A stretch of 64,000 nucleotides of DNA from Cunninghamella blakesleeana. Taxonomy: Eukaryota; Mucoromycota; Mucoromycetes; Mucorales; Cunninghamellaceae. Of this stretch, positions 1 through 64,000 are shown piece after piece. The DNA is taken from the NCBI GenBank assembly GCA_017871115.1, contig JAFCIZ010000001.1, positions 6,074,001 to 6,138,000 of the forward strand, given 5' to 3'. Each line of letters starts with the position of its first letter. Position 1 is the stretch's first letter. The notes under the pieces are model-generated. The model was not told where the DNA came from. It made no database searches and saw only the letters and a list, made by a program, of their open reading frames with translations. Position numbers and translations under genes: made by a program.

Positions 1-1
1 A

Positions 2-832
2 CCTGAAGAAGATCGTAAATTAATTTCCAATATTCAAAAACGTAGATTACGTGCTAAGCGTCAAAAGAATGCTAAAGATAGTGATGATGAAGATAATAAT
101 GAAGAGGAGCATACTAGTCGTATGTCCGCCAAGAAAGTTACTGGATATCATGATGCCTATGAAGAAGTTGTTTATGGCAGTGAAAGTGAATTGGAAGGAT
201 CTGATGATGAAGATCATAACATAGCTCAACAACAAGGAGCTAAATCAAATAAAAAGAAATCAACTAAACAACTTCCTAATACCTATATTCGAGAAAGTGA
301 AGATCAGCTATTAGATTTATTAGATCGATCAGCCCTTCGCCATATCACTACCTCTAAACCAAATCAACGTAAAGAAAAACTTTCTTTATCCAAATCATCC
401 ATGTTCAATGAAAATGAAGATGGCCAATTAATTATTAACGATGACGATAATAACAAACACAGTAAAAAGAGCAATAATGATGATAGTGATAAAGAAGAAG
501 CAGAAGAAGATTATTATATGGAAGTGGTACGTAGTGCAGAAGGATTTGTACGGGATAGAAGAAATCGTATTAAATTTAAGAAGGGTGGAAAAGGCGATGA
601 TAATGATGATATGGATATGGATGATAATGATGGTACTTTAACAAAATCAGCAAAGAAAACCGGACCTAAATATGAACGTGTTGGTAAAGAATTTAGATCC
701 AAACGAGCTGGTGGAGATGTGAAAAGAAAAGGTCAGGCTGATCCTTTCGCTTATGTTCCTCTTGGTAAAGTAATCAAAAAGAAAGGAAAGCAAACCTCAA
801 GAGTTACTTTTACTGGTCGTATCAAAAAATAA
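2..832 (+). CDS. RRP12: RRP12 C-terminus (5' end outside window)
   Basis: Ribosomal RNA-processing protein 12, a HEAT-repeat karyopherin-like factor needed for nuclear export and maturation of pre-40S and pre-60S particles. Only the last 276 codons lie here, open from base 2 with no start, so the gene is cut by the window edge. What is visible is the low-complexity acidic and lysine-rich tail. It ends in the family signature GKEFRSKRAGGDVKRKG followed by DPFAYVPL, which matches the conserved RRP12 C-terminus (GG.VK, DPYAY.PL). The HEAT repeats are upstream of the window. No intron is seen in this part. An internal ATG at 122 is in frame but is not a start. It is followed 357 bp later by RPF2 on the same strand, another ribosome-biogenesis gene. 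Confidence 0.88.
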   Translation, partial: PEEDRKLISNIQKRRLRAKRQKNAKDSDDEDNNEEEHTSRMSAKKVTGYHDAYEEVVYGSESELEGSDDEDHNIAQQQGAKSNKKKSTKQLPNTYIRESEDQLLDLLDRSALRHITTSKPNQRKEKLSLSKSSMFNENEDGQLIINDDDNNKHSKKSNNDDSDKEEAEEDYYMEVVRSAEGFVRDRRNRIKFKKGGKGDDNDDMDMDDNDGTLTKSAKKTGPKYERVGKEFRSKRAGGDVKRKGQADPFAYVPLGKVIKKKGKQTSRVTFTGRIKK

Positions 833-1189
833 ATATATATATATATATATATATATACTCTCTATGTCATTATTATTATATTTTATATTCATATTATTTA
901 TATTAGAAAAAAAGTTGCATTTTTTTAATTTTTACATTCCTTCATTTATTTATTTTTTTTATTTATATTCTTATTCATTTATTATATATATATATATTAT
1001 ACTTTTTTAAAAAAAATAAAGTTATTCTCAACATTCATTTAAAAAAAAGGGAGGGATTCCAAATTGGGATCAATTTTTTTATGCTGAATTTTTTTAAAAA
1101 AAAGCCACAAAGTATATTTTTACCACTCAATTTTTTTTTCTTCTGTCTCTCTTTTTACTTAAATATATATTTTTTATTTGATCTAAATC
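833..1189. other. RRP12-RPF2 intergenic region
   Basis: 357 bp of AT-rich DNA holding an (AT)n run just after the RRP12 stop and two T-tract/A-tract blocks near 1005-1017 and 1089-1102. It should contain the RRP12 3' end and the RPF2 promoter. No ORF or RNA gene is seen. Confidence 0.6.
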
Positions 1190-2698
1190 ATGTTAAGAAC
1201 TGTGTAAGTACAATTTTACTAAATATAATATAAAATATAATATAATATATAATATATAATATAAATATATTATAGTATATAAATATAATATACAATATAC
1301 AATATAATTTAATATAATATATAATATATAACAAAATATAACATATTATTTAAATATTATAATGCATGTATTTCATATATATTAATTTTTACTATATTTC
1401 TTAAATATATTATTATTATTAATATTATTAATTTAGTAAACCCAAAACTGCTCGTACAAAACGATTCTTCAAAAATCGTGAATCCAAAGTAAACGAAAAT
1501 CCTAAAACAGCCTTGATCATTCATGGATCTTCAACTAGTCAAGTTGTTAAAGATGCTTTAAAGGATTTGGTAAATATATTTATGAAAATAAATACCTATA
1601 AAAAGCAATATTAAAAAATAAAAAAGCATATAAATAATGAATATTAAGATTTATCTTTTCTTTTTTATTTTTATGAATTGAAAAAATCACAGTATGCTTT
1701 AAAACGACCCAACTCTATTCACTTTACTAAAAAGAATGAAATCAAGCCTTTTGAAGATGAAGAAAAACTTGAATTTTTTGCTAATAAAAATGACTCATCC
1801 CTTATTGTTATTGGTACACACCAAAAGAAGAGACCTCACAATTTGGTTTTTACTAGAATGTTTAATTATCAAGTACTTGAAATGATTGAACTTGGAATTG
1901 AAAAAATCACAGCCATGAGTCAAATCAAGGTACATATGTATATATATATAATATATCAAGATAAAAAGGATGGTGAGATTATTTCTTTTCATTTATTAAT
2001 ACGTATTTATTTTTTCTTTTCTTTTATTTAAATATTTATATAATAGGGACCCAAGGCATCTATAGGAATGAAACCATTATTAATCTTCAATGGCGAATTA
2101 TTTGACAGTAATCAAACCTATCAACATATTAAAAACTACTTTTTAGATTTTTTCAATGGAGAAGTTAGTGATGCAGTAAATTTGAATGGGTTAGAATATG
2201 TCATTAGTTTTACAGCTTTATCAGATACCAAGATCATCATGCGAACTTATAATGTACAATTAAAAAAAAGTGGTGTAAAAACTCCTCGTGTAGAATTAGA
2301 AGAAATGGGTCCTCATTTTGATTTTGTAGTTCGCCGTACTATTAGCCCTAAGCGTGATTTATGGAAGGCTGCTGTTAAAGTACCCAACGAACTTAAGGTA
2401 AATATATATATACCATATGAATAAGCCAATGGACGAAACATATGTCCAAATTTATATTAAGCAATATATTAATTGATCTATTTTTATTATTTATTTATAT
2501 TATATATAGAAACCAAAGGTTAAGAATGTCGAAAAGGATGAAATGGGTGATATGTATGGTCGTGTACATGTTGGTCAACAAGATTTACATAAGATTCAAA
2601 CTAGAAAAATGAAGGGATTAAAGAAACGTGAAGCAGATGAAGATAAAAAGGATGACAATGTTAGTAAAAAACAAAAAATGGATGTTGATAATGAATAA
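1190..2698 (+). CDS. RPF2: Ribosome production factor 2 (Brix domain)
   Basis: Nucleolar 60S assembly factor which, with Rrs1, brings the 5S RNP into pre-ribosomes. Exons: 1190-1203, 1437-1569, 1693-1929, 2047-2397, 2510-2698 (307 aa). All joins keep frame. The start is firm: exon 1 gives MLRTV and exon 2 continues KPKTARTKR, matching the family N-terminus (M.RTVKPK.AR.KR). The Brix domain spans roughly residues 30-245, with ALKRPNSIHFTKKNEIKPFED early and GPHFDFVVRR near the end. The tail is a lysine-rich low-complexity segment (GLKKREADEDKKDD). Intron 1 (233 nt) is almost free of G and C over about 140 bp. Length is close to the yeast protein (344 aa). Lies in tandem with RRP12. Confidence 0.93.
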
Positions 2699-3645
2699 AT
2701 AAAAAGAAAAATCAACATTTAATTTCATACTTTTATATAATTTTATTATTATCATCTTCCCTGATTTTTTTTATTTAACACATCATATATATATATTTTT
2801 AATTATGTATTTACTATATTATTATTATTATACAATTTTTTATTTTTATTTTTTTCATTCAATCATATACATGTTTCCATTTTTATTTCAATATCTATAC
2901 TCATTTGTATCATTCTTTTAACAAAGAAACAAAAAAATAAATAAATAAATTAAAATAAAAATCAGATTTCCACTTTCTTTTTTATTCACTTGAATTGATC
3001 AATCCCATACAAATATATATATATATATACGAACCTTAAATTCACATGGTATGATGTAATTAATAGTATGTATTTTCACACAATCACTTGGTAACTATAT
3101 ATATATATTTATAGTAATTAAAAAAAAAAACTAAAATGATCAAAAATTTAACCTAGTAAAAAAAATCGGGCATTGAAATCATTAGAAATTAATATAAAAT
3201 ACTTTTCTTTTTAATTTTCTATACATATCAAAGTTCATAAGATAAAAATGAAAATAGTAACAGTTTTTTAATGGATATTTTTTTAATAAAATAATGGGTA
3301 ATAAGAAGCAAATGTTATATTTTTTAAAAATGTATATAAGTAATATTATATATTTCATCCAATTAATAAAAAAAATAATAATATAATAATAAATAATAAG
3401 AATGGTTATGATAATAAAATAATAATGATAAATGAATAAGATTAATATATAAAAATATATATAAAAAGTAATAGAGAGAGGAGGTAATGAATTCAATGTC
3501 AAAAAAAAAAAAAAATGAGAGTAAAAAAATTTTTTTTGAAAGGAGGAGATTAATTTGTTTTATATATAAAATTTATCTAATACACAGATGTACCCACATA
3601 TACACTTTATAACAAAACAATCAAAAAAAAAAAAAAAAAAAAAAA
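2699..3645. other. Convergent intergenic region RPF2 / PKA
   Basis: 947 bp between two convergent 3' ends, holding AT runs, (AAAT)n near 2935-2955 and a 23-base A run just beyond the PKA stop. Open frames here are AT-biased low-complexity sequence without codon structure. I see no gene. Confidence 0.6.
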
Positions 3646-5762
<2,117 letters not shown>

Positions 5763-6686
5763 TTATCTATAATTATAATAGTAATCAAATAAAGTAAAAT
5801 AGATAAAAATAACTATTATAAAGTTAGTTTATAGAAAAGAGTGGGGAATAAAATAATAATGATAATATATATATATATATATATATGTATTAATAGAAAA
5901 AGTTAAAAGGGGATAAACGAAGAGCAACACCCCGTAAAAACGAGTTTAAAAAATATTTAAAACTAATAGATGATAATACTATAGATTCAATATAATTGAA
6001 ATAAATGTAATAAATTACCTTTAGTGTAGTGAATTAATTATAAAATAGATATGTCGAAAGATATAAAAAAAATATGTGAGAGAAAGAAAGAGAGAGCGAG
6101 AGAGAGCGAGAGAGAGCGAAAAAATAAAAAAAAAGGTTCTTTTTTTATATATATAAAAAAAAAAAGAGTGAGAAAGAAAAAAAGAGAAAGAGAAAAAAAA
6201 ATTATTCCCCTTTTATTTTTTTTTGACTAAAAAATTATCTCTATATAAAAAAGGGGGAGTCAACATGGTAGTACACCTTCGCTTAAAATCGTATATGAAC
6301 ATTTATTATTGATTGCCCATTATTTATCCACTTTAACTCGCTCGCTTGCTCTTTTTTTAATAGGATCATTATATTATTATCATTATTGTTATTATCACTA
6401 TTATTATTGGTATCGATATTATTACTATTTCTTATTATATTATTATATAATTGTATGATTATATTAAATACATAATAAAATAAAACCATCACATCGTCCA
6501 GCTTTTTTATTGTTCATTCGATAAATTAAACTATTTATAAATAATATAACATCATATAATAATTAAAATCAACTCCGCCTTGATATTTTTTGGGTTTATC
6601 TATTTATTTCTAATATATATACATATCATAACATATAATATGTATGTTAAATATTATTTTATATATTTTAATATTATTATTATTAA

Positions 6687-6726
<40 letters not shown>

Positions 6727-7013
6727 GTCGATTAAAAAAAAAAAAAAATTAAGGATAGTATATAATGAATAGTGGATGAAAAAATAAAACCCGAACTTTA
6801 ATTCATTTATTAAAAATCCGCCAACAAATATTACTATGACTACCTTTTTTTTGTTTTCCATTTCAGTTTTTTTTTTTTTTCTTTCTTTCCCGCAAGCTTT
6901 TTTTTATAGTATATTATTTATATATATACATATACATAAATTTATTTATATATATATATATATACACTACTATTTCTATCATCGTACATATATATAAAAA
7001 TATATTATAAACA
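5763..7013. promoter_or_regulatory. Divergent promoter region PKA / SNU114
   Basis: 1251 bp between two divergent starts, so both promoters must lie here. It holds a 10-bp tandem repeat at 6091-6120, an (AAT)n tract near 6686-6726, AG-rich strips and several (AT)n runs. Short frames at 6283-6492 and 6610-6861 translate only microsatellite and show no coding character. Confidence 0.5.
6091..6120. repeat. 10-bp tandem repeat, three copies
   Basis: Unit AGAGAGCGAG repeated three times (the last copy differs in its final base), inside a longer purine-only strip. It lies in the shared PKA/SNU114 upstream region. Confidence 0.85.
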
Positions 7014-10000
7014 ATGGATGATTCACTTTATGATGAATTTGGTAATTATATTGGACCTGATCTAGAGGACGACGAAGAAAATGAATATGAAGAAGAAATA
7101 GATCAACACCAAGATGTACACGTGTATGATCAACAAGGTGGAGAAGATGAAGATGAAGATGAAAATATGGTTGAAGAAAACGCTTTGATGCAAATCGATG
7201 GTAATAATAAATAAATAAACAAATAAACAAATTTTTTTAACAATAAATAGTAAAAATAAACAAACCATACGATATCATATCCTTTTTTTAATGTATATTC
7301 ATAATTTATTTAAAAAGATATTCCAGCAAATCAGATTGTATTACACGAAGATAAAAAGTATTACCCTACTGCTGAGGAAGTATATGGAGCCGATGTAGAA
7401 ACTATGGTACAAGAAGAAGATACTCAGCCATTATCAGAACCCATTATTAAACCTGTTGAAATTCGTAAATTTATTGTATCAGAAAAAGATTTACCTGACA
7501 CAAGATATAGTAAAGAGTAAGTATATCGATACGGTTTGCAAAATGCATATGTATATATGTATATATATATATATATATATACAATCATTTATTTATTTTA
7601 ATATATACTAATTTTTATTTTGTTATTCTTTTTGTATATTTATTTTATGTACGCGTTCTTATTACAATCATTACGATTACTATTACTATTTACTCAAAAA
7701 AAAAAAGATTTATGATGGATTTAATGAACTTTCCTGATCTTACACGAAACATTGCTATAGTTGGGCACCTTCATCACGGCAAAACATCATTTATGGATAT
7801 GTTAGTTTCCGAAACACATAACGTACCGATTAATGTTGATCAACCTGTAGGTTTATAAATTTATATAAATGATCGAAATCAAAAAAAAAAAAAAAAAAAT
7901 AGTATTATAGAAAACGATCGCCATACTTACAATATAATACAATATATATTTTATTCTATATATTATTTTATGATTGGTAATTAATAGGAAAGGTATACCG
8001 ATACACATGTATTAGAACGTGAACGTGGAATTAGTATTAAGAGTATGCCAATGACTTTTGTAATGCAAGATATTAATGATAAATCTTATTTATTAAATGT
8101 GATGGATACACCTGGTAAAAAAAAAAAAAAAAAACATTAATATCATCATTATCAGTTTGTATATATATATATTAAGTAGAAACCAAAAATTTATACATTT
8201 TTTTTCTTTTCTTGTACTATTTATTTTATTTCATAATTAGGTCACACTGATTTTATTGATGAAGTTATAGCAGCTACAAGAATTGCAGATGGTGTTGTAC
8301 TTGTTGTAGATGTTGTTGAAGGCGTTATGGTCAATACAGAAAAAATAATAAAACAGTGTGTTCATGAAGGTGTAGCAATTACATTAGTGATTAATAAAGT
8401 GGATCGATTAATATTAGAATTAAAATTACCTCCTGCTGATGCTTATTTCAAATTAAAACACACCATTGAAGAAGTAAATAATGTGATTAGGTAAATAAAA
8501 AATACGTGCAAAATAATATATGTATAAAAGAGTAAAGAATAATTAATATATAGTTTTATTAATATTCAAATATATATATACATATATATTATTACTATTA
8601 TTATTATTATTATTATTTATAAATGCATATTAGAAATGTCCCTGGAGGTGAAAATATTCGATTATCTCCTGAATTAAACAATGTATGCTTTGCTTCAAGT
8701 CAAACTGGTTGGTGTTTCAATCTAAGATCATTCGCAAGATTATATGCTGACTCTTATGGTAACAATAAAAGATAAAACTCCTATTAAAAGATATAGATAT
8801 ATAGATATAAAATGGAATAGGTAATTAAAATTAGTAGTAGAAGTTTAATTTGACAATTATATATATATATATAACTTTTATAGAAGAAGAAATTGACGAT
8901 GTTCAATTTGCTCAACGTTTATGGGGGGATATTTTCTATAATGGTGATAACGGTACATTCCATCGTAAATCTCAAGGTATCAATAGCAAACGTACATTTG
9001 TTCATTTTATTTTGGAACCATTATATAAACTTTATTCACAGGTAATAACAAAAATACAATAGTGTTGGGGCTAAAGTAAATGAACACTATTTTATTTCAT
9101 TTTATTTTATTGTTATTCTAATCCTATTTTTTCTTTTTCTTTTTTATATGTATAGACAATCGGTGAAGATAAAATAGAATTAAAGAAAACATTACGATCA
9201 TTGGGAATACGTTTGAAAGAAAAGGAATTTGGATTAAATGTAAAACCATTATTACGTATTATACTTTCACAATTCTTCGGTCCTCCAAGTGGATTTGTTG
9301 ATACTGTTGTAAGGCATATTCCTTCTCCTGTTGCTAATGCTACCCATAAAATTGAAAGAATTTATTCTGGTCCTGCTGATAATATTGCCTTTAAAGCTAT
9401 GCAAAAATGCGATCCAGATGGACCTTTAATGATTTATGTCACAAAATTATATAATAACGATGATGCTACTGGTTTTGATGCATTTGGTCGTGTCTTTAGT
9501 GGAACTGTGAAAGCTGGTCAAACAGTCCGTGTTCTAGGTGAAACATATTCTATTGAAGATGAAGAAGATATGATGGTACAAAGAGTAACAAATACTTGGA
9601 TTTATGCATCAAGGTAATATATATATATAAAGATAAATATAACAAAAATAAACTTGACCTAACTGTTTTTAATTTATAACTATAGATATCGAATTGAAGT
9701 AGATGGTGTACCTCCTGGAGGATGGGTTTTATTAGGCAATGTAGATAGCTCCATTACAAAGACTTCAACTATTGTAGATCACAAATCAAAGCATGAAGAT
9801 TATATCTTCCGACCATTACGTTTCCCTACAGCAGCTGCCTTGAAAGTGGCCATTGAACCAATGAATCCTTCAGAATTACCAAAAGTACTTGATGGGCTTC
9901 GTAAAATTAATAAAAGCTATCCTATTTTAACAACTAAAGTAGAAGAATCTGGTGAACATATTATATTAGGTACTGGTGAAATGTATTTGGATTGTGTTCT

Positions 10001-11319
10001 TCATGATTTAAGAAGAATGTATGCTGAAGTAGAAATTAAAGTAGCTGATCCAGTGGTACGATTTTGTGAAACAGTTGTTGAAACCTCTGCTCTCAAATGC
10101 TTTGCTGAAACACCTAATAAAAAGTAAGTGATGGAAAGGATAAATATATATATATATACTTATGGGTGATATGTTAAAACTAATAGGAGATTTATTTTAT
10201 TTTTAATGATATTTATATAGGAATAAACTTACATTTATTGCAGAACCATTAGAAAGTGGGTTAGCAGAAGATATTGAATCTGGTAAATTGAGTCTTAAAT
10301 GGCCAGCAAAGAAATTAAGCGGTTATTTAGAAGAAAACTATGGCTGGGATGTACTTGCTGCAAGGTCAATATGGGTATTTGGCCCTGATGAAATGGGACC
10401 TAATATATTAATGGATGATACGTTACCAACAGACGTTGATAAAAAATTATTATATTCTGTTAAAGATTCTATTCGTCAAGGTTTTCAATGGGGAACTCGT
10501 GAAGGGCCACTCTGTGATGAACGTAAGTATTTGCTATATACAAAAAAAAAAGATAAAAAAATACATATATAGTAATCGTAAAAATATTTAATTATTTTTT
10601 ATTTTATTATTATTATTAATATAGCTATTCGTGGAGTCAAATTCAAAATCATTGATGCAGTCTTAGCTAATGAACCTATTTATCGTGGAGGAGGACAAAT
10701 TATTCCTACCGCTCGTCGAGTTTGTTATTCATCCTTTTTAACAGCAACGCCAAGATTAATGGAACCAGTCAATTATGTAGAAATCCAAGCACCTGCAGAT
10801 TGTGTATCAGCTGTCTATGCCGTATTACAAAGAAGAAGAGGCCATGTCACACAAGATATTCCAAAAGCAGGGTCCCCCTTATATACCGTGAAAGCCTACA
10901 TTCCTCTTATAGATTCATGTGGGTTTGAAACAGATTTACGTACACACACACAAGGCCAAGCCTTCTGTCAACAAATATTTGATCATTGGCAAATTGTTCC
11001 TGGAGATCCTTTAGATACATCTATTGTTTTAAGACCATTAGAGGCAAGTACCGCTCAACATTTAGCTAGAGATTTCATGGTGAAAACAAGAAGACGAAAG
11101 GTAAAAATAAAAAAAAACGAAAACATCTATAAATAATATATAAATAGGAACGATGATGGTAACGCTATATTGTTCTATTTTTATTTTATTTTTTCTGTTT
11201 TCTATTTTCTATTTTTCTTTTTATAGGGTCTTTCCGAAGATGTCAGTATTAATAAATACTTTGATGATCCAATGTTATTAGCTTTAGCACAGAATGATAT
11301 TTTATCAGGCGGTTTGTAA
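7014..11319 (+). CDS. SNU114: U5 snRNP GTPase Snu114 (EFTUD2)
   Basis: EF2-like GTPase of the U5 snRNP that controls Brr2 and spliceosome activation and disassembly. Twelve exons: 7014-7200, 7327-7516, 7708-7846, 7988-8114, 8241-8490, 8634-8758, 8884-9041, 9156-9613, 9686-10123, 10221-10522, 10625-11100, 11227-11319 (980 aa, close to human 972). Every join keeps frame. It opens with the family's acidic N-terminus ([17 protein letters not shown]). The G domain shows G1 GHLHHGKT (145-152), G3 DTPGH and G4 NKVD, followed by LILELKLPP. The EF2-like domains follow, with [14 protein letters not shown] and the domain IV/V stretch [11 protein letters not shown]. It ends [12 protein letters not shown], close to human. 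The exon 3 acceptor is preceded by an A-run rather than a T-rich tract. Confidence 0.97.
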
Positions 11320-11920
11320 TATAAATAATAATAATAATAAAATAGATCATTTTAGTTTTGAGCATTTTTAAAAAAAAAAATCGGTGCTTTAATTAATACA
11401 AATAATAAAAAAAAGTTGGAACATATCAAATATCATTTTTATTATTACTATTATCTTCCTCTTCCTCTCCACATATTTTAATGTGTATAAATAGTTATAT
11501 ATATGATTGAATTATTTGAAATAAATAAATAATAAAAAGCTAAAATGAAGAACTATGAATAGATTTTTTATACACGTCATCAGTGAAGGTTATATTAAAA
11601 ATAATTCTATTGATGTACCAATATGGACTAAAAAAACCATTAAATATCTAAATATGGGATTTTAAAAAAAAATAATGTAACGTGACGGGAAAAATAAGAT
11701 ATCGACCAAAAAAAAAAAAATCATTATGTGAAATAAGCATACATTTATTAAGGCGAAATAAAAAAAAAAAAAAATGTACGTAAAATAAACTAAAAAAGAA
11801 ATTAAAGAAAACAAAAAATAGATAAAAGGTATAAAAGAAAAATAATAACAATATATATTTATATATATGTATAAAAAGAACGATGATAAACATTAAATTA
11901 TTTATTACTTATTATTTTAT
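11320..11920. other. Convergent intergenic region, SNU114 3' side
   Basis: 601 bp of AT-rich DNA between the convergent ends of SNU114 and the membrane protein gene. It has A-runs of about 12-14 and no supportable gene. Confidence 0.6.
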
Positions 11921-12662
11921 TTATGTGCTATTAGATGATACAATTGCAAAAGAAGAAGAAGTAACCGAAGGGGTCATTGTAGGTCTAGATATAGTTGTGG
12001 TAGAAGTGGTAGTAGTAAAAGCGGTATAAGTGACATTATAAGATTGACTACTGGTTGGAAACATGGAAATGGTACTATTGTTATTCGAAGAAGTGGTTTT
12101 ATGGTTATGATTATCATTATAAGCTTTTCCTAGCCCAATAAAAATAAAAGCAAAAGCAATCAAAATGCCAACAATGATCATTAATGTAGCTAATATCCAT
12201 TTTCTTGCTTTTTTCATTGATGATAGAATAGGTGATGATGAAAAGGATGATTTTTCTTTTTTTAATGGGTTTTTGGATAGATGACTTGGTAAAGAAGAGG
12301 TACTAGATACAGCTGTAGAAACTGGTGATGGTGGCATAGGAATCATGGTACTTGAGGAAGGTGGTGATGGTGATGAATTAGACGATTGGGTTGTTTCTTC
12401 TTTTTTTTTTTTTTTTTTGTTGGTGAACCAAATCTTCATCTTGATAATGATGATTTGGATGATGCTGTTGTTGCTGTTTATTGGTAGTGGTATGAATGGA
12501 TGGTAAAGATGGATTGGGATACTTCATTACCAGAGTGGATGCTGTAGACATCTTTCTATTATTGTTGTTGTTATTATTGACCAAGATAGATTGTGGGATT
12601 ACTGTTGTTGATGATGACGAAGCTTCCCCATGATATGGTGAGTAATGATCATGAGTAGTCAT
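11921..12662 (-). CDS. Single-pass membrane protein, frame broken at a poly(T) run
   Basis: Unrecognised protein. Two overlapping open frames on the minus strand fit one gene. The first (12662 down to 12378) starts with an ATG and runs MTTHDHYSPYHG, then Asn- and His/Gln-rich sequence. The second (12439 down to 11921) carries Ser/Pro-rich sequence, the helix WILATLMIIVGILIAFAF and a Ser/Thr-rich tail. They meet at the 17-base T run 12402-12418. With one base fewer there, the whole becomes a single 246-residue protein. The layout is a basic and low-complexity N-terminal half, one membrane helix, and a Thr/Ser-rich, probably glycosylated C-terminal half with NNST and NVT sequons. It resembles a wall-stress-sensor-like arrangement, but I cannot name a family. 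The break may be a sequencing error, real slippage, or a real mutation. Confidence 0.55.
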
Positions 12663-13849
12663 CCAAAATATATATAATAATATATATTATTTAAAGGTAA
12701 GAGGTAAAAGAAGAAAAAGAATAATAAGAACGATGATGAATAAAATAAAATAAAAAAATAAAAAAGTAAGAGAGGAAAAAATAATAATTGATCATCCTTT
12801 TTTTTTAGTATTTATTTTTGCATTATAGTTGTACTTGAAATCAAGAAATGATCGGTTCTTGTTTAAAATTGGCATGAAAAAAAAAAAAAAAAATTCATCT
12901 TTCATCACCGATGTCAATACCGATCTTCCAAACATAATTTTGAAACCAATGATTCAATATAACAACACATACCTTTTTGAACATCATCTTATTCAACAAA
13001 AAAAACAAACAAAAGTAAAAATTATCATCTTTATCATCATTATTAATTTACAACCGTTGCAGCAATGATAATAAAAACAATTTTAAAAAAATTTTGTATA
13101 AATAAAATCATACAGTTTAAAGAAATTAAATTTTTCAAGGACAACAGCAATTAAAAAAAAAGAAAAGGGATTTGCTTCAGCTTGTTATTATTTATAAGTA
13201 TATATATATATATATTTATATATTTATGTTTATTTATTTATTTTATAATAAAAAATGAAAAATGTGTACAAAAAAAAAGGGTAATATAAAATTGATGAAG
13301 GATAATAATAAATATAACAACAAAAAAAAAAAATGGATATCAACAATAAGTAAATTAATGTTCAAAAAGAAAAAGAAGAAATAAAAAGAAGGCATAAAAA
13401 TATGGCATACAAAAGCATCATCCAAAATTATATATGATAAAAAGAAGAATAAGGGGAAGGTGGAATACAACAATTATATATAAATAAATATATATAAAAG
13501 AAGAAGTGGCGAATATTTAAATTATAGTAATAGTAGTAGTAATAGTAGTAGTAGTAGTAGTAATAGTAGTAAGTAATATATAAAAATAAAAAAAAATGAC
13601 TATCATACAAAAAAGAATAATAATAATGATATTAAAAAAAAATGATCATAATAATAAAAAAGGGACTAAATGGTAATAAAGTAATAAAAATAATAATAAA
13701 AAAAAGGTCATCATATAAAGAGGAGAAATAATAAAAAAGGGGGAGAAGAGAGAGTGAGAGAGAGAGTGAGAGAGACAGAGAGAAAAGAGAGAGAGATATA
13801 AGGGGTGGAAAAAAAAAAAAAAGATGAGGAGAGTAAGAGAGTGGTTACT
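12663..13849. other. Intergenic region with microsatellites
   Basis: 1187 bp between two minus-strand genes. It holds a (TAG)n tract at about 13524-13574, GA-rich repeats at about 13751-13799 and several A-runs. The open frames at 12829-13068 and 13243-13610 translate repeats and show no splice-linked structure. It should contain the promoter of the membrane protein gene. Confidence 0.55.
13524..13574. repeat. (TAG)n / (TAA)n microsatellite
   Basis: Trinucleotide tract of TAG units with interspersed TAA, non-coding. Confidence 0.8.
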
Positions 13850-14541
13850 TTATGAAAAAGATGAGAAATGCATATCGGAGAATGAAACAGATGCCAAGGG
13901 TGTATTAGAAGTAGTAGTTGCAGTGGTAGTTGAAATAATAGGTGTGGATGGAAGAGGAAGAGAAAGTGGAAGAGAAGAAGGAGGAGTAGAATGACAAGAT
14001 TTAATTTTAATATCTAATCTTTTTAAATTGCGATCCAAACTACGCACCTGGGCCATTAAATCATCATAAGCAATACTTAATTCTCTATCAATTTCATCCA
14101 AGTATTCGTCTGTTGTCATTTTAGAAGGATAAACTGTAAAGGCCGATTTCAATGAATTTAAAACGATATCAATAGTAGCCCATTCATCTTGTAAATAATG
14201 TAAGGTATCTTCTAATTTGATAATATCTTTTTGTTGTTCAGAAGTAGAAGAAGAGGATACTAAATTGGAAGTAGTGGTAGTGGCAGTGGTAATAGTTGTG
14301 TTGGTTGGAGATGGTATAGAAGAAGTGTGATGGTGATCGACCGGCTTCTTTTGCTTTTTTCTTTTGTTATTATTATTTTCATTTCTTATTTCTATAACTT
14401 GATTAAAATCTTGAAGTAAAATAGGGTCTGATGTATAAGGATATGAAAATAAATCATCATCTTGCTGTTGTTCAAATTTTCTTTTTACAGAAGTTGGTGT
14501 AGTTGGATTATTGTTATTATTATTGTTGTTATTGTTGTTAC

Positions 14542-14575
<34 letters not shown>

Positions 14576-14725
14576 ATTGCCATTATTGTTATTGGAAGTA
14601 GGTGTAAAATAGTTTACTTTTTTATCAAATAAAATGTCCATTGGATGATGAATATAAGGAAGTTGATAAACGTTGGCTTGATCAAAAATAGCGGTATTAG
14701 GATAAAACTCCATAAAATCTAGCAT
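13850..14725 (-). CDS. Asn-rich protein with a central helical domain, unknown
   Basis: Intronless 291-codon frame starting at an ATG (MLDFMEFYPNTAIFDQ). I do not recognise it. Residues 1-45 are non-repetitive. A long polyasparagine block (about 46-72) is followed by a basic patch (NNNKRKKQKK, nuclear-signal-like). A helical, probably coiled-coil stretch then runs from about 165 to 235, with KLEDTLHYLQDEW and LMAQVRSLDRNLKRLDIKIK. The tail is Ser/Thr/Pro-rich. The non-repeat parts have balanced codon use and charged heptads, so I think it is a real gene. Inferred: a nuclear protein with a helical interaction module. The nearest upstream gene is 4.9 kb away in the divergent direction. Confidence 0.7.
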
Positions 14726-15233
14726 TCAAAAAAAGAAAGTACAGTTTTAAAAAAATAAAAAATTAAAAAAAAATTGTAATGTAATAATGTATATATATAT
14801 ATATATATATTGAAAGGGAATAAGTGTTAATATACAAAAAAGATGTAATAAAAAAAAAGAATAAAAAAAAAAAGCTTTTTTGAAAAGTAGGTAAAGAAGA
14901 AAGAAAGGTAAAAAAAAAAAAAATAGGAAATCAAAATCTAATTTATATAAAAAAAAAAATAAAAAAAAAAAATTAAAAGTGTGGCGAGTAATAAAAAAAA
15001 AACCACACTTTTAATGCAGTGGCTTTCTTGGTATTTTTTTTTTTTTTTTTTATTGTCTTCCCCCCGAATTTTTTAAATAATGTGGTGCCAAAAAAAGACC
15101 TATTTCCTTTTTGAGGGTCTAAAGCGATAACTTCCCCTTCCCTTAACCCTCCCCCCCTTTCCTTCCTTTCTTTGGGTTTTTTTTTTATTTTATTAAAAAA
15201 AAGGGTCTAGTAAAAAAAAAAAAAACTGATTTT

Positions 15234-15265
<32 letters not shown>

Positions 15266-17465
15266 TGTATTTTTTATTAATCAGTTATCCTTTTTATTAT
15301 TATTTTTTATTTTAATAAAATATTATTATTATTTTTTCATTCTATTAAAATAAAATAAAAATAAAATGGAGTTTTAAATTGAATTCTCGGTATAATAATA
15401 ATAAATCTACATCATTTTACCGATAATACGTTTACATATATATACATAATCCTTGGCAATGACATATCACTTACATATAAGCATGAAATACATAATATAT
15501 GTTAATGATACATCTATTGTTTTTTTTTTTCCTTTTTTATCTTCTCCTTTTTGAAAAAAGGATTTTCAATGCGTCTTTCTTTTCATTACCTTTTTCCTCA
15601 TTTATTCTTTCACCCCTCTTTCTTCCTTTTACTCCCCTTCCATCATTTTTTTATATTTATTATATTTTATTTTATTTTGTTTATAATAATAATAATTATA
15701 ATAATAAAGAATTATATTTTTATTTTTTACTGATTTATAAGTTAAACTTTTTGTAAAAATACAAAAAAAAAATAAAGATCACCAAAACATAAATAAAAAT
15801 TAACATGATTTGAACAATAAAAAGTTAGATTCAAAAACTCTTGTCAAAAAAAAAAAAAAAAAAAAAAGGTTTTCCCTCCCCAATCGGTACGACATAGATT
15901 AACCTTGGCTTGTTTATAAAAATTAAAGTTAATATATGTCACACAGGCTTGCATCACTTGCCTATTCTTCGTTTTTTTTTTTAAAAAAAAAAAAAAAGAG
16001 CATCAACTTAATTATGGGAGTGAAGAATCTAGAAAAAACAAATAAATAATATTAATATTAATAACGATATACCCTATTTTGTTATATATATATATATGTA
16101 TACGTATCTTCTCTATGATATGAACTTTCTATTTTTTATTTCTTTTTTACAAAAAGTATTTATTTTCCCGAAATATTTTATTCTTTTAAAAGTTTTTTAT
16201 TTTATTTTTTTAAAATTATCATGATGGTATTGATTTCAATTATAATCATCACTAATTATTCGCCAAGGTGGGTTATTATTATTATTGTTTTTTCATGCGC
16301 CAAGATTGCCTTTTAGCTTTAGTTACGAAAGTAATTTAAGCTTGTAAAAGAAATGAAAAGAATTTTTATATATGTGTAACCTTATACCTGTCGATCATTA
16401 TTTATATGAAATGATCAAACTAAACCTAATAAGATGATTTACTTGCTTATTTATTTATTTGTTAATGAAAATAAACTATAAAACATGAAAATAATGATTC
16501 TGATAATATTAAGAATACATTTTGAATAAATATTTTTTTTCCCCAATATGAAAATACCAAGAAAAATATGCATATTGATCGAGTTTTGAAATACCGAATA
16601 ACCCGAAGAATTGTAAAGATTCCGAGATTAACTCCCCCGATCCCCCCCCCTCTCCCTCTTCACTTAACCACTATACTTTCCTTTTTGAAAAAAAAAGTTT
16701 TATCCTCCCTGGCCCCTTTATCATATTCTTTTTTTTTTTTTTTAATCATCAGTATTCTAAAAAATGAACATGTTTAAAAATGATATATGTTTTAATCAAG
16801 TTATTATTATTATAATATTCATTATAAATGAATGAAAACATATTGTTTTCCCTCCCTTATTTTTTATTATATATCAATCCATCCCTTATGTACGAAATAA
16901 AATATTATATCTTTTTTTTAAAAAAAAATACATGTAAAAAAATTTACATATATTCAAAACATTTTAAAGTGTTTGGAATATAAAACATTTTTTTCATTTG
17001 CTTTTTTTTTAAAAAAAAAAAAAAAAAAAATACATGTACATTTTAAATCATTGTACATCCGTAATATGCTTATGATTCTACACGTATCTTTTTGAATTAT
17101 ATGGATATCAAGATCATGGTTTTGCCAATTTTTTTTTTTTATTTAATCATGTATAAAAGCATTTGTCAACGAAAAAGGAAAAAAGTTTAAAAAATCTTTC
17201 TTTTTTCTTTCGCTCGTACATATACAAGTATATATACATTTATATACACGCCCTTAAAAATTAATATGTTATAAAAAAAAGCTTTTTTTTATCCCTATTG
17301 TTTCCACCTACTATACAAGGAAATAATACCAAGACGTGTGGTTCCGTTTAAGATCACAAACCACCTCCTTAAATAAGTAAAACTGTGGCGCTATTTTAAA
17401 AAATAAAATAAAATAATGTTCATTCATTCTTTATTATTACCAAGTTAATGATTTTTTTTTTTACC

Positions 17466-17497
<32 letters not shown>

Positions 17498-19635
17498 TAC
17501 ATATACATATATATACATCTCTTTTTGTATTCTCCTTAAACAATAGGATAATAGGATATATGTATCTATCTATCTATCTAATTACTTGTCTGGGTTTCTA
17601 TAACTTCATATGAATATAGTAAGGATTTTTACTATATATGTAAGATAGGTTTCTCTTTTTCTTTTTTTAATAAATATATATATTCAGTTTATAAAATAAA
17701 TTACCAAACTAAGATTATTTATCTATGCACGTTTGTAATATAAAAAAAAAAACTATTAAAAATTTCATCGATAGTTTATATAATATATTGTGTATATTCA
17801 TTATAAGATCAGACTGTGAAAGTATAATTTCTAAAATAATCAATATGTTCTATATTCATTTATTCTTTCTATATCACATGTAAAACATTAATAAATGAAG
17901 TACATATATTATTTTATTTTATTCAATCCTGAGAATTTATCTTGGCTTACCCAAAAAATCGTATTTTTTTTATAATTCCGTCAAATGCTAATTTATTCTA
18001 ATTAAATCCGAATGATTCTAAATATTAAGGTTTTTTTAAAAAGTAATATAACTTTAATTTTTTTTTTTTTTTTTTGCCGAGGATGTTACAAAATAAAAAA
18101 AAGCTTATTATTGCATGATGATATAATGTATGTAGTTTTTTTTTTTTTTTAAAAAAAAAATAGATGGTTGTAAATGATTTGATGAATCATGTTGGTAAGA
18201 AATATATTTATTCTTGTTGAAAAGGTGGTTTGGTATAGTAGTTACCTATTTCTTGGCACAAGAGGTATAATACATGACTTTAATAAAATAAAAAAATAAA
18301 AATCAGTTATAGTCAATGATTATATAAGATTGTCTTTATTGTTTTCTTGTTAATATTAAAAAAAAAAACGATTAGTTTCTATTTATGTCCTGTTATTGCT
18401 TGTCTTATCATTCTATAACTAACCTTGTGGATTGCTACTCTTCTCTTTGTCAATAGTTATCATAAAGTATATAAATATATACAGAGTCACCCCTTTTTTT
18501 TTGAATTAATACCATTAGATAGATAGTACTCTTCTAAATTAGTCAAGTATTGTTTCTAATCAAGATGAAAATTATATAAAAAAATAAATAGATGGTATGT
18601 GTAGATCAACTTGTATTATTCACCACGTATAGATAAATTTCTTTTTCTTTTTCTCTTATCATTTAACTTTTTTTTTTCAGTATATTATATATATATATAT
18701 AGTATATAATATATAGTATATACATAATGCGTGTATCACTAGTACAATATTAACAAGAATTTGATTATGCTGTAAAGTTGGCGTTTATTATCTTTTTTTT
18801 TTTGACAAGCTATCATAATAATCAATTGTTATTCAATGAATTTTATATACAACAAAAGAGGCAAAGCAATTATATTTTTCTTATTTTATCTCAAATATAT
18901 AACCGTTTAATATTATTAGTCTTGACCATTACAGTATGTGTATATCCATAGTTTATCCAAAATAAAACGTGTCTTTAGTTTTTTAAGAATGATTTATATA
19001 TTATAGCCTTTATATAGTGTGTGTAATTATTGTTTAAAAAATATTGTGTATTATAAATCATGTATATATTGATTATCCTTTTACAAAAAAGCTGTAAAAA
19101 AAAAAAAATAGTATATATATATCTAATGCTTCTGATACTATTGTAAAACGTAGACAGTTTTGCTTTTCTATTTCTTTAAATTTTCATCAGTAAGGCAATT
19201 AATACTGGATACAATGAATATTTTATTGTATTCATGTAATCACATATATGTATAATAAAGTATATTCGTAAAAATAGCAAACCAAAGAAAAAGAAAAACT
19301 AGCAACAATAATACTAACACATACAGTAGAATATATAAAAAAAAAAGAGAAAAAATAAATATTAGTTAATAGGCTTTAAAAAAAATAAACCCCGCCATTT
19401 TTTTTTTTTTAATTTTTTAAATTGGCCAATTTCAGCTAATTTTTTTTTTTTTTTTTCTTACCTTTTCTTTTCCTTTAAATACTGTTTTTTCTTCCCCATT
19501 CATCTTCTTTTAGTTTACATTTATTTATAAATCCCATTCCTTTCCTTTTTATTTTATTTATTTCTTATTTTATACTTGACCCATCTATACGTTATATATT
19601 TATATATTTTTTAATACTATTTCCAACTAGAAACA
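14726..19635. other. 4.9 kb gene-poor region
   Basis: Largest stretch without a supportable gene, lying between divergent starts at 14725 and 19636. It contains many A and T runs, T-tract/A-tract blocks at 15972-15997, 17002-17030 and 18136-18160, (AT)n at about 17466-17516, TATC repeats at about 17563-17580, and a perfect inverted repeat at 14972-15015. Short frames (15499-15756, 16568-16777) are T- or C-run translations. I looked for tRNA T-loops and snRNA landmarks and found none. A poorly conserved or non-coding RNA gene cannot be excluded. Confidence 0.5.
14972..15015. repeat. Perfect 13-bp inverted repeat (hairpin)
   Basis: Left arm ATTAAAAGTGTGG (14972-14984) and right arm CCACACTTTTAAT (15003-15015) are exact reverse complements, with an 18-base loop of GCGA-type then A-rich sequence. 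The GTGTGG core makes chance pairing of AT tracts unlikely. Confidence 0.85.
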
Positions 19636-20325
19636 ATGAATAGAGGTAGTTTATTTTTCTTCTTTGTTTTCTCAAGTATAAAAAGTATTATAGCAACAAC
19701 AACAACAACTACTGCTACAACAGCCACAGCTGCAGATATATCATGGATTCGTTGGATTTTTTCACAAATTGGTAATATTGTTTCCTCCATGATAACTATT
19801 AGTCAATTGCCCATGCTGCCTTTCGTATGGCTAACCCAATGGTTATGGCAGCAGTTAGTAATCACACCTTATCATATGGCTATCGATACAACAACTATTT
19901 TATATCCCATTTTTATTTACTGTGCAGCTGCTTGCTTTTGTGGTGTACTTATTGGAGGGTGTAGTGGATTTGCTGCTGAGGCTATTATTACCATGTTTAT
20001 TAATGCTACTTGGGGTAAAGAAGTAGCCAATCAAAATAAGAAAAAGAAATTAATATCATCTTCACGTGAAAATGATTTTCAAAAAGAAGAGGATAATGAA
20101 GAAGAGGATTATCACCATCGTGTCTGGCATCGTCCTTCTATACAATCGCCAACTTCATCTTTATATCGACTATCTATGTCATCAGATACTTCCTTTTCTT
20201 TTGATACGTCCGCTCCTTCTTCATTTTATGATAATAAGCCTGACCATTGGCATGGAGATGAAGATCCAGAAGAAATAGCTTCCTTTTTAAGACAAAGACG
20301 AAAGTTGCAACAACAACAATCATAA
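19636..20325 (+). CDS. Predicted membrane protein, unknown
   Basis: Intronless 229-codon frame with an ATG in a favourable AAACAATG context. It begins with a hydrophobic segment after MNRGS that could be a signal peptide or anchor, then a Thr/Ala-rich linker. Aromatic membrane-facing sequence follows (LPFVWLTQWLWQQLV). The most distinctive part is a long hydrophobic stretch at about residues 92-128 containing CAAACFCGVLIGGCSGFAA. From about 135 the protein is hydrophilic, acidic and Ser-rich with a basic KKKKL, and it ends in a Gln run. I do not recognise the family. Probably an organelle membrane protein with a cytosolic tail. It is convergent with the next gene, 265 bp away. Confidence 0.75.
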   Translation: MNRGSLFFFFVFSSIKSIIATTTTTTATTATAADISWIRWIFSQIGNIVSSMITISQLPMLPFVWLTQWLWQQLVITPYHMAIDTTTILYPIFIYCAAACFCGVLIGGCSGFAAEAIITMFINATWGKEVANQNKKKKLISSSRENDFQKEEDNEEEDYHHRVWHRPSIQSPTSSLYRLSMSSDTSFSFDTSAPSSFYDNKPDHWHGDEDPEEIASFLRQRRKLQQQQS

Positions 20326-20521
20326 ATTATTATTCTTATTTTATCATACATATCATTTAAGTTTCATCTAGTTTTTATTTTATTTTTATTCATACTATAC
20401 CTATTTTATTTTAATTTTTAATTTATTGATATATTTATATGTATTATTTTTATTTAGACATTATTGTGATAATAAAATAGATTATTACTATTATTATTAT
20501 TATATACATTAAAATCAATGA

Positions 20522-20535
<14 letters not shown>

Positions 20536-20555
<20 letters not shown>

Positions 20556-20583
20556 TGAGTGAGTGAGTGAGCGAGCGAGCGAA
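20536..20583. repeat. Compound (GA)n-(GTGA)n-(GCGA)n repeat
   Basis: A stepwise compound microsatellite between two convergent 3' ends. GA dinucleotides pass into GTGA units and then GCGA units without interruption. Confidence 0.85.
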
Positions 20584-20590
20584 AGGAGTA

Positions 20591-21208
20591 TCATAAAAAT
20601 AAAAATGAAAAATAAAAGGAATAATGTTGATAATATTGATAAATCAAAGCTACTAAACAAGCTAATATTAAAAGTCGAAAGAATCTCCATAAATAATCAG
20701 ATAAATCATCATAGTGGTGTTTTATTGTCTTCATTAATGAATTCTGTTCTTCTATTTTTCTATTGTCACTATCCATGCCGTCACTGTTATCAATATCATT
20801 GTTATTATTATTATGCAAAGTGGATAATAAAGCTGCGTTATCTATTGGTGTATGGGGATCTTTTTCTTTTTCTTCGTCTTCTTTATTGATTATTTCATTT
20901 ATATCCATATCCATTTCTTTATAAGAATGATATAAATCTGGCGTTGCGGTTCTACTTGTTTTTAGTTCTTCCCCTTGAATAAAATGCTTTTCAGCCGTTC
21001 TTTCGATAACATCTTGACTTGTTAACTGTTCAGCAATGACTTCCGCTACTAAGGGTAAATCTGTAGCATTTATCAAAGCATCAATAACTTCTTCAATAAC
21101 ACCTTTTCTATCTTCTTCTAATTCTGCTTCTTGAATAGCCTCATAAGCTAAATCTATGAATTGATCTTTACTTTGGGATGATTTTTTTTTTCTTCTACGC
21201 GACAACAT
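20591..21208 (-). CDS. Tail-anchored acidic protein, unknown
   Basis: Intronless 205-codon frame with an ATG start (MLSRRRKKKSSQSKDQ). The N-terminal basic patch is followed by an amphipathic helical region (about 15-75, DLAYEAIQEAELEED and DALINATDLPLVAEVIAEQL), then an acidic Asp/Asn-rich linker. A hydrophobic C-terminal segment at about 172-205 (LWRFFRLLILACLVALIYQY, then aromatic residues) fits a tail anchor. No family recognised. Charge distribution and non-repetitive helices support a real protein. It is divergent from the GH16 gene (352 bp apart) and convergent with the preceding membrane protein. Confidence 0.72.
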   Translation of the reverse strand: MLSRRRKKKSSQSKDQFIDLAYEAIQEAELEEDRKGVIEEVIDALINATDLPLVAEVIAEQLTSQDVIERTAEKHFIQGEELKTSRTATPDLYHSYKEMDMDINEIINKEDEEKEKDPHTPIDNAALLSTLHNNNNNDIDNSDGMDSDNRKIEEQNSLMKTIKHHYDDLSDYLWRFFRLLILACLVALIYQYYQHYSFYFSFLFL

Positions 21209-21560
21209 GTATAAATAATAGAAAAATAAACTGAACTAAAAGCAAAAGAGAAAAAAAATTTTAAAAAAAATTTCCGACCAACCCCTTATTTTCTATATGC
21301 GCGGGTGAAATTAAAAGTCCGCTATGTGCTCTCTTCACTCTTTTTAATTTTACTGTTTTATCAATTTAAAGCTGTTCTGTTTTAAATCAGGTACAACTAG
21401 TTTTTTTTTTTTTAAGGATCGATTGCTTTATTAAAATAGATTATTTGCTATTATTATCATAACTTTATTTTAATTTTTTTATATATAAAAAAAAGAATTT
21501 CTTTATTTTAAATTCTTTTCTTTTTCTTTTGCTTTTTTTTCTCTAAAATAAAAATAAAAA
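21209..21560. promoter_or_regulatory. Divergent promoter region, tail-anchored protein / GH16
   Basis: 352 bp between two divergent starts. It includes a GC-richer patch at about 21275-21325 (CGACCAACCCC, GCGCGGG) and T-rich stretches just before the GH16 ATG. Likely a shared promoter, by position only. Confidence 0.5.
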
Positions 21561-21983
21561 ATGAACAAGTTTTTATTTTTATCAATAACTATTCTATTAA
21601 ATTCTTCTTTATTAAATGCACAGAAAAAGAATAATGCCAACTCAACTACTGATGGAAAAAAATGTCTTGTCTTCGATGATCAATTTGATACTTTCAATTT
21701 AAAAAATTGGAAACATGATATTACTATGAGTGGTGGTGGTAATTGGGAATTCCAATGGTAAAATAAATATAATAAAATAAAATAATAATATAAAATGATT
21801 CATTTATTTACACATTTTTTTCGAAATCTAGGTACACTAATAATAGAACAAATAGTTTTGTTGAAAATGGTGTTCTTTATCTTAAACCGACATTTACTGC
21901 TGATTTTATGGGTGAAGATGCTATGAAAAATGGTGGAGAATTAAATTTATGGAATGGTGAACCAGGAACTACTTGTACAGGTA

Positions 21984-22021
<38 letters not shown>

Positions 22022-22118
22022 ATACATTTTATTGCATATTAATAATCATTATTATTTTCTTTAAAAAAATATAAATTAAAAATTAAATAGACAACTCTAA
22101 TTATGGTAAGTCTAGAAA

Positions 22119-22151
<33 letters not shown>

Positions 22152-22787
22152 TAAAATAAAAAGATAGCTTATTTTATATTAACACATACTTCCATTCATT
22201 TTTTAATAAGGTTGCGAACGTACCTCTGGTCAAGCTTCTGGTGGAAATTATATTAATCCAATTCAATCTGCTAGAATTAAAACATTAGAATCTGTAGCTA
22301 TTCGCTATGGTAGAGTTGAAGTAAGAGCAAAGTTACCTAGAGGGGATTGGTTGTGGCCAGCTATTTGGATGATGCCTAAATATTCTTCTTATGGTACTTG
22401 GCCTGCTAGTGGTGAAATTGATATTGTAAATAAAAAATAATAATATGATGATGATGCAATTTCTATTTTTTTTTTTTATTAAAAAAATAGAATAAAAAGA
22501 GTATCATTCTAATTTTTTTTTTAAAAAATAAAAATAGATGGAATCAAGAGGAAATGTAGATGATTATCCTTATGGTAATGTGTCAACAGTTAGTACAACT
22601 TTACATTGGGGACCAAATTATTTTTTAAATAGATATAATTTAACCCATGCTTCTGTCAAATCTAAAAAAGGCACTTTTGCTGATGATTTTCATACTTATG
22701 GTAAATTAAAATAATAATAGTAATAAAAATAATTATTTTACTAGTATTTATATTTATATTTATATTTATATTTATATTTATATTTAT

Positions 22788-22819
<32 letters not shown>

Positions 22820-23181
22820 CAGCCCTTGAATGGAACGAAAAAGGACTCACTACTTCAGTAGACAATACCACCATTTTATCTGTTCCATTTGATCAATCGT
22901 TTTGGCAGAAAGGAAAATATACAAATAGTACTACTAATCCTTGGGCTGCTGGTACTCCAGCTGCTCCCTTTGACCAGGAATTCTATTTAATTATTAATTT
23001 GGCTGTTGGTGGTTTGAATAATTATTGGCCCGATCATCCTATTAAACCTTGGACCCTTAAAGATGAACATCCAGCTAATAAGTTTTGGGACGCCAAAGAT
23101 AAATGGTTACCTACTTGGGGAAAAGGAAATGATCGTGCATTAGCTATAGATTATGTTAAAATGTGGTCTTATGACTGTTAG
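21561..23181 (+). CDS. Secreted GH16 endo-beta-glucanase
   Basis: Glycoside hydrolase family 16, laminarinase/beta-1,3-glucan type, probably acting on wall beta-glucan. Exons: 21561-21757, 21832-21980, 22091-22105, 22211-22425, 22538-22700, 22823-23181 (365 aa). Every join keeps frame. Signal peptide at about residues 1-20 (FLFLSITILLNSSLLNAQ). The catalytic motif GEIDIMES lies at 188-195, with nucleophile E189, D191 and acid/base E194; intron 4 interrupts it between I192 and M193. Substrate-cleft aromatics are visible in RGDWLWPAIWMMP. Downstream, FYLIINLAVGG and a C-terminal Cys match the GNBP/laminarinase branch. No GPI signal or binding module is seen. Exon 3 is only 15 nt (DNSNYG with its neighbours) and is needed for frame. 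Close homologues act on beta-1,3-glucan, but the exact linkage cannot be read from the sequence. Confidence 0.93.
22745..22791. repeat. (TTTATA)n hexamer tandem repeat in GH16 intron 5
   Basis: About seven units of a 6-bp TTTATA-type repeat, followed by (TA)n, filling most of intron 5 (22701-22822). Confidence 0.85.
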
Positions 23182-23535
23182 ATTTATTTATTTATATTAT
23201 TTAAAGAATGTAATTTGAAAACGTGTTTTTTTTATTTTTTATTTCTAATTTCAATAAAAACCAATTTAATTTAATTATTATATATAATCCTATTAAAATA
23301 AAATAAAATAAATAAAACAATGATAATTTGTTAAGAGATGCTGTTCATATTAAACTATATATGTATTTATATATATTAAAAAAAATATAAAATAAATAAA
23401 GAAATCAAATAATAAAAAGAAAATATACATAATAAAAAATTCAGAAGTAAAAATAATACTAATAATGACAACCAAGTTATAAAATCATTTGAACCAATTG
23501 AATGATTCGCATATAAGTATTATATATATAAATAT
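23182..23535. other. Convergent intergenic region GH16 / GLE1
   Basis: 354 bp between convergent stop codons, AT-rich with AATAAA-like signals on both strands. No gene seen. Confidence 0.6.
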
Positions 23536-26037
23536 TTATACGGTAGATTTAACAACTTCAGGAATTGGAACCAATTTACCAGTTTTAAAATAATCTTCTA
23601 AATATAATTTTAATCCAGTAATATGGCTAACATTGTCCTTTGTTGGATGAACAGGCGCTGATGGAAGAATTTGATGATAAAGTAACTCCAATACTTTAGG
23701 GAATTGGCGAGGATAAGTACGTAACATATGATTACCAGCAATTTCCAAAAAACTATGTATTAATAAAGGCGTAATTTCACGTTGAGCCATATTCATAATT
23801 CGAGCACACCACGTCCAACCCAAACTGATAGGGAAAGGATTAGCTGAATATCCATTGCCAGGTGAAAATATAATCATGGCCGCAAAAAACATAACATAGC
23901 ATCGTTGTTTAGGTACATATTGTAAAAAGTTTTGAAATTCTTTTTTTTCTTCGTCGTATTGATAATGTAATAATTTTTTAATTTCTTCTTGGCTTAAAGT
24001 CTAAAAAATTATTGGTAATAATAAAATAAAATGATATTTAGTTAGCCATAATAGCCCAGTATATGTTTCTTTTGTATTGCTATATATTTAAATACTTACA
24101 ACATCATCATCAAAGTAGTTTGGGACCAAATAAGGACAGCGCTTTAAAAGACGACCATATAAATAATCTTTGAATTCAGGAATACTACCGGATAATAATA
24201 CACCCAGTCTTCCCAAAAAATATGCAGCAAAAGGTGAACCATCTACTTCTTGTCTTACTTGTAACTAAAATATATTAAAATTAAAACCAAATCATGAGCT
24301 ATCTGTTTATCTTCAAATATATGTACTTAAAAAAAATACTAATTAGTTTACCAATAAAGCTTTTGCCAAATGATTTAACAAAACATGGAATGCGTCATTG
24401 GATTGATTTTTTATTGTTAACAAATGATTGTAGAGTACTTTATACTATTAAAAAAAAAAAAAGGAATAAAAAATAAAGCAAGAAATTAGTTCATATATAA
24501 ATATATTCATATTTGTATACTTGTATGTAGTTGTATAATATAAAAATGATCCATTCATAATACCTTTTCAATAATAACTTGTTCTTTAAATTGGATTTGA
24601 ATAATAGTTCTCTTAATGACTCGACGAGCTTCAAAGCATTGTTTTCGGAATGCATCTTCTTGTAGACGAGGTCTAATGTTTGCTTTATAATTCTAAAAAG
24701 AAAAAAGAAAAAGGGAAAAGAAAGAGAATAAAAAAATAAAAGTATAATTAATTTCGTTTAAAATATTCATGACAATAATTTATATATATATATATATATA
24801 TATATGTAGATTAATCATACTTCAATAGTGGTCATTATCTTTTTATATTCTTCCAAACCAGCTTTAGATGCTGCACCCTTGTTTGAAGCCTGATATTAAA
24901 AAAGATAAAAAATAAAAATAAATAAAGTATTGTTCATGCTATTATTAACATGTTCATTATATGATTAGTATTTCTCTATCTTTATTACCGATTTCTTTGC
25001 TTCCAATAATTGTTTCGCTTTTTTTTCTTCTAATGTTTTTTTAGTTGCTTCTAATTGTTTTTTGTCGGCTTCATCTTTAGCTTTTTTGATTTTATTCAAT
25101 TCTTCTTTCTCTTTTTCCTTTTTCAAATCGTAAGCAATGGCTTCTTGAATTAACTATAAAATGCAATAAGGTTAAATAAATAAATAAATAAATAATCAAA
25201 AAATCCACTTTATCATTTTTATGTTTCGAAATATAACCTATGTACTATGTGTTACCTTTTCATGCTGTTTAGTATCCTCTTGAAATAATCGATCCAATTC
25301 TTTTTCTTTATTTTGTCTATAAAAATGCAATGCAAATAAAAAAAAAAATTATTATATGAATATACGGTTCTATTTACCTATATTCACACTTATATATATA
25401 TACATCCTTACAAATTCAAGTTTAGCTCCGAAAAGAGTTTTTGTATTTTATCAGTTTGTTCTTTTATATTCTTCTTATGTTCTGCTAAATAGTGTTCACG
25501 TTGTTTTAAAATATATTCTTGGTGTTTCATATACCGTTGAAAATAGTCATTGCTATTATTATTTACAGTTGTTATCTATAGAATAATATGTAGGATAATA
25601 TTATAGCAGCGTTAATAAATAAAAGCTTTATAAACCTTTTATTTTTTTTATTTATGTCGTGTTGCTTTTATTTATTATTATTGTATTGTAATTATTATTA
25701 CCAGTGAGTTACTCTGTTGAGCATTAATACATTCTTTATAGGTATCCACTACATTGCCAACTGCTCCATTTAGTTCAGAATTTGGTGAAAAAGTAGGTCT
25801 TATAGGATATTGATATCTAATGAAGGTGAATATAAATATAGTATACTCTTTAATACACTTTGCCACTTTATATATATATATATAATAATAATAATAATAA
25901 AATTAAAATAATTACTTGTGTGTTATTGTTATAGTAAATTCTTGTTCTTCGTCATCACTCGATTCTGAATCAGATGGTACTGTATAAACAACTGGATTTG
26001 GTATAAAATATTGATCATCTCTAAGTGAAAAAGCCAT
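23536..26037 (-). CDS. GLE1: mRNA export factor Gle1
   Basis: Nuclear-pore-associated activator of the DEAD-box helicase Dbp5; with IP6 it drives mRNP release at the cytoplasmic face of the pore. Exons (minus): 25916-26037, 25702-25816, 25412-25575, 25256-25316, 24989-25153, 24821-24889, 24564-24692, 24352-24444, 24100-24264, 23536-24000 (515 aa). All ten joins keep frame. N-terminal part: an acidic SDSESSDDEEQE patch. Residues about 85-215 form the long Lys/Glu coiled coil (LIQEAIAYDLKKEKEKEELN). The C-terminal HEAT-like GLE1 domain covers roughly 260-515, with PFAAYFLGRL, GWTWCARIMNMAQ and FLEIAGNHMLRTYPRQF matching the vertebrate and yeast proteins. The start ATG is 154 bp from the next gene's stop, so the promoter probably overlaps that gene's 3' end. 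Confidence 0.93.
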
Positions 26038-26191
26038 TGTCTAAGTTTTAAAAGATATATATAAATAAAATATATATAGTGGAAAACAATAACAAATAAT
26101 AGAAAAAAAATTGAAGCAAGAAAAGCGAAAAAAAAAACTGGGTTTTAAAAATTTTAAATGATTTTTTTGATCAAACTTTATTTTTATTTTT

Positions 26192-28163
26192 TCAGTCTTG
26201 GTGAGTTGTTGGTAATAAATGAGATTTATGATGTTTTCTTCTACGTCCCATAATTTTATATGCTACAAAACCAAAAATAATAAAACTTATAAAGGTAAAT
26301 GAAGTATGTGACTGAGCTTGATTATATCCATATTGCAAGTGCTGTACTAATTTGGCAGTCAGAGATAAAGTTGAAATCCCTTTGATTTTCCCTAATATGA
26401 CTTCGTTTAATGTATCTAATATCATATGAGGTTCATCGATGGAAAAGAATTTTGATTTAATATCCCGGTTAAAATATTGATTATTCTAGATTAAACGAAA
26501 AAAAAAGTAATATTAAAAACACGTTCTTTATTATTTCATCAAATATATATACTACCATATTTATTTTATAACCCATTTAAAACTCTCCTCTTTTTTTATT
26601 ATTATGTTTTTATTTACAAGTTTCTCCTGATGATCATCCGGCCTTTTTATTTTTTATATTTTTTTTTTATATTTCTTATTTTTTCCTTGCATATTATATT
26701 TATTACCTTTCCATCCAAAATAATAAAGGAAGGTAAATCATTCTTTTGGATATTAAATGCGCTACGAACATAGTCTCCATAAGTATCCATATCCAATTGG
26801 GCAAAAAGTGCACGATCTGATTTTGAACGTGATCGACGGTCTTGATCCACACGCTTCTTTGCAAGTTTTTTGAATTTATCACGAGCTTCATCACTGTCTT
26901 CGTTATTATTAAAAAAGCCAAGTACAACTAATCGCTCACCTTGTAATAAATCTGGTGCATTCATAGGATTGATTTGTGTAACCAAAGGGTACTTCTCCAA
27001 TTCAATCCAGTTGGATACAGATTCTATACTTACTTGTTTATTATTATCACTAAGTCGACCTGGGTAAAGTAAATGATGGCCATCTTTTACAATCATTGCT
27101 AATGGTAAATCTGTCAATGCAAGTCCATATTGTCGTACAAGCTTTTCATCTGTGCTTGAATAAAATGTCACACCATTCATGAATTTTATACCAATGGTAT
27201 CCAACACTTCCTAAAAATATTATTATATAAAATTATAGAAATTAAAATAAATAAATTAGAAAACTATTATATATATATATGAATTATTATGCCATTATAT
27301 ATATATATATATATATAATTACCAAGGCAGCATCTGAATGATCTTTATGTAAGTAAACAAAAGCTACACCATTTGGATCTAAATCTTCATTATATTGAGC
27401 TTCATTCACAATTTTAATTACAGGGCTAATGATAATAATTAATATATAAATAATAATATACATATAAGTATTCTTTCGTATATTATTTTTTATAAATGGA
27501 TTAAATCAATGGGGGAAATCTTTTTTCTTAAAAATAATAATGGTAATCAATTAATTACCCTGTCATTTTCTTTGCATATTCAAGTAAGCTAGGTAAAGAT
27601 CTACTGCCGGAATACATATTTATTTGATCACCATTGATTCTAATTAAATTAAATAAATGGATAAATATATATGTATTTATGTTCATGGTTCTCAAAGTAT
27701 TATATTCTTACAATAATAAAGTAGGATATCCTTTTATACCATATTCTGAGCATATATCTTAAAAAAATATAAAAAAATGCAAAATGTTACTTGTTTATAT
27801 GTATGTTTAAATTATTATACTTCTTTTTATCCAGTTGCCATAGAAATGCACTATACCTTTATGCTTTTATTTTTATATTGTTTTTATATTTATTGTTTTA
27901 CCTTTATGTTCATCACAATTCACTTCGGCTACATCCACTTGATTTTTTAATTCTTTTGCCATTTGAACCCAAGTAGGAGCTAAATTTTGACAATGAGGAC
28001 ACCATGGTGCATAAAACTTAATAAAATAAGGTCTACCAGATTGTTTAGCTAAATTGATACCTTGGTAATCTAAGCTTATTGATTCACCCATTGGATTACT
28101 CTTTTCAAGCGAATGATCATTCAAATCATTATCTGTATATGTATCACTATCATCATCCATTTG

Positions 28164-28195
<32 letters not shown>

Positions 28196-28906
28196 CTAAT
28201 TGTTCATCTTCCATTAATTGTTCATCTTCCATTAATTCTTCTTCATCAGTGTTATCTTCATTATCATCAGATGTTGATGCGATGCCATTGATTTTATTAT
28301 ATTGTTCCAAAACAAATTCTTTTAAAGCTTCCACTGTACGCTCACCTTTAAAAGATTCAATAAATTTTCCTTCTGAATATAAATTCATTGTTGGAGTCCC
28401 TGATATTCCGTGTTCATTACAAAGATCGCCAAAAGCATTGCAATCGATTGTACCAAAATGAATATTATGCGTGGCTTCTAAGGACTCTTCTTTATCAGTA
28501 AATTCTTTCCAGGTTGGTGCTACGTAAACAGTAATAATAAATAATAATAATAAAGTTAAAAATAGAACTTAGCCATATAATTTAGTTGTATATGGTTTTA
28601 TTTTTTGCTTTCTCGTTGTTATTTAATTTACCGAAATATGTACAATGAGGACAATAAGGTGAAAAGTATTCAACAAACCTTATAAAAAAATGATATTTAT
28701 ATAGTAATAGATGATTAGTGAGCTAATGATTATTTGTTGTAAAGTAATAGATTATAAATAATATATTACTAAAAAATGATGTTTATTTACCATATACCAC
28801 TAGTTGTCAAAGAATCAAATTTTTTTTTATTTAGTTCAATAGAATTTGCAAATAAAGTCTGCGTAATAAATGAAGCAATAATCCATATTGAAGATTTAAA
28901 ATACAT
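26192..28906 (-). CDS. Transmembrane PDI-like thioredoxin-domain protein
   Basis: ER membrane protein-disulphide isomerase relative. Exons (minus): 28791-28906, 28632-28678, 27902-28519, 27712-27757, 27559-27639, 27323-27425, 26707-27210, 26192-26485 (602 aa), all in frame. Signal peptide at residues 1-22 (WIIASFITQTLFA). Thioredoxin domain 1 has active site SPYCPHC (C48/C51) and domain 2 has APWCPHC (C228/C231). Each has the cis-Pro motif (GTPT, GYPT). Between them lies an acidic linker with two LMEDEQ repeats and an Asp/Asn run. A redox-inactive thioredoxin-like region follows (about 310-500). Near the end is one membrane helix (FTFISFIIFGFVAYKIM) and a basic cytosolic tail with GRRRKHHKSH. 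The layout resembles fungal Eps1 and animal TMX3 proteins; orthology is not certain. CPHC rather than CGHC implies a somewhat more reducing site. Confidence 0.88.
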
Positions 28907-30076
28907 AACAATATAATTATTTTTTTAAATAGAAAAGAAAAGAGAAAAGTGAGCACAAAAAAAATTTCGAGGGAAGTTAAAAATTTCGGGGATTTAAATG
29001 TAAATGATCATCCTATGAAGATAATTATGCTGGATTTTATTTAAAAAACAATAAATAATATAATAATGCTATAATTAACGTATATGTATATATTAATCGA
29101 TGCTAACATGCTATTATTTAACAAGTTCACTAATAAAAACTAGCATACATATATAGAGTAATTATTTCATTATTTTGTTACAGTTTTGAGACAGCAATTT
29201 ATTTGTCAATAGATATGATCAGTTAGTGAAAATTAAACCTTAAATAAACTCGTAAGTATCTAAGGTTTCGTACGAAGGGCTATGCCACATATAAGTCATG
29301 ATTTTTTTTTTGAAACCCATAATGGAGATCCATACATTACGTATTATTGTTCTTGAAATATATATTTTAACTATAGGCATACTTATATGATATAAGGAAA
29401 AGCGGTATATTCCCTTAAAAGTAAAAATATAAAAACATGAAATAGCATTTATCACAAAATAAATAACTCTTGGTAGAATATATATATCGTCTGAAAAATG
29501 AAAAATAAAAGTGAAAGAGAAATACAAAAAAACACTATCGTCTTCCTTTTTTTTACCTTTATTTTATTTTATTACTTTATTCAAAATATTAATATTGCAA
29601 TAGAAATTTTATAATAAAAAAATTAGCTTATAATTTCACTTTTATGGAACCAGAAACTCTATAGCGTGTGCATAGTAAAAATTGCAAATGAATCAGTCTA
29701 TTATCTATTGTGGTAATACGTAAACCGACCATGATACTTTAACTTGTAAACCTCTCGGGTGCCTGAATTGAAAAATACCTTTCTTTTTTTTAGGCATCGG
29801 TACATGTAAATCGAATACTTTAAAACTTAAAATAAAATCGATTATAATATTAAAATATAATTTAATCGAAATCATTGAAGCATACGTTTAACTGAATACA
29901 CGTCGCACTCGAAAACGTACACTTCTGATAATTAATTTTTAAAATATTTTGGGATAACTTATTATTTAGTACTATATAGAAATTTTTGTTATAAACGTAA
30001 AATTGAAATTAAGAATGTCGCTACATTTATGGTTACTAAAAGAAAAGCAGTGGGATAATCTGATATATATATTTGT
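28907..30076. other. Intergenic region of complex sequence
   Basis: 1170 bp between two minus-strand genes, containing the promoter of the PDI-like gene. From about 29050 to 30000 the sequence is visibly less repetitive and less AT-extreme than other gaps, yet no frame longer than 95 codons or family motif is found. It could be an old decayed gene or element, or an unrecognised non-coding RNA. Confidence 0.5.
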
Positions 30077-33000
30077 TTATTTGATAATTTTAAAACCCAA
30101 TTCTTTTGATGTTTTCAAAAAGTTATCCATTAGCGTCTATATATAAAATAAGTTAAAAAATGTAAGATTAATATAAAAAAAAGCATTAACCCTTCTCATA
30201 ATATGGGTGTTATTTTCATATTTTTCCTTTTCTTTTCTTCATTTTTTATTTCCTCTTACTTTGAAATTATTGGTTACTTCATCTAACTTTAATCGTATTT
30301 TTGCCAATTTTTCTGCATCATTTGGTGATTGCTTTTGGGTGTTTGTATTACGTGATACTTCAGATGTCGCATATGCATAGAGATGATCCTATTTAGAAAA
30401 AAAAATATGTAGAAAAAAATATAGTAAAAATTAGGGGGGGGGGAAAGCGTGAGATTATTATTATTATTAAAGAAAAAATAGATCATTACCAATATTGATT
30501 TATATGTCAATACTACATCAAAAATAGAATTTAATCTATGCGATAAGGGTTGGTTCTTGGCACCAGTTAAAAAACCTTTATAAGCGATTTCTGATAAATA
30601 TTGTGAATGAGCTTCAATAATTGAATCTAAATCTATACTTTTCGAATTAAATTTTGTCTCTAATTTTTCCCATGAGCTTTCTAATACCTAATAAAAATAA
30701 TGAAACAGCAACAATAAAAGTTATGAATATTATGAATTAAAAATCACTTTACTTTACATCATATCATATATATATATTCTTAATATCAATGTGTATACTT
30801 ACTTCAAACAAATAATAATGCTGTAATTGATATATAAAATGTACCATTTTTGCAATTACTAGTTGTGCTTGATGCAAGTCTTGGGATAATTCTAAAATAG
30901 AAAGAATTAAATAAATTATATATGCATTAGTACATTATATATATATATATATTTTTAAAAAAAATAAAAAAAAAATAAAAATGCATTACCTGTTAAAGTT
31001 GCAAAAGTTCGGCTAGCTGTACCCCATCGACGCCAAGCTGCCGTTAATGTATATTCTACTCTTTTTAATCTCCATAAAAAGTTAAAAATTCTTAGATATT
31101 GATTCATAGCTTGAGGGCTAAATACTGTATTAATAGGTGAATCTACATGATAATCAAGAGTAAAAACATCCCAACCCAAGTCATGAGAAGAAATCTAAAA
31201 AAACAGTAATAATGATTATAAAATAATACAAATGTTAACCATTGCCATTAACGTATGTATATGCATACACTTATTTCACTACACATGTATGTTACCTCCA
31301 ATAACCGAACGTCCAATCTATTTAATATGGCGGGATCATCAAATTGAGCATTGGAAGCACGTATCCCAGTTTCTAATATTCCTGTAAGGTTATGTCTAAA
31401 TAATGTTGATGCTGGTCTGCTTAATGCAGGTCTATTAACATATAATCATATGAAAAAGGATGAAGTTAATATGTAGCACATACAGCTCTATCTATATATT
31501 TATCAATTTATTTATTACCCCAAAGTCACCATTAAGTATTGTATAAAATCACCTTGTCCAAGTAATAAATAACGTCTTAAAGCTTTTAAATGATCCATTA
31601 ATTTATATTTTTCTTTGAGTAAAGATAATAATTGGCTACTAGTTTCTATATACATCATATCAACACACCTTTCAATAGATTGAATATCACCATATTTAAA
31701 TGTTTGCGATGCTACAATAAATATAAAATAATGAATAAATTATTAGTATTAAAATAGCTATATACATATTTATTGATATCATAGAAAAGATAAAAAATTA
31801 AAATGATATACATAATACTGTAGAATTTTGTGCGTAATATTTTTCAACTAGAGTTTCGTCATGACAGCTATATCGAATGAAGTTGAGTGACTTTCCTATA
31901 GAAAATATCTTTAATAATAATACAATTAAAAAATGAAAAATACCATCATTATCGCTATTTTTTTTTATATAAACCCTCCCCCATATTAAGTACCTTTTGT
32001 GCTAATTCAGAGGATATAAAGGACGGTAGCATATCTTCTCGAATACTATACTTTCTTTGCCATAACTCTTCTTCGGAGACAGTTGGATCAGTAGCTACAA
32101 AAAACTCTCCATAAGGGTCATCTAATTCACCTTCTGTAATCCAACGTCGAAGCATTTCATAAAATGGTTTTGAAACCTAAATTTAATAAACATATAAGCA
32201 TATATTATATCATAATAAAAAAATTCTTCCTTTTATATTCTATCTTTTTTCATTTATATATATATACCTCTTGAAGTAATTCGCTAATATAAAGTTTAAA
32301 AAATGGATCTCCATGCTTAGTATAGTTATACATTGTTGAGACTAAAGCACCACCTTTTTGATCTAATAAATAGCAAAATAATTATAATGATAGTTTAATA
32401 TTTATATGAATGGGTGATTACATATTTATAAGTATATTACCACGACCAATATCCACAAGCACACTCATCAATTTTAATCGTTGTAGGCTTTCCTGTGTCC
32501 AAACTTGTAATCTTTTTAATGTTAGTGATTGATCCGTAGGTATAAAAGTATCATCAGGCTGATCTTGTTTTTCAATTTGTGCTTCTAAAATTGCAATCAA
32601 TTTATAATATTCCATTAATTCTGATTTTAGCGCTGAACAAAATGACTATAACAAAATATGCAATAGTTAGATAAATTATTTTAATGATATAATACTATGT
32701 CTTATAATCGTTGCTTCTATTATTTATTTATTTATTTTTTAAAAAAAAATGAAGGCGCACTTACTTGACCAACTAAACCCATAGATAATTCATCAAAATT
32801 CACATTAATAAACGTTTGAATTCGTTGATAAAGCCAGCCTAATTCTGTCAATCGATAAGCTAAATCTTGCGCTGGTTTTGGTATTGTAACGTTAGGATCT
32901 AAAATATATTCGTTCGTATCACTATCAAAAGTAATATACTGTCCATCAATACCTTGGAATATGTAAATCAAATCTTTTAAAATCAATGCTTCTGAGATAG

Positions 33001-34230
33001 GAATGGTGGTCAAATTCGATTGTGAAGGTTCATTATACTTTTTTCGTGCTTGAGCAAGTTGAATAGATGCTGGTAATGATCTTTCGTTATTTTCGTTATT
33101 ACTATTATTTGTAGTGTTGTTGTTGTTATTATCCACATTCAAATAATCATCTTCCATCTGTATTTCATCTCTCATTAATCTTCGTCTTGTTCTTGGCGAT
33201 TCTTGCGGTGTATGTGAATTATCATAAGTTCTAGTTGGTGATTGTTGTTGTGGCAGCTGCAAATTATTAAATGATTGAAGGCCGGTAGATAAAAATTGGT
33301 TTGAATCACGCTATAAGAAAATAAAATAAATGAGTTGCATTGATAAAAAAAAAAATAATACTACAGTTATATCCATTATTATTATCATTTACAGAAGAAC
33401 TTGATGAAGTTGAAGAAGGTAATGGTGAGTCTATTGGGTTACCGAGTAAATATAAAAGATATAATATAGACCATTTATTATGCAATACCGACTATTGTTT
33501 ATAAAATATATAATGGTTACTACAAAATGAAAATCATCCATATTTTTTATTTTATTATTCCAACCTGTGAATCCAATTTATTATACAAGTGACCGAATTT
33601 TAATGCCTTGGCAGAATTTCTTGGATTATGCAACACTAGAAATAGTATAAAATAAATAAATAAAGAATTCCTATATCAGTAACCATCTATTCCATAAATT
33701 ATCTATTACTATTTATCTATTTATCTATTATCCAACTATCTATATATTACATTTTCTACGAATAAGATTGGCAACTTGATTTTCATCTTCTAATACTGAA
33801 GGTTTTGAATGACTAGATAGTAGATGTATATTTAATCATATATACGATTGAATTAATATAATATTATTATTACAAATATATAAAAAACTGATTGATATAT
33901 ATATTCCTATCTATTATTTTACTTTGCAATAATACGTGCACAATGGTTGTATAATTCTTGTTGTTGTTGATTTCGTTGTATAGGTGACATATTTTCTTCA
34001 TTACCCATTGTGAATTTTTGAACTAATTTTGAAAGCGTATGAGCAACTCTAGATTCTAAAACTGGAGTTGTTGTAGTAGTAGCTGAATCCTGTCGATTCA
34101 TAAAACTAGATCCAAGGGAAGTTCGAGAAGACGAAGATGGTGGTAAGCGAGATCTGATGATTTCTTCAATGGCTATATTTGAACGGCTGAATTCATTTTC
34201 ACTTTGTCCATATACATTATTAAAATTCAT
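30077..34230 (-). CDS. GCP3: Gamma-tubulin complex component 3 (Spc98/GCP3)
   Basis: Core subunit of the gamma-tubulin small complex that nucleates microtubules at spindle pole bodies. Sixteen exons (minus): 33923-34230, 33751-33812, 33565-33635, 33393-33491, 32765-33310, 32441-32645, 32268-32362, 31994-32176, 31812-31908, 31519-31711, 31296-31431, 30990-31194, 30803-30891, 30490-30687, 30260-30388, 30077-30136 (891 aa; human 907), all in frame. Exon 4 is fixed by [12 protein letters not shown], matching the human [16 protein letters not shown]1: [46 protein letters not shown]2: [47 protein letters not shown] and [16 protein letters not shown], the gamma-tubulin-binding half. The intron 3 donor is the unusual GTTGGA. 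The last two exons (LDEVTNNFK, then TLMDNFLK) are the least certain. Confidence 0.94.
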
Positions 34231-34905
34231 TTGTTTATAAGTATTTTATATTGTTATTATTTATCTATTATTAAGCTTTCTTTTTTTTTTTTTAAAAAAA
34301 AAAAAATAGAATGCAAGAAATAAAAAAATTATCGCGCCCAAAATAAAAAAATATCGCTCCTGCGGAATTTAAAATGTCGTCCTTTTTATTATTTTTTTTA
34401 AAGCATTAAAATAAAATTTATTAGAGTTTATGATTATTTATTACTATTATTATTATATTATATTATTATATTAATGATAATTATTATTATTATTATTATT
34501 TACTATTTTATCTTTTTTAAATAAAAATAAAATAAGAGAATAATAATAAAATGAATAAAATAAAAAAAAAAATAGCCTTTTTTATGTACAATTTCCATAG
34601 ATACAGGAAAAAAAAGGAAAATAAAACAAATGAATAAAAAGTAAGATAAAGAAATAGAAAAAATAAAAAAAAAAAATACAGTACTTTAAGCAATACAAGA
34701 AATATAATGAGATTTTTAAAGAAAAAAAAAATATATATGATGATGATAATAATAAAAATAAAATAAAAAAGAAATTAAGGAGAAAAATGAGAAGGAAAAT
34801 GAGTTTTAAAAAAAGTAAACGTATGTTGTATTTTTTTAAGGGGGAGAAAAAGAGAAAGTAATACCAGATGATTTGAATTTGGGTAAAATATATAAATATA
34901 TATAA
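34231..34905. other. Intergenic region upstream of GCP3
   Basis: 675 bp upstream of GCP3 and downstream of the zinc-finger gene, both minus strand. It has a T13/A13 block at 34281-34306, just 5' of the GCP3 start, and a purine-rich strip (about 34560-34870). No gene is seen. Confidence 0.55.
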
Positions 34906-35246
34906 TTAAACACAAGTTGAAGGTGATTGTCGAAATTGATTTAAAGCATCTAAAGCATCTAATTCATCTTGAGTTAATCGATGTAAGTCTTCTTTACAAT
35001 CATACGTTCTATTGTCATCTAATGATCCAGACATAGAAATAGGTGAAACTAATCCATTTACCTTTTCATTTAAATTATGATTGATTGCCGTATTAATAGT
35101 AGTAATGATAGGATGATGATGATGTGTAGTAGTAGTAATAGCAGTAGTAGTAGGTAATGGTGTTGTCAAAACCGGAGTTATTATTATTGGTTCGTTCACT
35201 TCGCCACTTCCATAAGATATTGGTTGAACTATTAAACTTGGTTTTA

Positions 35247-35277
<31 letters not shown>

Positions 35278-35760
35278 GGTAGTATTTTCCATTATTATTT
35301 CGTTATTATTATTAAAAGGATGAGGATGAGGATGTTGAGGAGAGGGATGGTTCATAGGTTGTTTTGATTTATTTTTATTTTTTAAATGGGTTGCTGTATG
35401 TTGTTTCATATTATCATATCTACTAAAGGTTTTTGTACAATTTGGATGTTCACACTTGAAAGGTTTCTAAAAAAATATTAAAAGTATTGATTAATATATA
35501 AAGAGCATTTTATCATATATTATTTTAGTGCACTTACTTCGCCAGTATGCTTTCTATTGTTATAAATAATAAAAAACACGGGATATAAAGAAAATTAGTT
35601 ATCTTATTCTATTTTACTTGTTATTTTATCGTGTTAATAAATACCTAATATGTCTAGCCAAGTGTTCACTTCTACTAAATACCATTGTACAGTCTTCATA
35701 ATTACATTGAAAGTGTTTTAATCGTCTAAAGGTGCGTTTTTTTGGTGATGGAGGTGACAT
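34906..35760 (-). CDS. C2H2 zinc-finger protein, Msn2/4-like fingers
   Basis: Probable DNA-binding transcription factor, 230 aa. Exons (minus): 35645-35760, 35538-35553, 34906-35466, in frame. Two tandem fingers at the N-terminus. Finger 1 has C19, C24, H37, H41 with helix RSEHLAR; finger 2 has C49, C54, H67, H71 with helix RYDNMKQ. A canonical HTGEKPF linker joins them and is largely encoded by the 16-nt middle exon. The helices resemble those of yeast Msn2/Msn4 (RSEHLKR, RSDNLSQ), so an AGGGG-type stress element is a plausible target, by inference. The rest is basic, then His/Pro/Asn/Thr-rich, ending in an acidic leucine-containing helix (LTQDELDALDALNQF) that could serve as an activation or interaction segment. 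Unlike Msn2/4, the fingers are N-terminal. Confidence 0.88.
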
Positions 35761-35815
35761 GGTTTTTATTAATGATTAAGTATATACTTATAATATAATA
35801 TAATATACTATATAT

Positions 35816-35858
<43 letters not shown>

Positions 35859-36250
35859 TATTTATATTAATAAATATAATAATATATAATAATATATATG
35901 TATATATATATTATTATTTTATAAAATATAAATAAAATATATGATAAAAATGAGGTATGAAATATAAGAAATATAAGAAATATATAGTATATATATATAT
36001 ATATATATTATTATATATAATATAATAAAATATATATAAAAAAGTGAAAAGAAATGGAAAGAAAAAGAGAAAAAAGGGGTGAAAAACAGGGGACACGAAA
36101 AATAAATAAAAGCGAATATAAAAATAAATGGCGGGAGCGGGAACAGAAAAGTAAAAAATTTTCATTCAGGTACATTCGAAGGGAGTTTTTTTTTTTGGTG
36201 TTTTATAAAAAGGAGTATGTACCAAGAGAGATTAATCATAAATCATCATA
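35761..36250. other. Upstream region of the zinc-finger gene
   Basis: 490 bp between the zinc-finger start and the MAF1 stop (both minus strand). The first part is almost pure (AT)n and ATATT repeats (35790-36040). The second is purine-rich (36045-36170). The open frame at 36054-36281 is a shadow of this strip. No gene is seen. Confidence 0.55.
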
Positions 36251-37703
36251 TTACACTTCCATATCGCCCATAACCATTTGATGATGTCTAAAATAAATAT
36301 AATATATAACATTAAGTATCAAATATAACCCTATCTTATTTATATATTTATATTCATATATGTATCTGTTCATATTTACTTTGTCTCTTCATGTTCTATA
36401 TTATCATATTCATCATCATCATTGTTATCTTCTTCCATTTCTTCATTCATTCTATATAAAAAATATAAAATTCGTAAAATTGATAAATCATCACTATCGT
36501 AAAAAAGGTGGAGTTTTGATTTTCTATTTTTATTTTATTTTATTGTTTTACCTGCTATTCACCGAGAAATATACCATCCGCTTCAATTTCCGATTAAAAA
36601 AAAAGTAGTTCATGGACCATCTAAAGGAAGTTCATTTAATTTTTCTAGTACTAATGCATAAACCATCACACAATACCCAGCTCTTGTTTTTTTTTTTTAT
36701 ATATTTTTTTTAACTAATGCTTCTTTCTTTATTCGTTTTTAATTATATATACACATATATATTCATATGTCCCTTCCCTCTCTTACTCTTCTTATTATTA
36801 ATTTGATTACTGTTATATAACTTACAAATATCCTTCTTCATACATTGGATCATCATCACTATCTGGATTATAACTATAAACATCGCATTCATTTAATTCA
36901 ACCAGCTCATCTAATATATCCCACATTCTAAATTTATATGTAAAAAGAGTAAAATATGATAAATAAATATTTTCCGTTGGTAGCTTTTATATTTCCCTTA
37001 CATATGTGGATATATATACTCTTTTATATCCATCTATATATTAGATACTGTACCTATATTGATTCACAATAACGTCGTTACCAAGATTAAATAAAGTTGT
37101 ATTGACTGAATTGATAACTAAATCCACAGAAGGTTGTTTAATAAATTGGTCAGGTCGAACATCACTAAAGTCGTTATCCGGAAAGGCAGCATTTAAAGTG
37201 GATAATAAATAAAAAAATGTTTTACGAGGTGCTGATTCATCTAAACGCCCAAAAGGCGATATCACTGGTATATGGTCATCTGGTGATATTGAACCGGACA
37301 ATATGACATTATATTTGTTTTCCATATGTTTAAATAATTTTTTATCAGAACCTGCCGATTTACCTATATAAAGATATTTATATATATTTATATTTTTAGT
37401 TCATAATTTATTTATTATAGTAAAACTTTTTATATATATTATTTTTATTTTATTATTTTTTACATGAATAGGCTTCTATTCTTCCTGTTAATTGGGCTTC
37501 AGCACTTTCCCACTGAAATACATTATTTAATACGTCTAACGAATCCACCTGTAAAAATTTCATTTTATATATGTATATATAGTATTAAAGTTTGTCAATA
37601 GAAACTAACTTTTTTAAATAAATAAAGAAAAGAAGCGAGAGAAAAAAAAGGAAAGGAAGAAAGAACGAAAATAAAATAAAAAATTCACTAAAATACCTAC
37701 CAT
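36251..37703 (-). CDS. MAF1: RNA polymerase III repressor Maf1
   Basis: Negative regulator of RNA polymerase III, controlled by TOR and PKA phosphorylation. Exons (minus): 37701-37703 (start codon only, inferred), 37464-37548, 37054-37363, 36826-36927, 36552-36620, 36380-36451, 36251-36287 (225 aa). The Maf1 boxes are clear: GRIEAYSCKSAGSDKKLFK, then PRKTFFYLLSTLNAAFPDNDFS, WDILDELVELNECDVYSYNP, and LWSMNYFFFNRKLKRMVYFS. The tail is acidic and ends HHQMVMGDMEV. Joins 2 to 7 all keep frame. The start is weaker: the ATG at 37703 sits directly on a GTAGGT donor, so exon 1 would be one codon. The resulting N-terminus is about four residues shorter than human. An upstream first exon is possible, but none is visible in frame. 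Confidence 0.9.
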
Positions 37704-39295
37704 CAGCTGATTTAAGGTTTCCTTATTTGTAAAAGTAACGGAATTTTAATTCAACATAAACCATTTTTCACCACTTTTTTGTATTTGTTTTATATATATT
37801 TATATAAAAAAAAGATCATCTATTTTTTTTTTTTTTTTTTTTTTTGCTTTTCTATATCAACTTTATATTATATTATATTATTATTTTATTTTATTATATA
37901 TATATAATTTATTTTATTTTTTTTATTTTGGGAGAAAAAAAGAAATAAAAGAAAGTTTATCAAGTTTACCCATGAAAATCACTTTTTTTAATTGTCTTTT
38001 CTTATCTAGAATCAACTGCAATTATCCAAATAACTATTTGACGCATTTAATATTAATGTAAAAAATAAAACGATAATACTTTCTAATTCATCATATTAGA
38101 TATAAGTAACTTATTCCACGTGAAAGACCTGAGTTCTGTCAAAGGAGATGTTTAAGTTATGTCGACATATATTAATTTATCGCTATTTAAAATAGTTTCC
38201 CACAAGTGATTCCAATATCTTATTTCAAATTCGAATTATCATGAAACTCGTCGTTCCATTTGTTGTTTTCATCCGAACTATGGTTTTATCGGCAATATGT
38301 ATTGATATATTGCTCTAGGAGGTATATATGCATACAGCTCTTTTTAATTTATTAATTATTATCACCGAGTAGATAAACTACTTTATTATATCAAACCGTT
38401 CTATAATTTTAAAGTATTTCGGTCTTCCGTTAATTTGGATTGTAAATACATAGTATTTTTTTTGTGCTGATAAAATGTTGTTACTATAAGTAGAGTTTTT
38501 TTGTTGATTACTATTATTAAGTTAGGTGTTTATTTCCATGTGTTAACCGAAATATATCATCCATAAAAATATCTAAAAGCTTGTGACACCATACAATCAA
38601 GATATTGATAAACTATCGTTCTAGGTATAATTATAAAATCAAAAAAATCCATAGCATAGTTATTTGGATTTTTTTTTTTGCAAATATTTAAAAAACTTAT
38701 TAATTTTACTTTGATTCATTACTTCCTTATCCTTGCTGATAGTATATATTTAACAAGTCATTTGTTTATTTCTAAAAGTGTAAACGTTTTTTTTATTATC
38801 TACTGGTTATGTTGTGATATAAGAAAACTTGATCCATTTTTTATAAATTGATATTAATTTTAAAGTAATAAATAATAATACAAAGATATTACATTATATA
38901 CATTTTTATATATACGATCAGAATGAAAGAATTATATCAAATGTATAAAATAAAATAAAATAGTCCAATAAAATAAATAAATATAAACTAATAGAAAAAT
39001 ATATTTTTTACAAGTTAACTTTCATGATCTAAAATATAATAAGCTAGTCCATTAAATATATTTATTTCAATACTAAAAGGCTATATAATATTAGTAAAAT
39101 ATAAAAGTTATTAAATAAATATAAAATGGAGAGAGTGAATGTAATAGTAATAAAATTTTTTGTTGTTAAAAATTCGGAGTTAACGAGTGAAGGTGACTTT
39201 TTTAACATATATAAATTTTTTTTGTCTTTTCTTCTTCATTCTTTTTCCTTTCCTTTTTTTTTTCCCTTTTTCTGTAACAAACAACAATAATAGAA
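37704..39295. promoter_or_regulatory. Divergent region MAF1 / NELF-B
   Basis: 1592 bp between divergent starts, so both promoters lie here. The MAF1-proximal part (to about 37960) is purine/T-run rich. From about 37970 to 38850 the sequence is more complex and less AT-extreme, with a CACGTG box at about 38117, but no coding frame or RNA fold is recognised. The last 100 bp before the NELF-B ATG is a pyrimidine tract (TTCTTC and TTTTCC types), a usual sight at fungal start sites. Confidence 0.5.
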
Positions 39296-41766
39296 ATGAC
39301 GAAAGAAAATCTTATTGGACCAGCAGATGAAAAAATTAAATCATTATTATCACAGTATGATCCTATAGATGCTATTCGTAGTATACAACAAGACTATGGA
39401 CTTGATTTAGATGGCATTGATGCTAGTTATCCGCTATTAGATCTCTGTGGGTATAGTCGGCTTGAAATTCATTTAGCTTGCTTAGATGCTTTGAATAATA
39501 GCATTATTGAAAAAATCAACAAAGACTCTTTTCAACTCGAACAGTAAGTTTATATACTATAAATATTATCTTATTCTTAAAAAAGGAGAGCGAATATGAG
39601 TAACGCATAAATATATATATTATTTCTTTCACGTTTTTTTATCTAGTTTTTACGACATTTTTCAACGAACTTTCCCATACATTCACATTCCTTATATGCA
39701 ACCTATTCCTATGAAGTTATTAGAAAAATTTGAACGACAAATTGATGATGGCATTTTAGAACAATTAAAAGGCAATCTTGCAGTATTTGAAGTATGTTGT
39801 AAATAAAAGAGAGAGAAGAAGAAAACACGAACACGAACAAGAGTAAATAAATATTAATTGTAAATCATATCTTATTTTCTCTTTAGAATTGTCCTTTAAA
39901 TATCAAAAAACGTATTTGGAAAGACGACGAGCATTTTTTCCAACAGCAAATGTTAGGCATGTTGAACGACTATCATCATGATGAACGATTACAAACTTTG
40001 GCCATGAATTTAAAACCCGATAGTTATCAAGAAGTCATTGAAGAAAGGTAAAAACAAAATAAGAATAAAAAAATGAAATCAATAAATCATTATAACATCC
40101 GATCAATGAATCTAATATATATATATGTATGTTTTTTTTTTTTCTTTTTTCATATTTATATTCATCTCTATATAGACGTACACATCCTATAACACTCCGC
40201 ATTATTGAAATCATTGGTGGTGACCCAATTCTGTATACCATGTTTATGAAAATGATTCGATTAGTATTTGAAGCTACACCTTATCCAAGTTTATGTTCTT
40301 TACGTGTTGATATATTAATGAGTTTCCATGATCAAGATGTGAAACAGGTATTATATAAATATATCTAATTAAGATGTTTTAATTACTGATATTAATTTTT
40401 TTTTTTTATTTTATTGTTTTTTTTTTAAAAAAAAATGATAATAATTAAAGATCACTGATATAGATCAGAGTAGGCAATTAATATGGTCATTGGATACATG
40501 CGTAAGGAATCAAAATATGGATGAGGCAATTATAAGTAAGATCAAGGAATGCTTTGATGATGTCAAAAACGGTACACCGCTTTACGGGTAAAAATTTATA
40601 AATATAAATATAATATATAATAGTAGTAGAAATATTAATAATAAAGATTGTGGTGATGACACTAGCGATACTAAGCGACATATATATAATTTAATAGGGA
40701 TTTTGCTATGGTATTAATGGATCCACTATTTTCAAATTTCCTTTCATTATGTATTGTTCGATGGTTGAGAAATGGCGTAGATGATGATGTAAGTAAACGA
40801 ATGAAAAATGTAAAAATGAAAAGAAGTTGTAGGTTATAAAAATATTCACTTATATATTATACTATATTATTTAAAGGCACCTCCTAATTTAGAAGAACTT
40901 GTCAATTATAATGCCAAGTTATTAAATCTTGCACAATATGCACCTTCAGCCGTTGCTGACAATATAAAAATCCCAAAGTTAGATAAAGACTTAAAAGGAC
41001 GATATTGGACATCAGTATGTGAAGTAATTGTGAACGAAAATCTCAGCGCATCAGCCGTTAAAATGGAACCAGATACAATGCAATTCATGAATGAAATATT
41101 ACAAAAGAATGAGGTAGCACGAAAGGTTTATGTACAATACTTAATTGATAGAACCTATGAAAATGATCTCAGTACATTAAGTAGATGTTTACCCTTGATT
41201 TTATCCTCTTTACCTAAAAAATCCCATGAATCAGTCGATGGAATGAAAATCATGCATACTTATACTTATAAAGCATTTTTAAGAACATTTATGAACATAG
41301 TAGTTAAACGACATTTAGTGGATTGTTTAGTGGATCGAAGGTGGCGTCATACGATTATGGATTCGTTTTTATTAAAAGTTATTGAATGGGAATCTTGGGC
41401 TCATGAACAAGTGGTATGGATGTTGGTGGAATTTTATTCAGATTCTAAATATCTTTTATCTTTAACAAATGAACATATTACAATCCTTCATGATTGGGCA
41501 GAATTATGTATACTTAAAGGGAAAAGATCTGAAAAGGTAAAAACAAACATAACCAGAATTATAATATATTTTTACTTTAACTTTTATTTATTTATTTTTA
41601 TTATTATTGATTGTTATTTATTTATTTGCAGGATAACAAGAACTTTTTTGAAATATATTCAACCTTATTATTAAGATCAACTCAAATATTAGATGGCCGT
41701 TATCAAATTCGTCCAGCAAATGTTTTAAAATTCTGTACTGAAATAGAAGAGTCATCATCGCAATAA
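39296..41766 (+). CDS. NELFB: Negative elongation factor B (NELF-B/COBRA1) orthologue
   Basis: Subunit of the NELF complex which, in animals, holds RNA polymerase II at promoter-proximal pause sites together with DSIF. Exons: 39296-39543, 39647-39791, 39887-40047, 40176-40347, 40451-40587, 40698-40788, 40877-41536, 41632-41766 (582 aa; human 580), all in frame. Family matches from memory run along the whole length: YPLLDLCGYSRLEIH (human FLDLHGTPRLEFH), NIKKRIWKDDEHFF (VKRQIWQDNQALF), LRVDILMSFHDQDV (LRAELLMSLHDLDV), IWSLDTCVRNQNMDEA (TWCLDACIRERFVD), GDFAMVLMDPLFSN (GDLSMILCDPFAIN). The C-terminal helical repeats are present, but the human proline-rich tail is absent. NELF is missing from the standard yeasts, so a fungal copy is notable. 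Convergent with the VHS gene, 189 bp apart. Confidence 0.9.
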
Positions 41767-41955
41767 TTATGGATCACAAAAAAAAGAGCATTTATGTAAT
41801 TAACTGTACTATTACTATCCTATACAACTTTCTTTTTATTATTATTATTAAATATTTATATCCCATACCATATGTATTAAAACAGAAAGACTTATATATA
41901 AATTTAATATATTTATAAAACCAAAAAATAAAAAATAACGGGAGATTAAAAAAAC

Positions 41956-43051
41956 CTAACATATATAAGTATTTTTAGTAATAGGACGATGGCGTGAAAA
42001 GGGCGAAAGTTTTAAAAAAGGAGAATCTTGTGACTCATCTAACTTTTGATATTGCCGGCATTGTTTTTGCTTATAATGTTGAATTGGATGATAATAATGG
42101 TCGAGAGATTCGAAATGCTTTTTATCTTCGTATTCATTCTTCGTGATACTTCTTTCATAATTTAAGGTTGACTTTTCAAATTTCCATTTAGGATCCTAAT
42201 AAAAAGGCATACATAATATAAGTATATATATATATATATATTATTATGATTATCCCATTTTTTAATAATATTTCACCTCTTTTAATTGATGATGATCTTT
42301 ATTAATAATAGGTAAAAGTTGCTTCACTTTAGGTTCTTCAAATTCATATTTTAAAACCCATTGTTCCATTTTAACTAAAAGATTTTTTTTGACTTTTAAA
42401 TCTACTTTCTACATATGAAAAAAAAAAAAAAAATAGAGTAATAACAAAATGAGAAAAGAGTTATTTTACTTTAATTATATTTATGATTTTTATATATTAC
42501 TGATGATTTTAAAATCCATTTAAGTCGTGAAATAAGCTTAGAATTTAATAAAACATCACCTAAAGAAAAATACATATACTTTTATATTAATTGATAGGGA
42601 ATAATTTCAAAAAAAAAAAAAAAAATCAAAAGCAAAATCTATTCAATTACGTAAAAAATATCTCTTGGTATTTTCTATTAAATAGTTTAATATCTAATTA
42701 TAAAAAAAATAATAAAATAAACTAAAAAGATCAGTGAGTGAATTTTTTTTAATCTTATTGATATGACATATATTACTTCGATCACTCGTAGTCTTTGATG
42801 ATTTGTTCCATGTTTTAATTTTTTTTGTAAAGCGTATAAAGCCTCTTTATTTCCGTTCTCTTGTATTGTCATAGAATCTATCAAGTGCTGTAATGTAAAC
42901 CTTTCATTTTCTTCCATTACGGATAATCTGTCTATATTATACAAAATAATTATACATATAAATACAATTACTATATCTTTTTTATTGCTACTATTACGTA
43001 GTTACCTATAGAAACAGTAATAGATGTACATTGAGTTTTAAATATTCTCAT
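41956..43051 (-). CDS. VHS-domain protein, Lsb5-like
   Basis: Small endocytosis or trafficking adaptor candidate, 224 aa. Exons (minus): 43006-43051, 42777-42931, 42651-42693, 42501-42559, 42277-42408, 41956-42195, all in frame. The central 110 residues read as a VHS superhelix: KEALYALQKKLKHGTNHQRL, then ILNYLIENTKRYFL, LLNSKLISRLKWILKSS and VKKNLLVKMEQWVLKYEFE. This pattern of paired helices with an RLR..EILNYLIEN core is typical of VHS/ENTH-type domains, and it is nearest in feel to yeast Lsb5. No GAT or ubiquitin-binding domain can be seen. The C-terminal 80 residues are charged, aromatic and unstructured, ending SRHRPITKNTYIC. The N-terminal start (MRIFKTQCTSITVSI) is plausible but unsupported by homology. 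One donor is GTGAAA. Confidence 0.75.
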
Positions 43052-43473
43052 ATTTTTATTTTATTTTGTTTAAAAAAATATAATTAATAGTGAACAAAAA
43101 AGCGAAATAAAATAAAAAAAGAAGTTTATTTTTTTTAAAGAGATTATTTCTTTGTTTATGCAACTTAATTTAAAACTCCGTTATTGTTGATTCTAACTTT
43201 AAGTATAAAATTAAATTATACAAATAAAAAATTTAAAAATACTCTTTAGTCAATACTAATATTATAAATGATGCTTAAACTTATTTCAAATAATGATTTT
43301 TATTTTTAATATAATATTGTAATATTATTATAATTATTTAATAAATCAATAAGTATATACTATTGAACTTCATAAATGCTAAGTTGATCTTTAAAAAAAG
43401 TTTATTATATTTTAAAATAGCTGATTTTTTATATTATTTGTTAAATATAATATATATTTCAATAGTTCCGATA
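43052..43473. other. Intergenic region VHS gene / TOP3B
   Basis: 422 bp upstream of the VHS gene and downstream of TOP3B, both minus strand. AT-rich, no gene seen. It should hold the VHS promoter and the TOP3B poly(A) site. Confidence 0.6.
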
Positions 43474-44590
43474 TTAGCGCATATCAGCATATAGTTTTCT
43501 AATTTTTGGATCTACCCATTTCCTCTTTTTCTTAAATCTTCTTTTACCACCTTTTCTTCTATGAATTGATTTACGAACAAACCTTAAGCAATAGTAATAA
43601 TAATACATAAATTGATAAATAGGTATTAATTATCATTTGGTATTATGCAATCATTTGTTACTATTATTCTCTTGCTTCCACTTTTTTTCTTTATTTTATT
43701 TTATTTTTTACCTAGTAGTTAATAATGCATCCATATCATCATCACATAAAATACAACCGGTTAATGGTTCTTTATTTTGATTTTCTCGATACTCAGCTTT
43801 AAGAACGGCTCCACCACAATCACATACCTCGTTTGTTAAGATCACATCTAATAGATAATAAAATAAAAAAAATAAAATAAAAATAAGAATAGTTTTATTC
43901 TATTTGAATCAATCCTATCCTTTTTTCTAATAATAATATTCTTTTTTCACTTACTTTTAACAATATCTACAAAGGCTGATACTACATTACATTCATTACA
44001 ACTTAGTTTCCATCTAGGTGCTGAAGTTGCATCTAATATTAAACTTCCTTTACATGGATTTTCTTGATTTTCAGATTCAGGGCAAGGACAGACTTTATTT
44101 TTTAACATAGAATGCATACAACCAGAATTTAGACAATGATTACAGCCCATATTTTTTTTAATTTCTTCAAACGGAGGATGATTAAAACAAAAAGGACATA
44201 GAGGGTAACCTGTACCTTTCGATCCGGTAGTATATAATACCAATTCAAAATCATCTAATGGCTATATATATATATATATATATATATATGAGCTAGTTTA
44301 TAAATGAAAACATTATATTTGTTTTTTTCCTATTATTATAATCTTCTATTTTTCATATAAGCATATGCCTACTTACACAAGTTAATTCTCTATATAATTT
44401 AATAGTACCATTTAATGGTAGAGCATAAGTCTCATCACATGTAGAACAATGTAATCGATTTGGTTTGAGAGAAATAAACTTCATGTATCGTCTACATTTA
44501 CCGCATTTTGACAGTGGCCGCCCAGTTGCTGCCAAGGGTGAAAATGTTGCCTCAAATAATTCATCCATTGAAGAAATCTGTATTTATATA

Positions 44591-44621
<31 letters not shown>

Positions 44622-46394
44622 TAGTTTTAAACATAATTAACATCTTCATTACGTATTTTAATTTGTTTTTAAAAAAAAACTTACATGCTTTACAAAGTAT
44701 GCAAATTTTTGTTCAAATAGCCTTAAGAAATAAGATAGTACTTCCTTATGCCCAGCTTTTCCTGATGCTATTAAGTTAAGTTGCTGTTCCATATCAGATC
44801 TCATTCTTGGTAAAGATAAATCTGTATCAATTTTTTCTATTATTTTTTTATAAAAGAAAAAAAAAAAGAAGCCATTAAATATAACTGTTTTCATATAAAT
44901 ATATATTCATATAAACATATATTCATTTATATTCATAGATGTACTTACGATATCTACAAATAAATAAATAATGTGTAAATATATAAATAGCATAAATAAT
45001 TAGTTAAAATTATATCTATCAATTATTAAATATATATATATATATTATCCCTTATATATATTGCTACTATATCACTTTTACCCATGAATTAAAACAATGC
45101 CTAAATTTGTTGGTATTAAACTTCTACTTGCACCACTAACCTGAACATAATTTCGCTGGCAAATATTACTAATATGTGTACTAATTGACGAATCGGTTCC
45201 AATTCCATTTTTTTCCATGAGTCCAATTAATTCTGATTCTGTTAAATAAGCTGGAGGTGATGTTTTTCCTTCATGTAAATTTATTGACTTGATTTGTACA
45301 ATTTGACCGACTTTAAACTCTGGAATATATTCATCCGCTACTTTGATCCTTTAAATATATATTTATATACATTATGAGTTACAATATATATATATATATA
45401 TACTTTTACGAATAACTATTATATTTATCGTCATATTTATATTACCAGTGCATTACTTTTGCAAACCCAGGTGACGTGACTTGAGAACCTAAAAAATCGA
45501 AAATAAAATAAATATATAGATGAATAAATAATCCTATATTCATGTATACATTCTTATTATATATATATAATTAACGTATAATTGTTTTTCATAACTTTTT
45601 AATACCTTTGCATTCAAATAATTCTTCACCAATTTTAAAAGTAACAGAAGTAGATGTATATTTCAAGTTTGGACAAAGAGATCCAATAAAATTTCTAGTA
45701 ATAAAATCGTATACACGCCACGAATCACCTGAGAGATCTCCTTCATTTGCTATTCTCATTGGGGTACTATGTATTATATATATATATCATTAATATGTTT
45801 CATAGTATATACAGTTATATTTAAAATAAATTGATTAAAATAAAACTCACATTGGAGGGTGATCACCACAATCAACACCACCACTAGGACGATCAAACCC
45901 ATTTTGAAGTAAATCTTGGCAACAATCTCCCCTATATATATGTATATAAAATAAAAGTGTGAGAAGTGAATAATTTTAATTATATACTTGCTTTATATAT
46001 ATAATATTTCATATTTATTATTACCAATATACATGATTTTTTTGATCGTGTAAAACTTGATGCAAATCAAAACTTGGTGGGTACTTTGTTGTTTCTGTAC
46101 GAGGATATGATATATAACCTTGCATGTATAATCTCTCAGCAATACTCATCTGTATAAACATAATGTATATATATATATATAAATAACAATAGCATGTATT
46201 TTTTTTATAAATATATACTCTATCTTTACTTGTATATAAATCTTACACATTCATTAGGAGAAATCCCCAAACCAGATGATGCATGTTTTAATAATTCAAC
46301 CTACAATAAAAATAAAAAATGAATCAAATTAAATGGATGCATATATTATGATGATGAATTTTGTATTTATATATTACGATATAATATTATTATT

Positions 46395-46443
<49 letters not shown>

Positions 46444-47728
46444 TACTGTATTTAAAGCATGTGGTCTTGGTTTTGATTTCTTAACAATGGAAATATTAGT
46501 TACCAAAGCCCCACCTTTTTTTTTAGCTTCTTCTTCTACGTTTGACATAAAAATAGATGTAATTTGCTTATCAAATAGCCGATCGCGACACCAAGATAAT
46601 TTCACATTCATATCATTATGGACAACAGTTGCAGATATATACCAAAAAGTTTCTGGTTGAAAACTTTGAATTTGGTCATGACGTTGTACACAAAAAGATA
46701 AAGTAGGTGTTTGACAAGGTCCGTACTAAAAAAAAAAAGAGGGCATTCTTTATTTTAAATACTTTTTTTCTAATTTTCATTTTTAAAACTATGTTATTCT
46801 ATGTCATATTTCAATTACCGAGATCACTGTTGAATCCAAATCACCATATTTCCCTTGGAAAAATTTTGTTTGAAAACGTGTAAAAGCAACCCCAACTTTT
46901 AAATCAAACTCTTGTCTTGCATCGACAGCTTTTGCTTCATTTTCATTAGGTGCCACCAATTGATCCATGGCTTTACGAATTTCTTGTTGAGTAATGGCAG
47001 AAAATTTAGCACGTAAGACACGAGATAAATTATGGTTGACTTTCATCACAGGTAGACATTGATCAATAACTTCAAAACAAATATTTTCCCCCTCTCTATC
47101 ACAATCCAACCATAAAATCAGATAATCCACATGTTTTGCTTCTTGTCGTAAATGATGTGTTATTTTCGATTTAGGATTGGCTTCAACTTTTTTGGTTTTA
47201 GCCGAAAAGAGTTGCTGTGGATCTATTTCCCAAGAATTATATTCCGCTGTAAAATCAGTATTATAAACATGCCCAGTAACTGATGTAAACTTGAAGTGTG
47301 CTGGCTGCTGTTGGTATGTGCCTTCCCATTCATGAACTGGTGTTGCTCCTTTTCTTGTTTTAAACTATTATATATTATCATTGTTATTGTAGTTATTATT
47401 ATCAGTATTATTATTATTAGTAGCGGTAGTAGTAAATCAAAAATAGAATTATTGTTTTTTTATTATATAGATATATATACTCTTTTCTTTCATTCATTTT
47501 TTTTTTTTTTACCATTCCTTTTGGTGCTAATAATCGACTTAGTGCATCGGCTAAAGATGGTTTTTCAGCCACCTAAATAATAACAATAACAATAATAAAA
47601 AATTAATTAAATAAGAAAATAAATAGTTGCATATTAATCAAATGTATATTTACTGATAATAAAATAATAATATAAAATATAAAATATAAAATAGATTTTA
47701 CCATTAATACACGACATGACTGAGTCAT
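43474..47728 (-). CDS. TOP3B: DNA/RNA topoisomerase III beta
   Basis: Type IA topoisomerase of the beta class (DNA and mRNA strand passage). Sixteen exons (minus): 47702-47728, 47513-47572, 46819-47364, 46447-46725, 46247-46300, 46025-46149, 45851-45931, 45606-45766, 45446-45488, 45082-45348, 44949-44953, 44685-44836, 44377-44577, 43955-44261, 43712-43847, 43474-43582 (850 aa; human 862). [23 protein letters not shown] and [11 protein letters not shown]. Active-site tyrosine Y337 in [13 protein letters not shown] (human Y336). The beta-specific C-terminal zinc region has many CxxC pairs: [40 protein letters not shown]. It ends in a short basic tail ([15 protein letters not shown]) instead of the animal RGG box. 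The 5-nt exon is required for frame. Intron 4 opens with a 42-base T run on the coding strand. Confidence 0.95.
46400..46441. repeat. 42-base poly(A) run, TOP3B intron 4
   Basis: The longest homopolymer in the window. On the coding (minus) strand it is a T run that begins within the donor site GTAAGT of intron 4. Confidence 0.95.
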
Positions 47729-48875
47729 GATTAAAAAAGTAAGACGAAAAAGAAGAAAAAATTGATCAATTTTTTTTTTTTTTTGCCTTGGAATTTTTTT
47801 ATTAAAATTATTTTAAAAACCAACCTTTTTATGCGAAGGAACATAAAAAAAAAAGTGTAAACTTATATGTATAAAAAACCATCTTGAACTTTTTTTTTTC
47901 GAGTGACATATCTATATTCTACTAAAATTTATTTATTTTATGGCAATCATTATTTTTATTTTTATTTATGCTTTAAAGAGAATATATATATTCTTTTAGT
48001 ATAATGTATCTAGTATAAATGGATTACTTGCCTAATAATTATTTTCTTTATTCACTGGTACTCTTAGTGTTTATACAGTGGATTTACACACTCCTTTCTT
48101 CTTCTTCCTTTATTGATTAATGGTTATTATAGTTTTAAAAAGGAACTTATTGTATATCCAGAAATCTATACAAGACTTTGTTGAATTTAACGTAACAAAT
48201 GGTTTGTACACGTACTAATTATTAATACTTGGTTTTTTACACTATCCTAAACGGTAAATGACACTACGCAGAAAGGCTCAAAGTATGTCAGCTTGAGTTC
48301 TCGAATTTAATTTTGCAGCCCATTTCGTTGGATGATATTTTATTTAGAATCGTTGTTTGGAAGATAATTTTTACATTGTTTTGACTCTGTGAAGTATCTT
48401 TAATGTTGCATGATGATAATCATGCTTAAAGATACTTGTACACAACTTAGTTGGCTTTACTCTAAGCGCGCATTTTTTTATTCAGGATAATGACCTTCTT
48501 TTTATTCAAACTGGTTCGACTCTTTATTGATATATCATTAATTATTTAATTTCTTGACAAGAGAGTATTTCATCTGATGTTCATACCATCACCCTATTAC
48601 TATTGTACAACCAGTATTAGCAGTGTAATAGTATTTTTCCAGTTAGGATTTTTTTTTTTAATTCAGAACAATAAATAAATAGTTTTTTAATTGTTTTATT
48701 CTAAAAACATATATAAATATGCCATATTTATAATCATAAGAACAAAAATAAATTTATATATATAATAATAATAAAAAGAAAAAAAGATATATAAAAGTTA
48801 AAATATATAAAAAAGATGTTGTATATATGGGAGAAAGTGAAATTGAAGGTAGTGGTAGGGAATTATATTTCACAT
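47729..48875. other. Intergenic region with a compound hairpin
   Basis: 1147 bp between the TOP3B start and the AGXT stop (both minus strand), so it contains the TOP3B promoter. From about 48000 to 48640 it is less AT-extreme and non-repetitive. A strong two-stage hairpin lies at 48392-48437. A tRNA-like T-loop string (GGTTCGACTC, about 48512) has no pairing arms. No coding frame is recognised. Confidence 0.5.
48392..48437. repeat. Two-stage inverted repeat (stem-loop)
   Basis: Outer arms AAGTATCTTTAA (48392-48403) and TTAAAGATACTT (48426-48437) are exact reverse complements. Inside them a second exact pair, GCATGAT (48408-48414) and ATCATGC (48419-48425), closes a GATA tetraloop. The only unpaired bases are TGTT on the left side. 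This gives 19 bp of perfect pairing. Confidence 0.9.
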
Positions 48876-50566
48876 TTAAGCCTTGTAACCAAGTTCAGTT
48901 AAAGAGTTAGTTAAAGCATTCTTAACCTTTTGAATGTGTTGACGGTCATCATCCATGACGGAGATACCCATATGACCGATACGGAAATATTTAGTAGCTA
49001 AACCTTGTAAGATACCACCAGCAATTTGAACACCTTTACCGGCTAAAGCGGGGACCAATTGAGCTACTTCGACACCTTCGGGTAACCAAACGGCAGTCAT
49101 ACCATTAGCAGCAACTTCATCAGATTGAGCAACAGTCTTTAATCCTAAACCACGGACGGTATTACGGAAATCAGCAGCAACATCAGCATGTTTCTTGAAA
49201 CGAGTTTCTAAAGGTTGAGCTAAGATAAGTTTTAATGATGTGTGAAGAGCATAAACTAATTGAACAGCAGGTGTAGCAAAGTAAGCAGGCTTACGAGCTT
49301 CATAAGCGGTCATAACTAAAAAAAAGTAAAAAAAAAAAAGCATTAGTATCAGTATATCTATTTTAATTCTATTTATTTCATCCTATCCATATTTGTTTTT
49401 TAAAAAAAATAAAAAGAAATGAACACTTACTAGGTAACCATTTGGACCAGTTAGAATAGTAGGAAGGAACAGGGGTCTTACGGTCCTTAAAGACTTGAAG
49501 AGCATAAGGAGAAACGACAACAATGGAAAGACCAGGAGGTACACCAAGACCTTTTTGAGAACCAGTGATAACAACATCTAAATTCCATTCATCAAAACGG
49601 ATTTCTTCCGAACCAACGGAGCAAACACCATCAACAACAACAATGGTTTCAGGAGAAGCGGCTTTAACTTGGGCAGTGACGGCCTTAATATCAGATAAGA
49701 CACCAGTTCTGAATAAAAAAATAAAAGAAAAATATTTAATTATTTAAAGTTTTAAATATATATATATATATAAATATTTTAAGAATTTTAAGAGTTTAAG
49801 AGATAAATAAAAATAAAAATGATGATAAAAAATAAACACTTACGAAGTATCGACGTGAGTAACGGTAACTAACTTGAATTTGGTTTTAGATAATGCATCA
49901 GCAATAGCTTCAGGAGTAGGACGAGATCCAGGTTCAGCACGAAGGAAAGTAATTTTAGCACCATAAACTTCCAAACTGAATAAATAATATAAAAAGAAAT
50001 CAATTAAATATACAATATATAATCTCTTTTTATTTCACTTTTTTTATAGATCATCCCTTATTTATTTATTTATTTTATTATCCTTATCGCACGTAGTATA
50101 TATATCCTCGTTTTATTTTATTATATTTTATATATATGTATTACCATTCAGCAAAGTGGTCACCAAAATAACCAGTGGTGATAACAAGAACTTCGTCACC
50201 AGCTTCAAGTAAGTTAACCATCATATCCCAACCTAAAGTACCAGAACCAGAGGTAATAAAAGGTTGAGCAACCTTGGATTGAACTACTTCACGAACCATT
50301 TCGATAGTTTCACCAAAGACAGGAACGAAAAGAGGATCTACGTGAGAAGTAGCAGGAGTAGCCATGGAAGCTAAGACATCTTCATGGAATTCGATAGGAC
50401 CTATATATTGTTATTATTATTAATATACAAAGAATAAAAATATAGTATATAAAATATATAAATACGTGTTTTTATTTTATTTTATTTTATGCTATGTATT
50501 ATATTTTATTTTAATAAAAAGTGTTAAAACCATACCAGGAATCATGCAAAGTTTGTGAGGAGCCAT
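48876..50566 (-). CDS. AGXT: Alanine-glyoxylate aminotransferase (class V, PLP)
   Basis: Pyridoxal-phosphate transaminase converting glyoxylate and alanine to glycine and pyruvate (Agx1/AGT1 type). Exons (minus): 50536-50566, 50145-50400, 49844-49975, 49431-49708, 48876-49315 (378 aa), all in frame. Starts MAPHKLCMIPGPIEF, the usual family opening. PLP-site features: SGSGTLGWDMMVNLL near the phosphate-binding loop, VVVDGVCSVGSEEIRFDEW with the ring-facing Asp, and the Schiff-base lysine in TGSQKGLGVPPG (K192). The C-terminal domain runs from MTAYEARKPAYFATPAVQL to YFRIGHMG. The protein ends ELGYKA, which is not a typical PTS1, and no mitochondrial presequence precedes MAPHK. Location is therefore unclear. 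Its codon use is less AT-biased (many GCT, GTC, ACC codons) than its neighbours, which suggests high expression. Confidence 0.94.
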
Positions 50567-51971
50567 TGTTTTTAAAGTATGAATAATTGTTGGAAAGTGA
50601 AAAAGAAAAGTAAAAGTCGAAATTGCCACAAATATATACCTTAAAGAATAAATCATTAGCCGTGACTTTGGTATTAAATTTGAGCTAAATAGATTATGTG
50701 GGGTGAAAAAAAATGAAAGAGAGGAGAAAGTTCAAAAAAAAGAAAAAAAAACATTAAAATTTACCATGATTGGTCTATATTTAAAGTTTTCTTTAAGAAT
50801 AGATATATTTTTTGTCAGCTTTAATTCTGATTGGCTAATCAAATAATTCTACTATTCCTTTTTTTGGTTTTATAAGTGTATATTTTTTTTTATTTCATTC
50901 ATCCAATCAAAATGAGATTTTTATAATAATGCTTTTATACTTTGACATATTAAAAAATAAATATATCTTAAATAATTTATATACATAGCTTTATATTAAT
51001 CCAAAGATCATTAATATAATTTATATTATAAATACTTTTATTCTTTTTTCTCTTTTTTTATATCACTGTGTTTATGATCCTTTTTTAGCTCGCAAATATT
51101 TCAACTTTCTATTATACCATCTTGCTCCAGTTTTTTTTATTTGTTTACAAACTAACATAATAGTGCAACATCGATAGAAATTAATCATTTTGGACCGCCT
51201 TTTTTTTTTTTTTTTATCTGGGAACATTTTAGATATACATATATTATTATTACCATTTTATCCTACTATTTTGCTTTGTTTTTTTCAAGTTCCTAATAGT
51301 TCATACACAGGCAAATATAAGTTTCAACCTATATATATTCGAGAATAATTCATTTCTAGAATTCTTTTTTTTATGCGCACATATATGTATGGATGTATGG
51401 ACAGCTTATATATAATTGTCATTATAGATGAAATTGCGTATTTAGTATTTTAAAATTTAAAATGAAGGTTGTAAGTATATACTAGATAAAAAAATTCCTA
51501 AAAAGGAACTATGTATCAATGGTTTTTTCATTTTATATCCGTAAAATCGGAAACACTTTTTTCTTGTCCAAAAAATGTATGCAATATGTTTATTTCTTTG
51601 AATTAAAAAATGAAATGAAAAATATTTATTAAATGATTATTTCATTAACAATATATTTATTGAATAAAAGATATGTGCCCGAATTTCCACGACGAATCCA
51701 TTCCAAAAAAAAAAAATAGATTATTATCATAATTACCTAATAAAGAAAACTTTATGATCCTTTTAACAATAATAATGATAGAGAATTCAATATTTATATC
51801 CATCACACATTAAATATATATATTGAAGAATTGTATGTAATTCTTATCATTCATTCATTCATTCATTTTCCTTTCTTTCACGCATAGGATAAATTAATAA
51901 ACAATATGTAATTTTTTTTCGTTTATTAGATTTTTTTATTATTATCAATATCAAAACTAAAAGTAATCATA
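50567..51971. other. Upstream region of AGXT
   Basis: 1405 bp between the AGXT start and the GET5 stop (both minus strand). Just upstream of AGXT are near-duplicate boxes with CCAAT-type cores (ATTGGCT/CCAATC around 50771, 50830, 50904), plausible promoter elements. (ATTC)n lies at about 51848-51868. No gene is seen. Confidence 0.5.
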
Positions 51972-52503
51972 CTAATCTTTTTTCCATTTTCCTAGGATTA
52001 ATTGAGTATCATTTGTATCCAATTGATGTTGACGAAGAACCTCTTCAATAGCATTCCAAAAAGTATCTGACTTTAAAGTAGCTTGTGCATGAGATGATAA
52101 TTCATTTGGTGCCGATGTTGTTTCTGGTGTAATATCCATAGGTTCAGGAACAGAGGATGCTGCCGTTGTTGATGCTGGTGGTTTACTAACCATAAGATGT
52201 AAAATGGTATCCTTTGTCATATTGTAATCGTTTAACGACTTTTCATCATTTAATACCTTTCCTTTTAATAAGAGACGTTGTTGTTTCACGGGGATGGTTT
52301 GTTGTTGATAAATACGTTGTTTTAAAGTTAATATGGTATCATCTAATCCTAAACGTGTAATACGGAATTGAGAAGATGGTTTTAAAATTTTAATGGTAAG
52401 TTCAATAGCGTTTTCTCCTCCTCCAACAGTAGGTTGTGATGGTTCTTGAGCTGGCGTTTCTGTTTTAATAGATTCTTTTATAACTTTTTTGATAGGTTGG
52501 CGC

Positions 52504-52536
<33 letters not shown>

Positions 52537-52770
52537 GTATAAAAAAAAATAGAGAGGGGACAAGTAGATAAGTTATATGCATTTTACAACTTTACCATAA
52601 ACATTTTCAAATTCTATTATAATCCTATCTCATTTATTTTTTACCTTGATTCGAGATGAAGTGGGTAAATCACGAGATAAATAATCTTTTCCATAACGAA
52701 CTGATCGTGTTGATAATTCTTTTAAATAGTGCTCAACAAATCCTTGTTCATTACTAAGTACAGTAGTCAT
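51972..52770 (-). CDS. GET5: Get5/Mdy2-type ubiquitin-like protein
   Basis: Ubiquitin-like subunit of the GET pathway, linking Get4 and Sgt2 to hand tail-anchored proteins to Get3 for ER insertion. Exons (minus): 52645-52770 and 51972-52502 (218 aa; yeast Mdy2 212), in frame. Three-part family layout: an N-terminal Get4-binding helix (FVEHYLKELSTRSVRYGKDY), a ubiquitin-like fold at about residues 65-140 (AIELTIKILKPSSQF, then QQRLLLKGKVLNDEKSLNDY), and a C-terminal dimerisation helix (FWNAIEEVLRQHQLDT, ending LILGKWKKD). There is no diglycine, as expected for a fold-only ubiquitin-like domain. UBL4A is the animal counterpart. It lies divergently, 262 bp from SEC66, another ER-entry gene. A T14/A9 block lies just upstream of the ATG. 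Confidence 0.86.
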
Positions 52771-53032
52771 ATTAAAATTGTTTATTATTATTGTTTTTTT
52801 TTTTTTTAAAAAAAAATAGTAACTAGCAAGCGAGTGAGAGAAAAAATTGAGTAAGAAAAAAAAATTAAATATTCGAGCCAAAAAATATAGAATTTTAAAT
52901 GCCGATAGCCTTTTATCCAATCAACACCTAGCGCATCATTTATTTTTTATTCGTGTTTGAATTTATTTTGATTTTTCTTTCTTTTTTCATTTTTATTTTT
53001 ATTTCAAGTATATATAATAATAATAATATAAA
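52771..53032. promoter_or_regulatory. Shared upstream region GET5 / SEC66
   Basis: 262 bp between two divergent starts; both promoters must fit here. It contains a T14/A9 block at 52794-52816 and a CCAAT-type box near 52917-52922 (TCCAATC). Confidence 0.6.
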
Positions 53033-53167
53033 ATGGATTCATCATTATTATTACCAGCTTTATATCTTGGCGGTTGTATTGCTGCTATGACTATATTCTC
53101 TCACTTTTATCGTAAATTAAATGGTAAGTAAAATAATAATAATGATAATAATATATGCATCTTTCAA

Positions 53168-53205
<38 letters not shown>

Positions 53206-53867
53206 CATACTCAAAGCTTACTCAAGATAAAAAAAGTTATTTATATTAATGTTATTTTTTCTTCTTATTTACACTTTATGATGATCATATTATGTTACAT
53301 TATGTATATATAGCAATTAAACAAGTTGAACCCTGGTTCCCTGAAAATGTAGTCAAAGAAGAATACATTGCATTATTAAATAGTGAAACGTCTGTGCCTG
53401 AACATCATTTAAAAGCAGCCTTATTGAGACGAGCCATGGAAGCCGTTCGACGATTAGTTCAAGTACAACAAGAAAAACCTGCCTTACAACAATTAATGCG
53501 TATGGGAAGTATTGGTGATGAATTATGGACAGAGTTTACAGTAGCAGAACAAGAAATCATGACCGAGTTACAAACCATTGCTGCTGAAGCCAATACATTT
53601 AAAGAAAACTGGGGCCAAACAATCTTCTCTACAGCAGCACAAATGTTAGAACACGAAAAACAAAAGGAATTACAAAAGGAAATGGTACAATTACGTGATC
53701 TTGAAGAAAAAAAGAGATTAGCTCAAGAAAAAAGAGATCAAAAGGAAAATCAACAGCATCAAAAGGATGAACATGACCGCAAATTAAAGGATGCTGAAAA
53801 AGCTCAACAAGAATTATTGGATATGGAAGAAAAAGAAAAAAAAGGAAAGGGAAAGGGAAAGAAATAA
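53033..53867 (+). CDS. SEC66: Sec66/Sec71-type translocon subunit
   Basis: Subunit of the Sec62/63 complex for post-translational import into the ER. Exons: 53033-53123 and 53314-53867 (214 aa; yeast 206), in frame. One N-terminal membrane helix (LLLPALYLGGCIAAMTIFSHFY), then the cytosolic domain with the family's PWFPENVVKEEYIALL, LKAALLRRAMEAVRRLVQVQ and LWTEFTVAEQEIMTELQTIA, and a highly charged C-terminal coiled coil (about 150-205) ending in a KGKGKGKK run. The long Lys/Glu tail is usual in filamentous fungal members. Get5, a chaperone-route ER targeting factor, sits divergently next door. Confidence 0.92.
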
Positions 53868-55768
53868 ATCAAATCAATTCGAATGCGACAAAAAATCAAC
53901 ATATTTATATATAGATGAATTAACATAAAATAAAAATAAAAATAAAATAAAATTTCGATCGTTCTTTTTTATTTTAATTTTTATAAAAACAATAAAAACT
54001 TTCTTTACCCTCTTCTAATTAATATCATTATTATTAAACTTCTCAGTTGATTTCTTTATAAAAATGAATAACTAAGGATTGATAAAACGAAAGCAAAAAT
54101 AAAAAATTATAGGTGGGGTCAACACCATATTTTATTTTAGGAGTTGATTAAAAAAAAAGGGAGTAGCTAGTATTAAGTTTATATAGTTTTATTATAGGAG
54201 ATGGTACTTTTTGAACAGATACGCCTCAACCTTACAAGTTGTTTTTATCAACTTTATTATATATATATTAATGACAGTGATAATTAGCCAATCACAACAA
54301 TTTGTCTATATCGAATAAATCGATGATATAGTAAAAGTAAATAAACAACGTAATATATAAAAGTGATTAATGATTGTAACACTAAAAACTATATAAACTG
54401 TTATTTATGGTTGTATTTTTATGTGGGTTTGTGAGTTTTTTTTAAACAAGAGAGTGGACACTCCCTTTTTGAACTCCTGAAAAACTAAAGAAACGTTTCT
54501 TTTTTTCTTTTTTTTTTTTTTTATAAAAACTTAAAAATAATCAACTATTTAAGTTTATAGACTTGTTTATTTTTATAGTAAATTCTTTATTGTTCTACTT
54601 TATTATAATTGTGTTTTTTGCCTCTTTTTTTAATATAAATAAATCTATATACTTAGAATTTTCTTCTTTTTTTATTGTTTTTTTCTATATTTAACAAATA
54701 GGATAAAAAGAATAATGTTACTTTGGCGGGATAGTTTAAATAAAGTAATAGTTTTTAAAATTGTCAAAATCGGATCAAAAAAATATAAAATATAATAAAA
54801 AAAGATACAATATATATATGTATAAAAAAGGGAGTGAAAAAAAAAAAAATTGCCACTTCAATTAAGGAAGCTTATGTAGATCGATAAAAAAAAATAAACT
54901 CACCGAAGAAAAAAAAAAAAAATTGGAAATCCTCGATAAAAAAAATGGTTGTATATTGTCATTAAAAAAATCAACCTAATGACTGGCCGCTACATTTATT
55001 GATTAACTGATTTCCTTTTCTAGAGAGCCAAGATTGGATTAGTGAATAAATAAATAAATAAATCAAATATATTTTTTTTATTTTTTTACACAAGATTAAA
55101 CTTGATTTTTTTTTTTAAAAAAAAGTGAATTATTTTAAAAAAGATGGCAATAAAAAACAACTTTTTATGAATTGGTATAGACCTGACATTGTTAAATTCA
55201 CAATTGTTGCTATCAAGCCATGAAAAAAAATTAAGTTGTGGGATCAAAAAAACCTCCTTTTTTAGGTTGAAAATAATAATAATAATAATAATAATATGAT
55301 GATGATGATGATAGGTTTTTTTTATTATTTTTTTATTATGATGATGTTTAATAAAAGGAGACAACAAAACAACAACAACGAAGAGAATTGTTCACAGATA
55401 CCCTTACCAAGGGAGTACTTCAAAAAACCTACATTTTACTTTCGAGTCCTGCTAGCAATTTTTGTATATGAATCGTTTTACCTATTCAGGAGAAAAATAT
55501 TATATTATGCAAAAAAAAAGTAAAATTTGATCTCTCCTTTTTTCTTGATGGGTACACCAAGTTTAATCCTTTAAAAAATAAAAATCCAATCTTTTTTTTT
55601 CTTTCTCTTTTCTCTTTTCTTTTCTCTCTTATTTTTTTTCTTTCTTTTATCTATACCTATACTAATTTTAATTTTAATTTTTACTCTATTTAAATAAAAA
55701 TAATAAATATAATATAATATAGTACATAATAAATAAATATATAAAAATAAGAATATAATAAAAAAAAA
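53868..55768. other. Intergenic region SEC66 / seven-helix gene
   Basis: 1901 bp between two plus-strand genes. It has A-run-rich segments, a T11/A8 block at 55106-55124, (AAT)n and (GAT)n around 55272-55312, and a pyrimidine tract just upstream of the next gene. The 75-codon frame at 55296-55523 begins in a GAT/ATG repeat and was not accepted as a gene. No RNA gene is seen. Confidence 0.5.
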
Positions 55769-57395
55769 ATGGTTCAGGTTAACGCAACAAGTACACCTAT
55801 ACTTATTGAACAAGGTATTGCTGGTCCAGATACATTGGAAATTGGATCAGAATTCGTATCCTTAGCATGCCTTACTGTATTGGCCATTGCATTAGGTGCC
55901 AAAACTTATGGTGAACAATTAAAATCTTTAAATTATGGTCGCGTCTTGGTTATCGCTTTATATACATTTTCTTGGGCTTTCGCTTTTACCACTATTATTA
56001 TTGTATCAACAAATGATAGTAAGTTTATTCTAGATTTACACACGCATTTATATGCTCTTTCTTTCTTTCTTTTTTTTTTTTTTAAAAAAAATAATTATCT
56101 AACCTTTTTCATTTTATTCTATAGATAATATTGTTTCTTGTACATTGGGTATGATGTCTTGTGATTTCTTTTACGCTGGAAGTAAAATTGCTATTTATGC
56201 TTGGTAATTAAAAAAAAAAAAAAAAAGGATCACGGACTACAAAAAATCTATAATTGATCATCATCATTAATTATTTTATTTTTCTTCCATATTTCCATAT
56301 AATAATAGGCTTATTGAACGTATTCACTTAGTAACTGCTGTTAAAACCACTCGATTTAAGACTTGTCAATATAAATTTCATCTTTGTCTTTTACTTCCAT
56401 ATGTGCTCATTTTTGTTCTTATGGTAAGTATTAATTAATAATATAATGGTGATAAAATTTTATGCAGATATATATTATGTTACTTCTGTAGATAATTAAT
56501 TTATTATTATTATTGTTATTATAGTTAACTTTCAAAAATATTTATATTCAAGATGATGGTAAATGCGCTATGGGTTTACAACCTATTGCCAGTATTCCTT
56601 TATTAGTATATGATTTTGTAAGTTACTTCATTTATTCGTATATTATATAATTTATTACGACTGTCAATCATTTATTTACACATTTTTTTTTTATTTTTAT
56701 TTATCTATTTCTAGATTTTCAACTTGTATTTAACTTGGTTATTCATGAGACCTTTAATGAATGTTGGTCGTAATTCACGTACCGATTGGAAACGTTCCAA
56801 GCTTTATAAACTTGCCCGTCGTACTCTTGTCGCTTCTGTTGTATGTTTATCCATTTCTTTCTTTAATGTGTTGCTTGTTGTTACTAGTAAAGGTCATTTA
56901 AGAGGTTTGGTTTGTTTAACTGCTTGTACATTGGATGTCACCGTAAGTTATACATATAATTATATATACCAATTTCTATATATATGTATATATACTTATA
57001 GCCGATCATTTATATTTTCTCTTTCTTTTTTTTAGATTAACGTTATCACTGTCCATTGGGTAAGTAAAAACTAAATGAAACAAGAAAAAGAAAAATAATT
57101 TATTGAATATCTTTTATTCCTGTATATTTGTCATTTTAATTCATAATTATTATTATTTTTATTTAATTTTATTTTTAATTAGGTAACGAGCAATGGTAAA
57201 TCCAAGGGTAATGGTACCAAATCCACAAGAAACCTTCATACTGCCGATCATATGACTGCCGAAATGACCTTTGATGGTATTGAAACTCATCAAGAAAAAT
57301 CAATGAAGTATGATATCCCCATGGTTCGTCCTAATAAAGGCCTTGAAATTGATAGCGATAGTGGTCATTCTGGTGAAAATGGAAAAGTCTTTTAA
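55769..57395 (+). CDS. Seven-helix membrane protein, GPCR-like
   Basis: Unnamed polytopic protein, 333 aa. Exons: 55769-56018, 56125-56203, 56309-56423, 56525-56617, 56715-56942, 57036-57059, 57183-57395, all in frame; exon 6 is 24 nt. Seven hydrophobic segments are visible: FVSLACLTVLAIALG, VLVIALYTFSWAFAF, SCDFFYAGSKIAIYAW, CLLLPYVLIFVLMLTF, LLVYDFIFNLYLTWLFM, LVASVVCLSISFFNVLLV, and LTACTLDVTINVITVHWV. The short extracellular N-terminus carries an NAT sequon. After helix 3 comes LIERIHLV, in the position of a DRY-type motif. The loop after helix 5 is basic (RNSRTDWKRSKLYK) and the C-tail is hydrophilic. The topology fits a receptor-like protein, but I do not recognise a characterised family. 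The function is unknown. Confidence 0.82.
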
Positions 57396-58131
57396 AAAAA
57401 AATATACATCTATGAGATAAAAAATAATAATAAAAAAAATAATTATTATCAGAACAATACCCTACTTAGTATCTTTTTTCTTTTATATAGTAGTAATAAT
57501 AATAATATATTATTATTATTATTACTATTATTTACTTTAATAACTATTTTATCCCGTAACTTTTTATCCTTTTACGTACCTATTTTTTTTTTATTACTAT
57601 TTATTAATTGTTGCTATGTTTTTTGTAATTCCTTAATTTATTTAAAACCCTTTCCACCTTTTTTATTGTTTAGCGTTGTACTCGAGTACTTTATTTATTA
57701 AAATAAAATAAAATAATAATATCATTGTTAATAAATAAATATAAGACAAAAAAAACAAATGCTTTAAAAACATTTTTATTTCCTACTTCCTATCCTTTTT
57801 TTTTTTTTCCTCTAAATTGGTTTCTTGACTTTAATATATATATATATATATATATGTGTGTGTATGTGTGTTTGCGGTGTATAACATTGTTTTTTATAAT
57901 ATGTATAGTTGTTTTTGATATAAAGTAATAACTAATATTAACAAAAGTATTAGGTATTTAGAAAATAAAATTAAAGGAGAAAAAAATCAAAGCATGAATT
58001 TTAAAGATATTTTTATAGCCCGATTTTTTTTTTTTGACTAAAATTTATTAAGATCAAGTGTAAAAAATATATATAAAGGATAAAATAATATAAAAGAAAA
58101 AAAAGTAATATGAATATATATACTCTAATAG

Positions 58132-58169
<38 letters not shown>

Positions 58170-58297
58170 AAAATAAAAATAAAAGAATCTTGTACAAGTA
58201 ATATGAAAAGGTAAAAACTATCATTCATTTTTTTTCTTAATCAATCCTATTTAAGAGATAAAAATATAACAGAGAAATATAATTATAAATAAATAAA

Positions 58298-58340
<43 letters not shown>

Positions 58341-58452
58341 GTATATATATAAAACTAAACACAAAAAATAAATAAAAAGATAAGATAAACAAAGAAAATA
58401 AAGAGTAAATATAAAATAATAATGATAAAATAATAATAAAAATAACAATAAA

Positions 58453-58514
<62 letters not shown>

Positions 58515-58588
58515 TTTTAGTTTAAATAAAAGTAAAAAAATAACCCCACAATATATACCTTCCACAACAGCACTTACACTATTTTTTT
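57396..58588. other. Convergent intergenic region, repeat-rich
   Basis: 1193 bp between convergent 3' ends, with (AT)n at about 57836-57855, 58136-58167 and 58300-58336 and (AAT)n at about 58455-58485. No gene is seen; frames at 58013-58228 and 58251-58628 are repeats. Confidence 0.6.
58300..58336. repeat. (AT)n microsatellite
   Basis: About 18 uninterrupted AT units; one of the longest AT dinucleotide runs in the window. Confidence 0.85.
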
Positions 58589-59658
58589 TTAAGAAGCAGC
58601 AGCTGAAGCTAAAAATTGTTCTTCCCAATAAAGTTGCATTTGTTTAATTTTCTTTGAAGAAGAGGAATCCAAATCATCCAAACCCCATAAGATTTCCTTG
58701 ACTCGTTCTTGCACTTCACCTTTTTCAAGTATTAAAGCATCATCATCATCTTTTTCTTCCAAAAATTTATTAATACGACGAATGTCTTTACGTACTTCAT
58801 GAACCGTCTTTGCAATAGAGCGTAATCTTTGATTCAATTCAGTGACTTGACGTTTATTGACATACATGATTTCTTTTAATTCTTCCAAAGTGTCTGTCAT
58901 GCCAGTAGTTTCCATGGTTAAATGTCGTAATAAAGGTAATGGGTTTTCATACGAATAGGCTTTATCATATAATGTTACCTTCATTTGTCCTACTAAATGT
59001 TCCAATTCACGCAAAGCATCCAAAGGCATGAAATGAGCTTCTTTACGTAAAACGCTTTCTAAATTACGTAATGAATTAGTTTGCCGTTCTCTATCACGCG
59101 ATTTATTTTCTACTAAACTTGCTACCGAGGTCATGATCAGTTCTAAAGGTTTTCCGCCATCCATCATTGTTGTTACCTTTCTACCATTTAATTGTTGTTG
59201 TTGTAATAAACTTGACATGCTTCTAGATGATGAAAAGGGGGAGCGATCATCTGTAGAGGATAGTGTATGACTAAGACGTTTATGTAATGTTTTTGTTTCC
59301 CATACCACTGAATTTAATTCCTCCAATTGTCTTTTTAATACTTCAAAAGGATCATCATCTACTTCAGGCTCTAAAGATGACCAGGTAGAAGAAAAGGAAC
59401 TTCTTCGACTACGACCAAAGGAGGACCATTGTAAAGGTGACATTATAGGGCTGGTTTGATCTGAAAAATTATCTTGTATGTATCCATTTGTGTCGAGAAT
59501 ACCGCTGCTATTACTATTATGACCAGTTGAATAAAAGTTGACTAAACCAGAAACAGATGATAATTCTTCATTACTAATTCCATTACTATCCAAACTATTA
59601 ATATTATTGTTATTAGTGGAAGTAGTAGTAGTGTTGATATTGGTATTGATATGGTTGA

Positions 59659-59692
<34 letters not shown>

Positions 59693-60052
59693 ATTGTTAT
59701 TATTATTGTTAAAAGAGGTAGAGGTAGAAGAAGAAATATGATTATCAATAGAATTTAAACTTGTACTTGTTGAAGACCCTAAAAATTTATTAAATTCTAT
59801 TTGAGGTGAACCATCTTGTTTTCGAAGAGGGCTTGACAAACTACGATCCATAGCTAAACTTGCCAACTTACTACTTGGGCTAGGCGATAAAGGTTCTAAA
59901 CTAGGATTTGTTGCTGACTCAAGTTCAGCTGCAAGTGAGGAACCTAAAGTGGCGGTCATACCGTATCCTTTACCAAGTAATTCTTCTTCAAGCGATAAAC
60001 TGGCTACAAAGGCATCATCATAAAGTTCTTCATGTAACTGGGCTTCTGACAT
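58589..60052 (-). CDS. Coiled-coil protein with Asn-rich linker, unknown
   Basis: Intronless 487-codon frame with an ATG start. I do not recognise it. Residues 1-30 are acidic and helical (MSEAQLHEELYDDAFVASLS). From about 45 to 230 it is Ser/Asn-rich with polyAsn, SPSPSSKL, SLSSPLRK and RSRRSSFSS stretches that look like phosphorylation sites. The C-terminal half is non-repetitive and helical: DPFEVLKRQLEELNSVVWET, LRELEHLVGQMKVTLYDKAY, LEELKEIMYVNKRQVTELNQ and IAKTVHEVRKDIRRINKFLE. Inferred: a cytosolic or cortical scaffold protein that oligomerises through the C-terminal coils. A single long exon is unusual here, where most conserved genes have many introns. A T13/A12 block lies upstream (60172-60196). 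Confidence 0.82.
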
Positions 60053-60379
60053 TATTAATGTTATTATTATATTTTTTTAATCTATATAATATAAAAAGAG
60101 AATAGTAGGTAGTAAAATAAAAATAGTAAGAAGTGAAAGGAAAGATGAAAGAATGAAAAAAACTATTTTTATTTTTTTTTTTTTAAAAAAAAAAAATATG
60201 ATAAAGGGAGGAGTAAGAGAAAGGGGAATGAAAAAAAAAAAAAAGCACCACAAATAAAAAAATCAGCCTGTGTAACTAAGGTTTAAAAAAGCTTATGACG
60301 TCCCAAAAGAGAGATGAAACTCATTATTGAACTAAAGAATCATGAAACTCTATATATATTTTATTAATTCTTTCATATG

Positions 60380-60411
<32 letters not shown>

Positions 60412-60820
60412 ATCTTGGGCACTCCTTCAACCCCTTTGTTTAGTGAACTTGTTTTATTTTAATACATGTATATATATATTTATTTTTGACATAATAGTGA
60501 TAGTAATAAACTTTGGTCATTTTCTTTTTTATATTAAATATATTAAATACATATATATTAATATTAATATATATTCTAGAAATAGAAAAGAAGGTTAGTA
60601 TTATTATTAAAATCTAGTTTAAAAAAGAACGGTTATTTTAAAAGGAATACTACGGAGTTTAGAAGTGATTTTTTAGGTTTAAAGAGTAATCTATAAACTT
60701 GTATAAACTTGTCAAATACATAATAGCTGTATAAAAAAAAAGCAGTATATACATAGTTTAAATATAATAACTGATACTAAGTAGCCAACCTTTATTTTTT
60801 ATACTTGCTTTTTTATTATT

Positions 60821-60854
<34 letters not shown>

Positions 60855-61382
60855 ATAAATACGTATCTCTATCAGTTATACATATTTTATAATCACAATA
60901 CTCATAATATACATTTTTGCCTGTAGTTCTTGATCTTTTTTCTAATAAAATAAAATAAAGTATATCTATATTTTATTTCATATCAAAATTGTCTTGTGTT
61001 AAACTTTTACTTTAACATTGTCGTTTTAATGAAAAGCAGAAAAAAAATAAAGTAAATGAGAGAAAGCTAACGAAAATAAAAAATAAAAACAATCTGCCAA
61101 AAAAGTTTAAATAACAAAAAGACCGGGTTTTAAAAAAAACCAACACAAAGCCAATCAAATTTTCTCTAGTTATGGTTATTTTTAAGCAAGCATAAATTGG
61201 TGTCTCCATAAATTTTATTAAAAAAAGGATAATAAAAGATTAAATAAATTGATCATAAATGATCGTCTTTTTATAAAAAATTATAATAAAAATAATTTCT
61301 ATTTTCAAAAAAGAAATTATAGGAAAAACGAGCATGTTGTTGTTTTATTCTTTTTTGATATGAATATTAAAAAAATAGGAAT
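60053..61382. other. Intergenic region with tetranucleotide repeat
   Basis: 1330 bp between two minus-strand genes, holding a T13/A12 block (60172-60196), (AT)n near 60389-60410 and (AAAT)n at about 60822-60852. No gene is seen. Confidence 0.55.
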
Positions 61383-62033
61383 CTATTTTAAAGAAGGAAA
61401 AGGAAAGATTTTTGATCCAAGTAAAGCTTTAATAATGTTGCAGTATTTAGTAGAGTCTAAACTTTGTATGATTGAAGGGTAATCACCGCCACTACCATTA
61501 TAATTATCTTTTTTGCTCTTCTTTTTATTTTCGTTTTTCTTTTTGTTGTTTTTCTTATCTATAAGTGATTGTAATAATGAATCCAATTGTCGATATTCAT
61601 GAAATATATTATCTAATCCATTTTCTATTCCTTGTAAATGAATGCGATGTAAATTTAAATCGTTACGATATTCTGCTACAGTTGCCTCTGTATCCATTAG
61701 TGTTTTACTGATATTCCATGATTCTCGTTGTAAATGGTTCTTTTCATCATCAAAATACTGATGTTGTTTGGCTGTCACCCAAGGTCCACTTTTAGCATAT
61801 GCATTATGGCGGCTGACTCGATTTTGATAATCTTGTAATTTTTTTTCGTACACAGCTATTTTTTCTGAATAGTACTTCATATTCCATTCTATTTGATGTA
61901 CCCAGTTTCTTCGATATTCATATTGTGCTTGAAGTTCATGGAAACCTAGTTCTAAGGATTGTAATTGATATTGAAGATCTCTTATCTTTTTACTATTTTT
62001 TTCTTTAAACTTTATGGAGCAGTGTATTTTCAT
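61383..62033 (-). CDS. Coiled-coil protein, unknown
   Basis: Single-exon 216-residue protein if read from the ATG at 62033 (MKIHCSIKFKEKNSKK); the open frame extends a few codons further upstream without another ATG. It is almost wholly helical and charged: IRDLQYQLQSLELGFHELQA, YYSEKIAVYEKKLQDYQNRV, AKQHQYFDDEKNHLQRESWN and LNLHRIHLQGIENGLDNIFH form three or four amphipathic coils. A Lys/Asn-rich linker and a short hydrophobic end (NIIKALLGSKIFPFPSLK) follow. A TTTATAG acceptor-like site sits 20 bases upstream, so a first exon beyond it is possible. The only upstream ATG seen runs into a stop. Function unknown. Confidence 0.65.
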   Translation of the reverse strand: MKIHCSIKFKEKNSKKIRDLQYQLQSLELGFHELQAQYEYRRNWVHQIEWNMKYYSEKIAVYEKKLQDYQNRVSRHNAYAKSGPWVTAKQHQYFDDEKNHLQRESWNISKTLMDTEATVAEYRNDLNLHRIHLQGIENGLDNIFHEYRQLDSLLQSLIDKKNNKKKNENKKKSKKDNYNGSGGDYPSIIQSLDSTKYCNIIKALLGSKIFPFPSLK

Positions 62034-62317
62034 TTTTTTTTTAACTACATCCACAATCTATAAATTAGGAAATACAAAATTTTAAAAAGATAATAAAAAA
62101 GAAAGATGAAAATCGGTAATTTTATATTTTTGCAATTGAATTTATTTATTTTCAAAATAGGCTATTTTTTTTAATCTTTTTCTTTTTCTTATTTTTGTTA
62201 CCTTGTTGCTCTAGCAAACAAACAACCAAATAATAAAAAATAAAAAATGATTCATTGTAAATCAAGAGAAAAAAAGAAAAGGACAATGGGTATCTTTTTT
62301 TTTTTTTTTATAAATAA

Positions 62318-62355
<38 letters not shown>

Positions 62356-62481
62356 ATAATAAGTATATAAATGTTATAATACGGTGCAGGGTAGAATATA
62401 TGTATAATTGTATATAGATAGAATAATATATTTATAAATAAATGAAATAATAATAATTAAAAAACTAATAACAAAAACCAT
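62034..62481. other. Intergenic region before the kinase gene
   Basis: 448 bp with T runs and (AT)n at about 62320-62352. It lies upstream of the coiled-coil gene and downstream of the kinase gene. No further gene is seen. Confidence 0.5.
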
Positions 62482-62586
62482 TTACAAAACTTTTAACCAC
62501 ATCCCACTAAATTGTTAAAAAACAAATATATATATAATAAAATATTAGCAAGTTTGTTTATCATGTCATATTTATTATCCCTTTTA

Positions 62587-62617
<31 letters not shown>

Positions 62618-63994
62618 TGATAATTATTACCTTTCTCCAGATATGTTCCCACTTTTCGAGGAAGTTGAATTATTGTCATCTTGATGCTGTGATTCAATTG
62701 CTTCTACACTATCATTAGTAGTTTCATTATCATTATCGTTATCATTATCGTTATTATCGAATGGATGATAAGATAATTGTCGATGAGTATGAATATGCTC
62801 ATCAAGATCCATTTGAGAATTAATTTCATAAGAATGCTGTTGTTGTACATCAATATCTCGTTTTCTTAATTTGAATTCATCTGTAAGATCTACACTAATT
62901 TGTCTTCGTTTTCCAGTACATGGTGTTGTCGTTGAAGGGTGGTGGGAATGATGATAAGATAATGAATTTTCTTTCGAGGGGTAGTGTATTTCATTCATAA
63001 TGACATTTTCATCAAGTAAATGTTCATTATTATTAATTTGTGTAATGGTAACATGTGATATAGTGCTCGTAGTGTTCGTAGTAGCATTAGTATGAGTAAT
63101 AGATGGTTCGTTATGATCTTCAACGATAGTACACATTGTTTCAATAGAGGAATAAGAAGGTGAGATTTGTGAATGGGATGATGTTGAAGCAGATGTTTGT
63201 AAAGTTGGTAAAGGTGGTGGTATATTCACAGGTGGTGTAGTAGTTGTAGTGCTTGTTATTTCCATATCATGGTGACTATCAGTTGCTAATTCTGAATTAT
63301 CGTCTTGGTCAATTTCTAAAAAAAAAGGATGTTGAAGAGCATCAGATGCTTTTAATCGTTGTTGTGGATTAAAATATAAGAATTGTTTTAAAAGATCTAG
63401 CATATTAGGTGTAGCTTGAGGTATAACAGAATCTAAAGGCTGTGGCCGTAACTATGATAAAAATAATAATAACAATAATAATAAAAATGAAAGTAGGGAA
63501 AAAAATAAAATGATTAAAATAGATGTTCATTAAGATATATATAACAATATTCATTGATCCTTTTTCTTTAGTTTTTTTTTTTCTTTACATGAGGAAATTC
63601 AAAACCAATTCTATGTGCTAATTTGACACCTTCACGCCATTCACCACCGCCATCCAATATAGATATTGTTGAAGCTGTACTTGCGCTACTGTTTTTTCGT
63701 TGAAGAGGGAAATTGGATTCATTAGTTGCTTCGTCTATTGTTTTTCTTCTTGCAAAACCTGGACTTGCTTTCTTTTCAGCTGATCGTAAATTTTTTTTCC
63801 TTGTTGTATGTACTAAAAATTTATTTCCAGGACTCCCTAATACTTTACAGATACAGTATAATTGATCGATTTCAGATTCACCAGGAAATAGTGGTTGTCG
63901 TGTAATTAATTCTGCAAATATAGTACCAATAGCCCATAAATCTACTGCACAACAATAATTGGATGATCTTAACAATACTTCGGGTGCACGGTAC
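62482..63994 (-). CDS. Ime2/MAK-type protein kinase, C-terminal part (5' end outside window)
   Basis: CMGC-group kinase of the RCK (MAK/ICK/Ime2) family, linked in other organisms to meiosis or polar growth. Exons (minus): 63589-63994 (partial at the window edge; begins at an acceptor), 62627-63451, or 62628-63451 plus 62482-62506. Visible: [20 protein letters not shown], then [25 protein letters not shown] cut by a roughly 70-residue Ser/Lys-rich insert after VLGSPGN, then [18 protein letters not shown] and [20 protein letters not shown], closing the kinase domain with HPFF. A long Thr/Ser/His/Asn-rich tail contains the basic motif [10 protein letters not shown]. The ATP loop, catalytic loop and DFG are outside the window. 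The stop at 62627 overlaps a GTAATA donor; using it adds ESGMWLKVL and a stop, so the C-terminus is uncertain. Confidence 0.86.
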
Positions 63995-64000
63995 CTATTT

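What the first reader, a model, noticed from the sequence alone, without database searches (positions are those of the whole stretch)
39296..41766. NELF-B orthologue in a fungus
Seen: eight in-frame exons give a 582-residue protein that aligns from end to end with animal NELF-B, including LMSFHDQDV and W.LD.C.R. Established: NELF-mediated promoter-proximal pausing is an animal-type system and the genes are absent from the common yeasts. Inference: this lineage kept at least one NELF subunit, so it may retain pausing or an older NELF function. The human Pro-rich tail is missing.
Basis: partly seen in the sequence, partly recalled or inferred. Interest (0 to 1): 0.78.

Follow-up and report, generated by a model that had tools for sequence, protein, structure and literature searches.

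The report
Three NELF subunits in a fungus
A mould of the bread-mould order carries the gene for NELF-B, part of a protein brake on gene reading that is often described as found only in animals; it also carries NELF-A and NELF-C/D, while no NELF-E could be found, so a three-part version of the brake may be at work in fungi.

Summary

The same genome encodes NELF-C/D (TH1, 3.3e-92) and NELF-A (NELF-A_N, 1.4e-10), about 11 kb apart on the contig that holds NELF-B. NELF-E was not found by three queries; HEXIM and 7SK gave nothing, without a positive control. It looks like a three-subunit NELF.

The gene is not new: 31 fungal proteins of 24 genera carry COBRA1, 24 of the 31 named accordingly, and Chivu et al. 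(PMC11482795) report NELF-B and -C/D widely in eukaryotes. What this adds is a traced A/B/C-D set, including a NELF-A that public C. echinulata models truncate, and a fungal test case for pausing without NELF-E. Function is untested.

The parts
39296..39543 (+). NELF-B exon 1 (start codon ATG at 39296)
   Evidence: junctions, translation
39647..39791 (+). NELF-B exon 2
39887..40047 (+). NELF-B exon 3
40176..40347 (+). NELF-B exon 4; holds LMSFHDQDV (residues 232-240); the COBRA1 match of the six-frame genome search lies on this exon
40451..40587 (+). NELF-B exon 5; holds W.LD.C.R (residues 254-261)
40698..40788 (+). NELF-B exon 6
40877..41536 (+). NELF-B exon 7, the longest; most of the C-terminal helical region
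   Evidence: fold match
41632..41766 (+). NELF-B exon 8 with stop codon TAA

Best explanation
The gene encodes the fungal orthologue of NELF-B. Shown: the gene, its family, its fold (by prediction), and the presence of NELF-A and NELF-C/D genes in the same genome. Inferred: the three proteins assemble as in animals. NELF-A's N-terminal domain plugs two tryptophans (W23, W88) into NELF-C/D, and NELF-C/D's N-terminal part docks on NELF-B. The complex binds early elongating Pol II together with DSIF; its A/C lobe sits at the secondary channel and slows Pol II just after the start site until a Cdk9-type kinase acts. Without NELF-E's basic helix and RNA-binding domain, and without a detectable NELF-A HDAg region or HEXIM/7SK, I expect a weak, early, short-lived pause rather than the long regulated pause of animals. 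The set was probably inherited from before the fungus-animal split and lost later in the lineage leading to the common yeasts.
Against: No functional, expression or interaction data. NELF-E, whose basic helix matters for inhibition in the human in vitro system, was not found. The NELF-A region after about residue 175, which includes part of the extended NELF-C-binding region and the Pol II-binding tail, is not recognisable: hhalign stops at human residue 170, and four conserved fungal motifs match human NELF-A no better or little better than shuffles (267, 241, 145 and 53 of 2000 shuffles reach the score). The NELF-C/D start codon is unresolved. The public NELF-A models of C. echinulata start inside exon 2, so my exon 1, joined across a 733-base intron, rests on homology to human NELF-A and to full-length relatives, not on RNA.
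Confidence: 0.62

Rival explanations
1. A full four-subunit NELF is present, with a NELF-E too diverged for these searches; pausing would then be closer to the animal kind.
For: At least 151 RRM matches in the genome (a capped count) give many places to hide, and the genome could not be searched with a NELF-E profile. NELF-B keeps the fold of its C-terminal part; [quoted passage not shown]
Against: The best of 13 hits of the human NELF-E RRM plus tail (E 6.8e-7) is an RRM-cyclophilin protein; four others read are RRM proteins without the NELF-E tail, judged by eye. The NELF-E N-terminal 52 residues give one hit, E 0.169, inside an SNF2 helicase frame. The NELF-E tail gives none. A vertebrate NELF-E N-terminal profile gives none in the 50 loci then held. 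Chivu et al. [quoted passage not shown]
Confidence: 0.17
2. The proteins are conserved for another job, such as early termination, chromatin or a cytoplasmic role of NELF-B, and no promoter-proximal pause depends on them.
For: A function of cytoplasmic NELFB independent of Pol II pausing is reported (PMC10591015, title and abstract start seen). S. pombe has pause-like 5' Pol II without NELF (passages).
Against: Joint retention of A, B and C/D argues for the complex. [quoted passage not shown]
Confidence: 0.18
3. The gene came by contamination or recent transfer from an animal.
For: The homologue list holds one animal protein, from a mite; the search cannot see most animal NELF-B.
Against: It lies in an 8.03 Mb contig, in a window that is AT-rich throughout; 31 named fungal proteins match at 42-99% identity and the mite protein at 24%. 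No tree was built.
Confidence: 0.01
4. It is some other HEAT/ARM-repeat protein that resembles NELF-B by fold only.
Confidence: 0.01

Closest known systems
Human NELF-B / COBRA1 (Pfam PF06209; PDB 8w8e_V, 8jj6_A)
   Same: Same family, nearly the same length, same predicted fold over 37-561 (480 residues aligned, 22% identity, rmsd 5.0); W.LD.C.R motif.
   Different: Sequence similarity undetected by phmmer after residue 428; no NELF-E partner detected.
NELF-B of other Mucorales (e.g. Absidia repens 71%, Rhizopus delemar 56%)
   Same: Orthologous, 71-100% of the query covered, all with COBRA1 (31 named proteins, 24 genera).
   Different: Nothing of note; this gene is one of that set.
Core NELF (B + C/D) of unicellular eukaryotes as described by Chivu et al. 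2024
   Same: NELF-B and NELF-C/D present; NELF-E not found.
   Different: A NELF-A N-terminal domain is also present here.
Metazoan NELF (A, B, C/D, E)
   Same: Three of four subunits; both NELF-A tryptophan plugs.
   Different: No NELF-E found; no detectable HDAg region or conserved NELF-A tail; HEXIM and 7SK not detected.

Membership tests
NELF-B (COBRA1) | COBRA1 profile above curated cut-off | tested here: met
   142.1 bits against 22, E 2.9e-41
NELF-B (COBRA1) | Closest relatives of solved structure, by sequence, are NELF-B | tested here: met
   6 of 6 distinct PDB sequences at E <= 0.001 are NELF-B
NELF-B (COBRA1) | Fold along the whole protein | tested here: met
NELF-B (COBRA1) | Sequence similarity end to end | tested here: inconclusive
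   phmmer alignment covers 12-428 of 582 only
Four-subunit NELF complex | NELF-C/D (TH1) gene | tested here: met
   C1:5442134-5445113, TH1 310.5 bits, E 3.3e-92; human NELF-C/D 4e-68
Four-subunit NELF complex | NELF-A N-terminal domain with W24 and W89 equivalents | tested here: met
   C1:5428261-5430876, NELF-A_N 41.7 bits against 27; W23 and W88 in 7 of 7 rows with that region
Four-subunit NELF complex | NELF-A HDAg-like region / Pol II-binding tail | tested here: inconclusive
   hhalign reaches human residue 170 only; fungal motifs not clearly above shuffles; no HDAg profile was available
Four-subunit NELF complex | NELF-E | tested here: inconclusive
Four-subunit NELF complex | Physical assembly and NELF-dependent pausing | not testable with these tools
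   needs co-purification and PRO-seq
Animal pause-control circuit (HEXIM/7SK) | HEXIM protein and 7SK RNA | tested here: inconclusive
   no match to PF15313 or RF00100, no positive control in either

The most novel reading that the evidence does not exclude
Mucorales run a working three-subunit NELF (A, B, C/D) that pauses Pol II and makes gene-body entry depend on a Cdk9-type kinase, without NELF-E, HEXIM or 7SK. The long, highly charged predicted helix in the tail of fungal NELF-A (residues 348-410 of P0034; no recognisable human counterpart) could stand in for the basic helix of NELF-E by touching downstream DNA or nascent RNA. That would mean the NELF checkpoint predates animals and that NELF-E was an add-on to it.
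Probability: 0.2. Interest if true: 0.68.

Novelty: new member of a known kind. Interest (0 to 1): 0.42.

Why it matters
A 2025 structural paper still calls NELF 'metazoan-specific' (PMC11881899, introduction passage). A fungus with NELF-A, -B and -C/D and no detectable NELF-E is a natural experiment: it would show what the core complex does without NELF-E and HEXIM, and whether a Cdk9 checkpoint existed before animals. The two fungi in the Chivu PRO-seq atlas are yeasts without NELF (passages), so a Mucorales laboratory strain would make the question directly testable.

Tried and rejected
Other family: COBRA1 was the only Pfam match up to E 1. NELF-E candidates rejected: C1:6561772-6562065 is RRM plus cyclophilin; C10:490714, C11:976495 and C5:2995130 are frames with RRM-type matches only; C1:4373199 is an SNF2 helicase frame (Pfam; frames). 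C7:1580181 is a long frame with several RRM-like stretches and no NELF-E-like tail, judged by eye. Thus of the 13 hits I read 5. Of the 151 RRM matches (150 of 177 candidates scored, so a lower bound) only loci then held were scanned with a vertebrate NELF-E profile (50 loci of all kinds): its RRM half scores many RRM proteins, none standing apart (best single domain 34.1 bits, then 33.0 and 32.9), and its N-terminal half scores none. That profile was built from 14 of the 120 NELF-E proteins listed. The second NELF-A_N hit, C7:908148 (E 0.08), lies in a frame without a Pfam match. HDAg/tail homology: I first thought RGFIKQSRVQMLDF matched human RKERGVKLLDISEL; against shuffles this is not significant (267 and 241 of 2000 for two cuts of it; 145 and 53 for two other motifs), so it is dropped. 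Integrator: INTS1 domain PF12432 gave no match, no positive control; INTS2 PF14750 did not complete. Rfam scan of 38000-43000: no match at gathering scores. Rows left out: alignment A1 uses my NELF-A and 7 of the 9 homologues (P0038, near-duplicate, and P0042, fragment, left out); A3 uses 8 of 9; A2 uses all 33. Paper searches behind any 'not seen in print' statement. Searches matched 330, 1,029 and 437 papers, of which only the top 20, 10 and 10 were listed. None listed was on NELF in Mucorales; the one paper holding both 'NELF' and 'Mucorales' mentions NELF in a legend in a section on gliotoxin.

Full report
What is there. The window lies in a 31.9 Mb, 12-contig genome (C1:6074001-6138000). 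Eight exons, all with GT-AG introns and compatible phases, give 582 residues. The protein is 99% identical to a C. echinulata record (P0001), with 3 substitutions and no indel, so the organism is C. echinulata or very close. The six-frame search with COBRA1 found one place in the genome, on exon 4 of this gene.

How widespread and how new. The protein search scored 7992 candidates and listed 33 proteins, all with COBRA1: 31 from 24 named fungal genera, one unnamed JGI protein and one mite protein. I place all 24 genera in Mucorales from recall; two were checked (Hesseltinella, Radiomyces). Of the 31, 24 show a name such as 'cofactor of BRCA1' or 'Negative elongation factor B' in the listing. 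The search needs shared 5-residue words, so the absence of other fungi and of nearly all animals says nothing. Chivu et al. (PMC11482795; sections 6, 35, 42 and passages read) report NELF-B and -C/D widely in eukaryotes, lost in S. cerevisiae, S. pombe, C. elegans and land plants.

NELF-E and control factors. The human NELF-E RRM plus tail hits 13 places, the best an RRM-cyclophilin protein. The NELF-E N-terminal 52 residues, which in humans hold the basic helix that contacts DNA, give one chance-level hit in an SNF2 frame. The tail gives none. HEXIM and 7SK give none, without a positive control. NELF-E is 'not detected', not 'absent'.

How it probably works. In human structures the NELF-A/C lobe in one binding mode blocks the Pol II secondary channel, and the NELF-B/E lobe in another is turned to the downstream DNA, contacted by the NELF-E helix, whose mutation weakens inhibition (PMC11881899, passages). 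NELF makes gene-body entry depend on Cdk9 in Drosophila cells (PMC10182999, passages). Species with NELF-B and -C/D have pausing indexes above NELF-free species. By inference the fungal complex would give a weak early pause. All of this is inference from parts; nothing here measures transcription.

Limits. Fungal NELF-A past about residue 175 has no demonstrated relation to the human tail. The P0034 model is of low overall confidence (mean pLDDT 57.0), good only in the N-terminal domain and in most of helix 348-410. All three genes lie on contig C1, NELF-A and NELF-C/D 11,257 bases apart on one strand; whether this linkage is conserved was not tested. No tree was built.

Verdict. A real and correctly identified gene, already catalogued by public annotation. 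The useful gain is the traced three-subunit set in a fungus and the testable question it opens.

Noticed in passing
L019 1262-3877 and L008 2135-5114 (C1:5428261-5430876 and C1:5442134-5445113): NELF-A and NELF-C/D genes lie 11,257 bases apart on the same strand, on the contig that also holds NELF-B. Possible linkage of interacting subunits; conservation in other Mucorales not checked.
   Followed up: partly
P0037, P0038 (public C. echinulata proteins): Annotated NELF-A models start at MLQDFP inside exon 2 and lack exon 1 and the start of exon 2, perhaps because of a 733-base first intron, so they carry no NELF-A_N domain call.
   Followed up: yes
P0034 residues 348-410: A long, highly charged predicted helix in the tail of Mucorales NELF-A, beginning just after or within the conserved stretch (K/R)-GFIKQSRVQMLDF; function unknown, no significant human counterpart.
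   Followed up: partly
window 53250-53864 (+): Sec66 (preprotein translocase subunit) exon, E 2.6e-36.
   Followed up: no
window 27876-28568 (-) and 4465-5106 (-): Thioredoxin-domain and protein kinase exons; ordinary neighbours.
   Followed up: no
window 58592-60076 (-): 495-residue open frame with Asn-rich tracts and no Pfam match above cut-off.
   Followed up: no
window 12001-14000: Strong local GC skew (0.42) next to an Asn-rich open frame at 13850-14725 (-).
   Followed up: no
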